Shown here piece by piece: positions 1-64,000 of a DNA stretch of 64,000 nucleotides (its first letter is position 1; every line of letters starts with the position of its first letter). Made by a program: the position numbers and the translations under genes. The notes under the pieces were generated by a model. It had not been told where the DNA came from. It searched no databases and worked only from the letters and a program-made list of their open reading frames with translations. The stretch comes from Nodularia sp. NIES-3585. GTDB lineage: Bacteria > Cyanobacteriota > Cyanobacteriia > Cyanobacteriales > Nostocaceae. Where the stretch lies: positions 445,567-509,566 of the forward strand of contig NZ_BDUB01000001.1 in assembly GCF_002218065.1 (NCBI RefSeq), written 5' to 3'.

Positions 1-930
1 ATTGCACCATTTCTCAAACTAGTTCAAGTTCAGGAGCGTCTGACATCGGAACTGGGACATCGCCCGTCTTTGGAAAGGTGGGCTACTACTGCTGGTATAG
101 AACTGGCGGATCTCAAACCTACTTTAGCAAATGGCAAGCGTCGCTGGGCGGAAATTGCTAAATTAACAGTAGAAGAACTAGAGCAAGTGCAATCCCAAGG
201 ACTTCGTGCCAAAGAACACATGATCAAGGCGAATCTGCGCTTGGTCGTGTCGGTTGCTAAGAAGTATCAAAATCGCGGTTTAGAATTATTAGATTTAGTT
301 CAAGAAGGGACTTTAGGCTTAGAACGAGCCGTAGAAAAATTTGACCCGACTAAGGGATATCGCTTTAGCACTTACGCTTATTGGTGGATTCGTCAGGGAA
401 TTACGCGAGCGATCGCTACTTCTAGTCGCACAATTCGCTTACCTGTTCATATTACAGAAAAGCTGAATAAAATTAAAAAAGCTCAACGCAAAATTGCTCA
501 AGAAAAAGGTCGCACTCCCACCTTAGAAGATTTAGCAATTGAGTTAGAAATGACACCAATTCAAGTGCGAGAAGTGTTGCTCAGAGTACCGCGTTCCGTC
601 TCTCTGGAAACAAAAGTAGGCAAAGATAAAGACACTGAGTTAGGGGAATTACTAGAAACCGACTGTGTAACCCCAGAAGAGATGTTAATGCGAGAATCTT
701 TACAAAAAGACTTGCATAGTCTGTTGGCAGATTTAACTAGCCGTGAGCGTGATGTCATTCTCATGCGCTTTGGTTTGTCTGATGGTCATCCTTACTCCTT
801 AGCCGAAATTGGTCGCGCTCTTGATTTGTCACGAGAACGAGTTCGTCAAATTGAATCGAAAGCTTTACAAAAGCTCCGCCAACCCAAACGACGCAATCTG
901 ATCCGCGATTATTTAGAATCTCTGAGTTAG
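1..930 (+). CDS. sigC: Group 2 sigma-70 factor, SigC-like (5' end outside window)
   Basis: An alternative primary-like sigma factor that directs RNA polymerase to promoters. The frame is open from base 1, so the N-terminus (region 1.2) is cut off. Visible parts in order: core-binding region 2.1-2.2, region 2.3-2.4 ([19 protein letters not shown]), region 3, and region 4.2 with the helix-turn-helix [19 protein letters not shown]. The short spacing and missing region 1.1 fit group 2. The SigC assignment rests on position: in Anabaena PCC 7120 sigC lies directly upstream of furA in the same direction, as here. Sequence alone would not separate SigC from other group 2 paralogues. Confidence 0.85.
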
Positions 931-977
931 TCATGAATTGCTTGCTATTGGCATTCGACAGTTTCAAGTCAAGCAAA

Positions 978-1010
978 ATATCTAAGAGGTCTAACATATC
1001 TCTTAGATAT
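978..1010. terminator. Hairpin between sigC and furA
   Basis: An 11-bp perfect inverted repeat (arms 978-988 and 1000-1010, 11-nt loop) is enclosed by a second 7-bp perfect pair (958-964 with 1014-1020). It lies 48 bp after the sigC stop. No T-run follows, so it is not a classical intrinsic terminator. It may stabilise the sigC mRNA 3' end or attenuate read-through into furA. Confidence 0.5.
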
Positions 1011-1148
1011 CCGACTGTCGAAGTGAGGATTTCACATTTTTGAGCTTTAGTCTCTGGATTGAACCTATTTGAAATTGAAGAATTATTTTGATTTATTTAA
1101 TAAATGTTCGCAATAAGAGAAGATTGTTGCAAATTGCCGCCAAAATTT

Positions 1149-1166
1149 GTTATATTCTCAATTAAT
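1149..1166 (+). promoter_or_regulatory. Possible -10 / Fur-box region of furA
   Basis: The AT-rich stretch upstream of furA has TATATT (candidate -10) and a sequence that on the minus strand reads ATTGAGAATATAAC, loosely like an iron box. FurA of Anabaena is known to autoregulate. The match is weak and was judged by eye. Confidence 0.3.
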
Positions 1167-1189
1167 AGGCTTTGTTGAGAAAAATTAGT

Positions 1190-1645
1190 ATGACTGTTTA
1201 CACATCTACTTCACTCAAGGCAGAACTGAATGATCGAGGCTGGCGTTTAACTCCCCAGCGCGAAACAATTCTACACATTTTTCAAGAACTTCCGCAAGGT
1301 GAACATCTGAGTGCTGAGGATCTTTATCATCGACTAGAAAGTGATGGGGAAGGTATTAGTCTTTCTACTATCTATCGGACGTTGAAATTGATGGCACGCA
1401 TGGGGATTTTGCGGGAGTTAGAACTGGGAGAGGGACATAAACATTACGAAATCAACCAGCCCTACCCCCATCATCACCACCATTTAATTTGTGTTAAATG
1501 TAACGCGACTATTGAGTTTAAAAACGACTCTATTTTAAAAATAGGCTCAAAAACTGCTCAAAAAGAAGGGTTTCACCTGCTGGACTGTCAAATGACAATC
1601 CACGCAGTTTGTCCTAAGTGTCAACGGGCGCTAATGCCTTTGTAG
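1190..1645 (+). CDS. furA: Ferric uptake regulator FurA
   Basis: A Fur-family repressor that binds iron boxes when loaded with metal and, in Anabaena, also senses haem and redox state. The 151-residue product has an N-terminal winged helix (TPQRETILHIF; LSTIYRTLKLMARMGILREL), the HHHHH metal region around residue 90, and two CxxC pairs (CVKC, CPKC) plus one further Cys, five in all as described for Anabaena FurA. An in-frame TTG lies 18 bp upstream at 1172; I chose the ATG at 1190 because it gives the MTVYT start and 151-residue length of FurA. It follows sigC and converges on the peptidoglycan-binding gene 59 bp away. Confidence 0.93.
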   Translation: MTVYTSTSLKAELNDRGWRLTPQRETILHIFQELPQGEHLSAEDLYHRLESDGEGISLSTIYRTLKLMARMGILRELELGEGHKHYEINQPYPHHHHHLICVKCNATIEFKNDSILKIGSKTAQKEGFHLLDCQMTIHAVCPKCQRALMPL

Positions 1646-1704
1646 CCACTGGATGAGATACCTAACCAGTTGGGAAACCATATGTTTGACATCGAGAGCG
1701 GATC

Positions 1705-2946
1705 TTAAAAACGTCCGCTTCTGATATCACTCAGACTGATTCCGTAAAATTCTTGGGCTTGCTTAATGGCTCTTTTGGTATCATCCGCCATCACACCGTT
1801 GAGGTGGCCTTGATAGAAACCTTTTTCTTGCAGTCGCCTTTGCATTTCCAAGACACTAAATTCACCTTGGGGAGCAGTACCAATTACGGTATATAATTTA
1901 GCTCTAGTGGTGGGTCCAGCTATACCACTTGCAGCTAAGTAATTAGCTGCTTGAAACCGACGTACAGCATCGGCAGTATGAGAACCAAAGTATCCATTTG
2001 GTGTTCCATTCAGATATCCGGCTTGGCTCAAATTTTGTTGAAGCAGTCTTACGGCTTCGCCACTATGTCCTATAGTCAGATTTTCTCGATCAACTGTCTG
2101 TCTGGGAGCAGAAACTCCTCCACCAACACCCGCAGGGGGCAATTTGCTGGCTGTTGCTGGGCCGACAATGCCATCAATTTCTAATTTATAAGCTTCTTGG
2201 AACCGTTTGACAGCTTCTTCCGTAATTGGTCCAAATACTCCTGTGGGATTACCGGAATAGAAACCTGCGACTCTCAAACGTTCTTGTAAAATCCTGACCT
2301 CTTCCCCCTCATCTCCTTTGACAAGCAAGTTAGAAATACGGGATGTATTTGGAGTTGCTACAGCAGTAATTGTTGTAGTTGTCATGCTTGCATTGGTGGC
2401 TCTGGGAGGTTGTGGTTGATTGCTAGTATTAATTGTGGCAAATGGTGTACTGGCAGTAGTGAGTATTGGCACTTGTAGATTGCTATGAATGATTGTCGGA
2501 ACTGCTGTATTCCCATGACTCGCTATGGGAGCTTGGTAACTGGGTTGTTGTGTCAGCAAGCTTTCTAATTTTTGCCTTGTCCTGACTCCGACAATGCCAT
2601 CAACTGCTAAACCATGAGCCTGTTGAAAACGCCGAACAGCATCTTCTGTGGGGAAGTCATAGACTTGTGTGATGTTACCTCCATAAAAGCCTGCTTGTTG
2701 CAACTGTTCTTGGAGATTCTTGACAGAAGGGCCTTGATCTCCTCGTTCTAGTGCTAAAACGCTGCTGACCGAACTAAGAATAGACAAGGCGATCGCTAGG
2801 GGTAACAAATGCTTCCACGCTCTACTTGAAAACCGTTTCCAGTCTGGTGCAGATGCTTGATTTAATAAAGCACTCAGGGATACCAATTGACTGGATGCGT
2901 CGTTTTCATAGGCATCAGCTAAATGAAAATAAGCCAGGTTGTCCAT
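1705..2946 (-). CDS. Membrane-anchored peptidoglycan-binding repeat protein
   Basis: A 413-residue protein with a cytoplasmic N-terminus, one membrane segment at about residues 45-66, then PG_binding_1 modules: about 68-112, 207-253, 277-340 and a shorter fourth at about 355-405, each with the VxxLQxxLxxAGFYxG...AVxxFQ pattern. Pro/Thr-rich linkers separate them. It probably attaches to cell-wall glycan in the periplasm; no hydrolase domain is present. It is convergent with furA. In Anabaena PCC 7120 the equivalent gene alr1690 reads through into an antisense furA RNA. It starts 18 bp after the cobN stop on the same strand, so both may share a transcript. Confidence 0.85.
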   Translation of the reverse strand: MDNLAYFHLADAYENDASSQLVSLSALLNQASAPDWKRFSSRAWKHLLPLAIALSILSSVSSVLALERGDQGPSVKNLQEQLQQAGFYGGNITQVYDFPTEDAVRRFQQAHGLAVDGIVGVRTRQKLESLLTQQPSYQAPIASHGNTAVPTIIHSNLQVPILTTASTPFATINTSNQPQPPRATNASMTTTTITAVATPNTSRISNLLVKGDEGEEVRILQERLRVAGFYSGNPTGVFGPITEEAVKRFQEAYKLEIDGIVGPATASKLPPAGVGGGVSAPRQTVDRENLTIGHSGEAVRLLQQNLSQAGYLNGTPNGYFGSHTADAVRRFQAANYLAASGIAGPTTRAKLYTVIGTAPQGEFSVLEMQRRLQEKGFYQGHLNGVMADDTKRAIKQAQEFYGISLSDIRSGRF

Positions 2947-2964
2947 ATCTGTTTCCTACACCAA

Positions 2965-6864
<3,900 letters not shown>

Positions 6865-6938
6865 AATCTTGTATTACTGTCTTAAACTGTTGGTTAGAAA
6901 ACATTAGCATTGAGCAACTTATTACCAGACCATTGAAA

Positions 6939-8795
6939 ATGCTTAGTTCTCCTGATTTGAGTTTTTCTCGAAACTTGCCTTTAGTTGTATTTAATCAGCT
7001 TGGGGAATTATTACAACAGATGGCTCAAGTAGTAGGAACTACTGCACTGGTAATCACAGAAGCTGTCTTGGCAAGGGTTGATATACCAATAGAGTGGCAG
7101 AGTCAAAGATTTACGCTGGTGATTTCTGAGCAGTTTAGCGCACTTTTGCTAGGGACGCAGGAGCGGGAGAAAGGAGAAAATTGCACAGAATTAAATACTA
7201 GCTTGACATTTAATTGCGAAGCGATCGCTTTGTTTGTCTCTCAGTTGAGAGACTTGTTTGAGAGTCATTCCTCTACACATCAAAATCTGGAATCCTATCG
7301 TCAAGCGCTCAAACCAAATGATCTCCAGATCCAAACTAAATTTACGCTGTTGTTATTAGAGTATATCTTGCCACAGCCAAGTGAGGAAACTACAGAACCT
7401 GAAGTTTATTCCTCTCACCCTGGGGAAGATGGCTGGAAAAACAGAATGCAGCGAGAGCAACTGTTAAATCAGGTGAGGACGGAAATCCGCCAAAGCTTAG
7501 ATTTGCCAATGATTATGGCGACAGCAATTGACCTAGTAAGGGAGTTTTTGCAACTAGACAGATTAGTAGTATATAAATTGAGTCCTTCGGGAGTCAAGAG
7601 TCAAAAAAACCCAACCCAACCTCTTGGGGGTTGTATTGTCCACGAAGCCCGCTCTCAAAATGCCATTTCATCGGTGTTGTATGATCAGGAAGAAACTTGC
7701 TTTAACCGTAATTCCACCTGCTGGGAAAAGTATCGCCAAGGATTTACTTTAGTTGTTGATGACGTAGAAAAAACTTATGCTCTAGAAGAGTGTTTGTTGA
7801 ATTTTTTAAGAAACAACCAAGTTAGGGCAAAGTTAGTAGCACCAATTATATTTGCACAAAAGCTGTGGGGGCTGGTGATTGCTCATCAATGTCACACTCC
7901 ACGACAATGGACTGAAGACGAAAAAAGCTTACTAACTACCATAGCTGAACAATTAGCGATCGCTATTCATCAATCTGAGTTAAAGCAATCTCTCCAAGAC
8001 GTGACACGCACACTCACCGCCGAAAAACAAACTCTGGAAAAACGCGTCATTGAGCGGACAATGGCTTTGAGAGAGGCTTTACTGGCTGCTGAAGCTGCTA
8101 GCCGCCTCAGAAATGAATTTCTCGCTACCATCAGCCATGAATTGCTTACGCCTTTAACCTACGTGATCGGTATGTCTTCCACTTTATTACGTTGGCCTTT
8201 GGGAGAATTAAGTCAACGCCAACGCGATTACCTGCAAACAATCCACGATAGTGGTGAACATTTATTAGAACTAATTAATGACATCCTCGATTTATCCCAA
8301 ATTGAGGCGGGGAAAACAGTATTAAATATTACAACATTTTCTTTAACCGAGACAGCAAACAGTGCCGTAGAATCACTATTAAAAAAAGCCGACAGCAAAC
8401 AAATCAATCTGCAACTGGATTTACAAATCGATCCCCAACGCGATCGCTTTACCGCCGATGCGGGACGAATAGGACAAATTATCTGGAATCTCTTAACTAA
8501 TGCCATTAAGTTTACCCCAGAAGGTGGCAGTGTCACCTTGCGGATTTGGGTAGAAGATAATACCGCTATCTTTCAAGTCGAAGATACTGGAATTGGCATT
8601 CCTGAAGCACAATTACCACTACTGTTTGAGAAATTTCAACAACTCGATACACCCTATCGCCGCAGCTACGAAGGTACGGGACTCGGTTTAGCTTTAACCA
8701 AACAACTTGTAGAACTGCATCGGGGTCGAATTGAAGTAGAATCTACTGTAGCCATTGGTTCAATTTTCACTGTATGGATACCAGCCCAACTCTGA
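6939..8795 (+). CDS. GAF-domain sensor histidine kinase
   Basis: A soluble hybrid-free two-component kinase of 618 residues from the ATG at 6939 (a TTG lies 6 bp upstream). An unrecognised N-terminal region of about 165 residues is followed by a GAF domain (about 170-345), a helical linker, a HisKA dimerisation domain with H-box ISHELLTPLTYVIG, and an HATPase domain with N-box IIWNLLTNAIKFTPEGG, G1 VEDTGIGIPEA and G2 GTGLGLALTKQL. The H-box has Leu where Arg is usual. The GAF domain lacks an obvious CH or DxCF bilin-binding motif, so chromophore binding is not supported. No response regulator is adjacent; the stimulus is unknown. Confidence 0.88.
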   Translation: MLSSPDLSFSRNLPLVVFNQLGELLQQMAQVVGTTALVITEAVLARVDIPIEWQSQRFTLVISEQFSALLLGTQEREKGENCTELNTSLTFNCEAIALFVSQLRDLFESHSSTHQNLESYRQALKPNDLQIQTKFTLLLLEYILPQPSEETTEPEVYSSHPGEDGWKNRMQREQLLNQVRTEIRQSLDLPMIMATAIDLVREFLQLDRLVVYKLSPSGVKSQKNPTQPLGGCIVHEARSQNAISSVLYDQEETCFNRNSTCWEKYRQGFTLVVDDVEKTYALEECLLNFLRNNQVRAKLVAPIIFAQKLWGLVIAHQCHTPRQWTEDEKSLLTTIAEQLAIAIHQSELKQSLQDVTRTLTAEKQTLEKRVIERTMALREALLAAEAASRLRNEFLATISHELLTPLTYVIGMSSTLLRWPLGELSQRQRDYLQTIHDSGEHLLELINDILDLSQIEAGKTVLNITTFSLTETANSAVESLLKKADSKQINLQLDLQIDPQRDRFTADAGRIGQIIWNLLTNAIKFTPEGGSVTLRIWVEDNTAIFQVEDTGIGIPEAQLPLLFEKFQQLDTPYRRSYEGTGLGLALTKQLVELHRGRIEVESTVAIGSIFTVWIPAQL

Positions 8796-8796
8796 A

Positions 8797-8820
8797 TGGG
8801 GAGTGGGGAATGGGGAGTGG
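8797..8820. repeat. Short heptamer STRR (TGGGGAG/TGGGGAA)
   Basis: Three units and a partial one begin two bases after the histidine kinase stop codon. Confidence 0.85.
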
Positions 8821-8834
8821 TTGAAAATCCGAAA

Positions 8835-8876
8835 TCTAAAATCTAAAATCTAAAATCTAAAATCTAAAATCTAAAA
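8835..8876. repeat. Heptamer STRR TCTAAAA x 6
   Basis: Six perfect TCTAAAA units end 4 bp before the ATG of the next gene and occupy the place where a ribosome binding site would be. The same heptamer occurs in short runs around 31950-31990 and 33155-33181. Confidence 0.95.
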
Positions 8877-8880
8877 TTCT

Positions 8881-10392
8881 ATGACAGTTGGGTTGCAAGC
8901 AAAACGCGTGGTAGTTGTCGGTGCTGGTTGGGCTGGTTTAGGTGCAACCTACCATTTGGCAAAACAAGGGTATGATGTCACACTTTTAGAAGCTGGTTCC
9001 TACCCTGGTGGATTAGTCGCCGGATGGAAAACCACAGCCGGAAAATCTGTAGAAGCGGGGATTCATGGCTTTTGGTATCCGTACAGAAATATTTTTGCCC
9101 TAATTAATCAATTAGAAATTAATCCCTTTACTACCTGGACACGTTCCGCCCAATATTCGCCTGCGGGATTAGAAGTTGAATCACCAATTTTCCAAGATTT
9201 ACCGCGACTCCCCGCGCCTCTAGGTACTTTTGTTTATCCCAAATTTCAGCGATTACCATTAATAGACCGGATCAGCGCCTTGCCTTTGCTTTATTCTGTT
9301 GTGGATTTTGATAATTCTGACGAAGCTTGGCGGCGTTATGATTTTGTCACAGCCCGTGAATTATTCAAAGATTTTGGCGTTTCTGCCCGACTTTACAAAG
9401 AAGCCTTTGAACCAATGTTATTAGTGGGCTTATTTGCCCCAGGTGAACAATGTTCAGCCGCCGCCACATTAGGAATGCTGTACTTTTTTATTCTGGCGCA
9501 TCAAGCTGATTTTGATGTGGTTTGGTGTCGAGGAACAGTCGGGGAAAAAATATTTCGCCCTTGGGTGGAAAAAATAGAAAAAGCTGGTGCAAAAGTGTTA
9601 CCCCAAAAACCAGTAACTGACTTAATTGTTGATAGTCAGAATCAAGCCAAGGGTGTAGTTTGTGGTGATGAAGTATTTGATGCCGATGCTGTAATTTTTG
9701 CAGTGGGTGTCACAGGGATGAAAAAAATTGTTGCCAATAGCCCCAGTTTACAAAGCCGGGAAGAGTTCCGAAATTTAAGCAATTTAGGCGCAATTGACGT
9801 TTTAGCCACCCGTTTATGGTTTGACCGCAAAATTGAGGTTCCTCGTCCTTCTAATGCTTGCTTTGGCTTTGATGCCACCACAGGATGGACATTTTTTGAT
9901 TTAAATGCTCTACATGATGAGTATAAAAATGAGCCGGGAACGGTGATTGAAGTTGATTTCTATCATGCCAATCAGTTTCTGAATATGAGTGATGCAGATA
10001 TCATCACCAAAGTCAAGGATTATTTAACAACTTGTGTCCCCGCCTTTGCCAAAGCTGAAATAATTGATAGCAGTGTAATTCGCTTACCTAATGCCGTGAC
10101 TCACTTTGCCCCTGGTAGCTATCGCTATATGTTGCCAGCTAAGACCAGTTTTGAGAATGTATTTATGAGTGGTGATTGGATTGTCAATCGTCACGGTTCT
10201 TGGTCGCAGGAGAAGGCTTATGTGACAGGTTTAGAAGCGGCAAATTTAGCGGTATCCTATTTAGGTCAGGGTCAGCCTGCTGAGATTCTACCTGTAGAAG
10301 AGGACGAAGCGCACATTCAAATGGCGCGATCGCTCAACCAAAATATGCGCGACTTGGGTAAATGTGTTTTGCCTGAGTTTTGGTTGCCTTGA
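8881..10392 (+). CDS. FAD-dependent amine-oxidase/phytoene-desaturase-like oxidoreductase
   Basis: A flavoprotein of 503 residues. The N-terminus has the FAD-binding Rossmann motif VVVVGAGWAGLGATYHLAKQ and then LLEAGSYPGGLVAGW, typical of carotenoid desaturases/isomerases and flavin amine oxidases. The C-terminus has the matching FAD motif NVFMSGDWIVNRHGSWSQEK. It is therefore probably a carotenoid or isoprenoid redox enzyme of the CrtI/CrtP/CrtH superfamily, but is not one of the standard enzymes I recognise, and the substrate is unknown. There is no Shine-Dalgarno sequence; a TCTAAAA tandem repeat fills the leader. No carotenoid genes are adjacent. Confidence 0.8.
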   Translation: MTVGLQAKRVVVVGAGWAGLGATYHLAKQGYDVTLLEAGSYPGGLVAGWKTTAGKSVEAGIHGFWYPYRNIFALINQLEINPFTTWTRSAQYSPAGLEVESPIFQDLPRLPAPLGTFVYPKFQRLPLIDRISALPLLYSVVDFDNSDEAWRRYDFVTARELFKDFGVSARLYKEAFEPMLLVGLFAPGEQCSAAATLGMLYFFILAHQADFDVVWCRGTVGEKIFRPWVEKIEKAGAKVLPQKPVTDLIVDSQNQAKGVVCGDEVFDADAVIFAVGVTGMKKIVANSPSLQSREEFRNLSNLGAIDVLATRLWFDRKIEVPRPSNACFGFDATTGWTFFDLNALHDEYKNEPGTVIEVDFYHANQFLNMSDADIITKVKDYLTTCVPAFAKAEIIDSSVIRLPNAVTHFAPGSYRYMLPAKTSFENVFMSGDWIVNRHGSWSQEKAYVTGLEAANLAVSYLGQGQPAEILPVEEDEAHIQMARSLNQNMRDLGKCVLPEFWLP

Positions 10393-10396
10393 TTCA

Positions 10397-10440
10397 GTGC
10401 TGAGTGCAGTACCTTGTGGACAATTTTTTAACTCAGCACT
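10397..10440. repeat. Inverted repeat AGTGCTGAGT / ACTCAGCACT
   Basis: Perfect 10-bp arms at 10397-10406 and 10431-10440 lie just after the flavoprotein stop. No T-run follows the second arm. It may be a weak terminator or a dispersed repeat. The rest of 10441-10704 holds no gene I can support. Confidence 0.55.
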
Positions 10441-10704
10441 CTTGATTACAGCCGCCAGACGGGAGTGTTAAGAGAGCAAATGCAAGATTTATCAGTAAAC
10501 CAAAAAGTTTTTTTGAAGCCTTGCCATGCGGACATTTCAGATAAATGCAGGCATACCACAAAACAACGTATTAGTGAGCATTTTAGCCGATGGCACTAGT
10601 AACCTAAAGGCGATCGCTCTTAAACTAATGCTACTTACCTCTTTGTTCACGAGGGCTGTAACCCTTGTTTTTACGTTAGTTTCCCAAAGTTTGTGGTTTA
10701 CTGT

Positions 10705-11145
10705 TTATTTTGCTCTTTGCCGCATATATTGTCCACTGAGTCCTTGCTGAATCCAGTTTAAGCACTCATATTCAGAGTTAAATAATTTGGGGGCGGCAAT
10801 ATTATTCAACAGTTCTGGTGGATAATGGTCGTAAAAATATTTACCCCCTTCTTGAAAGATGATAATCAAGTTATTGCCGTATACATAGCGAGACTTAAAA
10901 TTATCTCCCTGATTGACAAACTCTGAATTTTGGTCAATATGTTCTTTAGCAATATCAACAATATTATTGCTGCTATTGCCATAGATTTCGGCTGGATTCT
11001 CTGCTTTATGAAATTTGCTTCCACGCCCAATTTCCGACAAAAGTTTGTACGAATAAATTTCGTAGTTATCCGCTTTGCCAAAAACAAATGGAATGATGAG
11101 ATATCCTTTGTATGAAACTGATTTTTCATAAATAAGACGACTCAT
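10705..11145 (-). CDS. Hypothetical protein, 146 aa
   Basis: I do not recognise the family. The ATG at 11145 is preceded by a near-perfect ribosome binding site (AAAGGAGG, 6 bp spacing), which strongly supports translation. The protein is soluble, without signal or membrane segment, rich in Tyr, Asn and Ile, and ends with a Trp-containing helix (ECLNWIQQGLSGQYMRQRAK). It could be a small immunity-type or regulatory protein, but nothing seen proves that. The gene is AT-rich like the next gene upstream on the same strand, suggesting both arrived together. Confidence 0.65.
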   Translation of the reverse strand: MSRLIYEKSVSYKGYLIIPFVFGKADNYEIYSYKLLSEIGRGSKFHKAENPAEIYGNSSNNIVDIAKEHIDQNSEFVNQGDNFKSRYVYGNNLIIIFQEGGKYFYDHYPPELLNNIAAPKLFNSEYECLNWIQQGLSGQYMRQRAK

Positions 11146-11227
11146 CTTAGCCTCCTTTGAATAACTGCTTATTTCACCGCGATCGCCTCAATTCCACACC
11201 AAAAATTATTTGTGGTAATAATCATTA

Positions 11228-12181
11228 TCACCCTTTTATAGCCATTCTTGCGCCAATCAATATCCTTTCCTTATAACTAGCATTTTCTACCTGCTTCCAT
11301 TGCAATGGACTGACTTGTTCATGATCATAATTATCAATCATTTTTTGATAAATTGGTTGAATCCACTGTTTACCTGAACCAGCACAATGGACTACTGCTG
11401 CATCACCAATCAGAGATTCAATAGTTTTTAAATCGGAAACACCGTTATATCTTCTAAAATATGTTGTTTTATTTAATCTAACTTCTGCCGCTGTTCTTTT
11501 CTTAAACCCGCCGATTACACAGGCATCTTTACCTTCAAAAATTCCTTTACTCTCTATTCTACCTGCTAATAATGCCCAACAAGTTTGCTCTAACCACCAT
11601 ATATTTTTGGTTTTCAAAAAATATTTTTTGGCTATATATTCAAGATAATTCAAATCAATGATAGCAGGATCAAAATAAATAAACCCAGAATTAAGTCCAG
11701 TTACAATTGGATGTCTCAATGGAACCTGCCAGCTTCCACCATATCCGGGAATTTCGTCTATGCAAAATAACAGAGATGGAGCATCGCTTGGTAGGATAAA
11801 TCTTCTTGTAAAGATAACATCTGAATCAACAAAGAGCATTTTTTTCTCTGTAAAAAAGATAGATGTATCAATAATTTTTTTGAATAGAATAGATTTTTTA
11901 CGAATCTCATGAATAGCAGGATAATTGCTCAAAATCGAGTTTACTGCTGCATCTACATCTATTTCAGGAGCAACTATGAATCCCATAGAAGCTATTTTTT
12001 CTTTACTTTCTATACTTAAACTGCCATCATTTATGATATATATAGGATATGGTAATTTTGCTAAATTCCAGCTTTCTGTACAAAAACTAAACCATTTTTT
12101 TTTGAACAAGTATTCTCCCAATAAAGTAACGATTATAGTTTGATTATTCACAGGTAAAAAAGAATCATTACTATTAGTCAT
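11228..12181 (-). CDS. Putative glycosyltransferase (GT-A fold, DxD)
   Basis: A 317-residue protein. A short beta-alpha N-terminal part leads to KKMLFVDSDVIFTRRF, a DxD-type metal/nucleotide-sugar motif (DSD), then HPIVTGLNSGFIYFDP and a WLEQTCWALLAG segment, as in GT-A glycosyltransferases of the GT8-like type. A late His (AVVHCAGSGKQW) resembles the C-terminal metal ligand of that fold. The ATG is preceded by AGGGGA. It probably decorates a polysaccharide or lipid; donor and acceptor are unknown. AT content is visibly higher than in the flanking genes, which hints at transfer. Confidence 0.6.
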   Translation of the reverse strand: MTNSNDSFLPVNNQTIIVTLLGEYLFKKKWFSFCTESWNLAKLPYPIYIINDGSLSIESKEKIASMGFIVAPEIDVDAAVNSILSNYPAIHEIRKKSILFKKIIDTSIFFTEKKMLFVDSDVIFTRRFILPSDAPSLLFCIDEIPGYGGSWQVPLRHPIVTGLNSGFIYFDPAIIDLNYLEYIAKKYFLKTKNIWWLEQTCWALLAGRIESKGIFEGKDACVIGGFKKRTAAEVRLNKTTYFRRYNGVSDLKTIESLIGDAAVVHCAGSGKQWIQPIYQKMIDNYDHEQVSPLQWKQVENASYKERILIGARMAIKG

Positions 12182-12615
12182 ATTGTTGTCCCCTATCTTA
12201 TTATTACAAAAGTTTTCAAATCAGACATACTCTCAGAAAAATACTAAATCAATATTATAATCACCAAATTTAGCTCTGCGAATCTTTTGTAAACCTGCTT
12301 GGCTCAATTCCACAGACAATGGATTTTAATCATACATTCAAAGATGTGTGTTACCACCTAAGCAATTCTTGGATAAAACTCAATATATCTCTTTGACGAT
12401 GCTCCCTACCCAGGGAAGTTGTTCCCATACAATCATGGGCAGCTTCGGGAGTATAATATATGTTTAAAATATATGCTGAAAAGATACTCCCCACTTGGAG
12501 ATGTCTATCAAAATTAGTTAACTCGCAACAAAATTTCTATCCGCTTGTATATTCGATTACATGGGAGTCGTACAGAATTTTTATGTTTTGATAAACCTGT
12601 AACAATATTACCATA
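12182..12615. other. Intergenic region without a supported gene
   Basis: An AT-rich stretch of 434 bp upstream of the glycosyltransferase and downstream of panE. I see no ORF, tRNA or strong hairpin with a T-run. Confidence 0.6.
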
Positions 12616-13656
12616 TTAGCCGATGAGAGTTTTTTCTAGTAGTTTGACATTAGCATAGACTGTATCCATATAGGGTGTAGGGATGTGAGTAAGTTTGCCG
12701 AGTTCAATTACTGCTCCCAGAATTGCTTGTATCTCTGTAGGGCGACCGGCTTCGATATCTTGGAGCATAGAAGTTTTGTGAGCGCCGACTTTTTGGGTCC
12801 CATTGATGCGCTGTTCTAAACTGATCCCGAACTCAATACCCAGTTTTTCGGCAATGGTTTGGGCTTCCATCATCATCTGCCTTGCGAGTTCGCGGGTCAA
12901 GGGGTATTGGCAAATCTGCTCTAGAGTGGCACGAGTTAAGGCACTAATGGGATTAAAGGCTAAATTTCCCCATAATTTCAGCCAGATTTCTGTGCGAATT
13001 TTAGACCGGACTGGGGCTTTAAAACCTGCTTGTTTGAAACTTTGGGCTAATTTTTGGATACGTTCGGTTTTGGTGTTGTCGATTTCTCCGAGGGTCAAGC
13101 GATCGCCTTCAATATGACGAATTACTCCGGGTGACTGTAGTTCTACGGCTGGATAAACTACACAACCAATTACCCGATCTATATCAATATTAGCGGCAAT
13201 TATCCCATCTGGGTCAACAGCGTGAATTTGCTGCCCTTCATATTCACCGCCATGCTTTTGGAAGTACCACCAAGGTATACCATTTTGGGCAGTAACTAGC
13301 ATTGTATCCGGATTGTAGAGAGATGATAGAGCCGGGGCGATGCCTTCGGCGTTCGCGGAGTGTCTGGTTCGCGTAGCCTCTGGTAGAGAAGAGAGCGCAG
13401 CTATCGCAGCTAAACTCTGAGCTTTTACAGCCAGGATGACTACATCTTGAGATCCTGCGTGATTTATATCACTGGTGGCTAGAGATGGATGTACTACATG
13501 ACTTGACCCATCGGCCATAATTACTTGTAATCCCTGGTTTTGAATTGCTTCTAGATGCTGTCCACGCGCAATAAAGGTGACTTCTTCCCCTGCTAGAGCT
13601 AGTTTCGCTCCTAAGTACCCGCCAATCGCACCCGCACCGACAATACATATTTTCAT
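12616..13656 (-). CDS. panE: 2-dehydropantoate 2-reductase
   Basis: Reduces ketopantoate to pantoate with NADPH in pantothenate/CoA synthesis. The start MKICIVGAGAIGGYLGAKLA carries the NADP Rossmann motif; KLWGNLAFNPISALTRA holds the family's Lys and Asn. An in-frame ATG at 13791 would add 45 residues, but the ATG at 13656 has AGGGGA at good spacing and gives the normal N-terminus. Around residues 85-107 there is an extra segment, rich in Arg/Ser/Ala, coded by a palindromic repeat (13337-13407) that is inserted in frame just before YNPDTMLVTAQNGIPWW. panB lies 2.5 kb away on the same strand. Confidence 0.88.
   Translation of the reverse strand: MKICIVGAGAIGGYLGAKLALAGEEVTFIARGQHLEAIQNQGLQVIMADGSSHVVHPSLATSDINHAGSQDVVILAVKAQSLAAIAALSSLPEATRTRHSANAEGIAPALSSLYNPDTMLVTAQNGIPWWYFQKHGGEYEGQQIHAVDPDGIIAANIDIDRVIGCVVYPAVELQSPGVIRHIEGDRLTLGEIDNTKTERIQKLAQSFKQAGFKAPVRSKIRTEIWLKLWGNLAFNPISALTRATLEQICQYPLTRELARQMMMEAQTIAEKLGIEFGISLEQRINGTQKVGAHKTSMLQDIEAGRPTEIQAILGAVIELGKLTHIPTPYMDTVYANVKLLEKTLIG
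13337..13407. repeat. Palindromic repeat inserted in frame in panE
   Basis: The ends GCGATGCCTTCGGCG (13337-13351) and GCGCAGCTATCGC (13395-13407) match, inverted, the intergenic copies at 59975-60030 and 60788-60843. Here the ends are separated by about 42 extra bases containing GTTCGCG and GGTTCGCGTAG motifs, so one element seems nested in another. Confidence 0.8.
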
Positions 13657-13677
13657 ATACTTTTCCCCTATTCTTGA

Positions 13678-13778
13678 GACACGTTTGATCGCGTCTGTGC
13701 ATAATTTTAAGGGATTCAGAAGTAAATGAACCTTATGAGCAAGGAACCGCAAAGGACGCAAAGTACACAAAGTCAAGA
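13678..13778. repeat. Dispersed repeat fragments between panE and the acyl-CoA ligase
   Basis: A GATCGCGTCT fragment (about 13688-13697) and a CGCAAAGGACGCAAAG / ACACAAAG-type fragment (about 13748-13774), related to the repeat inside cobN at 5348-5394. Confidence 0.6.
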
Positions 13779-13833
13779 AAGAAAGAAGCAAGAGCGCGTT
13801 TATGTGTCAATAAGTTAGCTTTTTGGATGTTTT

Positions 13834-15345
13834 TTATTTGTCCGTTTCTAATTTCAGGAATTTAGACATATTCAACCGTTGCAGTTTTCCAGTAGCGCCA
13901 CGGGGTAATGCTTCGAGAAGATGAATTTGTTTAGGTACTTTGAATTCTGCTAAGTGTTGGGAACAGTAAGATTTTAGTTCCTGTTCACTGGTGTTACTCT
14001 TGAGTACAACCGCAGCATGAATTTCTTCTCCCAGCGTTTTGTGAGAAACCGCAAAAGCTAAGGCTTCAGCTACCGCAGGATGACGCAACAATAAATCATC
14101 TATTTCCAAAGGCGAAATTTTTTCCCCACCTCTGTTAATTAATTCTTTGATTCTACCAGTCAGGTAAAGGTAGCCGTCTGGGTCGAGTTTACCCTGATCA
14201 CCTGTCCGAAACCAGCCGTTAACAAAAGCGGTGGCGTTGGCTTGGGGGTTATTTTCGTAACCATCGATGACATTGGCTCCTTTTACTACTACTTCACCGA
14301 GGCTACCTTGGGAAAGCAAGTTACCATCTTCATCCATAATCCCAATTTCCACACCATGTCCATAGCCGACGCTTCCGGGTTTGCGGATTTTGGGCGGTAA
14401 GGGGTTGGAAGTCATCTGATGTGCAGCTTCTGTCATGCTATATGACTCTACTACCGGCGTGTTCAAAACTGTTTCCATTTGTTCGATAATCACTGGCGGT
14501 AGCGGTGCGCTACTAGAACGAATAAACCGGAAGCTATGGGATTTAACAATATCTTCGTTGCGATTGGCTCGCGCTAAGATCATTTGATGTATGGTCGGTG
14601 CGGCAGAATACCAAGTTGGTTTGTAACGCTCAACCAGTTTCCAGAATTCTAAAGCATTAAATCCTGTGGGACAAATAAATGTCCCTCCTGATGCCAAAGT
14701 TGCTAAGAGACACCCCACTAATCCGTGAATGTGAAATAGTGGCATGAGGCATAAATTGGTGTCGTTAGGAGTGAGGCTGTAGACACCGATGATATTGTGG
14801 GCTGAGGCGATGAGATTACGGTGTCGAATGGGAACACGCTTGGGACGGCTAGTAGTTCCACTGGTGTGCAGAATCATCGCTACATCATCAGCTTGGGGAA
14901 GGTCAGGAATAGAAGTTTCTCTTTGTGGTTGTATAATTTCTCTACTCAATTCCAAACTCAATGTACCGTCAGCGTTTGTTATAGCCTGGATGAGTAGCAT
15001 ATCGGGATTAATAGCAGTTATGGCCGCCTCTGGTGTCCCCGGTAAGGTAATTAATGCTTTGGCTTGGAGGTCTTGGTAGTAAAAGGCAAATTCTTCTTGT
15101 TTGTATTTGGGATTGAGGGGGGCAGCAGTTCCACATAGACTAGCTGCAAGAAATATACACGCCATCGAAGAACCGTTAGTCATGGCAATGGCAATGCGAT
15201 CGCCTTTACCTAAGCCGAAGATGTGCAACTGTGCAAAGAGAGAATATACATTCGTCCGTAGTTGCTGATATGTCAGAGTCAGTTCATCGGGTGTTAACAA
15301 GGCTGGATGCTCGTCTTTTCCCGTTAAAATGTCAAATATATGCAT
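13834..15345 (-). CDS. Acyl-CoA synthetase of the AMP-binding (ANL) family
   Basis: Activates a carboxylic acid through an acyl-adenylate and transfers it to CoA. The 503-residue protein has the P-loop ILHTSGTTSRPKRVPI, the aromatic/adenylate motif SYSMTEAAHQM, the hinge YLTGRIKELINRGGEKISPLE and the catalytic Lys in PRGATGKLQR. All key motifs are intact. The compact length and overall pattern are close to oxalyl-CoA synthetase/peroxisomal-type CoA ligases (Pcs60/AAE3), but I cannot fix the substrate. Only 3 bp separate its start from the Uma2 stop upstream on the same strand, so they are probably cotranscribed. Confidence 0.85.
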   Translation of the reverse strand: MHIFDILTGKDEHPALLTPDELTLTYQQLRTNVYSLFAQLHIFGLGKGDRIAIAMTNGSSMACIFLAASLCGTAAPLNPKYKQEEFAFYYQDLQAKALITLPGTPEAAITAINPDMLLIQAITNADGTLSLELSREIIQPQRETSIPDLPQADDVAMILHTSGTTSRPKRVPIRHRNLIASAHNIIGVYSLTPNDTNLCLMPLFHIHGLVGCLLATLASGGTFICPTGFNALEFWKLVERYKPTWYSAAPTIHQMILARANRNEDIVKSHSFRFIRSSSAPLPPVIIEQMETVLNTPVVESYSMTEAAHQMTSNPLPPKIRKPGSVGYGHGVEIGIMDEDGNLLSQGSLGEVVVKGANVIDGYENNPQANATAFVNGWFRTGDQGKLDPDGYLYLTGRIKELINRGGEKISPLEIDDLLLRHPAVAEALAFAVSHKTLGEEIHAAVVLKSNTSEQELKSYCSQHLAEFKVPKQIHLLEALPRGATGKLQRLNMSKFLKLETDK

Positions 15346-15348
15346 ATT

Positions 15349-16134
15349 CTATGCGATCGCTTCAGGGTCTACACCGAGTTCACGTAACTTTGCTGCTAAC
15401 ATTTCCGCACGTTGGTGTTCTTGTTCGGCACGTTGGTGTTCTTGTTCGGCACGTTGGCGTTCTTGTTGGGCTTGTTCACTACTCCACAACAGCAAATTCC
15501 CTTCTTGATCCCACCACCTCAGCCAGTTCATAGTTTGGCATAATCTTTCACCTTGCCAAATTCCGAGGAATAATTCTAACTCAGGAATCCAGTAACGTCC
15601 ATTGGCATCTGCTGACACTAAAGTATACTGTCCATTTTGTAAATATCTGACTTCTAAAATAACTTCATAAGGATCATAGGTGACGTAAGTGGGAACTTTG
15701 AGAATATGTTCGTAAAAATACAGTTTACCGTAAGGTGGAGTAGAACGAATTGATAGTTCGCCATTTTCCGTGTCCGACAGAAATTCCATGACTACAGCCA
15801 CAGCCGTGCCTTCTAAATTGGGGGTATAACTACGACGAATTACACCTGAAGCTACAGGCTGCACTTGAGGCACATAGAACCAATCAGGTGCTTTAACAAC
15901 AATTTTTTTCTTGACTGTGGCTACAAGCCCAAAATTAGAGCCAATCAGCATCTGGGGTTGGATGCGTTGTGTGCTGCCTAAAGCATCTGTCAGCGCTGAT
16001 GCTAGAGCCGGTTGCTGAATATTTTCCACTGGGTCATCAGGTAAAATAAAATCTGCGGGAAGTGCTTCCCAAGTAATATCTAATTCTTTTTGAGTTTTTT
16101 GAGTTTTTTGAGTAGGGTGAATTTGTAGAACCAT
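15349..16134 (-). CDS. Uma2-family (DUF820) putative endonuclease with coiled-coil tail
   Basis: Uma2 proteins are greatly expanded in cyanobacteria and have a PD-(D/E)XK-like restriction-endonuclease fold; their role is unsettled. In this 261-residue protein the core runs from about 20 to 200 (VVKAPDWFYVPQVQP and VVMEFLSDTENGE carry the Asp and Glu of the fold; YEVILEVRYLQ follows). The C-terminal part, about 215-250, is a heptad coiled coil with QERQRAEQEHQRAEQEHQRA coded by a 21-bp tandem repeat (about 15409-15470). The N-terminus has a TQK tandem repeat (TQKTQKTQK) coded by nine-base units near 16092-16117. It lies in tandem with the acyl-CoA ligase. Confidence 0.8.
   Translation of the reverse strand: MVLQIHPTQKTQKTQKELDITWEALPADFILPDDPVENIQQPALASALTDALGSTQRIQPQMLIGSNFGLVATVKKKIVVKAPDWFYVPQVQPVASGVIRRSYTPNLEGTAVAVVMEFLSDTENGELSIRSTPPYGKLYFYEHILKVPTYVTYDPYEVILEVRYLQNGQYTLVSADANGRYWIPELELFLGIWQGERLCQTMNWLRWWDQEGNLLLWSSEQAQQERQRAEQEHQRAEQEHQRAEMLAAKLRELGVDPEAIA
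15409..15472. repeat. 21-bp tandem repeat coding the Uma2 coiled coil
   Basis: About three copies of a 21-bp unit (GCACGTTGGTGTTCTTGTTC on the plus strand plus one base), so each copy adds exactly one heptad (HQRAEQE). Confidence 0.85.
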
Positions 16135-16164
16135 AAGACTACTCCTAATATTCAGTATATTCAG

Positions 16165-16959
16165 TTAAGGAAACTGGCGATCGCCGGAGGCGGGGCTTTG
16201 CCCATCGCGCACTTCTGAGGCATAATCTTGGACAGCTTTGGTAATTGTCTCGCGCAGATTTGTGTAAACTTTGGCAAAGGGTGGCTGCTTCTCTGATAAA
16301 CCAAGCACATCTGAGGTAACTAAAACTTGTCCATCACAATGAACTCCCGCACCAATTCCAATGGTGGGAATGCTCAATTTTTGTGTAATCTGCATTGCCA
16401 AATCTGCGGGAATATGCTCTAACAATAGAGAGAATACACCGGCTTGTTCGAGAGCGATCGCTTGGTTAAAAATTCTTTCCCCAGCTTCTTGAGTTTTCCC
16501 CTGTTGTCGCAGTCCTAGTTGATGAACTGATTGGGGTGTTAATCCGACATGACCCATAACTGGAATTCCGGCTTGTACCAACCGAGCAATAGTTTCCACC
16601 ATCGCTGGATAACCACCTTCTAACTTAACAGCTTGAGCGCCTGTTTCCTTCAGCACCAATCCGGCCGAGTGCATGGCTTGTGAGATGCTTTCTTGGTAAG
16701 TCAAAAATGGTAAATCAACCACCACTAAAGCTTGTTTTACACCACGGCGCACAGCTTTAGCATGATGCAGCATTTCCTCTAGGGTAATTGGTAGCGTGGT
16801 TTTGTATCCTAAAACAGCAGCCATTGAGTCACCCACTAGGATTAAGTCTACCCCAGCCGCGTCCAGAATTTGAGCGATCGCATAATCCCAGGCAGTCAAC
16901 GCAACAATTGCGCGCCCCTGTTGTTTGAATTGAATTAATTGCCCAGTAGTAATTGCCAT
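16165..16959 (-). CDS. panB: 3-methyl-2-oxobutanoate hydroxymethyltransferase
   Basis: Makes ketopantoate from 2-oxoisovalerate and methylene-tetrahydrofolate, the first committed step to pantothenate. The 264-residue protein shows the metal/substrate motif [20 protein letters not shown]-type [27 protein letters not shown]-like region, LLLEHIP with the catalytic Glu, and [15 protein letters not shown]. The C-terminus reads [17 protein letters not shown], where homologues normally run EVR directly into RQFP; the extra DGQSPASGD is coded by a palindromic repeat. PanE, the next enzyme, is encoded nearby on the same strand. Confidence 0.93.
16177..16208. repeat. Palindromic repeat inserted at the 3' end of panB
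   Basis: GCGATCGCCGGAGGCGG followed by GGCTTTGCCCATCGCG forms an interrupted palindrome with a HIP1 octamer at one end. It lies inside the last codons of panB and keeps the frame. Confidence 0.7.
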
Positions 16960-16998
16960 ATTTTTAAGTAGGGAATAGGGAGTATGAATAAATTATAA

Positions 16999-17020
16999 GG
17001 ATGAGGATGAGGATGAGGAT
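16999..17020. repeat. Hexamer tandem repeat GGATGA
   Basis: 3.7 units of GGATGA lie in the panB leader, about 40 bp upstream of its start. A CCCTGCA-type tandem run follows at about 17036-17060. Confidence 0.85.
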
Positions 17021-17072
17021 ATTCTAATTTATTCCCCCCTGCACCCTGCACCCTGCCCACCTGCCTCTTCCC

Positions 17073-18200
17073 TCACTCCACCGCCCGACTAAAAGCCAGA
17101 TGAGGTTTTGCACTACCTCTAGTAGGCATTAACCAACCTAGACCTTCACTAGTACCAATCCATAATTTATTGCCGATATCGGGTGCAAGAGCAAGAACTC
17201 GACTAGAAGGAAGTCCCGCAACTTCATCTAATACAGCGCCTGTATGTGGATTTAATCGTAACAAACCATCGTGAGTTCCCACCCACACACTACCATCTTG
17301 GGCAAAGCGCACTGCTGTAACATTTCGCCCCCGGAGTGGAGTTACAGACCGCAACACTACACCAGTTTTGGGATTAATAACTAGCAAACTATTCGGCATT
17401 CCCGCCCAAATTAAACCTTCTGGACTAATAGCTAAGGTTTGCACGTTTGATCCAGGTAACTGGTTAATCCGCTTCATAATTAAAGCGCTGGCAGTATTTA
17501 CCCGCACGAGTCCATCCAGAGTCCCCACCCACAGTTGACCTTCAGCATCTAAAGTCATAGCGTTGGCGCTAACACCAGGCAAATTTTTTAATGTTGTCAT
17601 AATTAAGCCTTGGTCTGGGCTAATTAGTACTAAACCATTATCGGTTCCAGTCCACAAATAGCCCCGATTGTCAACCAACAATGATAAAACCCGCTTAGAA
17701 GGCAAAAATAAATTCTGGGCTGTAATTTCGCTGGTGCGGGGGTCTACTCGCTTTAGTCCTTCATAAGTCCCTACCCATAAGCGACCCACTTTATCTTGTG
17801 CTAATGCACCAATTGCGAGATTCGGTAAACTCACACGAGATAAAATTCTGCCTGTGTTCGGATCAATGCGCGATAATCCCCGCCATGAACCCACCCAAAG
17901 ATTGCCAGTAAAATCTCCTAGTAGGTTATTTACACGATAATCTGTTTCGAGCGATCGCTCTTGGATTGTCCGTTCATCAGGTAACGGGTCTACTCTCGGC
18001 GGTGGTGGAGCAGCCGGATAAGCAGGAGTTAATTCAGATGAATCAACATCAGGGGTGTTTTGTAGCGGCGCATTAGTACCGATTTTGTCTGCTCTGGCCG
18101 CATTAGTTATAGTGACAAGACCAACGCTTGGCAAAGCTATCAACCCCATAAATATAGAAGTCAGCAATAAATTATGACGCTTACGAAGTGATCCCACCAT
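17073..18200 (-). CDS. Secreted beta-propeller (two-component-regulator-propeller type)
   Basis: A 375-residue exported protein. A signal peptide at the N-terminus (basic RKRH, hydrophobic LLLTSIFMGLIALPSVGLV, cleavage near NAARA) is followed by a Pro-rich linker and then seven propeller blades, each with the LWVGTxxGLxRxxP pattern, as in the Reg_prop sensor repeats. There is no kinase, so it is a free periplasmic or outer-membrane-facing binding protein of unknown ligand. An ATG at 18233 would add 11 residues; I prefer 18200 because AAGGA lies 7 bp upstream and the signal peptide is then of normal size. Confidence 0.78.
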   Translation of the reverse strand: MVGSLRKRHNLLLTSIFMGLIALPSVGLVTITNAARADKIGTNAPLQNTPDVDSSELTPAYPAAPPPPRVDPLPDERTIQERSLETDYRVNNLLGDFTGNLWVGSWRGLSRIDPNTGRILSRVSLPNLAIGALAQDKVGRLWVGTYEGLKRVDPRTSEITAQNLFLPSKRVLSLLVDNRGYLWTGTDNGLVLISPDQGLIMTTLKNLPGVSANAMTLDAEGQLWVGTLDGLVRVNTASALIMKRINQLPGSNVQTLAISPEGLIWAGMPNSLLVINPKTGVVLRSVTPLRGRNVTAVRFAQDGSVWVGTHDGLLRLNPHTGAVLDEVAGLPSSRVLALAPDIGNKLWIGTSEGLGWLMPTRGSAKPHLAFSRAVE

Positions 18201-18233
18201 GACATTTCCTTTGGAGACAGTACCCACAGCCAT

Positions 18234-19236
18234 TATCTACACTGGCTAGCAGTTAACTTCAGTGTTCCCCCAGTTAGCGTGTTTTCAACTTCAATAACCA
18301 ATTTTTTTAACTTAGTCATTAGTTATTGGTCATTGGGAAGTGGCAATCTTTGCTTCCCGCTCCCCCACAGTTAAACTTTACTTCTCTTAATTAAAGTTCA
18401 CAAAATGTTTAAAACTTTATGTAATAACAAAATTAAATATATAAGTTAAGAACTTTCAAAGAATAACTTATCAAATTCTTGATATATTGTGAGACAAGCT
18501 ACAAATTATGTGGTGTGCAATTTCTTTTTCTTTCACTTATCACTCTGCTGTGTTTCTGTCAAGCAAATTCTCTCTTGGTCTGTTTACCATTATTAGGAGA
18601 CATATCAGGAGTGTATTGCAGGGAATGGGTATCAACCAACCCAATCCCTTAAAAACCCCGATGTGTAGGGGAATAATTTAATCCTTCCCGCAAAACACGG
18701 AGTTTTTGCTGGAAATACAAAAATGTAGCGGGGCAAAAGAAAGAGATAAAAGAGAATTTTTATTCACGGGATGAGGAAAAAGCAGACGTGCAAGTTTATG
18801 CAACCCGGTTTGGGGAGAACATTTGTTAATAAATATTACTAAATGTTCGTTGCTAGAAAATCGACCCGCCAAAGCAAACCTCTAACAAAAAAAATTTCCT
18901 AATTTTTCCCCAAATTTAGTGAGGGTAAAAAGCGGAAGTGAGAGAAAGCTGCACAAAACCTGATTTGATTTCTGCAAGCCTCACACTCATGACTTCTAGT
19001 CATTAGTTAAGGTTAGGCGCTCCATATTTATATATATATGGTTGCGTATTCTGCTAAAGTGATTTGACAGACATTGTAACAGCAGCCGTCGGTGCGCCGG
19101 ATGCTTTAAACGCCTATGAAGAATCTATAAGACCTGGAACAATTCAGGCAAGACTCAATGAAGTAGGAATCGCATGACTGAATAGCCATGCGAGGTTCAA
19201 TCAGTAATTAAAGAGTGACTTCTTGGAAGGGAATTT
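18234..19236. other. rbcL upstream region, 1 kb
   Basis: An AT-rich region between the divergent propeller gene and rbcL that must hold the rbc promoter. A run TATTTATATATATATGG at about 19024-19041 is a possible promoter element. I could not place a reliable -35/-10 pair or a CbbR-type site by eye. Apart from the short coding-like stretch at 19058-19177 no gene is supported. Confidence 0.5.
19058..19177 (+). pseudogene. Coding-like fragment in the rbcL leader
   Basis: An open frame from just after a TAA (19055-19057) to a TGA at 19175 reads SDLTDIVTAAVGAPDALNAY and ends RLNEVGIA. It has no start codon at its head and looks like the C-terminal end of an unknown protein. It ends 59 bp before the rbcL start. 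It may be the remnant of a mobile-element gene, which I could not identify. Confidence 0.3.
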
Positions 19237-20667
19237 ATGTCTTACGCTCAAACTAAGACCCAGAGCAAATCAGGGTATCAAGCCGGTGTTAAAGATTACA
19301 GACTAACTTATTACACCCCAGACTACACACCTAAAGATACAGATATTCTGGCAGCATTCCGGATGACTCCCCAACCTGGAGTTCCTCCCGAAGAAGCAGG
19401 TGCTGCTGTGGCGGCTGAGTCCTCCACTGGTACTTGGACAACTGTATGGACAGACTTGCTCACCGACCTCGACCGCTACAAAGGTCGTTGCTACGATATC
19501 GAACCAGTTGCTGGTGAAGATAACCAATACATCTGCTACGTTGCTTATCCTTTAGACTTGTTCGAGGAAGGTTCCGTCACCAATATGTTGACCTCGATTG
19601 TAGGTAACGTATTTGGTTTTAAAGCTCTGCGGGCGCTACGTTTGGAAGACTTACGGATTCCCGTTGCATACCTGAAGACCTTCCAAGGACCTCCTCACGG
19701 TATTCAAGTAGAACGTGACAAATTAAACAAATATGGTCGTCCTTTGTTGGGTTGTACCATTAAGCCCAAATTAGGTTTGTCCGCTAAAAACTACGGACGC
19801 GCTGTATACGAATGCTTGCGCGGTGGTTTGGACTTCACCAAAGATGATGAAAACATCAACTCTGCACCATTCCAAAGATGGCGCGATCGCTTCTTGTTTG
19901 TAGCAGACGCTATCCACAAAGCACAAGCAGAAACCGGCGAAATCAAAGGTCACTACCTGAACGTTACCGCCCCCACCTGTGAGCAAATGTTGCAACGGGC
20001 TGAGTTCGCTAAAGAACTTAAAATGCCCATCATCATGCATGACTACCTGACCGCAGGTTTCACAGCTAACACCACATTGTCACATTGGTGTCGCGCTAAC
20101 GGTGTATTACTGCACATTCACCGTGCTATGCACGCCGTTATTGACCGTCAAAAGAACCACGGTATCCACTTCCGCGTTTTGGCTAAAACCCTGCGGATGT
20201 CTGGTGGTGACCACATTCACACCGGTACAGTGGTTGGTAAGTTGGAAGGCGAACGTGGTATCACAATGGGCTTCGTTGACCTATTGCGTGAAAACTATGT
20301 TGAAAGAGACTTGTCTCGCGGTATCTACTTTACCCAAGACTGGGCTTCTATGGGTGGCGTAATGGCAGTTGCTTCCGGTGGTATCCACGTATGGCATATG
20401 CCCGCACTTGTAGAAATCTTCGGTGATGACTCCGTACTACAATTTGGTGGTGGTACTCTTGGACACCCCTGGGGTAACGCACCTGGTGCAACCGCTAACC
20501 GTGTAGCTTTAGAAGCTTGTATCCAAGCTCGTAACGAAGGCCGCAACTTGGCTCGTGAAGGTAACGACGTGATCCGCGAAGCTGCTAAGTGGAGTCCTGA
20601 ACTAGCTGTTGCTTGCGAACTTTGGAAAGAAATCAAGTTCGAGTTCGAGGCAATGGATACTGTCTGA
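19237..20667 (+). CDS. rbcL: RuBisCO large subunit, form IB
   Basis: Catalyses CO2 fixation on ribulose bisphosphate in the carboxysome. The 476-residue length and sequence are typical of cyanobacterial form IB. The carbamylated Lys lies in [20 protein letters not shown], the catalytic loop 6 Lys in [20 protein letters not shown], and HIHRAMHAV and [10 protein letters not shown] are intact. The ATG follows GGAAGGG. It is first in the rbcL-rbcX-rbcS operon. Codon use is visibly more G/C-ending than in neighbouring genes, as expected for a highly expressed gene. Confidence 0.99.
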
Positions 20668-20679
20668 TCCTCAAGTAAC

Positions 20680-20750
20680 TAGTAAAAAGTTAAAGAGTAA
20701 AAGAAAATAATATTCTTTCTTTTTACTTTTTACTTTAGCTTTTTACTTTT
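20680..20750. repeat. AT-rich inverted repeat between rbcL and rbcX
   Basis: AAAAAGTTAAAGAGTAAAAG is followed across a short loop by CTTTCTTTTTACTTTTTACT, so the transcript can fold into a long A-U hairpin. It could reduce read-through and lower rbcX/rbcS relative to rbcL. Confidence 0.5.
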
Positions 20751-20768
20751 TATGGGCTGGGGACAAAC

Positions 20769-21167
20769 ATGAATCTTAAGCAAATTGCCAAGGATACAGC
20801 CAAGACATTGCAAAGCTACCTGACTTATCAGGCGCTGAAAACAGTATTGGCACAGCTAGGTGAAACAAATCCACCGTTGGAACTTTGGCTACATAACTTT
20901 TCCTCTGGCAAAATCCAGGATGGAGAAGCGTATATTCAGCAACTGTTTCTCGAAAAGCCAGATTTGGCTTTACGGATTATGACTGTCAGAGAACACATCG
21001 CCGAGGAAGTCGCCGATTTTCTCCCCGAAATGGTTCGCACTGGCTTTCAGCAAGCCAATATGGAACAACGTCGCCAGCATCTAGAACGCATGACACGAAT
21101 AGATACATCTCACCCCAGTCCACACCCAGAACAGCAGACAAGTTCAGATCCCAATAGTGAACAGTAA
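20769..21167 (+). CDS. rbcX: RuBisCO assembly chaperone RbcX
   Basis: A dimeric helical chaperone that clamps the RbcL C-terminus during L8 core assembly. The 132-residue protein begins MNLKQIAKDTAKTLQSYLTY with the conserved Tyr/Gln groove (LTYQALKTVLAQL), and the middle helices LALRIMTVREHIAEEVADFL are intact. The tail from about residue 112 is Ser/Pro/Gln-rich and poorly conserved in the family. It lies between rbcL and rbcS, the normal arrangement in Nostocales. Confidence 0.97.
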   Translation: MNLKQIAKDTAKTLQSYLTYQALKTVLAQLGETNPPLELWLHNFSSGKIQDGEAYIQQLFLEKPDLALRIMTVREHIAEEVADFLPEMVRTGFQQANMEQRRQHLERMTRIDTSHPSPHPEQQTSSDPNSEQ

Positions 21168-21179
21168 ACAGTAGTCATT

Positions 21180-21208
21180 GTTAACTGATAACTGTTAACT
21201 GTTAACTG
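21180..21208. repeat. Heptamer repeat GTTAACT/GATAACT x 4 between rbcX and rbcS
   Basis: GTTAACT GATAACT GTTAACT GTTAACT in tandem, another seven-base unit, lies 36 bp upstream of rbcS. Confidence 0.85.
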
Positions 21209-21244
21209 AAATCTCATATCAATCGCAACCCATTATCAAAAGCT

Positions 21245-21580
21245 ATGCAAACTTTACCAAAAGAGCGTCGTTACGAAACCCTTTCTTACCTTCCACCTCT
21301 TTCTGATGCTCAAATTGCCAAGCAAGTTCAGTACATTTTGACTCAAGGTTACATTCCAGCTATTGAGTTCAACGAAGTTTCTGAACCAACTGAAATGTTC
21401 TGGACAATGTGGAAATTGCCTTTGTTCGGCGCTAAGTCCACTCAAGAAGTATTGAGCGAAGTTCAATCTTGCCGTTCTCAATACAGCAACTGCTTTATCC
21501 GTGTTGTCGGTTTTGACAACATCAAGCAGTGTCAAGTTCTTAGCTTTATTGTTCACAAACCCAGCATGAGCAGATACTAA
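21245..21580 (+). CDS. rbcS: RuBisCO small subunit
   Basis: Caps the RuBisCO L8 core to form L8S8. The 111-residue protein has the standard cyanobacterial form ([20 protein letters not shown] near the start, [16 protein letters not shown] in the middle, [20 protein letters not shown] at the end). It is the last gene of the operon, followed by a strong terminator. Confidence 0.98.
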
Positions 21581-21634
21581 GTGTTGGAATTTTGAATTAA
21601 TTTTGGGGAAATTGAATTAATTTTTCCCTGTTAG

Positions 21635-21663
21635 AGAGGTAGAGTTTTCTGCCTCTTTTTTTT
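21635..21663 (+). terminator. Intrinsic terminator of the rbc operon
   Basis: An 8-bp stem (21635-21642 with 21649-21656, one G-T pair) and 6-nt loop are followed directly by a T-run (21656-21663). It begins 54 bp after the rbcS stop. Confidence 0.9.
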
Positions 21664-21720
21664 AAGTATTTTTTGTGGCTACAGAAAACTTACTCAGAAT
21701 TTAAATGAGTGAAGCAAAGA

Positions 21721-22157
21721 TATCCCTCTTCTGTCACTTTCCGAATCAAGCCAGTAGTAAATTAAGTAAATTATGCAGAAGAATAAAAGGGTTTGAAACC
21801 ATTCATAGCACTAATGAGTTGGTTGAATCCGAGCAATAAATCGGAATTAGGAAAAACATCAAGCCAGGGATAAATCAACTTATGCTTACTACTTTCGCTA
21901 TCTCCGGTAAGGATTTTCTTTTGAGCGTTGATATTATTCCCAAATGTAAATATTTGAAGCACTCATAATTTCTTACTTCTTTGAATGTGTCTCTATACTC
22001 CTCACAATATTCATCTATGATGCCTACTGTCGGGTGGGCATCTCTTGCCAAATGTTTGAGGATTTGTAATTCTACATCCATTGCTCTACCTACCTTGTAG
22101 AGTTTTCTCTTTTGATTCTTCTACTCATATTACTCGGAAAGTGACAGAAGAGGGATA
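21721..22157 (-). mobile_element. Internally deleted IS701/IS4-like element with 24-bp perfect inverted repeats
   Basis: Perfect terminal inverted repeats of 24 bp (21721-21744 and 22134-22157, beginning TATCCCTCTTCTGTCAC) enclose 437 bp. On the minus strand the inside codes an intact transposase N-terminus (from the ATG at 22081: MDVELQILKHLARDAHPTVG) and, in another frame, the C-terminal end (WLDVFPNSDLLLGFNQLIS to the stop at 21771). The catalytic middle, with the DDE residues, is missing. I recognise both ends as those of the IS701-type transposases common in cyanobacteria. The element can only move if a full-length transposase acts in trans. Confidence 0.85.
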
Positions 22158-22170
22158 ATTGCCAATTTGA

Positions 22171-22480
22171 TATTTTACAACAGGATCTAAAAAATCGATC
22201 GCTCAGACACAATACCTATTTGAGGCAGTTTATGACATAGTGGTTACATTTGAAGCTATTACTGCGGATGTATCAAGAGTCAGTGTCTCAGGTAGAAGTG
22301 CTGATGCGCCCTATGGTTTAACTAACCTGACGAGCATGAACTATTCTTAAGTTGACCCTGATACTGGTATTACCATTGCTGGACCAGATGCAACACCATT
22401 TGGTTTACAAGGCTTACCAATTTTGACAAGACAAATTTTTCGCCCATGTCGTAGAGTGATATTATGGTATAATGAGTAAA
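22171..22480 (+). pseudogene. Remnant of an unidentified, possibly secreted, protein gene
   Basis: One frame reads protein-like sequence across a single stop codon (TAA 22348-22350): YDIVVTFEAITADVSRVSVS ... APYGLTNLTSMNYS, stop, VDPDTGITIAGPDATPFGLQ. There is no start codon, and it lies next to the deleted IS. The style resembles secreted repeat or PEP-CTERM-type proteins, but the family is not identified. Confidence 0.45.
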
Positions 22481-22685
22481 AAAATTAGTAATTACGTAGC
22501 TCTTGTAGTTTTCGGTGCAAAAAGAAAGACGGGTGAGCATTTACCAAAATTTACTATATAAGTAATTCCCGCAATCCCCTACAGCAGTGTTTTCTACCAT
22601 CATAAAGCAAGAGCCAATTTTAGTTAAGGGAAATTTCGGGGAATAACTTAAAGATAATTTATTGTGCAGTCGCGCTTATCAGATA

Positions 22686-24716
22686 ATGATCTGCTGCTTG
22701 AATCCCGATTGCCCAAATCCCCTAAATTCTGACAAAAAGAAGTTATGCCAAACTTGTAGCACTCCCTTAGTGCCACTTTTGCGAAATCGCTTCCGCGTCA
22801 TTCGGGTACTTTCCGATGAGGGGGGATTTGGCAGAACCTATTTATCCGAAGATACAGATAAACTAAATGAACGTTGTGTAATCAAGCAGTTAGCGCCGAA
22901 GTTTCAAGGAACTTGGTCGCAAAAGAAAGCTGTGGAGTTATTTGCCGAAGAAGCCAAGCGTCTACAAGAACTGGGAGAACATCCACAAATACCAACTCTT
23001 TTAGCTTATTTTGAGCAAGATAACTGTTTGTATTTGGTACAACAGTTTGTGAATGGGCAGAATTTGTTAAACGAGTTGCAACGGCGAAAATTGTATAAAC
23101 CTGGGGAAATTCAAGCAATTTTGCTGCATTTATTGCCTGTTCTCAAGTTTATCCATGATCGTGGTGTGATTCACCGCGACATCAAACCAGAAAATATTAT
23201 TCGCCGACATGGTGATGGACGATTAAGCCTCATAGATTTTGGTTCATCGAAGCAGTTAACGGCGAGGGTACAGAAGAAAATCGGCACATCCATTGGTTCT
23301 CATGGTTATTCGCCGTTGGAACAAATTAGAGACGGTAAGGCTTACCCAGCTAGTGATTTGTTTGGTTTGGGGGCTACTTGCTTTCATTTGCTAACTGGAG
23401 TTTCGCCGTTTCAGTTGTGGATGGAATATGGCTATGGTTGGGTGTCGAATTGGCGACAATATTTGCGAAGTCCATTGAGTGGTGAATTAGATTATGTTCT
23501 GGATAAACTGTTGAGAAAAGATATCCAGCAGCGTTACCAATCAGCAGATGAAGTCATTAGAGAATTAACTCCAAAACAAATATTAGCACTACCGCCAGCA
23601 GGTAAGTCTTCTGGAAAAATACCAGTAACTAAAGTTTCATCTTTACCAATCAAATATACTTTACTGAAAAATGTAGTCTTGGTAAGTGCTTTAATTCTAT
23701 TATTTGGCATCCAAGATTCTTGGTATCAGCAATATCGTCGTGTACACACTGTTTTATGGTCTCGCCTGAGTCAAAATCGGAGTAGTTCTAGTGAGTCAGT
23801 TGCTGAACAGTCGCCTAATTTAACCTTAAAAAACATTTCTTTAGCTAAAGTTCTGCAAGGTCATGAACGTTTGGTTTTATCTGTGGCTATTAGTCCCGAT
23901 AGCCAGATTTTTGCTAGTAGTGGCGACAGCGTGATCAAAGTTTGGAATCTGGCTACAGGAAAGGAAATTGCTACCCTCAAAGGTCATTTTCAAAGGGTAA
24001 ATGTGGTAGCTATCAGCCCAGATGGAGGCACTCTGGTTAGTGGTAGTGATGACAAAACTATCAAAATATGGGATTTGCCAACTGGTGAGTTAGTTCGCAC
24101 ACTGAGGGGACATTCTGACTCAATTCAGGCGATCGCTATTAGTCCAGATGGTGCAACTTTGGTTAGTGGTAGTGATGATCACTCCATTAGACTGTGGGAT
24201 ATGGCAACGGGAAGGTTACGACGCACACTTAGAGGGCATACATCTTGGGTGCGATCGCTGGATATTAGCCCGGATGGTGGAACTTTGGTTAGTGGTAGTT
24301 TTGATAAAACTATTAAAATTTGGGATTTGAACAAAGCTGTTTTTATCGACACCCTTGGGGAAGATGCGGAAACGGTGACAGATGTGGCTTTTAGTCCAGA
24401 TGGTTTGACTCTGGCTAGTGCTAGCCGCGATCGCACGATTAAACTGTGGAATTTAGCCACCAAACAGAAAACTCAGACATTGGCAGAAAATGCCGAAACG
24501 GTGACAAATATTGCTTTTAATCCAGATAATACGATTCTGGTTAGTGGTGGTCGCGATCGCACAATTAAACTTTGGAATTTAGCCACTGGTAAAGAAATGC
24601 GTACACTTATGGGTCACGCCGATACTGTAACTTCAGTCGCTATCAGCCCAGATGGTCAAACCCTTGTTAGCAGTAGCGAGGACAATACCATCATGATTTG
24701 GCGGGTCTCTCCGTAA
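22686..24716 (+). CDS. Membrane Ser/Thr protein kinase with WD40 propeller
   Basis: A 676-residue eukaryotic-type kinase. It has an N-terminal zinc ribbon (CCLNPDCPNPLN ... CQTC), then the kinase domain from about residue 40 to 300: glycine loop SDEGGFGRTYLSED, Lys in CVIKQL, HRDIKPENII, and DFG in LIDFGSSK, all intact. A membrane segment lies near 325-345 (LLKNVVLVSALILLFGI). Seven WD40 repeats follow, each ending in SPDG...IKIWDL-type motifs, enough for one closed propeller outside the kinase. A TTG at 22662 would add 8 residues; the ATG at 22686 gives the family's usual MICCLNP start. The partner sensed by the propeller is unknown. Confidence 0.92.
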   Translation: MICCLNPDCPNPLNSDKKKLCQTCSTPLVPLLRNRFRVIRVLSDEGGFGRTYLSEDTDKLNERCVIKQLAPKFQGTWSQKKAVELFAEEAKRLQELGEHPQIPTLLAYFEQDNCLYLVQQFVNGQNLLNELQRRKLYKPGEIQAILLHLLPVLKFIHDRGVIHRDIKPENIIRRHGDGRLSLIDFGSSKQLTARVQKKIGTSIGSHGYSPLEQIRDGKAYPASDLFGLGATCFHLLTGVSPFQLWMEYGYGWVSNWRQYLRSPLSGELDYVLDKLLRKDIQQRYQSADEVIRELTPKQILALPPAGKSSGKIPVTKVSSLPIKYTLLKNVVLVSALILLFGIQDSWYQQYRRVHTVLWSRLSQNRSSSSESVAEQSPNLTLKNISLAKVLQGHERLVLSVAISPDSQIFASSGDSVIKVWNLATGKEIATLKGHFQRVNVVAISPDGGTLVSGSDDKTIKIWDLPTGELVRTLRGHSDSIQAIAISPDGATLVSGSDDHSIRLWDMATGRLRRTLRGHTSWVRSLDISPDGGTLVSGSFDKTIKIWDLNKAVFIDTLGEDAETVTDVAFSPDGLTLASASRDRTIKLWNLATKQKTQTLAENAETVTNIAFNPDNTILVSGGRDRTIKLWNLATGKEMRTLMGHADTVTSVAISPDGQTLVSSSEDNTIMIWRVSP

Positions 24717-24979
24717 TAGGTGTTGCATATAGCTTGCAATTGAGATCCTCATTTGCATAATATGAGTTCCAACAGCAACACCAATGAGATAGCACAGTGT
24801 TGAAAACAAACAGCTATATCGGTTTTCAATATTTACTTTGTCCATCGTTGCAAAATCATCAATTGTCACAGATCAAATAATGTGCATATAGCACGTTTAC
24901 CAGACTTTACTTAGTTCGGGAAAAATAGACTTTGTATATACCATAAAAATTCAGAAGGTATCAGACTACATAAATAATC
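24717..24979. other. Intergenic region with a long-range inverted repeat
   Basis: GGTGTTGC (24719-24726) pairs with GCAACACC (about 24775-24782). No gene is seen. Confidence 0.4.
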
Positions 24980-26299
24980 ATGAACAAGCAACCTCTCCGT
25001 ATTGCTATTTTTACAGCAGTGTATGCTCCGTTCTTGTCGGGGATTTCCATCGCAGTACACCAACGGGTTCGTTGGTTACTACAGCAAGGACATGAAGTCT
25101 TTTTAATCCACCCTCAAATCAACGACCAGTATCCCAAAGAAGTTTGCGATCGCCCCATGCTAGGACTAGATGAATTAAAATCTTTTCCTAAATTTTCTGC
25201 TTATGCATACCCAACAAAACCCCTGATCTACTACAAGTCTGCTCCCGAACCATTACACCACAGTCATTGGAGCGATACCAAGTTGCTCGAAAACTTCCAG
25301 CCTGATGTTGTGCTAGTTGAAGAAGCAACGCAAATGAGAGGTTTTTACTCACTTTTTTGGGGAGGTTATGGTCGCCCTATTGGAACTGAATATGCACATC
25401 AAACAGGTACGCCAACAGTATCACTTTTCCATACTGATGCTGTTGCTTATATCCAATATTTCTTAGGAAATTCATTATCCAGTTTGATTCAGCCGATAAT
25501 TCCTCTCGTGATCAAACGCTTTAGTGAAGCTTATGACATAAATTTCTTTTCGTCTAAAGAACAGCTTTTTAAGTATAAAAAGATGCAAGTTAAACGTGGT
25601 GTCTATCTACCTTATCAAGGAGTTGATTGCCAAAAATTCCATCCTAAAAATATTTGTTACGATCCTATTCCTGATGACCACAGACCGACGATGCTATTTG
25701 TTGGACGCATTTCTCCAGAAAAGAATGTCACTCAACTCTTAGAGATATATCCCATCGTTGCTGCAAAAATTCCTGATATCCATTTGGTGATTGTTGGGAG
25801 TGGTCCCCAGTATGAAAAAATTCGTCGCCGTGCCAAAAAGTTTAAATCCGGAGTGACGATTTGGGGAGAGTCTCATGGTACAGAACTGTTGGGTTGGTAT
25901 GCTCGTGCAGATATATTTGTTAACCCCTCAGCCACCGAAAATTTCTGCACAACTAACAATGAAGCATTAGCTTCTGGAACCCCTGTAGTTACTACTTTTG
26001 CACCCTCCACATCGGAGCAGATATTTCCTAATGTTAATGGTTTTTTAGCAGAGCCTAACAATCCCAAGGATTTTGCCGAGAAGGTGATCACAATCTTGTC
26101 AGATCCTGTCCTCAAAGAAGAAATATCTCAGCATACTCGTAACTCCATTCTAGAGTTTGATTGGTCGGTATGTATGGAAAAGTTAGAAGAAAAACTCTAT
26201 CAACTTATTGAAGCATCAAAGCCTTCGGAAGTATTAGAGTTTCCATCATTCAACAATACAAAAGAGCCTGTTGTTGTTAACACCTACTCACGTCAGTAA
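24980..26299 (+). CDS. Glycosyltransferase family 4 (group 1)
   Basis: A GT-B glycosyltransferase of 439 residues. The N-terminal acceptor domain begins IAIFTAVYAPFLSGISIAVH; the C-terminal donor domain has MLFVGRISPEKNVTQLLEIY and the E-x7-E region near ATENFCTTNNEALASGTPVV. It probably transfers a sugar from a nucleotide sugar to a lipid or polysaccharide. The pattern is close to the SqdX/PimB-like subgroup but the substrate is not shown. A methyltransferase begins 17 bp downstream, so the pair is probably an operon modifying one glycan or lipid. Confidence 0.87.
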   Translation: MNKQPLRIAIFTAVYAPFLSGISIAVHQRVRWLLQQGHEVFLIHPQINDQYPKEVCDRPMLGLDELKSFPKFSAYAYPTKPLIYYKSAPEPLHHSHWSDTKLLENFQPDVVLVEEATQMRGFYSLFWGGYGRPIGTEYAHQTGTPTVSLFHTDAVAYIQYFLGNSLSSLIQPIIPLVIKRFSEAYDINFFSSKEQLFKYKKMQVKRGVYLPYQGVDCQKFHPKNICYDPIPDDHRPTMLFVGRISPEKNVTQLLEIYPIVAAKIPDIHLVIVGSGPQYEKIRRRAKKFKSGVTIWGESHGTELLGWYARADIFVNPSATENFCTTNNEALASGTPVVTTFAPSTSEQIFPNVNGFLAEPNNPKDFAEKVITILSDPVLKEEISQHTRNSILEFDWSVCMEKLEEKLYQLIEASKPSEVLEFPSFNNTKEPVVVNTYSRQ

Positions 26300-26316
26300 T
26301 AACTTCTTCAAAAAAC

Positions 26317-27102
26317 ATGAAACCCGAACACAATTTTATTGGTAATCAATCTGTTGTAAGTAACTCTGTTCCTACTTTAGTCGAAGCCTCAGACATTTTG
26401 CCATTAACCTGGGAGCGTATTGTTCCCAACCAGACAGCAAACGATTCAGCAAGTCAAAAGTTTCTGGATCTACATTTTGGGCGCTACAAAACTGCTTCTA
26501 GCTATGTTACCGATAAAAAAGTTCTAGACATTGCTTGTGGTAGTGGATACGGTAGTCGAATACTTCGGCTTGCAGGAGCCAACTCTGTAGTAGGAGTAGA
26601 TGTATCTCCACAAACAATCGAATATGCTAAGAAGAATTATCAAGAAAACGATCTAGAGTTCATCTGTGCCGATGCAGAGCAGTTTGAATGGCCAGAACGT
26701 TTCGATATTGTGACCTCGTTTGAAACCATAGAACACCTACATAATCCTGAAAAATTTCTCAAACGCATTCATAATCTTCTGATTCCTGATGGAGTATTTC
26801 TGCTCTCTGTACCACTAGGGGAGACACGTCACATGGACCCATACCACCTTCATGCATTTAGTCAGGAGGAGATATTCGCTCTCCTGAAAAAAACGGGGTT
26901 TTCGGTAGATTGGCATCGTTGGGATGAGTGTTTTTTGACGCGTTCTGAGCTACTGCGCTGGGGAAAGTTATATCCAGAATCTAGTCCATCAATCAAGGAA
27001 CTGTTGTTTAGCCGTAGAGGATGGCGAATTATATATGACTTTGTTTTTTGTGGAGGTTTTGACATCCCTCAACTATTAATCTATGCTCGCCGGATAAATT
27101 GA
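26317..27102 (+). CDS. Class I SAM-dependent methyltransferase
   Basis: A 261-residue protein with the SAM-binding motif I VLDIACGSGYGSRILRLAGA, the acidic end of beta2 (VVGVDVSPQTIEYAKKNY), and motif FDIVTSFETIEHLHNPEKFL, as in Methyltransf_11/UbiE-type enzymes. The substrate is unknown; close coupling to the glycosyltransferase suggests methylation of a sugar or glycolipid. The end of the gene lies 22 bp from the convergent Usp fragment. Confidence 0.87.
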   Translation: MKPEHNFIGNQSVVSNSVPTLVEASDILPLTWERIVPNQTANDSASQKFLDLHFGRYKTASSYVTDKKVLDIACGSGYGSRILRLAGANSVVGVDVSPQTIEYAKKNYQENDLEFICADAEQFEWPERFDIVTSFETIEHLHNPEKFLKRIHNLLIPDGVFLLSVPLGETRHMDPYHLHAFSQEEIFALLKKTGFSVDWHRWDECFLTRSELLRWGKLYPESSPSIKELLFSRRGWRIIYDFVFCGGFDIPQLLIYARRIN

Positions 27103-27124
27103 CATTGCCAACAACTATGTCATC

Positions 27125-27505
27125 TTAACTACTAATCGCGCCTCTGACTAAGATTACTGTACAGTCTACACCAGAGGCGATCGCTTCGGGAATATTACCT
27201 TGAACTGCTTGCTTTAACAATCCCTCACGAGAAGCCCCTAAAACTACAACATCATAACCTTCGGTTTTCACGAGGTTAATCACTCCTTCGGCCACCGAAT
27301 CAGCTTGAACGGGGATAGCAACTACATTGCTGGATAATTTACGGCGACGCATTAATATGCGGATGGCTTGTTCTAAAACTGTCATGTCTGGTTTTAATTG
27401 AGATGGTTTAAACACCTGCGTTAGCCGAATGTATGGATTATTCCCCAATGTCGCTAAAGCAGGTAATAATTTAATCGCTACTCTGGCATTAGGTCCGCCA
27501 GCCAT
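27125..27505 (-). pseudogene. Out-of-frame C-terminal Usp domain of the ClC channel gene
   Basis: The frame codes a second universal-stress domain (MAGGPNARVAIKLLPALATL ... YDVVVLGASREGLLKQAVQG). In this frame it continues upstream without a stop through RWLVT and into the heptamer tract, i.e. it belongs to the ClC gene upstream but is shifted by one base. Whether the ATG at 27505 is ever used is doubtful; no ribosome binding site is seen. It could be expressed only after a change in repeat number. Confidence 0.75.
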
Positions 27506-29861
27506 TGTGACTAGCCAACGGTTGAATTGGGGAATGGGGAATGGGGAGTGGGGAGTGGGGAGTGGGGAGTGGGGAGTGGGGAATGGGGAGTGGGGAGTGG
27601 GGAGTGGGGAGTGGGGAATGGGGAATGGGGAATGGGGAATGGGGAGTATTACCCAGTTTTACTAGCATTACGTCGCAGGTGGCTTGGCGAATTATGGTAT
27701 CTACAACATTGCCAAAAATCCGTCCAGGTGTAGAAGTTTCACCTTTCCACCCCATTAAAATTAGATTGATGTGTCGTTCGTGGATGGTTTCCAATATTGC
27801 CTCGGCTGGGTCGTGGGCGACTCTAATTTGGGTGTGTAAGGGAATTTTCCACTTTTTAGCCAAAACTTCCGCTTGTCGTAGTAGGCGGCGACTTTTGGCG
27901 GTTCTGACTGCTGTTTCTGAGGGGGAACTCTGACGCGAGACTAATATTACTTGCACGCACTCGATTTCATAGTGGCGATCGCGCGCAATAGCTGCGGCCA
28001 TTTGTAAAAGGATGGCGGCGGTTTCGGGATTCGCTACTGGTACTAATAATCGACCTCTGCCAATATTAGGCGATCGCGTTTGATAAACGACATAAGAAGG
28101 TTCCGGCTGCGATTTTGGGGTAACATTGCCATAATTAAGATGTTCGGCTTGGGCGCGGATGATGTCTGCACGGGTAATAATTCCTACTAATTTCCGACCT
28201 TCCACCACTGGTAAGCGGCTGATTTGATAGCGATCTAGCAAATACAAAACATTACTGAGGTGATGCTTGGGTTTGACAGTTATGGGGGAGTGGATCATAA
28301 TCTCCCTTAAGGAAACATCCTTTGGTGACTGCCTATTGCTCAGGATGTAGGAATCACTATCGCGTTTGGTGACAAAATCCGATTGTGTGATAATTCCTAT
28401 GAGCTTGCCGTTTTCTACCACCGGAAAGCCACGATGATGGGAGAGGGAAAAGACTTGCATTGCTTCTTCTAATGTCATATCTGCATCCAGAGTTTCGACT
28501 CGATGCTGCATAACATCGTTGGCTGTTAACTTGGTTAATATTCCTTCAGGGGAAACGGCTTTAGTAATTGTGATGCCTTTTAGCTGTAATAGTTTGTCAT
28601 ATAGAGATCCAGGGATGACTTTGTCGGAAACCAAGTAAGCGGATACAGATACAATCATCAAAGGTAATACCAGATTGAAATCTGTAGTCATTTCAAACAC
28701 AATCACAATGGCTGTAATTGGTACTTTAGAAACGGCGCTAAAAAAACCGCCCATACCTGCTAAAGCGTAAGTTGTGGGAGAATCCACTGCTAAAAAATAA
28801 GCGGCGGATACACCAATTAGGTGTCCTAAACAAGAACCCAAAATTAGACTCGGTGCAAATAACCCCCCAGGCGCACCGGAACCAAAGGCGATCATGGTGA
28901 GAATAAATTGAGATAAAAAGGCGATCGCCGCGAAAGACACATTAGCTTCACTGATAATCATATACTCCCGTAATCCGGCATAATCACGGAAAGATTCGGG
29001 AAGCATGGCCACCACAAGACCGGAAACACATCCAGCTAAAGCCATTTTTAGCGGCAAACTGAGGTGGAAAGTTTGATAAAATTTGATACTGGCGATCACA
29101 CCACGGTTAAATAATGCACCCAGAAATCCTGCTAAAATCCCCAACAACACAAAAAAGGGAATTTCTGGCAAGGTGAAGTTACTAGAGTATTGCAGCAATT
29201 CCAGGTTGAGTTGCAAACTGCCGCCACCCAACAGTCGGGATACTACACCACCAATAAACGAAGCGATAATAGCAGTTCCTAAAGTCAGCCCTGATAAATC
29301 CTGGAGTAATTCTTCGACGATAAACAATACACCTGTGATGGGGGCATTGAAAGCAGCTGCTAAACCCGCACCCGCACCCGCCGCAATCATTTGCCGTCGA
29401 TGATCTGGGGAAGTGGGAACCCAGCGACTCATTCCGGCGGCCAAACCTGCGCCTACATGAACGGTGGGGCCTTGTCGCCCCAAAGCCATCCCGGAACCAA
29501 GGGTAATAATGGCACTGACTAACTTTATAATTGCGACTCGCCAGGATAATGTAATTGGCACATTAGCCAGCGTAGCTTTAACTTGAGGAATACCGCTACC
29601 TGATGCCTCTGGTGCAAATCTATGCACTAACCAGCCAGCTATAAACCCAAAGCTCAGACCAATGGCAGGTAAGATTAACCAGGCTGGGAAAGTTTGGCTA
29701 GTCTGGACTCGCCATGTCCCCAACCATCCTGACCCCATTTTCAGCGATACCGCAGAAAGGGCAGCGACAAGACCAATAATACAAGCTTCGGCGATCGCTA
29801 AACCTCTTCTCGGTTGCAACCAAAGGCGAAAGCGCTGATTCAGAGCAGAAAGCGCCATCAT
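27489..29861 (-). CDS. ClC-type chloride channel/transporter with CBS and Usp domains (frame ends in repeat)
   Basis: A membrane anion channel or exchanger. The ClC domain covers about residues 1-425 with the selectivity motifs GSGIPQVKA, GRQGPTVHVG and GSGAPGGLFAPSL; the second motif has Gln where ClC transporters carry the gating Glu. A CBS pair (about 440-570) and one complete Usp domain (about 595-735) follow. The frame then runs into a 17-unit heptamer tract coding PHSPLPT/PHSPFPI and stops soon after at 27489, while the natural second Usp domain lies in another frame at 27125-27505. ClC-Usp proteins of this kind in cyanobacteria normally continue into that domain. Confidence 0.88.
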   Translation of the reverse strand: MMALSALNQRFRLWLQPRRGLAIAEACIIGLVAALSAVSLKMGSGWLGTWRVQTSQTFPAWLILPAIGLSFGFIAGWLVHRFAPEASGSGIPQVKATLANVPITLSWRVAIIKLVSAIITLGSGMALGRQGPTVHVGAGLAAGMSRWVPTSPDHRRQMIAAGAGAGLAAAFNAPITGVLFIVEELLQDLSGLTLGTAIIASFIGGVVSRLLGGGSLQLNLELLQYSSNFTLPEIPFFVLLGILAGFLGALFNRGVIASIKFYQTFHLSLPLKMALAGCVSGLVVAMLPESFRDYAGLREYMIISEANVSFAAIAFLSQFILTMIAFGSGAPGGLFAPSLILGSCLGHLIGVSAAYFLAVDSPTTYALAGMGGFFSAVSKVPITAIVIVFEMTTDFNLVLPLMIVSVSAYLVSDKVIPGSLYDKLLQLKGITITKAVSPEGILTKLTANDVMQHRVETLDADMTLEEAMQVFSLSHHRGFPVVENGKLIGIITQSDFVTKRDSDSYILSNRQSPKDVSLREIMIHSPITVKPKHHLSNVLYLLDRYQISRLPVVEGRKLVGIITRADIIRAQAEHLNYGNVTPKSQPEPSYVVYQTRSPNIGRGRLLVPVANPETAAILLQMAAAIARDRHYEIECVQVILVSRQSSPSETAVRTAKSRRLLRQAEVLAKKWKIPLHTQIRVAHDPAEAILETIHERHINLILMGWKGETSTPGRIFGNVVDTIIRQATCDVMLVKLGNTPHSPFPIPHSPLPTPHSPLPIPHSPLPTPHSPLPIPHSPIQPLASHNGWRT
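27528..27646. repeat. Heptamer STRR tract, 17 units of TGGGGAR, inside the ClC gene
   Basis: Seventeen uninterrupted seven-base units (10 TGGGGAG, 7 TGGGGAA by my count), 119 bp. The length is not divisible by three, so it sets the frame of the downstream domain. All three frames on both strands are free of stop codons within the tract. Confidence 0.95.
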
Positions 29862-30255
29862 AATTCAAATTTCATTAGATAAAAACAATCAAAGTTGATG
29901 TAAAAAAACTAGTTTTTTGTCAAAAAAGCATATTTATTCGACATATTGCTAGAAATAGTCTCTATGAATATGGTTTTAATATTGAATAACTCACCGCCAA
30001 GATGTCCAAGTAAAACAGGGATAGTGAGTTAGGCGCAAGTTTCGAGATAATTGGGATGATTACTTAAGTTTTCACAAAAGTAATTTACCAGGAAATCAAA
30101 CATATGTTTATTTTCCCTGGTTATAGTTATAGCCTGACAAAGCCAATTTTTAATGAATCCCAGGTGATAAATTACCAAAAGTAGTATTTGATTGCTACTT
30201 ACTAGTAAATACCCAGCTATATTAAGTATTTCCGCTAAGACTCTAGCTATTATTT
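29862..30255. other. Intergenic region without a supported gene
   Basis: AT-rich, between the ClC gene start and the tldE/pmbA stop. No ORF, tRNA or convincing hairpin was seen. Confidence 0.5.
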
Positions 30256-31569
30256 TTAATAACTTCTACCAGTTATAGACAATCCTTCGACTATCAGTGA
30301 TGGAGTATAACAAGAGCCATTCCAATCAGCATCGCTACCTAATGCTACTAATTGTTTAAGAACTGTGTAGACATTACCGGCAACCATTGTATCTTTAACA
30401 CGCCCAATTATCTGGCCGTTTTTGACACGATAACCCAAATCAATATTGATGGAAAAGTCCCCAGAAATGCCGTTACCACCACCTAGCATTTGATCGACAA
30501 TTAAGCCATCATCCATTTGATGTATTAATTCTTGTAGTGATGCGGAACCAGGATGAATCAAGAAGTTATATAAGCCAGGGCTAGGATAACTGCCAAAACT
30601 AGGGCGAAAACCATTACCAGTAGTGTTAATACCTAGTTGTTTTCCTGTGGTGCGATCGCAATAAAAATTTTGTAAAATTCCGTCTTGGATAAAAACTAAG
30701 CTCGTTGTGGGTGTACCTTCATCATCAAAAGGGCAACTATAGGGGCCAGCTTGTGGGTCTTGGTAGAGGGTGAGGCTAGGTGACATAACTAGCTGACCTA
30801 GACGTTCTACCCAAGGAGAGGCTACTTCTAGAATCCGCTTACCATTCAAAGCTGCTTGTACAGTTCCCCAAAGCATATCAGCAGCTTTAGAAGTAAATAA
30901 AACCGGAACGCGACCTGTGGGGGGTGAGACGTTTTCTCTAGACCAATCTAATCGCTGTAAAATTTGATCAGCTAATATTTCAGGGTGGAGAATATCTCGT
31001 TGAGTTTGCCCATCAGCAACACTTAAAAAATCATCGCCCCGTACCCATTCGGCGGCCATATAGCAACTGAGGGTTGTATCAGTGTAGTAACAATCTAAAC
31101 CTTCACTATTGGAAAGTCTAGTAGTTTCCACATCACATTCCCAATCACTGTTGCAAAGCACATCTGGATAGACATCACGAATCAGAGCGATCGCTTGTTT
31201 ACCCCAATTGACCAATACTTCTAATGGTACAGCTGACCCTATGTCTGGATAAGAGGGCTGAGAATTCTTCACTAACTCCACTAGTTCTGGTTGATTGAGC
31301 TGAGTCAAAGCCAAAGCTCGTTCCACCATTGTTTGCGCTTCCACAGAACCATAAGCTACCGTTAGCCCTGGTCGCCCATTGCGCCATAGTCGTAGGGCTG
31401 TGCCTTCAGATTGGCTAGTTTCTAGCTGTTTCAGACGGTTAGCCTCAAAAAACACGGGGCGAGAAAGCGATCGCGACTGATAGACTTCCGCAGCTTCTGC
31501 TCCCGATTTGATAGCTAGTTCCAGCAGATGTTCTGCTAGTGTATCTTGTGAAAAGTTTTCAGAACCCAT
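30256..31569 (-). CDS. pmbA: TldD/PmbA family metalloprotease subunit (PmbA/TldE type)
   Basis: In E. coli TldD and TldE (PmbA) form a protease that processes microcin B17 and degrades the CcdA antitoxin; cyanobacterial roles are unclear. The 437-residue protein lacks the HExxxH metal motif that TldD carries, so this is the TldE/PmbA-type partner. Typical parts: EVYQSRSLSRPVFFEANRLK at the start and QMLGGGNGISGDFSINID near the end. An in-frame ATG at 31641 would add 24 residues coded by a dispersed repeat; the ATG at 31569 gives the normal N-terminus. TldD is not in the window. Confidence 0.85.
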   Translation of the reverse strand: MGSENFSQDTLAEHLLELAIKSGAEAAEVYQSRSLSRPVFFEANRLKQLETSQSEGTALRLWRNGRPGLTVAYGSVEAQTMVERALALTQLNQPELVELVKNSQPSYPDIGSAVPLEVLVNWGKQAIALIRDVYPDVLCNSDWECDVETTRLSNSEGLDCYYTDTTLSCYMAAEWVRGDDFLSVADGQTQRDILHPEILADQILQRLDWSRENVSPPTGRVPVLFTSKAADMLWGTVQAALNGKRILEVASPWVERLGQLVMSPSLTLYQDPQAGPYSCPFDDEGTPTTSLVFIQDGILQNFYCDRTTGKQLGINTTGNGFRPSFGSYPSPGLYNFLIHPGSASLQELIHQMDDGLIVDQMLGGGNGISGDFSINIDLGYRVKNGQIIGRVKDTMVAGNVYTVLKQLVALGSDADWNGSCYTPSLIVEGLSITGRSY

Positions 31570-31617
31570 GACCCTCGGTGAATTGTGGATTTTGGATTTT
31601 GAGCTGCAAATGAATGA

Positions 31618-31726
31618 ACGCAGATAATTATCCCAAATCATTGGTAACTATCTGCATATCTTGGCAAAAGCCATTTTAAAATGCAGATAGACGCAGACAA
31701 TTATCCCAAATCATTGGTAACTATCC
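31618..31726. repeat. Two direct copies of a 36-bp repeat upstream of pmbA
   Basis: Copies at about 31618-31653 and 31691-31726 share the core AATTATCCCAAATCATTGGT followed by AACTAT. They lie within 160 bp of the pmbA start. Confidence 0.85.
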
Positions 31727-31799
31727 GCGTTTTATCCACCAAGAAAATTCTCCGAAAATCATCCGTGTGTATTAGTCTGTATCAGTACTGTTAATTAAC

Positions 31800-32044
31800 C
31801 CTCCGAATTTTAGATTTTAAATTTTGGATTTGGGATGATTTTTGGTACAAGCCCCACCCCTGGTGGGTGGAACAAATCTAAAATACTCGCTGCGCTGCGT
31901 ACGCTTCGCTAACGTCAATCCAAAATCCCCAAGCTGCATCCCTTTATGGGTGCAGTCAATCTAAAATCTAAAATCCCAAATCTAAAATTGTTTGACTCCA
32001 AAGCATCTAAAATTCTCTATCCCACCCCTATACCTCCTCTCTGG
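31800..32044. repeat. Repeat-rich spacer between pmbA and tab2
   Basis: ATCTAAAAT-type heptamer fragments surround a palindromic element (31884-31914, CTCGCTGCGCTGCG / TACGCTTCGCTAACG). The same element in inverse orientation is at 33103-33133. There is no gene. Confidence 0.75.
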
Positions 32045-32908
32045 TTATGCCAGATTTAAATTTTGTAGAAGCCAAAATCCGGTGAAAGAATCTGCTTGAG
32101 GATCAGACTGCACACCAATAAAATGCACTCCATTGGCTTTTTCTTTAGCTTTCTCATAACCTTTGGCTTCTGCTAAAGTTTGGGGATTTTTGATATTAGC
32201 CAAAATCCAACTTTCAGTCGCACCAGTTTCTAAAACCAATCTCTCCCCTTGTTTGGTATCAAAGTTCAAGCAAGCCAATTCCAAACCCGACAGCCACCCG
32301 GCTATAGGTAAGGCTCTAGGTGAGAAAATTAACACACCAGGAATGCGAGTTTCAGGAGACACATTCGCTAATTCCAGAGGAAAAGCTTCACCAAAGCCAA
32401 TGTCCCATTCTGACATTTCGGCAAATTCAGCAGCTTGTAGGCTGACAAATGCCCACTGCTTGCCTTCCAAAGCATCTGGTAAACGTTGGGGTAAAGGACT
32501 GTCTAAGCGCACCGAAGGATTAGTCCCTCCTTGATACCCTGGTTCTTGAGGATAAACTTCCTCCATGCGCTGTCTCAGCCATTGATTGAGAACTAAAATG
32601 CGGCGGCTAGGTTGAGCGGGTATACCCACATCCTGGCAAGCTTTAGTAATCATGTTGCTCATTTGGCGGCGGAAAAAGCGGATTCTAATTGGTGCTTCCC
32701 CTGCCTTGTCAATTGCTTCCTGTAACGCCCTCCGCAACCAACCCGAATTTACCTGAGTACTGGGGCAATATTGTGCATAACGAAACAAAGATTCCGGTTT
32801 TGTGTTGATATCCGAAGGACTTTCGCAAACTAAGACTTCCCAAACTTTTTTCTGATTTTCGTCCAAAATTGGACGAGAGTAAAAATCAATTTCCCAAATA
32901 CTACCCAT
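32045..32908 (-). CDS. Tab2/Atab2 family RNA-binding protein
   Basis: In Chlamydomonas Tab2, and in Arabidopsis ATAB2, this family promotes translation of photosystem I (and II) mRNAs; cyanobacteria carry a homologue. The 287-residue protein begins MGSIWEIDFYSRPILDENQK and ends FTGFWLLQNLNLA, both family hallmarks. The frame is open another 174 bp upstream, but that extension (PHSPLPT repeats) is pure heptamer-repeat translation, so I set the start at 32908. Its leader therefore contains the 112-bp STRR block. Confidence 0.87.
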   Translation of the reverse strand: MGSIWEIDFYSRPILDENQKKVWEVLVCESPSDINTKPESLFRYAQYCPSTQVNSGWLRRALQEAIDKAGEAPIRIRFFRRQMSNMITKACQDVGIPAQPSRRILVLNQWLRQRMEEVYPQEPGYQGGTNPSVRLDSPLPQRLPDALEGKQWAFVSLQAAEFAEMSEWDIGFGEAFPLELANVSPETRIPGVLIFSPRALPIAGWLSGLELACLNFDTKQGERLVLETGATESWILANIKNPQTLAEAKGYEKAKEKANGVHFIGVQSDPQADSFTGFWLLQNLNLA

Positions 32909-32967
32909 GTTTTGCCGTGAGATTCTGGCGACTTTATATTTTCTTATATTTTCATCATAAGAGGGAA

Positions 32968-33079
32968 TGGGGACTAGGGAGTGTGGAATAGGGAGTGGGG
33001 AGTGGGGAGTGGGGAGTGGGGAGTGGGGACTAGGGAGTGTGGAATAGGGAGTGGGGAGTGGGGAGTGGGGAGTGGGGAG
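32968..33079. repeat. Heptamer STRR with 56-bp higher-order period upstream of tab2
   Basis: Sixteen heptamers arranged as two identical blocks of eight: TGGGGAC TAGGGAG TGTGGAA TAGGGAG and four TGGGGAG. The pattern shows that a whole 56-bp block was duplicated. It begins 60 bp upstream of the tab2 start. Confidence 0.95.
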
Positions 33080-33102
33080 CAAAGAATTTTGGATTTTGGA
33101 TT

Positions 33103-33133
33103 TGCGTTAGCGAAGCGTACGCAGCGCAGCGAG
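33103..33133. repeat. Palindromic repeat GCGTTAGCGAAGCGTACGCAG
   Basis: Inverse copy of the element at 31884-31914, followed by ATCTAAAAT heptamers (33155-33181). Confidence 0.8.
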
Positions 33134-33200
33134 TATTTTAGATTGCAGTCTAATCCAAAATCTAAAATCTAAAATCTAAAATTGATTGACCAATGACTAA

Positions 33201-34079
33201 TTAATCTGAGAAAGGGAAAAAGAGTACAGGATACCAGCTTTGACGTAATACTTCTGCCGCAAAACTGGAAACTAACCATTCTTGGAGTTTACCTATTGTT
33301 CCTGAAGACACTGCGATCGCGCTAATATCAGCCATGACAGCTGTTTCTAAAACCTGGGTAACAGAGTTTCCTTCCCTAACTTCTGTCTCCACTTGTAAAT
33401 TTAGCTCTTCCAACTCAGCTTTAATCTGAGACAAGGTTTCGTGAACCTCCTGTGGTGGGATTTTTCTGAGTCTTTCTTTAGAAGTTGTATTCTCTACAAC
33501 CCAACAAATCTGACATTGTTGGAGATAGCTATTAGACTGTTTTTGCGCTAACTCTTTAACCTGTTGCAACAGATAATGGGAAACTTGACCATCGTTATAG
33601 GGAATTAGCAAAGAGCGAAAAAGATGCTGGCAACGCAATGTTAATTCTTCTGAAGTATAAGCACAGAGTAACTGAGGACGCACTACTAGTAGAGGAATCT
33701 TGGTTTGGCGGGATAATTCAGCCATGGTACTACCGACTAGTTTCTCAGTCAGGGTGCTGCGAGTGGGAGAACCCAGTATAATCAGTCTGGATTTATAAAC
33801 TTGGGCGACCTTTAAGATTGTCTCAACTGGCTTGCCTGATTGAACTTCTATTTTTACTTCTACATCAGTCGGACTTTGCTCTATAGCTTTTGCCAGTTGG
33901 GTTTGAGCTTGTTCTATTTTTTCACTATCCACTTGGGGAATAATACCTTTCTCCCATAACGGCACAACGTGCAGAAAAACAATTTGCTTTATTCCTGCTA
34001 GCTTCAAACTCGAAGTAAACTGTGATAGACGATGTAATCCGTCAGAAAAATCTGTGCAAATTAAAATTTGTTCAAACAT
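33201..34079 (-). CDS. Universal stress protein, two Usp domains
   Basis: A 292-residue protein of two tandem Usp domains. The first begins MFEQILICTDFSDGLHRLSQ and has the ATP-binding signature IILGSPTRSTLTEKLVGSTM followed by KIPLLVVRP (G-2x-G-9x-G-S/T type). The second, from about residue 150, is more divergent: AIAVSSGTIGKLQEWLVSSF keeps only part of the loop. The first domain is likely to bind ATP. It lies downstream of the LDH-like gene on the same strand but about 500 bp away. Confidence 0.85.
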   Translation of the reverse strand: MFEQILICTDFSDGLHRLSQFTSSLKLAGIKQIVFLHVVPLWEKGIIPQVDSEKIEQAQTQLAKAIEQSPTDVEVKIEVQSGKPVETILKVAQVYKSRLIILGSPTRSTLTEKLVGSTMAELSRQTKIPLLVVRPQLLCAYTSEELTLRCQHLFRSLLIPYNDGQVSHYLLQQVKELAQKQSNSYLQQCQICWVVENTTSKERLRKIPPQEVHETLSQIKAELEELNLQVETEVREGNSVTQVLETAVMADISAIAVSSGTIGKLQEWLVSSFAAEVLRQSWYPVLFFPFSD

Positions 34080-34574
34080 AGATATTTAATAAATAATCTC
34101 AAGTATCGGATTTCCAGATTTTAAATTTTGCACCATGAGCGGAATTATGATGCTGAAATTTTGCTGGGTGGAAATTTATGGTTAATTGCTGCAATGGTAA
34201 TAAAATTATCTCACATTTTTAATGCTCATTTCACGCTGCCTCTGAGGAAAGTAAGTAAGTCGGCGAGAAAAATTTCATGTACATGAAGAAATATAAATTG
34301 TGCTTAGGGTGTGTTATGCCGTAGGGCTACCGCACCAGGAATGGTTGAGGTTGACACAAAAAGCCGAAGTTTTGACGGTGCATTGTGCTGCACGATAACA
34401 CCGACTACATTAAAAGTTCTTAACATAGCTGGAAATATTAGTGCCGACTTACATAATTCTTCGGCAATTTCCCCATTCAAGGTTGCTTTTGAGAAACTGC
34501 CTTAGTGGAAGCAGATTGTTACTAATTTAGCGGTGAACTATCTAGTACACCAGATAATCAAAATTTCTAGCTGA
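34080..34574. other. Intergenic region with degenerate repeat
   Basis: Contains AGGGTGTGTTATGCC (about 34307-34321), related to the inverted-repeat element at 41087-41165, and a GTGCATTGTGCTGCACG hairpin-like stretch near 34379-34395. A 64-codon plus-strand frame here has no protein character. No gene is supported. Confidence 0.5.
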
Positions 34575-35573
34575 CTAAATATTCAGTTGATCAATGGTTT
34601 GGCGGAGAATTTTACTAGAAGTTTGTAACTGTTGTAATTCAGTTTGATTCAACGAGATATTCAAAACTCTCATCACGCCCTGACGGTTAATTACAGCAGG
34701 TAGACTCAAACATACATCTTGAATACCATGAATATTATTGATCAGGCTGCTGACAGTTAAAACTCGGTTTTGATTACGTAAAATTGACTGTGCAATTTGA
34801 GCTACTCCCAAACCAATTGCATAGGAAGTTGCTCCTTTACGCTGGATAATTTCGTAGGCAGCATTCTTAACTTGGGCAGCAATTTCTTGTAATTGCGGAT
34901 CTATTTGTTTGCCTGCTTCCAACTGTTCACTTAGAAGATGCATTCCAGATATATTTAGCTTGCTCCAAACAGGAACTTCACTATCACCGTATTCCCCAAT
35001 AATGTAGGCGTGCAAACTACGCGGGTCAACTTGTAAGTGTTCAGATAATAAATAACGGAAACGTGCAGTATCTAGGACTGTTCCCGAACCAATGACACTA
35101 GAATTAGGCAATCCAGAGAATTTGAGAGAGACATAAGTCATGATGTCTACTGGATTAGTAATAATCAACAAAATCGCTGTTGAGCAAAATTTAACAACTT
35201 CTGGAATTAAGGTTTGAAAAATTTCTACATTTCTATTTACTAAATCTAAATAACTTTCTCCTGGCTTCTGGTTGGCTCCAGCAGTGATAATGACAATATC
35301 TGCATTTTCACCATCAGCTAAAGTCCCAGCCCTAACTAATGTTGGTTCAACAAAGGATAGTCCATGATTTAAATCCATGACTTCCCCTTCTAATTTCTGT
35401 TGATTGATATCAACAATTACCATTTCATCTAAAATATTTTGGATTAGCAGTGAATAAGCACAAGCCATCCCTACATGACCGGCACCAACAATTACGCCTT
35501 TACGCGGTCGGCGGATCAGAGGGGAAAGAAATTTTTCCTCTGATGAAGATGTAAATAGGTTTTCAGAAAACAT
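34575..35573 (-). CDS. L-lactate dehydrogenase family protein with altered active site
   Basis: A 332-residue NAD-binding protein of the LDH/MDH superfamily: Rossmann motif [19 protein letters not shown], Asp at the end of beta2 ([17 protein letters not shown]), Asn in [10 protein letters not shown], Asp/Arg in [11 protein letters not shown]. The specificity loop [10 protein letters not shown] has the Gln typical of LDH rather than MDH. However, the residue after ES, the catalytic loop Arg of LDH (Arg109), is Tyr here (residue 108), and the active-site His of GEHGD (His195) is Tyr here (GEYGDSE, residue 195). Catalysis by the known mechanism looks impossible, so it may be a sensor, a structural pseudoenzyme or an enzyme with a new reaction. 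The N-terminal extension (about 24 residues) is also unusual. Confidence 0.85.
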
Positions 35574-36046
35574 CCAAACAATTAACCTCTATAATTATTT
35601 ATTTACTGCATTTTTTGGGGGTTAATATGACTATTGGTAATATCGCTCTTACCATGCCCCAATACTTGTTATTTCCCAGGATACCAGATTTTTGTAAAAT
35701 CCAGGAGTAGCCCTTTTAACATCGGAATTATGTCTCTGATTCACCCATTGAAGGTGGTGAATAGGTCTTATTTGTGCAGCAGTCCCAGAGGTTTGAGTAT
35801 CCATGGAACAGAAAACTGGAATCAGGAAATTGGTATAGTTTTTTCTTCAGGGAAATGGGGAATGAGGGAGATATAGCAAAAGTCAAAAGTCAAAATTGAA
35901 AGACTTGCTGTGAATTGGTTTTGGAATTTTGTCATGTCCTAACTGCCTTGGCGGTTGCTATGGTGTAGCGATTTTTGCTGATCGACGATTCACACTAACT
36001 CAGGGAAGGTAGAATAGGTCATATTTCTTAGCCTCAACCAAAAACT
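35574..36046. other. Intergenic region between LDH-like gene and ycf23
   Basis: Contains a TGTCCTAAC...CCTTGGCGGTTGC repeat (about 35934-35958) that recurs at about 50967-50991. It also holds the ycf23 promoter, which I cannot place. No gene is supported. Confidence 0.5.
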
Positions 36047-36793
36047 ATGACAATGCATTCTCTTCTCCAACGTGCATTTACTGACTGTAGCGTTCTAAAA
36101 GTGATTAGCGGCTTGAACAACTTTGATCGCGATCGCGTGGCTGCTACGATTAAAGCTGCTGAACTGGGTGGTGCTACTTTTGTCGATATCGCCGCCGATG
36201 CTGCTTTGGTGCAGATGGCGAAAAAGTTGATAAATTTACCAGTTTGTGTATCAGCGGTAGAACCAGAAAAGTTTGTCCAAGCTGTCAACGCTGGTGCAGA
36301 TTTAATTGAAATCGGTAACTTTGATAGTTTTTATGCCCAAGGACGCAAATTTGAAGCAGAGGAGGTTTTAGCCCTAACTCACCAAACCCGTGCCTTGCTG
36401 CCAAAAATCACCCTATCTGTGACAGTTCCTCACATCCTGGAACTAGATCAACAGGTACAACTAGCGGAAGAACTGGTAAAAGCTGGAGCCGATATTATTC
36501 AAACCGAAGGCGGTACTAGCAGCCATCCAGCACACCCTGGAACCTTGGGATTAATTGAAAAAGCCTCCCCCACCTTAGCAGCAGCTTATGAAATTGCTCG
36601 TGCAGTCTCCGTACCTGTACTGTGTGCTTCTGGTATTTCTAGCGTCACCGCACCTCTAGCGATCGCCTCTGGTGCATCTGGCGTTGGTGTTGGTTCGGCG
36701 ATTAATCAACTCAACAGCGAAGTAGCCATGATTGCGGCTGTGCGGGGCTTAGTTGAAGCTTTAGCCATTGCTAACAGCCGAGCGATAGTTTAA
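36047..36793 (+). CDS. ycf23: Ycf23/DUF561 TIM-barrel protein
   Basis: A conserved protein of cyanobacteria and some algal plastids; function unknown, structurally a (beta/alpha)8 barrel of the ThiG/TrpC-like class. The 248-residue protein has barrel-type strands VLKVISGLNNFD, FVDIAADAAL, ADLIEIGNFDSFY, ADIIQTEGGTSSHPAHPG and VPVLCASGISSVTAPLA, the last resembling a phosphate-binding loop (ASGASGVGVGSAIN). Two ATGs lie close together (36047 and 36053); either could be used. Confidence 0.85.
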   Translation: MTMHSLLQRAFTDCSVLKVISGLNNFDRDRVAATIKAAELGGATFVDIAADAALVQMAKKLINLPVCVSAVEPEKFVQAVNAGADLIEIGNFDSFYAQGRKFEAEEVLALTHQTRALLPKITLSVTVPHILELDQQVQLAEELVKAGADIIQTEGGTSSHPAHPGTLGLIEKASPTLAAAYEIARAVSVPVLCASGISSVTAPLAIASGASGVGVGSAINQLNSEVAMIAAVRGLVEALAIANSRAIV

Positions 36794-36867
36794 TTGAGTA
36801 AGGGACTGGGAAGAGGCAGGGGCAGCGGGCAGGGTACAGTGAATAAGTGCTATTTTGTTTCACACTC

Positions 36868-36916
36868 CCCCATTCCCCACTCCCCACTCCCCACTCCCCA
36901 CTCCCCACTCCCCACT
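36868..36916. repeat. Heptamer STRR CCCCACT x 7
   Basis: Seven units between the convergent ycf23 and aminotransferase genes, ending 3 bp from the aminotransferase stop codon (36920). Confidence 0.93.
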
Positions 36917-36919
36917 CCC

Positions 36920-38068
36920 TTACCCCAAAGTATCTTTTAAAGCATAAATCACCTGATCTTGCTGTTCTCGTGTCAATTCTGGGAACATGGGTAAAGATAG
37001 AACCTCGTGACAAGCTAACTCTGCTATCGGTAATTGTCCTGGTTGATAACCCAGGGTTTGATAAACGGGCTGCAAATGTAAGGGCTGGGGATAGTACACC
37101 ATTGAATTTACTCCCTGTTCTTGCAGTTGATGACGCACTGAGTCGCGGTAGGTGGCGCTAGCACCATTTCGTCCGGCGCTGGAAATACGAATAGTGTATT
37201 GATTCCAGACACTAGCGCTTCCGGCTAATTCTTGTGGTGCAACAATACCGGGAATTTGACTGAGAAACTGTTGATAATAAGCTGCGATCGCACGTCGTTG
37301 ATTATTCCAAATATCAAGATAACGTAGTTTAATTTGCAGAATAGCGGCTTGCAGACTATCTAAACGACTATTTACACCAACTTCTTCATAATAATAGCGA
37401 TTTTTCTGCCCATGTTCCTTGAGTACCCGCATTTTTGCCGCCAATTCAGGATCATTAGTGGTAATCGCTCCACCATCCCCACAACCGCCTAAATTCTTGG
37501 TAGGGTAGAAACTAAAGCAACCAATATGTCCGATGCTGCCGACTTTTTGATTGTTCCAACTTGCACCTGTAGCTTGAGCGCAATCTTCAATCACTGCTAA
37601 ATTGTGAGCCTGTGCGATCGCCATCAGTGCTGTCATATCCACAGGTTGTCCAAATAAGTGAACCGGGATAATAGCTTTAGTTTTAGGGGTAATAGCTGCG
37701 GCTACTTGCTGCAAATCAATATTAAAAGTATCAGTGTCAATATCAACAAAAATTGGTTTTGCACCCACAGCACTAATAACTTCGGCTGTAGCAACAAAGG
37801 TGAAAGGTGTGGTAATAACTTCATCACCTTGACCAATTTCTAAAGCCCGTAAAGCTAAGTACAGTGCATCAGTCCCAGAGTTACAGCCTATACAATAATT
37901 TACATGGTGATAGGCAGCAAACTGTTGCTCAAAACTTTCCACTAAAGGTCCGCCAATATAACGCCCAGAAGCTAAAACTGCTAAAACGGCTGCACTCACT
38001 TCTACTTCAATAGTGGCGTATTGTTGCTTAATATCAAAGGCAGGAATAGAATTTACACTTTGGATCAT
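36920..38068 (-). CDS. DegT/DnrJ/EryC1/StrS PLP-dependent sugar aminotransferase
   Basis: Transaminates a keto-sugar nucleotide, usually for lipopolysaccharide or exopolysaccharide. The 382-residue protein has YCIGCNSGTDALYLALRALE (PLP phosphate region), VIEDCAQATGASW (Asp to pyridine N), and the PLP Lys in SFYPTKNLGGCGDGGAI. All key residues are intact. The stop codon directly borders a heptamer repeat tract, so expansion there would not alter the protein. It is not in a sugar operon. Confidence 0.9.
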   Translation of the reverse strand: MIQSVNSIPAFDIKQQYATIEVEVSAAVLAVLASGRYIGGPLVESFEQQFAAYHHVNYCIGCNSGTDALYLALRALEIGQGDEVITTPFTFVATAEVISAVGAKPIFVDIDTDTFNIDLQQVAAAITPKTKAIIPVHLFGQPVDMTALMAIAQAHNLAVIEDCAQATGASWNNQKVGSIGHIGCFSFYPTKNLGGCGDGGAITTNDPELAAKMRVLKEHGQKNRYYYEEVGVNSRLDSLQAAILQIKLRYLDIWNNQRRAIAAYYQQFLSQIPGIVAPQELAGSASVWNQYTIRISSAGRNGASATYRDSVRHQLQEQGVNSMVYYPQPLHLQPVYQTLGYQPGQLPIAELACHEVLSLPMFPELTREQQDQVIYALKDTLG

Positions 38069-38364
38069 GAGTTTTCATTTTATCTGAAGATACAAAGGAT
38101 GCACTGCGACTGCCAATTTTTGCTGTGAGAATTTTGATCAAAAAGCTTTGCAAAGACTGTCGCCCCGAATATGCATCAAAATTGGGTTTTTACGGCAATT
38201 ATTTTATGGTTAAGGATACCATTGGTTGGTAGAAAATGCGATGCATATCACCCAAGATCCTATACTGGGAATTAAAGTTCCAAGTTGTTTGATCCCCAAA
38301 ACTGGAATTAGGGAGTGAGAAGAAATATTTTCATATTTTTTTGTGAGCAGGAAAGGGAGAATTG

Positions 38365-39141
38365 ATGCAGGATTTAATCAAGCTGGATTTTGTTGATTTA
38401 GCTATTGCTGTGGGATTGATGGCGATCGCCATTGGTTTATCTGCCTGGGAAAAATTAGGACTAGAATTAAACTTAGCGATCGCTACCGGCAGAACCATCT
38501 TACAACTACTCGTATTAGGATACGTTTTAGACTTCATCTTTGCTTTGAACAATGTTTGGGGAGTGTTGGCGATTTTAGCAGTAATCTTGACCTTTGCAGC
38601 CATTGTTGCCAAAAATCGTATCAGTACCAAAATTCCCCAAGTTTTAGCCTTGGTATGGGGAGCAATTTTAATTAGTACTGCTGTGACAGTTATTTATGCA
38701 AACTTTTTAATTATTCAACCGGACAGATGGTACGAACCCCGTTATATAATTCCCTTAGCCGGGATAGTATTAGGTAATGCCATGAATGCAGCTGCGATCG
38801 CTGGAGAGCGTCTTGTGAGTACGATGAACTCCCAGACTGTAGAAATAGAAACACACTTGAGCTTAGGTGCAACTCCCCAGCAAGCAGTCAGCCAGTACCG
38901 CAAAGAAGCCATCAGAGCCGCATTTCTCCCCACTCTCAATCAAATGATGTTGATAGGTATGGTAGCTATTCCCGGAATTACCACAGGACAGTTAATCGCC
39001 GGAATTAGACCTATTGATGCTGTTTCCTACGAAATTTTAATTATCTTCATGGTTGCGGCTTCCAACTTGCTGACAACTATATTAGTCACGAGAGGATTGT
39101 ACCGTCAGTTCTTTAATTCCGCCGCCCAGTTGGTGAGATGA
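38365..39141 (+). CDS. fetB: FetB/UPF0014 family ABC transporter permease
   Basis: In E. coli FetAB exports iron and protects against oxidative stress. The 258-residue protein has about six to seven membrane segments and the family signature LAGIVLGNAMNAAAIAGERL, then SLGATPQQAV and FLPTLNQMMLIGMVAIPGIT. A TTG lies 3 bp upstream of the ATG I chose (38365); GGGAG sits at good spacing. The ATPase partner FetA is not adjacent. Confidence 0.88.
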   Translation: MQDLIKLDFVDLAIAVGLMAIAIGLSAWEKLGLELNLAIATGRTILQLLVLGYVLDFIFALNNVWGVLAILAVILTFAAIVAKNRISTKIPQVLALVWGAILISTAVTVIYANFLIIQPDRWYEPRYIIPLAGIVLGNAMNAAAIAGERLVSTMNSQTVEIETHLSLGATPQQAVSQYRKEAIRAAFLPTLNQMMLIGMVAIPGITTGQLIAGIRPIDAVSYEILIIFMVAASNLLTTILVTRGLYRQFFNSAAQLVR

Positions 39142-39160
39142 GGACTCCCCACTCCCCATG
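39142..39160. repeat. Two-unit heptamer STRR CTCCCCA
   Basis: A short run between fetB and the TPR gene. Confidence 0.6.
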
Positions 39161-39196
39161 TCCTAAAATGGAAATTGACGTTCCCCAGCAACTAAA

Positions 39197-41038
39197 GTGT
39201 CTGAATCTTTGCCAATCCGCGATAGCTATCTTGCTTTCATTGATGAAATTATTGAATCCACTCTCAAGGGCAAAATTAGCTCTGTAGAGATGGTGTATCA
39301 AATGCTGCAAAAAAATATTATTTCAGGGACGGGGGAAGTCTTTGAATTAGTTTTGAGCGATCGCCTCAGTAACATTCAAAGCCAAGTAGATGGTGAAACC
39401 GATGAACTCAAGCAAGCCAAAGCCAACCGGAAATTAAGAGCGATTAAGACCATTCAAAGCCAATGGCAAAGATATTCGCAGCAAAATCAAGCTACAGAAG
39501 CGATCGCCTCAGCAGTTAGAGAAATTACTACAGCTTCTACAGATGAACGTCTGACTATATTTTTACGAGTTATCGACCCCAATCAGAAGCACCCACCAAA
39601 TACACAACAACTACAACAGTTAGCCAAAGGTTTACAACAATTTGCTCAAGTAGATGGTGATTTACAGGAAATATCCCAGGGAATTACCCGTGGTTTAAGC
39701 ACTTGGCAAGGACTACAAGACCACTTAGTAAGCTGGTTGTATGAGAAAAATCAACAATTGGGTTTTGGTGGCGTTCCCGGCGAAAGTGGCCCCTGGGCAA
39801 CTTGGGCAAAACAAGTAAAAAGTAATGTTCCCCAATCCCTGCTTCGCGCCTTCGCAATGGGAGAATCCGCTATTGAATTTGCCGAAAAACAAAGCAGTAT
39901 TAGTCTGAGTGACTGGGTAGAAGTAGCATTAATGTTACAGTACCTGCAACGGGGTTTAGTCAACTGGTTTGACCAACAAGCCTACAATGTCCAAGCCGGT
40001 TCAAAATTGTCAATTTCCACTTTCTTGACCTTTGCAGTAATTTGGAGTCAGTTAGCCAGTGGTTTTCAAAGTAGAGCCGCATACAGTAATGGCTGTTCTC
40101 AAATTATGCTCCAAATTTTACGCACCTTTGCCCAGCGTCCATATTTTCCCTTGTACGGTGGTATTTTCGCATCTTTTGCCGGCAACTCTTTACGGGATGC
40201 TTTAGATTATCTCGATGAACCATTGCGACGAGTTGAGGGAACCCAGGAAAAAGCCAGAATTCTCACCCTTTTAGGCTATTCACAACGAGCCTTAGGACAA
40301 TATCAGCGTTCTATCAACTTTCATCAGCAAGCTTTGGAGATAGCGAGAAATGCAGGCGATCGCCCCTGTGAACTAGCTAATCTCAACCACCTCAGCCGCA
40401 CTTATGTACAAGAAAAGAATTATCCTGAGGCGATAAATAATAGTCAACGGGCATTAATGCTGAGTCGTCAAGCCGGAGAACGCACAGCCGAAGCCAATGC
40501 CTTGGTAAACTTAGGTTACAGCGAAGTTATGCAGGCGCAGAAGCTGGAACAAGTAGAAACAGAAGTCTATGAATCAGCTATTAACTATTTAGAACAAGGG
40601 CTAAAATTATCAGAACAATTAGGAGATATTCAAAGTAAAGCTTTATGTTTTAATAGTTTAGGTATTGCCTATTTAGTTATAGGTCAATCAGCAGCGGCAA
40701 TTCCCTATTTAGAAAATGGTTTTAAAACAGCCCAAGTATCCGGAGATTTATATCTTCAAGGGCGAAATTTAGCTTATTTATCCGAAGCTTATTATAATTT
40801 ACAAAATTCCGAAAAAGCTATTTATACAGGTGGTTTAGGAATGTATCTGCTAGAGCAAATTGCTTCTAATGAATGGCGACAATCAGCAGGTTTACTAACC
40901 ATTTTACAAGGACAAATAGGAGCAGAAGCTTTCCAAACTTTATTACAACAACATCGCCCGAAAATGATTGCGATTATTGGTGTAGATGGATATGATTACA
41001 TTCCCAAATTGTTGGAAATTTACAAAGAAAGTATGTAA
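39197..41038 (+). CDS. Large TPR-repeat protein (GTG start)
   Basis: A 613-residue soluble protein. The N-terminal half (about 1-370) is helical and unrecognised. From about residue 345 tetratricopeptide repeats follow (ARILTLLGYSQRALGQYQRS, ANLNHLSRTYVQEKNYPEAI, ANALVNLGYSEVMQAQ, KALCFNSLGIAYLVIGQSAA, RNLAYLSEAYYNLQNSEKAI), about six units. The TPR part is likely to be a protein-binding scaffold; no catalytic domain follows. The start is GTG at 39197; no better in-frame ATG exists nearby. Similar TPR proteins are common in Nostocales with unknown partners. Confidence 0.8.
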   Translation: MSESLPIRDSYLAFIDEIIESTLKGKISSVEMVYQMLQKNIISGTGEVFELVLSDRLSNIQSQVDGETDELKQAKANRKLRAIKTIQSQWQRYSQQNQATEAIASAVREITTASTDERLTIFLRVIDPNQKHPPNTQQLQQLAKGLQQFAQVDGDLQEISQGITRGLSTWQGLQDHLVSWLYEKNQQLGFGGVPGESGPWATWAKQVKSNVPQSLLRAFAMGESAIEFAEKQSSISLSDWVEVALMLQYLQRGLVNWFDQQAYNVQAGSKLSISTFLTFAVIWSQLASGFQSRAAYSNGCSQIMLQILRTFAQRPYFPLYGGIFASFAGNSLRDALDYLDEPLRRVEGTQEKARILTLLGYSQRALGQYQRSINFHQQALEIARNAGDRPCELANLNHLSRTYVQEKNYPEAINNSQRALMLSRQAGERTAEANALVNLGYSEVMQAQKLEQVETEVYESAINYLEQGLKLSEQLGDIQSKALCFNSLGIAYLVIGQSAAAIPYLENGFKTAQVSGDLYLQGRNLAYLSEAYYNLQNSEKAIYTGGLGMYLLEQIASNEWRQSAGLLTILQGQIGAEAFQTLLQQHRPKMIAIIGVDGYDYIPKLLEIYKESM

Positions 41039-41086
41039 TTCCCATTACACCACATCTAGAACTCATATTTGATTTATGAAACACAA

Positions 41087-41165
41087 GTAGGGTGTGTGAT
41101 CCAGGAGAGTACGGCACTAAGACCCAGAAGACGGTGCCTTAAGCTAAAGCCATAACACACCCTAC
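41087..41165. repeat. Inverted repeat GTAGGGTGTGT ... ACACACCCTAC
   Basis: Perfect 11-bp arms (41087-41097, 41155-41165) enclose 57 bp with a second inner pair (CGGCACTAAG / near GGTGCC). It is a dispersed repeat with a partner fragment near 34307. Confidence 0.8.
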
Positions 41166-41222
41166 ATATACTACATATACTTAGATTTTTTCAATAATCA
41201 AATCTGATTCCTATCTGAAAAA

Positions 41223-42080
41223 TTACAGTATTTGTCGCAATTCTGAAACTGTATTTGCTGTGATAATTGCTCGTAAAATCAATTTTAAACGTTCTAAATC
41301 CGATATTTCGACAATTTGCGGCATCAATTCCAAACCATCGCTACCAAATTTGGCTTCTAAGCTAGTTTCAATGCTAAAAGTTATTCCTTGTCGTTGTCCG
41401 CGTGTTTCACCGCGGGCTTCACCCTCGCGTAATATTTCCTGATACCAAGGCGACTCATGTAACACAGCCATATCCCACCTCATTATCTCTTGAACTAACG
41501 CCGTCTCCAGTACAAAGGTAGCAAAAAATGCTAACACCGTTTCCAGTTGGTTTAACTGTTCATTGGCTCGTAAAATTTGTAAGGCTTCTCTAATTGTAGA
41601 CTCGTCTTCTCCACCTTTGAGAATTGGGACAAAAGGAAGCAACGAAGGTAACGGTTGTTGAAAAGCTATATTTACGTCTACTTCCCATAAATTAATCACT
41701 CGGTAGTCTTGACGTACCTGTAAACCGGCAACATTTGATGTGTATGTTGTGGGAATTTCTGCGTTTGTAGACTTGAGAATATTGATTAATACTGGGTAAG
41801 TTGGTAAATCATATTTCTCTTCTGCAAGTCCGGCATAAGCACGCATCCGACGCGGCATTTTGGAAGTATAGCGTAACTGAAGCTCGTTGAGAACAAGAAA
41901 TTCCTCACCTTGGGGATTTTGGACGCGGATCAAAACATCACTTTCTCTACTAATCCACTGGAATTCAGAGTTGAGAATTTCACTGGCGACAAGATCAGGT
42001 ATTTGTGTTACCCATCGTACCCAGTTATCTGGCGCGAGACTAATTAACCTTTTTGTGCTGACATCTGCGGGTTTTGCCAT
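41223..42080 (-). CDS. Rpn-family nuclease/putative transposase (PD-(D/E)XK)
   Basis: A 285-residue protein of the recombination-promoting-nuclease group, abundant in Nostocales. The N-terminal domain has ESDVLIRVQNPQGEEFLVLNELQLRYTS, matching the D...E-x-Q core of the fold; RMRAYAGLAEEKYDLPTYPV follows. The C-terminal part contains REGEARGETRGQRQGI and ends with a DUF4351-like helical tail (ISDLERLKLILRAIITANTV). It probably cuts DNA; genomic role unknown. No inverted repeats flank it, so I do not call it a mobile element. Confidence 0.78.
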   Translation of the reverse strand: MAKPADVSTKRLISLAPDNWVRWVTQIPDLVASEILNSEFQWISRESDVLIRVQNPQGEEFLVLNELQLRYTSKMPRRMRAYAGLAEEKYDLPTYPVLINILKSTNAEIPTTYTSNVAGLQVRQDYRVINLWEVDVNIAFQQPLPSLLPFVPILKGGEDESTIREALQILRANEQLNQLETVLAFFATFVLETALVQEIMRWDMAVLHESPWYQEILREGEARGETRGQRQGITFSIETSLEAKFGSDGLELMPQIVEISDLERLKLILRAIITANTVSELRQIL

Positions 42081-42121
42081 TGGGACAAGTTAATATTGCC
42101 GTATCGAGTTTAACAAACAAA

Positions 42122-43021
42122 TTAGTGATTTTTTCTAACTGATTTAATTCCCTTTTTTACTAATTCTGGAATTAGTGAAGGACGTTCAGCGACGGGAACT
42201 TTTGCTTCTTTAAACGCAGCTAATTTACTTTGTGCTGTGCCAAAATTAGGGTCACGTCCGATAACTGTAGCCAAAGTCCCACTTTGTCGCCAATTTCTTG
42301 CTAGTGGTGCGTGTCTACCGGCAATATAGGCAATTACTGGTTTATCAATTGCTTCAGTAATGTATCGCGCTGCGGCTTCTTCACTATCACCGCCGGGTTG
42401 ACCGACTAAAAGTATCACCTCTGTGGTTTCATCTTCATCGAGAATTTGCAGCCATTGCAGAAATGATGAACCAACGATCGCATCACTACCAATACTGACA
42501 CTAATTGACTGCCCTAAACCGGCTTTGGTTAATTCCCACGCCACTTCATAAGTTAGGGTACTGCTGCGGCTAACAATCCCCACAGATCCAGGTGTATATA
42601 ATTCGCTTGGCTGACTACCTAAAAGAATTTTTCCCGGTACAATAATTCCTGGACTGTTAGGCCCTACTATCAGAGTTTCACCTGCTTGGGCTTTCCGCAA
42701 TAATTTCACCATATCCAACGGTGGTACGCCCCCAGTCATGATGATAATCTGGCTGATATTACAGGCGATCGCTTCTAATGCTGCATCTAAAACTTGGTAT
42801 GGGTGTACGCAGATAATCGTTGTGTCAATTGCTCCAAATTTTGCCACCACCTCTTCCACCAAATCGAATACTGGCAGATTGTAGCGCTGCTGTCCACCAC
42901 ATCCAGGATTGACACCAGCAACCAAATTTGTACCATAAGCTTTCATTTGAGCAATATGAGTTGCTGTGATAAATTCACAAAAGCCTTGGATTAATACTTT
43001 GCTGTCTGGTGTTAAGTTCAT
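42122..43021 (-). CDS. Succinyl-CoA-synthetase alpha-like protein without phosphohistidine
   Basis: A 299-residue homologue of SucD: CoA-binding domain (SKVLIQGFCEFITATHIAQM, LVAGVNPGCGGQ), TGGVPPLDMVKL, LIVGPNSPGIIVPG, and a C-terminal ligase domain (VSIGSDAIVGSSFLQWLQIL). In SucD the phosphorylated His lies in RMGHAGA; the aligned segment here is NWRQSGT, with Gln at the His position. A 52-codon open extension upstream to 43177 overlaps the beta gene; the ATG at 43021 gives the normal N-terminus. It is probably cotranscribed with the beta-like gene 124 bp upstream. Confidence 0.8.
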   Translation of the reverse strand: MNLTPDSKVLIQGFCEFITATHIAQMKAYGTNLVAGVNPGCGGQQRYNLPVFDLVEEVVAKFGAIDTTIICVHPYQVLDAALEAIACNISQIIIMTGGVPPLDMVKLLRKAQAGETLIVGPNSPGIIVPGKILLGSQPSELYTPGSVGIVSRSSTLTYEVAWELTKAGLGQSISVSIGSDAIVGSSFLQWLQILDEDETTEVILLVGQPGGDSEEAAARYITEAIDKPVIAYIAGRHAPLARNWRQSGTLATVIGRDPNFGTAQSKLAAFKEAKVPVAERPSLIPELVKKGIKSVRKNH

Positions 43022-43145
43022 AAAACATTTTGGTAGATTGGGCAAACTTTTGAAGAAAAGTTTTTTGAAGCTGATTGGCTGCCAATGTTTTCCTGAAAAA
43101 CTACAAAATTTTACTAATTTGCTGTATAGTTCATCAAAAATTGGC

Positions 43146-44396
43146 TCAAACTTTTTTGTAAGCAGTTGGCTTGGCAAGACGAACAGCTTCTACAACTGCT
43201 TCATCTAAATTTTCTACTACTATCAAAGCATCAGTTTGAGTGTTTAAGGTAGCTAAAAAATCCTTAGCAACATCGAATTCAGAACCAGTAATCCGAACAA
43301 CCAATCGGGGAAAATGAGACTCTCGCCGGGTTCGGCTGCTAACTCTTGGAGTCTGTGATTTGATTTCGTGGTGGTCTTGCTGGACAAAATTGCTAATGAT
43401 GTCGGCGACTTCCTCAGTCTGAGGTACACTACCTAAAAGGTTTAGCAGTATGACTTGAATGCTTTTGTCAGCTGCTAGGATGTTCAAACCTTTGGCTAGG
43501 CGTTCGGCAAAGCCGTGCTGAAAGCGATCGCAAAAAGTCGTCGGCGACATATCCGTGAGAAAAGCATGGCGCAGATTTAGACAAGTACCAGGTTTACCTC
43601 CAGCACTAGTAACTAAATCTAAAGTAGCCATCATCGAACCAGTACCATTACCTAAAATACCAATTTTACCGTGTAATTCTAAACCATCCCAATCGCCTAA
43701 GTGACCGTTGACGGAACTTCTAGTATGACGGTTAGCTATTTTTACGGCTATCTCAGCTAAGTCTGGATGGCGACCAATGGCGCGTTCGTTGATACTGACT
43801 TTACCATTGAGAGCCATCACTTGACCTGATCCATTCACAGCCAGGGGATTAATTTCTACCAAGTCTAAATCTTTCTGTACGAATAACTGGTACATCTTCT
43901 CGACTACCGAGCTGACAGACTGCATTAATTTACCTTGCAAACCCATTTTTAACGCCAGTCGCCGGGCATAGAAAGGGGAAAATTCTTGTTCAACAACAAC
44001 GTGATGCATTTTCTCCCCGGCGGATTCCCAATCAATATCAGCTTCTGTGCAACCTAAAAGCACAGGTCGGCAAACAGCTGTATCTAAAACTACTGCAAGA
44101 TAAAATTCTTGTTGACTAATATACTGGGATTCTGCCAGTAAAACTTCTGGTAATTCGCCCCAAATTGGCAAATTAAAGATAGTTTGTGCCGCCGCGATCG
44201 CATCAATTGTGGTTTCTACAAACCTGACTCCACCAGCTTTTGCCCTTTCGCCCGCATATACCTGTGACTTTAGTACAATTGGATAACGAATTTTTAAACG
44301 TTTCAAATCTGTAGGGTGATCAATTCTTTGGGAAGGCAATACGGGAATGCCTATTTTCCCAAACCATTCTTTAACTTGGTACTCCAATAAATCCAT
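43146..44396 (-). CDS. Succinyl-CoA-synthetase beta-like (ATP-grasp) protein
   Basis: A 416-residue homologue of SucC with an ATP-grasp N-terminal half and a CoA-ligase C-terminal half. Start MDLLEYQVKEWFGKIGIPVL is typical. The phosphate loop GGRGKAGG of SucC is GERAKAGG here; the Mg ligand Asp in LDGK is Asn (ALNGK); the FLDVGGGA loop is CLNLRHAF; DLVEINPLAV is kept. Together with the missing His in the alpha partner this argues against ordinary succinyl-CoA synthetase. What it makes is unknown. An insertion-like Ser/Arg-rich stretch (SQTPRVSSRTRRES) lies near residue 355. Confidence 0.8.
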   Translation of the reverse strand: MDLLEYQVKEWFGKIGIPVLPSQRIDHPTDLKRLKIRYPIVLKSQVYAGERAKAGGVRFVETTIDAIAAAQTIFNLPIWGELPEVLLAESQYISQQEFYLAVVLDTAVCRPVLLGCTEADIDWESAGEKMHHVVVEQEFSPFYARRLALKMGLQGKLMQSVSSVVEKMYQLFVQKDLDLVEINPLAVNGSGQVMALNGKVSINERAIGRHPDLAEIAVKIANRHTRSSVNGHLGDWDGLELHGKIGILGNGTGSMMATLDLVTSAGGKPGTCLNLRHAFLTDMSPTTFCDRFQHGFAERLAKGLNILAADKSIQVILLNLLGSVPQTEEVADIISNFVQQDHHEIKSQTPRVSSRTRRESHFPRLVVRITGSEFDVAKDFLATLNTQTDALIVVENLDEAVVEAVRLAKPTAYKKV

Positions 44397-45400
44397 TTAC
44401 TTGCACCTTGTATTTACACTTCCAAAAGCATTTCTTTGGTGCTGTTTTTAACTTTTTATAGCACTATAATTACATAACTGAGCTTTGTTCGTCTATAATT
44501 AAAAACTTATTTTTTATGTATTAATTGTATCGGATGCGGTAAAAGATGCGAATCAGTTTCTCAGATTCAAACATGACTGCTCCTTTACCTAAAAGTCATT
44601 AATATTCTCAGTGAATCTCTAATCATATAACAAAACCAGCATTAATGTCAAAAAAATCTCGTCTTTTAGGACAAGCCTACCGATTTAAATAGACCTGTTG
44701 AAATCGATGAAAAGCCCATAAAATAAGGTTTGTGAATTGACGGCGGTATGAGGTTATGTTTTACCTCAGAAGTACTTGAGATCCTTTTGTGGCTGACTGC
44801 CCCTACAGATGCCACAATATTAAGAATTGTCACATTTTCTTGTTCACTTCTCTTAGGTTGATGCTAGCGCGGCTTGACTCTTTTTGACTTCCGCTACAGG
44901 GTATTGTCCATGTGAATAATTACCAAGATTGAAAATTTGGGAACTGAGTAAGTTGGCGAGAAGAAAGCTAAATATGTGAAGTAATGTAAAAATATTGTAA
45001 TTTATCTCGTAGTAATTGCTCATAGCCCTTAATTCAGGACTAAAGTCCTGACTACAAACCTTTAATTATTTACGATAACTTACTTAGTTCAGAATTTGTG
45101 TTAAAAATTTGTCTATCAAATACAGTAGGGCATACGGAAATTTCAACTGTTGGAGAATCTGTAACACTCCTTAGTACCTTTACTCAAAAGCGAGATTCTC
45201 AGCAACGCAAATCTGACGCTAAAGCGTGAGTTGAACGGTGAGAATAGGGCGCATCTCACTTTTGAATAAAGCCCTACAAAAGCTCACGATCAGATCCCCT
45301 TGCTGAAATAAACTGTAGATTTGCATTTTTAGAATGCTAACCCTTTATCATATGCTTTCCCAGTAAAAAAAACAATATACAAAAGTAGCAGTAACCCTTT
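44397..45400. other. 1-kb intergenic region with dispersed palindromes
   Basis: Contains TTCAGGACTAAAGTCCTGAC (45031-45050), a dispersed palindrome of Nostocales, and an imperfect long inverted repeat with arms at 45181-45195 and 45252-45266 around GACGCTAAAGCGTGAG. No protein gene, tRNA or clear promoter is seen. Confidence 0.6.
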
Positions 45401-47095
45401 ATGAAAATAGCAGTTGAGCAGGAAGACTTACAACTTTTAGCCAGAACTTTGCAGGAACAAGTCCTTGCAGAAGTCCCTTCTGGTGAAGTCTTCCAAATTA
45501 AGTGTGTTGTCAAAAAAGATGAGTTAATGATTTTAACTCAACATCCAGTTGGTGTGACTGTTGACACTGAGCATATTTTTGTAGTGCTTTCAGAAGTACT
45601 CCAGTTGTCACAAAGCTACAGAGAACACAAAGTACGATGCTTTATCAGAATAGTTGGGGAAGAACTGCCTTACGCCAGATGTTCCCTGATGATGAAGCCA
45701 AAGGAGGAAATGAGACGACCAATACCGCTTTCATCTTCTCTGACCTATACTCCTTCGATCACAGAGGATGAGCCAGAAGAATTGTTTGATCTTTTGGTAG
45801 ATACACCAGATTTAGGGACTACCCAGCCACCAAGCCCCGTTAAATCTCTAGTGATAGGGATAACTTTGCTAGGAATTTGTATCTTTGGTAGTGGCTTGTA
45901 CTTGTTAACTCGTGCTTGTGTGATATCTGAGTGTCCAGAAATCCAAACGGCTCAACAATTGAACTTGGAATCTAGACAACTGATGCGTCGGGCTAATTCA
46001 GAAAATCGATTAGTTGCAATACAACAGCAACTAGAAACAGCTAGTAGCAACCTGTTAATTATTCCCCGTTGGTCATCGCGCTACCAACAAGCTCAGGAGT
46101 TAAAAGCTAGTTTGTCTATGCAGTCAGACAAAATTAACCATGTGGTTACAGCTTTACAGGCGGGAGATGTGGCAGAGAAAAAAATGCAAACCACAGCAAA
46201 TAGTCTAGGACAATTACAAGATATCCAAAATTCATGGCGAGCCGCGATCGCACCACTGGAGGCTATAGGTGCTAATAGTGAACTATATGGGCTAGTACAA
46301 CCAATATTAGTCAAATATCGTGTGAATTTGCAAGCTGTAAATCAGCAGTTACTTGCCCAAGAACAATGGCTAAAAAGACTCAATGATGCCAAAGCTGTGG
46401 CAATTGTGGCGCAAGAACGCCAAGCCACCGCTAAATCCTTAAATGAATGGGAAAAGGCACAATCTACTTGGCAAGTAGTCATTAATACTTTAAATCTGAT
46501 TCCCCAGACTAGCCCAGCATCCCAAGAGGCACAAGAACTGTTATTAAAGTATGAACCTCAATTAGCCAGGACACGCGATCGCGCCACCAGAGAACAAATA
46601 TCAGCTAGAAGTTATCAACAAGCCATCAGCACCGCCAGTCAAGCCAAAAGCTATGAAGAACAAAACCAATGGCCGATAGCAGTTACATACTGGAATCAGG
46701 CGCTACAAAATGCTCAACAAACTCCTCAAGATAGTCTTTACTACAATCAATCTCAAAGCCTGATTCAACCTTACTCAATCGCCCTCCAGCAAGCACAAGA
46801 AAAATCCCAAATCATCAGCAGGTTGCAAAAAGTTCGTGATGACCTAAATAAAATCTGTTCTAGAGAAGTTCGGATTTGCACTTTTACTATTAATAACACC
46901 GGAATTGCTGTATCCCTTACCCCTGAGTATGAAGAACTGCTACAGACGACGTTAACTGAAGCCGACCTTCAGACGACAAATCACTGGCATATTTTACAAG
47001 AAGCTTTAGGGGTAATTGGTGATCATGCCAACCTGCCAGTATTTATTTATGATACTCAAGGTCAAGGAATATATACGCATATACCGCAAGGCTAG
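45401..47095 (+). CDS. Hypothetical membrane-anchored coiled-coil protein, 564 aa
   Basis: I do not recognise the family. An N-terminal cytoplasmic domain (about 1-105, alpha/beta, MKIAVEQEDLQLLARTLQEQ) is followed by an acidic linker, one membrane helix (about 150-172, LVIGITLLGICIFGSGLYLL) and a long Gln/Ala-rich helical region (about 190-480) that is probably a coiled coil. A small C-terminal domain (about 490-564) has ITINNTGIAVSL-like beta structure. One-pass topology places the helical part outside the cytoplasm. A DUF1995 gene follows on the same strand after 104 bp. Confidence 0.75.
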   Translation: MKIAVEQEDLQLLARTLQEQVLAEVPSGEVFQIKCVVKKDELMILTQHPVGVTVDTEHIFVVLSEVLQLSQSYREHKVRCFIRIVGEELPYARCSLMMKPKEEMRRPIPLSSSLTYTPSITEDEPEELFDLLVDTPDLGTTQPPSPVKSLVIGITLLGICIFGSGLYLLTRACVISECPEIQTAQQLNLESRQLMRRANSENRLVAIQQQLETASSNLLIIPRWSSRYQQAQELKASLSMQSDKINHVVTALQAGDVAEKKMQTTANSLGQLQDIQNSWRAAIAPLEAIGANSELYGLVQPILVKYRVNLQAVNQQLLAQEQWLKRLNDAKAVAIVAQERQATAKSLNEWEKAQSTWQVVINTLNLIPQTSPASQEAQELLLKYEPQLARTRDRATREQISARSYQQAISTASQAKSYEEQNQWPIAVTYWNQALQNAQQTPQDSLYYNQSQSLIQPYSIALQQAQEKSQIISRLQKVRDDLNKICSREVRICTFTINNTGIAVSLTPEYEELLQTTLTEADLQTTNHWHILQEALGVIGDHANLPVFIYDTQGQGIYTHIPQG

Positions 47096-47199
47096 GAAAT
47101 CAAAACCGGATGATTACCGACTTTTGGCTTTAATCTCTGTGTTGCTGTTGCCAAAAAGACTGAAACAATGGAAGTACAAGCTAGATTCACAGATAAACT

Positions 47200-47934
47200 A
47201 TGCCTGAACTTCCCAAAACTCTTGAAGAAGCGATCGCCCAATCTCGCATAGCTACCCAAGCAGCCCTTGCAGATGGCTATAATCGCTTACAAGTTGATTT
47301 TTTGTTCCCAGAAATCAAACTGATGCCTGTGGCGGAACAATTTTTGCCTCTGTTTGCAGAATACGATTCCCGCCTGAAAATTTTCTTTGCTGATGCTGGT
47401 GGTGCAGCCCTAGCTAACCGTGATTGGTTAGGTACACCATTTAAAATCTTGGATATCGGTACAGGTAGGGCGGCCTCCCTACAGTCGAAAATTCAGCCAG
47501 AGGATGAAATTTTCTTATTTATTGCCCCGACTTCTGTAGAAGTTCCCCAAGTGGAAAAGCTATGTGAAAATATAGGCGATCGCCCTTTCGTGATGTTAAA
47601 TCCTCGCCTGGAAGATTCTGGTGTTGTCGGAATTGGTTATACAGCCAGGAAAACCCGCGAGCGTTTTATTAGTACCATTGAATCTTGTTACTACTTGCGT
47701 CCTGTCGATGATACAACTGCTGTATTTCGCTGCTATCCCGGATTATGGGAAGTATGGGTAGAAACAAACGGCGACTATCAAAAAGTTGCCGAATTACCCA
47801 AAAGGCCAACGGGCGATGAGTTGGATCTAATTGTCATCCAAGGACAACCACAAACCGGGACAGATGCTGCACCTGCGAAAAAGCCCAGTGTGTTCAAGAG
47901 TTTGCAACGGTTTTTCAAAGCCTTAAGTAGCTAA
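47200..47934 (+). CDS. DUF1995 domain protein
   Basis: A 244-residue protein of a family found in cyanobacteria and plants; plant members (LPA3-like) are linked to photosystem II assembly, but the cyanobacterial role is unproven. Recognised by PELPKTLEEAIAQSRIATQA, LQVDFLFPEIKLMPVAEQF, IFLFIAPTSVEVPQVEKLCE, and VMLNPRLEDSGVVGIGYTAR. No membrane segment. The C-terminal tail is Ala/Pro/Lys-rich. It may be cotranscribed with the upstream membrane protein. Confidence 0.82.
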   Translation: MPELPKTLEEAIAQSRIATQAALADGYNRLQVDFLFPEIKLMPVAEQFLPLFAEYDSRLKIFFADAGGAALANRDWLGTPFKILDIGTGRAASLQSKIQPEDEIFLFIAPTSVEVPQVEKLCENIGDRPFVMLNPRLEDSGVVGIGYTARKTRERFISTIESCYYLRPVDDTTAVFRCYPGLWEVWVETNGDYQKVAELPKRPTGDELDLIVIQGQPQTGTDAAPAKKPSVFKSLQRFFKALSS

Positions 47935-47948
47935 CTTCAAAAAAAAAT

Positions 47949-47996
47949 CAACCACAGATGAACACAGATATTTTATCTTTGTGTCTCTGTGGTTTA
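47949..47996. repeat. AACCACAGATGAACACAG inverted repeat
   Basis: AACCACAGA (about 47951) pairs with TCTGTGGTT (about 47985-47993), with ACACAG / CTGTGT-like inner parts. Related to the repeat inside cobN. It could end transcription of the DUF1995 gene. Confidence 0.75.
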
Positions 47997-48245
47997 AATC
48001 CAATTTTGCCAAAATTCTCATCAACACGGCACAATTGTGAAGCATTTTTAGGTAAAAAACCCCACTTGTAATTGATTTAAATTTAGAAATCTTTATCTTA
48101 CCTTTATAAAGGTTGATGATCCCCAGAGATTTGATGAAGATCCAGTAAATATCAATAAAATAGCTCTTAACTATAGCAAAACTAAGTTTATATTCAGATG
48201 AACAGTCAGTAATTCTACTCTATTTTTTAAGTATTTAGCTAAAAA

Positions 48246-48920
48246 ATGTACCACACATCCATAAGAAACGTTTTGCCACGTACTCATAAAGCTTGGGAGT
48301 TAGGATTTACTCCGCACTCATCTGTACAGTCTAAGTTCAAACGTACTGTGGACATACTAGGGAGCTTAGTGGGGCTGTTAATCCTAGCTATCGTGTTTGT
48401 ACCAATAGCGATCGCAATTAAGATTGACGATCCAGGTCCAATTTTCTTCACACAAGAAAGGTATGGACTTCAGGGAAATCCCTTTCGGATTCTAAAATTC
48501 CGGTCAATGGTTAATCATGCAGAGCAAATCAAATATCTGGTGAATAACGAGGCTGACGGACTAATCTTTAAAAACCAAAATGACTTTCGAGTGACGAAAG
48601 TAGGACGCTGGTTACGAAGCACGAGTTTAGATGAACTGCCTCAGTTTTGGAATGTCCTAGTCGGTGAAATGAGTTTGGTAGGAACTCGTCCGCCCACGTA
48701 TGATGAAGTTATAAAATATACTCCATATCACTGGCAACGTTTAAATGTTAAGCCAGGGCTAACTGGTGAATGGCAAGTTAATGGTCGTTCTCAAGTCAAA
48801 GATTTTGAACAAATAGTTGATTTAGACTTGCAATACCAAAAAAATTGGCATCCACTCTATGACTTGATGTTAATTGGCAAAACTTTCTCTGTGATCTTTA
48901 GGCGAATAGGAGCTTGCTAA
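48246..48920 (+). CDS. Bacterial sugar transferase (polyprenyl-phosphate glycosyl-1-phosphate transferase)
   Basis: Starts polysaccharide repeat-unit synthesis by moving a sugar-1-phosphate to undecaprenyl phosphate. The 224-residue protein is the single-domain form: one membrane helix (DILGSLVGLLILAIVFVPIA), then GPIFFTQERYGLQGNPFRIL, KFRSMV, LRSTSLDELPQFWNVLVGEM and SLVGTRPPTYDEV, with the Asp-Glu of the catalytic pair. The C-terminus has VKPGLTGEWQVNGRSQVKDF. Alone here; the rest of the polysaccharide operon is elsewhere. Confidence 0.92.
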   Translation: MYHTSIRNVLPRTHKAWELGFTPHSSVQSKFKRTVDILGSLVGLLILAIVFVPIAIAIKIDDPGPIFFTQERYGLQGNPFRILKFRSMVNHAEQIKYLVNNEADGLIFKNQNDFRVTKVGRWLRSTSLDELPQFWNVLVGEMSLVGTRPPTYDEVIKYTPYHWQRLNVKPGLTGEWQVNGRSQVKDFEQIVDLDLQYQKNWHPLYDLMLIGKTFSVIFRRIGAC

Positions 48921-48953
48921 ACTCATTGATATACCTCCTCGTCCTAAAGCATA

Positions 48954-48986
48954 CAGCTGGCGAATAGGGGTTATCATAGCCAGCTG
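48954..48986. terminator. Hairpin between convergent sugar transferase and ABC transporter
   Basis: CAGCTGGC (48954-48961) and GCCAGCTG (48979-48986) form an 8-bp perfect stem in the 87-bp gap between the two stops. No T-run; possibly a bidirectional terminator. Confidence 0.55.
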
Positions 48987-49007
48987 CATCCTTAAAGGTG
49001 TGGGAGG

Positions 49008-50759
49008 TCAACGCAGTAATTCTTCAACTTGATGCTGATTCCACAAAGTTTTGTAAAGACCCTCTGTTTGCAATAATTCTAAGTGTTTGCCTATTTGAAC
49101 AATTTGTCCTTTATCCATCACCAAAATGCGGTCAGCCGCAGCCGCAGCTGCTAGTTGATGAGTGATAAAAATTACGGTTTTCCGTTCCGAACCACTAGCA
49201 AGATTATCGAGAATTTTTGTGGCAGTTTGATTATCTACGCTGGAAAGGGCATCATCTAAAATTAATATTGGGGCTTCGACTAGCATCGCCCTAGCCAAGG
49301 CGGTACGTTGTCGTTGACCACCAGATAGAGTGATCCCACGTTCGCCTACAATAGTTTCATATTGATTGGGGAAATTGCTAATTTCGGCATCAATTTGAGC
49401 TAATTTAGCAACATACTCTACATCTTGGGCTTCACTAACTGGGTCCCCGTAGCGGATATTATTCTTAATTGTGGTGCTAAACAAAAAGCTATCTTGAGGA
49501 ACGTAGGCGATCGCTTGACGTAAATCTACTACTGATATCTTGGTAATATCCAAACTATCTAAAAACAATTGCCCTGGTGCAATATCTAACAAACGCGGTA
49601 ACGCATTGGCTAAAGTTGATTTACCAGAACCAATAGCCCCGACAATAGCCACTGTTTCCCCAGGGAAAATAGTAAAGTTGATATTTTTTAAAGCCGAAGT
49701 AGCCGCCCCAGGGTAGGTGTAAGTGAGATTTTTGGCTGTGAGTTTTCCTTTGACTTCCGGTAAAGGCAAATGTACAGTGTCGGCTTCGTCTTGAATTTTC
49801 GGTGTTACAGAAAGAATAGACTCCAGACGATCAATACTCACTTCACCACGTTGATAAGCGGTAATTGTGAAGCCTAATAAGGCTGTGGGAAAAACTAGAC
49901 GTTCTACATAAATCAGTAACGCCAAAAAATCTCCTACAGCTAGGGTTTCAGTCGCTATTTGTGTCGCCCCCAGCCAAATAATTACCAGAGAACTGAGATT
50001 AGCTAAACCACCGATTAACGGAAACAGGATATTTCGGCTTTTAGCTAGTCGTAAGTTAGCCGCCAATAGCTGCTGATTCTTTTGAGCAAAAGCTCGACGC
50101 TCATTTTCTTCTTGGGCGTAGATTTTAATCAACGCCATACCGCCGACATCTTCTTGAATAAGTTGACTGATGTCAGATAGTTCCTCTTGGACTACAGCTT
50201 GCTCTTTGCGTAGGCGACGGCTAAACAGATATACCAACCAGAACATAAAGGGGTAAACAGCCAAGGAAGCTAGGGTGAGATTCACACTAATTGTCAGCAT
50301 GACTGGTAGCGTCAGAAGATAGGCAAACACAGTATTTGCCAAACTCAGTACCGCAAAACCCACCAACCTCTTGACATTTTCCACATCACTGGTAGCGCGA
50401 CTAATTAAATCTCCAGCAGTGTTAGTGGCAAAATAAGCAGGCTCCAGCTTGAGTAAATGTTCAAAAATTCGTTGCTTGAGTTCAAATTCTACCTGCCTTC
50501 CTACTCCAAATATCCACATCCGCGAAGCCACGCGGATCAGCCACATGGCTGAACTGAGTAAGAAAATCGGGACTACATAAGATAATATGTTGTTGAAATT
50601 AAAGCTGGTCGAAAGTTGGTCAACGGCTGAACGAATCAACCAGGGGATGTAAACACCCAGCGCATTGACAGATAATAAAGCGAGAATGCCTAATGTCGTT
50701 TCCCGCCAATGGGGACGTAAGTAAGCACCGAGTTTAGCAAGTCGTCGAGATTCTGCCAT
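49008..50759 (-). CDS. ABC exporter, permease fused to ATPase (MsbA/MdlB type)
   Basis: A 583-residue half-transporter with six membrane helices (about 15-310) followed by the nucleotide-binding domain: Walker A VGAIGSGKSTLANA, Q-loop YVPQDSFLFSTTI, signature LSGGQRQRTALARA, Walker B ILILDDALSSVD, H-loop IFITHQLAAA. The residue after Walker B is Asp instead of Glu, as in the YheI/MdlB subgroup. It therefore may be a member of a heterodimer or a slow ATPase. Cargo unknown (lipid or drug). Confidence 0.9.
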   Translation of the reverse strand: MAESRRLAKLGAYLRPHWRETTLGILALLSVNALGVYIPWLIRSAVDQLSTSFNFNNILSYVVPIFLLSSAMWLIRVASRMWIFGVGRQVEFELKQRIFEHLLKLEPAYFATNTAGDLISRATSDVENVKRLVGFAVLSLANTVFAYLLTLPVMLTISVNLTLASLAVYPFMFWLVYLFSRRLRKEQAVVQEELSDISQLIQEDVGGMALIKIYAQEENERRAFAQKNQQLLAANLRLAKSRNILFPLIGGLANLSSLVIIWLGATQIATETLAVGDFLALLIYVERLVFPTALLGFTITAYQRGEVSIDRLESILSVTPKIQDEADTVHLPLPEVKGKLTAKNLTYTYPGAATSALKNINFTIFPGETVAIVGAIGSGKSTLANALPRLLDIAPGQLFLDSLDITKISVVDLRQAIAYVPQDSFLFSTTIKNNIRYGDPVSEAQDVEYVAKLAQIDAEISNFPNQYETIVGERGITLSGGQRQRTALARAMLVEAPILILDDALSSVDNQTATKILDNLASGSERKTVIFITHQLAAAAAADRILVMDKGQIVQIGKHLELLQTEGLYKTLWNQHQVEELLR

Positions 50760-51093
50760 TAAAGCGATATTGCAACTTAATCATCTGAGGTTGAACTGCT
50801 GATAAATCTTTATATTATGGGAATTTCGGCAGTTATACTTACCCTACTTTAACGAATAGAGAAGCCCATACAGCAGCAAGTTGGCATGATATAGCTGGGG
50901 AGTGGGGAGTGGGGAGTGGGGAGTAGGGTAAAAACCTTTCGGTGTCTAACTTTTATGATCAGTTTATGTCCTAACGTCCTTGGCGGTTGCCATAACTCTT
51001 GCAAAAGTCAAACAAATTTGTTGAGATTAAACTTGTTTGCATCCCCGGTAGAAGCAGTCCGGGGAATTGCGCGAATTAGTTAAAGGGACTTTT
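50760..51093. repeat. Intergenic region with heptamer STRR
   Basis: A TGGGGAG x 4 tract lies at 50896-50923, followed by TAGGGTA. A TGTCCTAACGTCCTTGGCGG element is at 50967-50986, also found near 35934. No gene is seen. Confidence 0.8.
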
Positions 51094-51834
51094 TTAGTTA
51101 GATGTTTGGTTACCACGTAAGAAAAAGTAAATCTGGTTCAGATAACTTTCCCATACTTGGGTTGTAACTTGCAGTGTTTGGGCGCTGGGTACAAAGTCTT
51201 CAATTCGCAATCCGCGGTCGCTACTAACTACTGGAGGAGTTTGCAACAGGTAAGGTGGAACCTTCACACCCACAGAGTTGAATGCTATAGTTGCACGACC
51301 TTGTTTTTGGTTGAGCAAGAGATGATTCCCCACGACATCAGAAATTATCGTTCGCGTACTTGCAGGTCCGAACGCTACCAGCGTCTCCGGTGAGTCAGCC
51401 TCACTTCTGAAAGCAGAGACTAGCCGATCATCCTGAATTGCCGTTGCTAAGTTGGAATCACCAATCATTGCTACGGGTACTCTGACCAAAAAGTAAGCGA
51501 TCGCTGGTGTACTTGCCAACAGTAAAATTGTGAGCGCCCAACCTACCAAATAACCACCGGGTTTATCTATCCCGCCGCCCTTAATTCTCTGAGCAGCAAA
51601 CATCATCAGCAAAACAGAAGCTCCTAGAGGCTTGAGCGGAAATGATACAACTCTCCACAAAGATGCCACAGCTGGTTCATTAGGATTAATAAACGATAAA
51701 GCGATGACAATCAACACAACGACTAAAACTAATCTCCCGACAAAGGTTCCAGAAGGATAAAATCTCTGAAACAGAGAGTACACAACAGTGCCAATCAGTA
51801 GCCACAGCAGGACTCGGCTTAGTAATAGAAACAT
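51094..51834 (-). CDS. Conserved cyanobacterial membrane protein, 246 aa
   Basis: Four hydrophobic segments in the first 130 residues (VLLWLLIGTVVYSLFQ, LVLVVVLIVIALSFI, GASVLLMMFAAQRIKGGG, GWALTILLLASTPAIAYFLV), then an outside domain with many short beta strands (VGNHLLLNQKQGRATIAFNS, TLQVTTQVWESYLNQIYFFL). I recognise it only as a cyanobacterial-type YdcF-linked hypothetical pattern; no catalytic motif is visible, and YdcF itself is absent. Function unknown. Confidence 0.7.
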   Translation of the reverse strand: MFLLLSRVLLWLLIGTVVYSLFQRFYPSGTFVGRLVLVVVLIVIALSFINPNEPAVASLWRVVSFPLKPLGASVLLMMFAAQRIKGGGIDKPGGYLVGWALTILLLASTPAIAYFLVRVPVAMIGDSNLATAIQDDRLVSAFRSEADSPETLVAFGPASTRTIISDVVGNHLLLNQKQGRATIAFNSVGVKVPPYLLQTPPVVSSDRGLRIEDFVPSAQTLQVTTQVWESYLNQIYFFLRGNQTSN

Positions 51835-52139
51835 AGATTAACTCTCAAATTTTATTGTGCTGTGAGCAAGTTGAAAACAGGAGTTTCCCCCATGATTAAC
51901 TGACACACCCGTAAAGGTCAGTCTAGAGATTTTCGGCATCAGATGTATTTTCTCGTCAAATTGTAATCGCACTATTACTTGAGAGCAAATACCTCTAGCC
52001 CAAGACCAAAGACTACCGTCGTAGTGATTTTAGTGCAATTTTTTCACACTGCGTCCATTATTGTTTATTTTTTCGGATGAGTAATGTGGCACCAGTAAAC
52101 TAAATTAATTGAATAGTTGTCAACTCTAAAGGAAAAACT
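51835..52139. other. Divergent intergenic region upstream of galE
   Basis: Must contain promoters for the membrane protein and galE. I see AAAGGAAAAAC-ATG, the galE ribosome binding site. Nothing else is certain. Confidence 0.5.
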
Positions 52140-53138
52140 ATGTCGAATGGAAAGCCCAGCATCTTAGTCACGGGGGGAGCTGGATATATTGGTTCTCATA
52201 CTGTACTTGCTCTCAAGCAAGCGGGTTATGAAGTAGTCATACTGGATAATTTGGTCTATGGGCATCAAGACTTGGTAGAAAAGGTTTTGCAGGTAGAACT
52301 GATAGTAGGAGATACAGGCGATCGCCCTTTGTTGGATGACTTATTTAAAAACCGTAATATTACCGCAGTTATGCACTTTTCCGCCTATGCCTACGTAGGT
52401 GAATCAGTAACTGACCCGGCTAAATATTACCGTAACAATGTCGTGGGTACACTGACGCTGTTAGAAGCGATGCTAGCTGCATCTATTCATAAATTTGTTT
52501 TTTCTTCCACCTGTGCCACCTATGGAGTGCCAGAAATCGTACCAATTCCAGAAAACCATCCCCAAAACCCCATTAATCCCTATGGGGCTACCAAGCTGAT
52601 GGTAGAGCGGATTTTGTCTGACTTTGATGTAGCTTACGGTTTGAAATCAGTACGTTTTCGCTACTTTAATGCAGCTGGCGCTCATCCCTCTGGCTTACTA
52701 GGCGAGGATCATCAACCAGAAACCCACTTAATCCCCTTAGTACTGCTCACAGCTTTAGGCAAAAGAAAATCTATTTCCATTTTTGGCACAGATTACCCGA
52801 CCCCTGATGGTACTTGTATTCGCGATTATATTCACGTTAACGACTTAGCAGATGCCCATGTTCTGGGATTGAAATATCTCTTAGAAGATGGCGACAGCGA
52901 AGTTTTCAACTTAGGTAATGGTAATGGTTTCTCCGTCAGAGAAGTGATTGCCGCCGCCGCCGCCGTGACTGGACTAACCATACCAGTTGAAGAGTGCGAT
53001 CGCCGCGCCGGTGATCCGCCATCTCTAATTGGTAGTGGAGAGAAAGCCAGAAAAGTCCTCAACTGGCAACCTCAATACCCAGACATCAAAGATATTGTTA
53101 CCCATGCTTGGCAGTGGCATCAAAAGCGACACCTGTAA
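52140..53138 (+). CDS. galE: UDP-glucose 4-epimerase
   Basis: Interconverts UDP-glucose and UDP-galactose, supplying galactose for glycolipids and polysaccharides. The 332-residue protein is an extended SDR: NAD motif VTGGAGYIGSHTVLALKQAG, HFSAYAYVGESV, catalytic Ser/Tyr-Lys in SSTCATYGVPE and NPYGATKLMVE, and RYFNAAGAHPSGLLGEDHQP. All are intact. It is monocistronic; a GGGAGCA/GGGGGCA tandem repeat and a strong hairpin follow the stop. Confidence 0.95.
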   Translation: MSNGKPSILVTGGAGYIGSHTVLALKQAGYEVVILDNLVYGHQDLVEKVLQVELIVGDTGDRPLLDDLFKNRNITAVMHFSAYAYVGESVTDPAKYYRNNVVGTLTLLEAMLAASIHKFVFSSTCATYGVPEIVPIPENHPQNPINPYGATKLMVERILSDFDVAYGLKSVRFRYFNAAGAHPSGLLGEDHQPETHLIPLVLLTALGKRKSISIFGTDYPTPDGTCIRDYIHVNDLADAHVLGLKYLLEDGDSEVFNLGNGNGFSVREVIAAAAAVTGLTIPVEECDRRAGDPPSLIGSGEKARKVLNWQPQYPDIKDIVTHAWQWHQKRHL

Positions 53139-53152
53139 TTACCGAAGAGGCA

Positions 53153-53201
53153 GGGAGCAGGGGGCAGGGAGCAGGGGGCAGGGAGCAGGGGGCAGGGAGC
53201 A
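53153..53201. repeat. Alternating heptamer repeat GGGAGCA/GGGGGCA x 7
   Basis: Seven units with strict alternation (14-bp period) after the galE stop, a second heptamer family distinct from TGGGGAG. Confidence 0.93.
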
Positions 53202-53212
53202 GGGGTACTCTT

Positions 53213-53233
53213 AAGCGCCCTTTAAGGGCGCTT
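53213..53233. terminator. Hairpin AAGCGCCCTT / AAGGGCGCTT
   Basis: A 10-bp perfect stem with a single central T, followed at 53243-53259 by a second hairpin (CGGAG...CTCCG). It ends the galE transcript most likely, although a T-run is absent. Confidence 0.6.
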
Positions 53234-53394
53234 GAACTGTGGCGGAGAACAAGCTCCGTTTCAGTCTTCTCCCTTGCTCCGGTACTCCCTGCTTCCCTGC
53301 TTCTTTTGACTGCAATCTTTCAGTAATAAACTACACAGTTAAATTTGAAAACTCTTGTGGAGTGGGCGTCCTGCCCATTTTTCTGTAACCCTTT

Positions 53395-54036
53395 CTATTC
53401 ACGCCCTTTCGTCCCTCGCAGAATAAAAAACACAATACCCAAAACGACAAAAATCGTCAGCGCTAGCACCGTAATAGTGAACCCTGACCTAATATTAGTA
53501 TCTTGAGTCGATGTGTTATTATTGACATTGGGCGCGTTTTCTGAATTTCTGACTGTTCCAGCTGCCACAGTGACTTCAAACTCAAGTTGAAATGGGTTAA
53601 AACTTGCCTCAGATGCCGGTTTACCACTTAGCTGTAACTGATACCGTCCTGGCTTGGGAAAAGTAATTTCTGCACCGGGAATACCTTGATAACGTTCAGC
53701 TGTCACAGCTTCTAAAGATGGCTCTATCAGGGCTGGTTCTCCTGGTGTATGGGGTTCGGCATAAATAAATAATTCACAATCGCACTCCGCCAAGGGAATC
53801 GCCTGTCCACCTTTACGAGTCAGAGCAAACCAGGCTTGGGTGGGTTCTCCAGCCCGAGGATTATCATTCGGCTCAATGTGCAGGGTAGCACCGACATCTT
53901 CAGATATTTGGACTTGATGGGCAAAGGTAGGATGAGCAGTAATTATTGATATGACTAAGCAACTCAAAAATAATAAATAATAGATAATTCTTGGGCTTTG
54001 ATAAAACCTGTTATTGCGATTTTGTTGGGGGTACAT
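53395..54036 (-). CDS. Secreted/membrane-anchored protein partnered with SafE-like transporter
   Basis: A 213-residue exported protein. Signal or N-terminal membrane helix (IIYYLLFLSCLVISIITAH, cleavage near FAHQ), then an extracytoplasmic Ig-like beta domain (about 45-155, AWFALTRKGGQAIPLAECDC, GRYQLQLSGKPA), an Asn/Thr-rich linker, and a C-terminal membrane helix (TITVLALTIFVVLGIVFFIL). The N-terminal His in AHQVQISEDVG is reminiscent of copper-handling YtkA/FixH-like proteins, but this is inference. The gene overlaps the end of the SafE-like gene by 26 bp, so translation of the two is coupled. Confidence 0.75.
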   Translation of the reverse strand: MYPQQNRNNRFYQSPRIIYYLLFLSCLVISIITAHPTFAHQVQISEDVGATLHIEPNDNPRAGEPTQAWFALTRKGGQAIPLAECDCELFIYAEPHTPGEPALIEPSLEAVTAERYQGIPGAEITFPKPGRYQLQLSGKPASEASFNPFQLEFEVTVAAGTVRNSENAPNVNNNTSTQDTNIRSGFTITVLALTIFVVLGIVFFILRGTKGRE

Positions 54037-55270
54037 AAAACTTTTCTATATTTAACTTTGACCAAAACAAAGGTGAACGCACTAGTAACACGCCGAAAGT
54101 AACAATTACTATCAACACTACCGCTAATTTATTTCCCCATGTTGATTGCAAGGAACCCAAGTAATGGGAACCAATCAATACAGCATGAATCACAGTTAAT
54201 AGTAAAGCTGGGACACTCCATAAATGAATCTGTCGCCAACGCTTACCTAAATATTTTTGCACTGACTCAAAACTTGTGAAAGCTGCGGGGGTAATTAAGA
54301 CTAATGCTACCGCACCCGCAGCCATGCCCCACTGAAAATCCGGCGGTAAAAAGAAGAAAGCTGCAAATTGCCACTGTAAGGAATGTTCGATCATGTGGGT
54401 GGTATGAACCACGGCTAAGACAAAAGCACCCACTCCCAAGCCTCGACGGTAACGCAAGGGTGAAGACCACAGACGGCTAATGGGACGGGCAATTAGTGCC
54501 AAGATTAAGCAGACTAATGCAGCGTGTCCACTGTAATCTACCATTGTGTCGCCAGTCCGCAGCAAAGTCAGCACACCAATGGTGAGCGTTACCCAGCCAC
54601 CCAAGCGAAATAACTGACTGCGTTTATCTTTATTTACCAAAGAAGTAGAAACACCCACACCTAGCATCGTGGGTAAGGTTCCTAGCCCAAAAGCCAGCAT
54701 GGTTGCTGCACCCATCCATAAATTCCCTGTTTCCGCAGCTTTAATTTGGGCAGCATATAAAAAACCACAGGGCATTAAACCCCAAGTCATGCCTAAAAGC
54801 ATGGGTGTCCACCATCTGCTTTGGTAAGAAAGCTTCACCATTCCTGTACTCAGACGATCATGTAAACGTCCTTTGAGTAAAGGATGTAATACAGGAATTC
54901 GCGGCAGCAAATCGGGTGTTACTTGCCCCAACCCAAACCAAATCAACATTAAGCCTGTAATAATTGCCATCCAGCGACGGAAATCACTGCCTACACCCGC
55001 AAACTGACCACCTTGGAGTAATACTGAACCCAGCGCCCCGATGCCAGCACCCACTAGAGAATAGCTCAACATTCGTCCCAGATTCAGTAATATATGAAAT
55101 TTTAACTGTTGTTGCCATGACTTGTGTATTGTCCGAGGTTGTGGCTCTTCAGGGGAAGCTGTTTGTGGTTGAGAAAGGGAAAAGGCGACACTTAGAGGGC
55201 CACACATCCCAAAGCAATGGCCAAAACTGCCCAGGAACCCCAGGATGGTAATGAGTGATAAATCTAGCAT
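54011..55270 (-). CDS. SafE/DsbD-like transporter domain fused to a ferric-reductase-like membrane domain
   Basis: A 419-residue polytopic protein. The N-terminal half (about 1-230) has the GHCFGMCGPLSVAF and WGLMPCGFLY motifs with paired cysteines of the UreH/SafE/DsbD_2 domain, known in copper or reductant transport linked to cytochrome oxidase assembly. The C-terminal half has five more helices with His residues spaced as in haem-binding ferric-reductase-like domains (VHTTHMIEHSLQWQF; VIHAVLIGSHYLG). A GTG at 55291 would add 7 residues; AGGA lies 8 bp upstream of the ATG at 55270. It forms an operon with the overlapping secreted protein. Confidence 0.78.
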   Translation of the reverse strand: MLDLSLITILGFLGSFGHCFGMCGPLSVAFSLSQPQTASPEEPQPRTIHKSWQQQLKFHILLNLGRMLSYSLVGAGIGALGSVLLQGGQFAGVGSDFRRWMAIITGLMLIWFGLGQVTPDLLPRIPVLHPLLKGRLHDRLSTGMVKLSYQSRWWTPMLLGMTWGLMPCGFLYAAQIKAAETGNLWMGAATMLAFGLGTLPTMLGVGVSTSLVNKDKRSQLFRLGGWVTLTIGVLTLLRTGDTMVDYSGHAALVCLILALIARPISRLWSSPLRYRRGLGVGAFVLAVVHTTHMIEHSLQWQFAAFFFLPPDFQWGMAAGAVALVLITPAAFTSFESVQKYLGKRWRQIHLWSVPALLLTVIHAVLIGSHYLGSLQSTWGNKLAVVLIVIVTFGVLLVRSPLFWSKLNIEKFYVPPTKSQ

Positions 55271-55765
55271 TCTGATCAATTCCTGTGGCACGTTTCTAGT
55301 GCGGAAATATACCCTAAGTTCATGGCTTTGTCAAAAGACGAGTTGTCAAACTTAGGAGATCAGGGCAATTTTTCAGTTGCGCTATTCTTCAGTCTGTGGA
55401 AAATTACTGTATTTGACTAAATCCGCATTCCTTACTGAGTTTTTTATTCAAAGATAATACTGCTGCTATTTGTGGTCAACACTAGTAAATATTACGGATC
55501 ACCAAAATTTTTCTTCACTGAACTTTATTGATTTGGATTTACCAAAACCCCATATCATACATAAACAAAGATATGAATTTGTATCACTTTTGGCATTTAT
55601 TGAGTTACAACATGAGCTATAAATGGAACCGAACTTTAGAGAGATGACACTGAAGATTTTGTTGTTGGTGTGAACAGCAGCGTTTTCGATAACGTTACTG
55701 TTGTTCAGGGGTTTTCAGCATTTAAATTAAATTTTATCCTGTTGCAAAATACAAATTTTTTGACC
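55271..55765. other. Divergent intergenic region
   Basis: Between the SafE-like gene and the GH65 fragment. AT-rich, with a frame from 55670 that adds 32 unusual residues to the GH65 fragment. No other gene seen. Confidence 0.4.
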
Positions 55766-56671
55766 ATGTTCGATGTATCTGTTGCAAATTCTCGACGACT
55801 TGAGCCACCACCTAACACTACGGACTGGAAGGTTATTGAAACAAAATTTAACGCTACGCAGCTACATCAACAAGAAGCTGCTTTCACTGTTGGTAATGGT
55901 TATCTAGGAACCCGTGGGACTTTTGAGGAAGGGTATCCTCACAATTGTCCATCCACAACGATTTACGGTGTTTATGATCATGTGGCAATAGCTCATACTG
56001 AACTTGTGAATTGCCCGAACTGGTTGCCATTAGTGGTGACAGTCGCAGGCGATCGCTTTGGTTTAGATAGCGGTGAAATTATCAAATATCAACGTCGCCT
56101 GGATCTGCGTTTGGGTTTAACCAATCGTGATGTCCGCTGGCGTAGTCCAGCAGGTCATACCCTAGACTTCCACTTTGAACGTTTTAGCAGTTTGGCAGAT
56201 CAACATATTTCAGCAATCGGTTGTCACATTACATCTATAGACTTTGAAGGTGAGATCACAGTTGAAGTGGGATTTGATCCTAAACCGAATAACCAAGGTG
56301 TGGGACATTGGCGAACCTTAAACCAAGGCGGTATTGAGCAGATTATCTGGTTGCAAAGTCGAACTACCCACTCAGGTATTCAACTAGGAATGGCGGCCAA
56401 GTTAGTGGTAGATGGTGACGATACTGCACCCATATATGTAGAAAATACTTCTGAATCTTCCAACTTGGTAACTACCTTTGAGTCATTTCCAGGAAAAACA
56501 GTGGCTGTAGAAAAGATTGTTACCTTGTTTACTTCACAAGATACAGAGATTCCTATCGCAGCAGCCCTACAGAGATTAGCCGATGAACCTAGATACAGTA
56601 ACCTATTAGCTGCTCACATTGAGGCTGCGATGAATTTGCAGCAGGCTATTTTTGTAATTGGTGTTCCCTAA
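55766..56671 (+). pseudogene. Truncated GH65-type glycoside phosphorylase/hydrolase (N-terminal domain only)
   Basis: The 301 residues match only the N-terminal beta-sandwich of GH65 maltose/trehalose/kojibiose phosphorylases: AAFTVGNGYLGTRGTFEEGY, YGVYDHVAIAHTELVNCPNW, and VEVGFDPKPNNQG. Full proteins have about 750-800 residues with the catalytic (alpha/alpha)6 barrel following. Here the frame ends right after AAHIEAAMNLQQAIFVIGVP, where homologues read AxWxxxWQxxDIVIEGD; the match is degraded and then lost at a stop. The catalytic domain is absent, and the MscS gene abuts the stop by 4 bp. Probably non-functional as an enzyme. I start it at the ATG at 55766; an upstream frame from 55670 adds 32 residues. 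Confidence 0.8.
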
Positions 56672-57798
56672 AGTGTGACTGGTGAATCTACATAAATAGT
56701 TGGGTCTTGCATCGTAAACTCAATTCCAAACGTCACTAGCTTTTTAGAAATTTTTTCATTGGCTAACTCCAATAGACGTTTACGTAGTTGCAGAGAGTTA
56801 TCACTAGAACCCAAAATAAAGAACGTCACTCTTGTTCGAGTTGTTTGCTTTGCAGAATTATTATTTAAAAAAGTAATACTAGTGCTTCCGGGATCTATAC
56901 CAAACAGTGAGTTAGTACTTTCGGCTACTACCTGCTCTACTAAAGCTTGTTCTTGATGTTCCAGCAGCTTGACAAAATCGAGGTAGAGTAAGACCATTAC
57001 TTTTTTACCTCGCGTAATATTCTCAATTTCTAAGTTGGCTAATATCGAATTGGGAATAATAAACAAAGTACTCTTCGCAGCCGTCCTAATTTTACTAGAA
57101 CGAATCCCTATTGATTCAACTCTACCAAATAACCCTTCAGGAATTTGGGGAGATTTCTGTAAACGAATATATTCTCCAGGAATAAAGGGTCTATCTAAAT
57201 ACAAGACGATGGTTCCTAACAATTGCTCTAGTGTCTTTTGAGCAGCAAAAGCGATCGCTAATCCTCCGATACCAAAACCAGTTAATAAACCAATTAAATT
57301 AAATTGCTGACTCTGAGCAAAAGCAATTATAGCAATAAAGCCAATCATGACATTGGCTAAAGTTTCAAATACTAAAAGCAATTCGTCTACTTCTCGTCCC
57401 AATTTACCCACTAATTCAATGCCGTATGCTCGAATAAATTGACGAAATAAACGAGAAAATAGCCAAGCTAGGCTAATAATGACAGCTAAATCTACAAGGG
57501 GTGCAAGAAATCTATATATAGATTGATATTCAATAATCCATGCTAAGGATAATGAAATCAGAATTAAAGTACCCGCTATTCTAAATAAGTTTCTAATCGG
57601 TTCAACTAAATTGTTGTAAATACTGGCTACCTGCTGCGGTGCAAAACGTTGAATAATAATTCTCAGCAATGTAGGAGTATACCTTCCAGCTAGTACAGAC
57701 AGAAGAATAAAAAATACAAATATTCCAAATCTAGATAGGAATAATATTGTGGTGTCACGCTGTAAAAAGTCGAGAATAGTTTGTGAAATCTGATTCAT
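56668..57798 (-). CDS. Small-conductance mechanosensitive channel MscS family
   Basis: A 376-residue MscS-like channel. Four or more membrane helices precede the pore helix LTGFGIGGLAIAFAAQKTLE, which has the Gly/Ala packing pattern, followed by the beta domain (IVLYLDRPFIPGEYIRLQ, GRVESIGIRSSKIRTAAKST, IIPNSILANLEIENITR). It opens under membrane tension to release osmolytes. Its stop codon overlaps the GH65 fragment stop by 4 bp (convergent). The paralogue upstream is 5 bp away, so both are cotranscribed. Confidence 0.92.
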   Translation of the reverse strand: MNQISQTILDFLQRDTTILFLSRFGIFVFFILLSVLAGRYTPTLLRIIIQRFAPQQVASIYNNLVEPIRNLFRIAGTLILISLSLAWIIEYQSIYRFLAPLVDLAVIISLAWLFSRLFRQFIRAYGIELVGKLGREVDELLLVFETLANVMIGFIAIIAFAQSQQFNLIGLLTGFGIGGLAIAFAAQKTLEQLLGTIVLYLDRPFIPGEYIRLQKSPQIPEGLFGRVESIGIRSSKIRTAAKSTLFIIPNSILANLEIENITRGKKVMVLLYLDFVKLLEHQEQALVEQVVAESTNSLFGIDPGSTSITFLNNNSAKQTTRTRVTFFILGSSDNSLQLRKRLLELANEKISKKLVTFGIEFTMQDPTIYVDSPVTL

Positions 57799-57803
57799 TA
57801 TGT

Positions 57804-58901
57804 CTAAATGGTAATCGGTGAGTCAACATAAATTGTTGGTTCTTCTATCTCAAATTCAATACCATATTCTTTCAAGTATTGAGTTATAGTTTGAGTTGCC
57901 AAATCTAGAAGTTGACGACGTAATTCCATTGAAACATCTCCAGAACCCAAAATAAAGAAAGAAACTTGAGCTTGACTTTTTTCTGGGTCTGCTAAATTAT
58001 TAATATCCTTAAAACTTACGTCTGTGTTACGTGAATCTAGTCCAAAAATACCATTTGTACTTTCTAAAATTACTTGCCGAATTAGCGCCCTTTCTTCGCT
58101 ACTGATGGTTCGATAAAAGGTCAAATAAAGTATAGACATAACTTTTTTTGCCCCAGTGAAGTTTTCAATATTTACTTGCGTCAAGGAACTATTGGGAACT
58201 ATGACGACGGTTCCTTTACCAGAGGTACGAATACGAGTAGACCTCAAGCCGATAGATTCAACTCTGCCAAAAATACCGTCAGGAAGTCCGATATAATCAT
58301 CAATTACGAAGGGACGGTCAAGATAGATTACAATACCACCCAACACTTGCTCTAATGTCTTTTGAGCAGCAAAAGCTACTGCTAAACCACCAATTCCTAA
58401 ACTGGCTAGCAATCCTAAAAGATTAATTTGATGACTTTGAGCATAGAGCAGAATAGCTACAACAATAATGATGATATTCGCTATCCATTTAAAGAGGATG
58501 AGAAATTCACTGCTGATTTTCTGTCCAGTTTTAAAAGCTGCATTTAATAAGTAAAAATCAAAGAAGTTTTTAAATAACTTAGAAGCTAATAAACTTGTAG
58601 CGATCGCTAAAGTTAAACTAATAATAATTTCTAATGATTTAGCCCAGCTATTTTTCGGTAGTTGAAATGAAATAAACTCAATACAAAAAATTACGGATAC
58701 AGAAATTATTAAAATTTCATTAGGTTTAATTAGCTTTTGGTAAATGTCTTTAGTTTGGAAAAGTTTTAATTGTTTCAAGAGAAATTTTAACCATATAAAA
58801 GTTAAACGAAAAGTTACGAATATGAAAGCTCCAACGACTAGTCCCAGTAAGGCAATTGTGATCTCTTTAATTGTAATAATTTCTGGTAAAAAATCTAACA
58901 T
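57804..58901 (-). CDS. Small-conductance mechanosensitive channel MscS family (second copy)
   Basis: A 365-residue paralogue of the next gene, with pore helix LLASLGIGGLAVAFAAQKTL, then GGIVIYLDRPFVIDDYIGLP, FGRVESIGLRSTRIRTSGKG and IVPNSSLTQVNIENFTGAKK. The C-terminus IEFEIEEPTIYVDSPITI aligns with IEFTMQDPTIYVDSPVTL of its neighbour, so the pair arose by tandem duplication. It is first in the two-gene operon and more AT-rich and Lys-rich than the second. Confidence 0.92.
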   Translation of the reverse strand: MLDFLPEIITIKEITIALLGLVVGAFIFVTFRLTFIWLKFLLKQLKLFQTKDIYQKLIKPNEILIISVSVIFCIEFISFQLPKNSWAKSLEIIISLTLAIATSLLASKLFKNFFDFYLLNAAFKTGQKISSEFLILFKWIANIIIIVVAILLYAQSHQINLLGLLASLGIGGLAVAFAAQKTLEQVLGGIVIYLDRPFVIDDYIGLPDGIFGRVESIGLRSTRIRTSGKGTVVIVPNSSLTQVNIENFTGAKKVMSILYLTFYRTISSEERALIRQVILESTNGIFGLDSRNTDVSFKDINNLADPEKSQAQVSFFILGSGDVSMELRRQLLDLATQTITQYLKEYGIEFEIEEPTIYVDSPITI

Positions 58902-59930
58902 TTATCCCATGAATGATGCAATTTTCTCTTTAACTCAACTCTGCACAAGGAATAGCGTTTACTACCTCTTATAGACGCGTCTCTAGTTATGGATTAGTTT
59001 CGCTCTCAGATGTCTAGTCAACGACTCAAATTTGTTTCGCAATCAATATTACAATTATTAGTCACTCATTTGAGTGTTGAGAAAATGCTATCCACAAGTA
59101 AATACTGGATAGGTATGCTACTGATATCAGGCAGATATTTAATATACAATTAAAGTCTTTCATGTTACTGGACTCAAGGTAAAAGTGTGTGAGAAGCTGG
59201 AAAATTTTAGTGTATAAGCCTTGCTGTCAACATCCAAATAATGGGATGCTGAAAAATAAGTTTAAGAACAAATGCTTAAACTAAGCCAAATTAATTAGCT
59301 CATTTAATAGATGGAACTACGAAATTAGGGCAGGTTAGACACGGCTAACTCCCAACAGTTATTTATCGAAAATGAATGTACAAACAAATACACTTTACAA
59401 CCTAACCTCAATTCGGCTGAGGTAGGCGGCTAAAGAGCTGTGATGAGTTAAACTCGCCTAATCTTTGACTAGCTTTTCACCAAAGCTTTAGTTCTGCTAC
59501 TAGCCCCACACTGCTGTTCAGACCAGCAGCAATAACCAGCTAGCTAGCATTCATTGGTTAGCCTATGGGTTTATTATGTACGCTATCGTGATCTTTGCTA
59601 TCTATTATAAATCTAAACTAGACTAAAGCCAAAAAAATAATTAGAAAATTTAGTCTTTCCAGCAGTTGTGCGGAATGTTTAATTAATGTAGCGGTAATTA
59701 AAAGCTGAAAAAGTCTGTTTGCTCAGGCGATCGCTATGAAAAACTAGTAAAATATACTCATAGCATTTCCTATGTATTTTTTCTCAAAGTTAACTTCCAA
59801 GCCCTTTCTGTGTCGGGGTTAGCGTGTATACACAAGTCCCCGAATGATTCAAAAATTACCGAATTGCAATACAGCGCAGTTCTCCTGGAGGATTTGCTAT
59901 AATTTGACAGCTTTAAACGAATTAGCACAA
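58902..59930. other. 1-kb intergenic region upstream of the MscS pair
   Basis: No protein gene is supported on either strand. It contains a GACGCGTCTCTAG-type repeat fragment (about 58974) and a structured stretch at 59401-59559, described separately. Confidence 0.55.
59401..59559. ncRNA. Candidate structured RNA (strand unknown)
   Basis: Successive hairpins: CCTAACCTCA (59401-59410) with TGAGGTAGG (59418-59426, one bulge); GAGT/ACTC (59445-59455) enclosed by AGGCG/CGCCT (59424-59428 with 59555-type distance 59455-59459); AGCTTT/AAAGCT (59471-59487); CTGCTG/CAGCAG (59511-59529); AACCA/TGGTT (59534-59559). Five neighbouring stems in 160 bp without an ORF suggest an RNA gene or leader. It does not match tmRNA, RNase P RNA or a tRNA as I know them. 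Confidence 0.3.
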
Positions 59931-59966
59931 GCGATCGCGCATCATCTAGGATAATTTTAGCTCAAT
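59931..59966 (+). repeat. Direct repeat, copy 1, bordering the toxin-antitoxin island
   Basis: GCGATCGC followed by a 26-bp stretch beginning ATCATCTAGGATAATT (59941-59966). An identical 26-bp copy, also preceded by GCGATCGC, is at 61285-61310. Confidence 0.9.
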
Positions 59967-59974
59967 CAGGGTAG

Positions 59975-60030
59975 GCGATGGCGCACAGCGCCAGCCGCAG
60001 GCGATAGCTGCGCTCGCCGAAGGCATCGCA
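59975..60030. repeat. 56-bp palindromic repeat GCGATGGCG ... GGCATCGC
   Basis: Composed of GCGATGGCGCACAGCGCC and GCGATAGCTGCG / CTCGCCGAAGGCATCGC parts. A second 56-bp copy is at 60788-60843 and an inverted, interrupted copy lies in panE. Confidence 0.9.
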
Positions 60031-60042
60031 TGACTCCACTTT

Positions 60043-60405
60043 TTAAAACAGAGGCAAAAACTCTATGCGGTCTTGATACTCGTTATCAAATGAACCTTCT
60101 GCTATCAAAAGTAACTGTTCTAGATTTTCACCAACGCTTAATTTTGGACTTAGAAGGAATATTCCTGGCACATGATGCTTTTGAGCTATATGATCTGCCA
60201 AGTGAACTGGCATAGATTTGCGGTTGTTAGTGACTAGAACAAAATCGTTTTCTTCACACCAAAGCAAAATTTCAGGGTCTAATGTTCCCTTTTGTGGAGT
60301 AGTTAAATCTCCAACCGCCATGACAAACAAATCAGGCTGGAAGCGGCGTAATTGAATTGTGTAAATCGGATCAACGTTCTCATCTATGAGATACTTAAGC
60401 GCCAT
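60043..60405 (-). CDS. DUF5615 PIN-like putative toxin
   Basis: A 120-residue PIN-like nuclease-fold protein, the usual toxin-like partner of DUF433 proteins. The start MALKYLIDENVDPIYTIQLR has the first acidic pair (DEN), and ILLWCEENDFVLVTNNRKSM the second (ENDF...TNN). Residues for metal binding appear intact. Its start overlaps the DUF433 stop by 11 bp, typical of such two-gene modules. Toxicity in this family is often predicted but not generally shown. Confidence 0.82.
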   Translation of the reverse strand: MALKYLIDENVDPIYTIQLRRFQPDLFVMAVGDLTTPQKGTLDPEILLWCEENDFVLVTNNRKSMPVHLADHIAQKHHVPGIFLLSPKLSVGENLEQLLLIAEGSFDNEYQDRIEFLPLF

Positions 60406-60730
60406 GAGATGGAATCGCCATTTTTTCAGCCTTTAATTTACGTAGTTTTTCTACAACTGGGTTGGGGTTGCGGCGTTGTTCTTCTCTCATGCGATCGCCC
60501 CACTCTAGCCAATCTTTTATATAAGCATCTATTGCTTGCTGATTGTGTAAGTAGTAAAGAATAGTTGCATAAACTTGTTCTAAAGTCAATGAGGTGTAAG
60601 TTTTGGCAATCTCTTCGGGAGTTTTAGCACGGAAGAGGTAGTCAAACAAAATGGTTTCAATTCCTACTCGTGTACCCTGAAGCCGAATATCATCAGGCGC
60701 TAGAAAGTTAAAGTAGTCTTCGAGTTGCAT
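60395..60730 (-). CDS. DUF433 putative antitoxin
   Basis: A 111-residue DUF433 protein with N-terminal strand-helix part (NFLAPDDIRLQGTRVGIETI) and the helical C-part (PEEIAKTYTSLTLEQVYATI). It probably neutralises the DUF5615 protein encoded directly downstream with 11 bp overlap. The C-terminal tail (RNPNPVVEKLRKLKAEKMAI) is longer than in short DUF433 members. Confidence 0.82.
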   Translation of the reverse strand: MQLEDYFNFLAPDDIRLQGTRVGIETILFDYLFRAKTPEEIAKTYTSLTLEQVYATILYYLHNQQAIDAYIKDWLEWGDRMREEQRRNPNPVVEKLRKLKAEKMAIPSHGA

Positions 60731-60787
60731 AGTTAGCTGAGGCTAATAATATATGTATTCCTTGATCGTAGCATTGAGCCTACTTGA

Positions 60788-60843
60788 GCGATGGCGCGGA
60801 GCGCCCGCAGCAGGCGATAGCTGCGCTCGCCGAAGGCATCGCA
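60788..60843. repeat. 56-bp palindromic repeat, second copy
   Basis: Same ends and length as the copy at 59975-60030, with a few substitutions. It touches the stop codon of the toxin remnant at 60844. Confidence 0.9.
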
Positions 60844-60960
60844 TTAATCCACCTCTAACTCACCTACCACCAAAATTCTCAATTGTGTTACGTAACAAAC
60901 CTTCCCGATGCTTATCTGCTTCTCGTCTACTCTGAGAAACCCATCAATAATGAATTTCAT
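60844..60960 (-). pseudogene. Probable DUF5615 toxin remnant, 38 codons
   Basis: The ATG at 60960 overlaps the DUF433 stop as ATGA, and the product begins MKFIID, the usual start of DUF5615 toxins. The rest (GFLRVDEKQISIGKVCYVTQ) is far too short (38 against about 110-120 residues) and ends at the palindromic repeat. The middle and end of the toxin are therefore deleted. Confidence 0.5.
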
Positions 60961-61193
60961 GAAGCGATTTTATGAATGCTTTTGACTTGGCTGAGTCGTG
61001 CTGCAAATAACAGAACAGCCAAAATATCTTCAGATTCTAAGTCTTCATAATCTGCCAATATTTCCTCAGTAGTCATGCCAGAACTGAGCATTTCTAGGAT
61101 AAACTCAACTGGATAACGTAGTCCTCTAATGCAGGGTTTTCCGTGACAGATATGAGGGTTCAGGGTTATACGTTGTAGCAGTGTGTCATCCAT
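60957..61193 (-). CDS. DUF433 antitoxin, orphan
   Basis: A 78-residue DUF433 protein of the common type: LQRITLNPHICHGKPCIRGL, then YPVEFILEMLSSGMTTEEIL, ADYEDLESEDILAVLLFAAR. The start is the ATG at 61193; a TTG at 61211 would add six residues. Its toxin partner directly downstream appears deleted (60844-60960), so it may be an orphan, possibly acting as an anti-addiction antitoxin. Confidence 0.85.
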   Translation of the reverse strand: MDDTLLQRITLNPHICHGKPCIRGLRYPVEFILEMLSSGMTTEEILADYEDLESEDILAVLLFAARLSQVKSIHKIAS

Positions 61194-61229
61194 GCTGTGA
61201 GATAGCCACAAAAATGATCATCATCTATC

Positions 61230-61262
61230 AGCATATCATCAGGAACTAGAAAGTTAAACTAA
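61230..61262 (-). pseudogene. Fragment of another DUF433 gene
   Basis: On the minus strand the segment reads NFLVPDDM, nearly the same as NFLAPDDI in the DUF433 gene at 60395-60730. It is only a fragment, evidence that a further module once stood here. Confidence 0.45.
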
Positions 61263-61276
61263 CATTCAGCCATTGA

Positions 61277-61310
61277 GCGATCGCATCATCTAGGATAATT
61301 TTAGCTCAAT
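61277..61310 (+). repeat. Direct repeat, copy 2, bordering the toxin-antitoxin island
   Basis: GCGATCGC plus the same 26-bp sequence as at 59941-59966. The two copies enclose all DUF433/DUF5615 genes. Confidence 0.9.
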
Positions 61311-61315
61311 GAAGG

Positions 61316-61534
61316 TCAGGCGGTTGGCTCAAAATGTAACACCATAATCTGCTCTGGAGTTAAACCAACAGATTCATAGGTTTGTCCATTGTGATCGCTA
61401 AATTCTACTTCAAACGCAGCACCATCGGCTAATAACTCGACTATTGTACCAACTTGACCACGCAACAAATTATATTCCGGTATATCATCTGTGAGTGCTA
61501 TTACATCTAGTAACTTTGGTGTATTCTGACTCAT
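61316..61534 (-). CDS. DUF4926 protein
   Basis: A 72-residue protein of a family common in cyanobacterial toxin-antitoxin-like loci. The pattern LLDVIALTDDIPEYNLLRGQ, VGTIVELL, AFEVEFSDHNGQTYE and L-T-P-E-Q-I is typical and suggests a small SH3-like barrel. A partner (DUF6883-type) is not visible beside it. GAGG lies upstream of the ATG. Confidence 0.8.
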   Translation of the reverse strand: MSQNTPKLLDVIALTDDIPEYNLLRGQVGTIVELLADGAAFEVEFSDHNGQTYESVGLTPEQIMVLHFEPTA

Positions 61535-61563
61535 TTTTTATAACCTCGAAGATTTGTAGATTT

Positions 61564-61650
61564 GTAGGTTGGGTTGAGGAACGAAACCCAACATTAATTA
61601 CAATATACGAATGGGTGGTGTTGGGTTGCGCTGCGCTTAACCCAACCTAC
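61564..61650. repeat. REP/BIME-like repeat upstream of the RAYT gene
   Basis: Begins GTAGGTTGGGTTGAGGAACG, ends AACCCAACCTAC, with inner palindromes TGGGTT...AACCCA and TTGGGTTGCGCTGCGC. 87 bp. It shares a 30-bp-plus middle part with the copy downstream of the RAYT gene. Confidence 0.9.
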
Positions 61651-61702
61651 GAGGTAAAATAAATATAATAAAATACGAATTTACGCAAAAGATATTTACA
61701 TT

Positions 61703-62245
61703 ATGGAATATCGTCGCGCCAAGGTGCAAGGAGGAACATACTTTTTTACATTAGTCACAGAAAAAAGACAAAAAATATTATGTTTACCAAATAATGTTTT
61801 TTTACTAAGAGATGCTTTTCGCTACGTGATGCAGAAACATTCTTTTATTATAGATGCTGTTGTTATTTTGCCTGATCATCTCCACTGTATTTGGACTTTA
61901 CCAGAAAAAGATCAGGATTTTTCCACTCGTTGGCGTTTGATTAAAAGTTATTTTAGTCGTAGATGTGAAACTATTTTACCAGAAAATATATCTATATCTA
62001 AACAAAAGAAACAACAACGTGCAGTATGGCAAAATCGTTTTTGGGAACATTTAATTAAAGATGAGATAGATTTTCAAAATCATATTGAATATATTCACTA
62101 TAATCCAGTGAAACATGGTTTGGTAAAATCACCAAAAGATTGGGAATATTCCAGTTTTCATCGTTCTGTACGTCAAGGTATCTATGACATTATGTGGGGT
62201 GCGGGTGAGGAAATTATTTTTGATGACCATATTGGAAACGAGTAG
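61703..62245 (+). CDS. REP-associated tyrosine transposase (RAYT, IS200-like HUH domain)
   Basis: A 180-residue single-strand DNA transposase of the TnpA_REP type. HUH motif in AVVILPDHLHCIWTLP and the catalytic Tyr in IEYIHYNPVKHGLVKSP are present. N-terminus YRRAKVQGGTYFFTLVTEKR is typical. It probably cuts and pastes the REP sequences that flank it on both sides: the stop codon itself is formed within the downstream repeat. No IS-type ends are seen, consistent with a domesticated element. Confidence 0.92.
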   Translation: MEYRRAKVQGGTYFFTLVTEKRQKILCLPNNVFLLRDAFRYVMQKHSFIIDAVVILPDHLHCIWTLPEKDQDFSTRWRLIKSYFSRRCETILPENISISKQKKQQRAVWQNRFWEHLIKDEIDFQNHIEYIHYNPVKHGLVKSPKDWEYSSFHRSVRQGIYDIMWGAGEEIIFDDHIGNE

Positions 62246-62330
62246 GTTGGGTAGAACGAAGTGAAACCCAACATTAACTGCAATATACGAATGGGTGGTG
62301 TTGGGTTGCGCTGTGCTTAACCCAACCTAC
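62242..62330. repeat. REP/BIME-like repeat downstream of the RAYT gene
   Basis: GTAGGTTGGGTAGAACG ... AACCCAACCTAC, about 89 bp and closely similar to 61564-61650, same orientation. Its first bases supply the RAYT stop codon. Confidence 0.9.
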
Positions 62331-62343
62331 AATTAAACTGATT

Positions 62344-63366
62344 TTAATTAATTCTTTCTAACCATGTTTTTAATGCTCTATTAACAATATTTTTAGTTTC
62401 ATCAACAAATATTTGGTTGTATACTTGTCCTAAATGTATAAGTTCTGAAAATAATCTTCCTGAATGTTTTGGCACAGAATAAAATATTTTATTAAAGAAT
62501 TTTTCCCACAATATACTTTTTTCTTTCACAGGAGCATATCGCGAATATGTGAGATATTCTTCTGTTGTATCAACTTGCATTCTAACAATAGTTTTATTTT
62601 TACGGTCGGGAATAATTAGCCATAAAAATAATATGATCTTCTTTGATTTTCTATCAAACGAAAATTCCGCACATTGTCTCAGTTTATCCTTGCCATACCT
62701 ACTTGCATAGACAATACTTTTATTCACTATGATTTCTTCTATCCTGTGGTCAAAACTTAATATTTCCTGTCTGATTTGCTTTAAGTTTTCTAATTCTGTT
62801 TCTGTCAATGCACCTAACCAATCTAACAATAATCTTGGTGCTTCAGGAATTTTATCATTTTGTTGATTTTGTAAATTAACAAAATGATAATTAATTTTTA
62901 TCAGATTTGCTTCTGACTGGTTAGAAATTTGAGATACAGAAAAATAAAATTCGTTATCTTCTTTACATATAATAGAAAAAGTAAATAGCTCGAAGTTTAA
63001 GCGGCTATGTTTTTCATCAATTAAATTATGCCGATGAAAGTTAGGACATATTGCCAATAACCGAACTTCTTGATCATAATCAACATTATCTTTAAAAGGT
63101 TTTTCTTCTGCTAAATTCTCATAATAGCGTGTCAGTTGATTAATAATATAACGATCTTCTGTATTTTTTAATTCAATAATAGTTAGTTGATTATTTTTGC
63201 CAATTCCTATAATGTCACAAATCTCTCCTTTTATATATAATTGCCGTGCTAAAGGCTTTAGTTCAAATATTTCTGCTAAATTATCCCAAACAAAGGTTTC
63301 TAATTCAGACTCATCAATAAATTTCCAGCCTTGAACAGTTTTTTGTAATGCTACTTTGTTTTTCAT
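62344..63366 (-). CDS. NucS/DUF91-like PD-(D/E)XK nuclease
   Basis: A 340-residue protein. Residues 1-120 resemble the RecB/NucS-type core: GEICDIIGIGKNNQLTIIEL followed by KNTED gives the D...E-x-K catalytic triad. The preceding region ESELETFVWDNLAEIFELKP fits a NucS/EndoMS C-terminal domain. The remaining 220 residues (RVQVDTTEEYLTYSRYA-like segment, long helices) are not recognised. It could be a DNA-repair or defence nuclease. Strongly AT-rich, flanked by REP repeats, so probably acquired. Confidence 0.7.
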   Translation of the reverse strand: MKNKVALQKTVQGWKFIDESELETFVWDNLAEIFELKPLARQLYIKGEICDIIGIGKNNQLTIIELKNTEDRYIINQLTRYYENLAEEKPFKDNVDYDQEVRLLAICPNFHRHNLIDEKHSRLNFELFTFSIICKEDNEFYFSVSQISNQSEANLIKINYHFVNLQNQQNDKIPEAPRLLLDWLGALTETELENLKQIRQEILSFDHRIEEIIVNKSIVYASRYGKDKLRQCAEFSFDRKSKKIILFLWLIIPDRKNKTIVRMQVDTTEEYLTYSRYAPVKEKSILWEKFFNKIFYSVPKHSGRLFSELIHLGQVYNQIFVDETKNIVNRALKTWLERIN

Positions 63367-63433
63367 CGTGGTGATAGCAGTAATAATATATTTAATTTAT
63401 ACTAAAAACTGCCTGATTATACCTGTTCAGTCC

Positions 63434-63505
63434 CGTAGTGAAACCCAACATTAACTGCAATATACCGATGGGTTGTGTTGGGTTTCGTTCCTCTACCCAA
63501 CCTAC
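63434..63505. repeat. REP-like repeat, third copy
   Basis: GTAGTGAAACCCAACATTAA ... TACCCAACCTAC. The right palindrome has TTTCGTTCCTC in place of TGCGCTGCGC. Confidence 0.85.
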
Positions 63506-63592
63506 AATTATTCGTTTCAGTCTTGGCGCGAAACTTAAACTTTAGTACACTTACCCAAAAAATTCCCATAACCTCAAAAACCGATAACTGGT

Positions 63593-63621
63593 GTTGGGTT
63601 TCGTTCCTCTACCCAACCTAC
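63593..63621. repeat. REP-like repeat, single unit
   Basis: TGTTGGGTTTCGTTCCTCTA CCCAACCTAC-type half element, 70 bp upstream of ileS. Confidence 0.8.
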
Positions 63622-63690
63622 GAACTAGAATCATGCCCATCTCTTATAATTGATCGGATAACCTGCACATATAATCTTAGGCATGAGACT

Positions 63691-64000
63691 GTGACAGAAC
63701 CTGGAAACTACAAAGATACGGTAAACTTACCCAAGACTAAATTCGATATGCGGGCTAACGCTATCAAGCGGGAACCTGAAATCCAAAAATTCTGGGCGGA
63801 AAATAACATTTACGATCGCCTGTCCCAAGAAAACCCCGGCGAATTATTTATACTTCATGATGGGCCTCCCTACGCCAACGGCTCATTGCATATTGGTCAT
63901 GCCTTAAATAAAATTCTCAAAGATATTATTAACCGCTACCAACTGCTGCAAGGGCGTAAAGTTAGATACGTGGCGGGTTGGGATTGTCACGGATTACCCA
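63691..64000 (+). CDS. ileS: Isoleucyl-tRNA synthetase (3' end outside window)
   Basis: Class I aminoacyl-tRNA synthetase charging tRNA-Ile. The frame begins at GTG 63691 ([20 protein letters not shown]) and stays open to the window end. The HIGH signature is in [20 protein letters not shown], followed by [13 protein letters not shown], the family's next conserved motif. The nearest upstream ATG (63683) meets a stop after three codons, so GTG is the likely start. Only 103 of about 960 residues are visible. Confidence 0.95.

Follow-up and report, generated by a model that had tools for sequence, protein, structure and literature searches.

A 17-unit heptamer array places the last domain of a conserved ClC-CBS-Usp-Usp protein out of frame in Nodularia sp. 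NIES-3585, a possible reversible frame switch

In Nodularia sp. NIES-3585, the reading frame of a ClC-type gene enters a tandem array of 17 heptamers and terminates shortly thereafter, leaving its last domain (Usp2) one base out of frame in an otherwise intact coding sequence. The uninterrupted fusion is conserved across the host family, and a frame break of the same geometry occurs at the same linker in a second genus. We propose, with a confidence just short of even, that a G-rich heptamer array of a known type outgrew its frame-holding length and thereby became a slippage-prone, reversible frame switch, a by-product of repeat expansion rather than an evolved form of regulation.

Results

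Usp2 lies one base out of frame beyond the heptamer tract

All coordinates refer to the window, the 64,000-nucleotide stretch of contig NZ_BDUB01000001.1 that was analysed. A minus-strand ORF spanning 29861..27489 encodes 790 residues in which Pfam identifies a ClC domain (Voltage_CLC, E-value 3.8e-95), two CBS domains (1.5e-28, over two stretches), and one Usp domain (6.8e-22). The Voltage_CLC profile (PF00654) is matched at 319.4 bits against a gathering threshold of 24.8, with positions 1-346 of 346 covered. The locus is organized as follows:

27657..29861, minus strand: ClC channel/transporter domain, two CBS domains, and Usp1, residues 1-735 of the ORF (Pfam)
27528..27646, plus strand: 17 perfect TGGGGAR heptamers, most of the coding sequence for the Usp1-Usp2 linker (TRF, unit count)
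27489..27527, minus strand: out-of-frame ClC tail 3' of the tract, ending ...LASHNGWRT (frame map)
27125..27526, minus strand: Usp2 (FNRWLVTMAGGPN...), +1 relative to the ClC frame, with an internal ATG at 27505 (Pfam, frame map)

A prior sequence-only reading of this DNA described 17 TGGGGAR units with the ClC frame terminating soon after, and both statements hold: every unit in 27528-27646 is perfect, and the ClC-frame stop codon (27491-27489) falls 36 bases past the tract, which TRF reports at 27528-27647 with 17.1 copies and a score of 191. The tract is G-rich on the plus strand and consequently C-rich in the ClC mRNA. Its placement of Usp2 one base off, in a frame open back across the tract, was also confirmed, as the Usp2 ORF (27505..27125, the coordinate 27125 of that reading being its end) is +1 off the ClC frame and extends upstream across the tract before the first stop, at 27661; the portion from ATG 27505 matches Pfam Usp at 2e-07. 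The tract was said to be stop-free in every frame, and none of the three minus-strand frames has a stop within it. As in SSR phase-variable genes, the repeat unit is not a multiple of three and lies inside a reading frame (17 x 7 nt). The Usp1-Usp2 junction measures 151 nt (1 modulo 3), so that removing one unit or adding two restores the frame, in agreement with the earlier arithmetic that 16 or 19 units, or any number equal to 1 modulo 3, would yield one continuous protein; by summation, its length would be approximately 909 or 916 residues.

The other ClC match in NIES-3585 was rejected as a ClC-Usp backup copy since, among the matches listed, it is 29% identical over residues 72-496 and stops short of Usp. 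In the split protein, the external-gate Glu of ClC proteins is replaced by Gln (motif GRQGP, window 28589-29861, minus strand), such that the residue characteristic of H+/Cl- exchangers is missing. The same Gln is present in all of the 100 loci, out of 110, whose motif matched the search pattern. Gln at this position of ClC-ec1 uncouples Cl- from H+, and its presence here suggests a natural passive chloride pathway.

Congeners carry fewer units and keep Usp2 in frame

The 300-base flanks of the tract located the same site in four congeners (G001-G004) and align up to the tract itself (within 4 bases in G003 and G004). Unit numbers are 17 in NIES-3585, 7 in G001, and 4 in G002; G003 and G004 harbor a different insert at the tract site that begins with a heptamer remnant. 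Usp2 is in frame in all four congeners, leaving NIES-3585 as the sole out-of-frame member of the five. Two checks put forward in the sequence-only reading are thereby answered: counts of 4, 7, and 17 units were obtained from three members of the genus, with the 4- and 7-unit arrays both in frame as the 1 modulo 3 rule predicts, and comparison with intact ClC-Usp homologues showed that relatives carry a single ClC-CBS-CBS-Usp-Usp protein. The variation in unit number among these relatives is variation between species, with a dS of approximately 0.3 in the ClC-CBS-Usp1 part.

The NIES-3585 Usp2 is 95-98% identical to the fused Usp2 of the four congeners and carries one unique replacement and two unique silent changes in 133 codons. 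Its pairwise dN/dS against the four ranges from 0.041 to 0.081, compared with 0.049-0.095 among the intact congeners. Judged by these substitutions, Usp2 is not decaying, a state that fits a recent break, a reversible break, or an artefact alike. A plain pseudogene was set aside for now because of the low Usp2 dN/dS and the intact ClC part. Silent divergence to G001 is 0.133 in Usp2 (27125-27526, minus strand) versus 0.317 in the remaining gene, which perhaps reflects recombination with a breakpoint near the tract.

The fusion frame is conserved across the host family

In a first survey of 60 genomes including NIES-3585, the best ClC-CBS-Usp match per genome usually occupied a single frame of 866 to 996 residues; the exceptions were NIES-3585 (791 residues), some shorter frames from a few other families, and genomes in which the only ClC is a distant one. 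We then assembled 110 loci (L009-L118), comprising 30 from the first survey, that of NIES-3585 included, and 80 more, partly from the same species. Both Usp pieces are present in 107 of these, and 106 of the 107 are in frame without a stop, NIES-3585 being the only one out of frame. The three loci lacking one or both pieces are two that are cut by contig ends (L085 and L108) and one that has lost Usp2 (L063).

A family-wide search, in which 149 genomes were covered in the first search and the other 60 were re-searched individually, found Usp2 in 209 of 217 genomes, with the best match in a frame of fusion length (at least 860 residues) in 204 of the 209, a count that slightly overstates the intact orthologues because the best Usp2 match of G183 is a fused paralogue and its true orthologue is truncated. 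The five genomes below fusion length are NIES-3585 (G000); G239, described below; G131 and G120, whose contigs terminate inside the linker; and G209, in which a 276-residue frame reaches the contig start and a second copy of the gene is fused (the motif filter identified no ORF in L173, the stretch fetched for G209). Second copies in G188 and G195 have shorter frames, yet both are fusions whose linker keeps the frame. Across genomes, this pattern clearly points to selection on the fused ClC-Usp-Usp protein.

Two loci show Usp2 in a reduced state. In L063 (Nostoc sp. CHAB 5836), the start of Usp2 is kept as far as FNRWLV and is followed by unrelated sequence (4100-4400), and the G183 orthologue (L170, 4239-4688) retains only a stretch matching Usp2 residues 63-133; these are independent losses of Usp2. 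Outside the host family, 271 of 291 surveyed genomes had a Usp2 match, and among the short frames listed, 11 stretches from 10 genomes were followed, with others (for example G285 and G446) left aside. In one, G045 (L174), the linker is out of frame and contains no repeat, indicating that not every linker break needs slippage. The other 10 of 11 were discarded as linker breaks, the linker being in frame and the breaks lying elsewhere or at contig ends.

Short tandem repeats concentrate in the Usp1-Usp2 linker

Linker length ranges from 13 to 96 residues in 91 distinct versions, NIES-3585 included. Arrays with a TRF score of at least 50 occur in 30 of these 91 linkers (8,890 bases), compared with an average of 0.2 over 20 mononucleotide shuffles; the 198,312 bases that encode ClC-CBS-Usp1 in these 91 genes contain three. 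At a score of 30, arrays are found in 45 of the 91 linkers versus 1.9 in shuffles, a threshold at which the rest of the gene also matches in 60 of the 91 genes. Most repeat units measure 7 or 8 bases or a multiple of these, some being 9-mers, and they include several unrelated sequences such as AGTCAAC, CAGTCCC, ACTCCCC, and GGACGCGG. In a model of the L039 CBS-Usp-Usp portion (mean pLDDT 73.5, pTM 0.55), the linker is disordered, with pLDDT below 50 at residues 301-331 as well as at 59-70 and 139-161, so that insertions should be tolerated while the frame is kept. A structure search with this model retrieved CBS-containing proteins and no Usp protein among the best 50 and is thus uninformative on Usp packing.

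The linker set was enlarged with G239 and 60 more loci to 168 usable linkers, 125 of them distinct; L063 (Usp2 replaced) was excluded and L108 gave no linker, while L085, a candidate out-of-frame linker, was dropped as its contig ends there and it has no Usp2. Arrays of 7- or 8-mers with a TRF score of at least 40 are present in 40 distinct linkers, 38 of which are in frame, and the two out-of-frame linkers carry the two longest arrays, at 17.6 and 17.1 copies, followed by 11.1. The chance that the two broken linkers would be the two longest among 40 is 1/780, a figure that serves as a guide only given shared descent and a non-random sample, in which G239 was added for being broken and the 60 were chosen mostly for long frames.

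The second broken case has the same geometry as NIES-3585. In G239:C1, a contig of 8,388,664 bases, the ClC-CBS-Usp1 frame enters 17 octamers and terminates shortly after, with Usp2 +1 out of frame and open back through the octamer tract, making G239 a second genus in which a tandem array breaks the linker frame. The upstream neighbour, presumably TldD/PmbA-like, is judged by eye to be the same gene as in the NIES-3585 window, which places the break at the orthologous position. The two assemblies probably derive from different sequencing projects. G239 is an independent second case that strengthens the interpretation.

The ClC array is the longest of those measured in NIES-3585

Heptamers are dispersed throughout the NIES-3585 genome, with 203 forward and 136 reverse 3-unit matches (overlapping) and none for a control pattern. 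The genome thus carries many GGGGA-type copies in the manner of the Nostoc G-rich heptamer family. A pattern search for runs of four or more perfect TGGGGAR units returned 33 arrays. Of the 30 that were measured, none is longer than the ClC array with its 17 units, and the next have 13, 10, and 9; this rank applies to these 30 because the pattern, which requires a non-T seven bases upstream, misses some arrays, such as window 32996-33030. Six of the 30 lie inside uninterrupted long ORFs of five genes, two in cobN and one each in cobB, two histidine kinases, and a decarboxylase-like gene, and hold 4 to 6 perfect units, with one cobN array reaching 8.9 copies including one imperfect unit. Among the 30, the ClC array is the only one beyond which a conserved domain was found to run on in a different frame, and it is also the one for which relatives were compared.

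The cobN-like gene, whose L126 part matches NCBIfam CobN at 1351.8 bits, contains in-frame arrays at window 4347-4388 and 6260-6321, one G-rich on the template strand and the other on the coding strand. In-frame arrays inside genes or at gene ends were also observed at L143, L136, L149, L153, L125, and L138, loci whose genes are cobB, two histidine kinases, a decarboxylase-like gene, homogentisate phytyltransferase, and citramalate synthase. At L146 (1507-1594), a heptamer array lies within two bases of a 36-base run of Ns. A 117-base imperfect array with a 56-base higher-order repeat occupies window 32963-33079, a site whose length and content are different in each of the four congeners, and the flanks of the four leftmost arrays of the window had no match in the congener stretches.

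Discussion

The sequence-only reading that this is a phase-variable gene is partly supported. In the account that we hold at slightly less than an even chance, a G-rich heptamer array sits in the disordered linker of a conserved ClC-CBS-CBS-Usp-Usp protein, where short arrays would be kept in frame by selection. Expansion to 17 units would have put Usp2 out of frame, and an array of this length would slip too often for selection to hold the frame, each gain or loss of a unit moving Usp2 in or out. Since the tract is stop-free in the minus-strand frames and long pure arrays readily change unit number, the channel made by the cells would drift from full length (1 modulo 3 units) to a form that ends after Usp1, and back. 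We infer replication slippage as the driver, together with its rate and reversibility, any benefit to the cell, and an effect of Usp2 loss on channel control.

A miscount in the assembly, with a true unit number of 1 modulo 3 (for example 16) and an intact protein in the strain, is a serious alternative that we nevertheless consider unlikely. The assembly report describes a Newbler assembly of MiSeq 2x300 reads, both paired-end and mate-pair, at 88-fold coverage and closed in silico (PMC8634303), with 155 contigs before closing, 16 gaps remaining, a minimum overlap of 70 bp at 95%, and k-mer correction. The accessible text of a 2026 paper on NIES-3585 (PMC13288894) refers to the same public genome and contains no resequencing. 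An Illumina-only assembly, and the L146 array running into Ns, make a wrong unit number possible; the near-universal fused frame elsewhere in the family favors it as well, and both long-array cases could be miscounts because long arrays are the hardest to assemble; the G131 and G120 contigs likewise break off in this linker. However, the 119-bp tract fits within one 300-bp read at the stated coverage, all units are perfect heptamers with no N in the window, and the same break is seen in G239. We regard as improbable a fixed recent loss, in which a single slippage event broke the frame and left the strain without Usp2 on its ClC. Such a loss is consistent with Usp2 being dispensable at least sometimes, as L063 and the G183 orthologue indicate, but a 17-unit array is expected to be unstable and Usp2 is undecayed, although the same would be seen after a very recent break.

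Alternatively, translation could bridge the break, yielding some full-length protein through +1 frameshifting at CCC-C, a sequence prone to such shifts, or a separate Usp2 through reinitiation at the ATG near the ClC stop. All six in-frame CCC-C sites of the 790-residue ORF lie within the tract, and of the 15 such sites in the G239 frame, 8 lie within its tract or at its edge. The same +1 step is needed in both broken cases, and the ORF from ATG 27505 shares its first 17 bases with the end of the ClC ORF. Nonetheless, a C-rich repeat brings CCC-C sites with it anyway, and a start at MAGGPN would, according to the model, lose the first Usp2 strand (model residues 337-341), leaving this explanation very unlikely in our view.

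Extending the reversible-switch proposal beyond NIES-3585, the Usp1-Usp2 linker might be a recurrent contingency site that heptamers and octamers invade repeatedly, such that past approximately 12 units cells or filaments would reversibly gain or lose Usp2 and otherwise identical filaments of this multicellular phototroph would differ heritably in ion or stress handling; we consider this broader notion doubtful. What the locus offers is a specific gene whose reading frame depends, from species to species, on the number of units, and in which selection on that frame can be read from about two hundred genomes. The two longest arrays found both break the frame. The gene bears on whether heptamer repeats make switchable genes in free-living multicellular bacteria.

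The ClC domain resembles those of ClC-ec1 and Synechocystis Sll0855 (2.4e-54 to 1kpl and 4.3e-52 to 3nd0), whereas the NIES-3585 protein adds CBS-CBS-Usp-Usp and carries the GRQGP Gln in place of the gate Glu. In the literature searched by titles and abstract openings, we found no report of this ClC-Usp fusion (5 of 5 matches covered) nor, among the best 15 of 85, 12 of 72, and 12 of 56 matches, of a repeat-switched gene in a cyanobacterium. SSR phase-variable (contingency) genes are known in Neisseria and Campylobacter, and likewise possess a unit not divisible by three within an ORF, the number of units setting the downstream frame. Unlike these, the NIES-3585 gene is a candidate switch that would affect only the last domain, and its product is an ion channel of a free-living filamentous phototroph rather than a surface antigen.

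STRR repeats, to which we take the NIES-3585 heptamers to be linked, serve for fingerprinting cyanobacteria. The closest described counterparts are the G-rich heptamers of Rehm et al. 2015 (PMC4692102), GGGGA(C/T)T in Nostoc PCC 7120, where 68% are intergenic; over three organisms, with Nostoc and Xanthomonas among those covered, unit numbers range from 2 to 26, and the repeats are able to form quadruplexes in vitro. The Discussion of that paper judges a role in phase variation unlikely for G-rich heptamers, and the heptamer repeats that abound in filamentous cyanobacteria are described there as having an unsettled function. The NIES-3585 repeats are likewise GGGGA-type and, as with those of Nostoc and Xanthomonas, are dispersed genome-wide, vary widely in unit number, and, as in Nostoc, are partly intragenic. 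Their unit, GGGGA(A/G)T, has the same design as GGGGA(C/T)T and departs from that consensus in the sixth base, and the ClC array is set apart from the Rehm heptamers in that it lies within the coding sequence of a linker and disrupts the reading frame.
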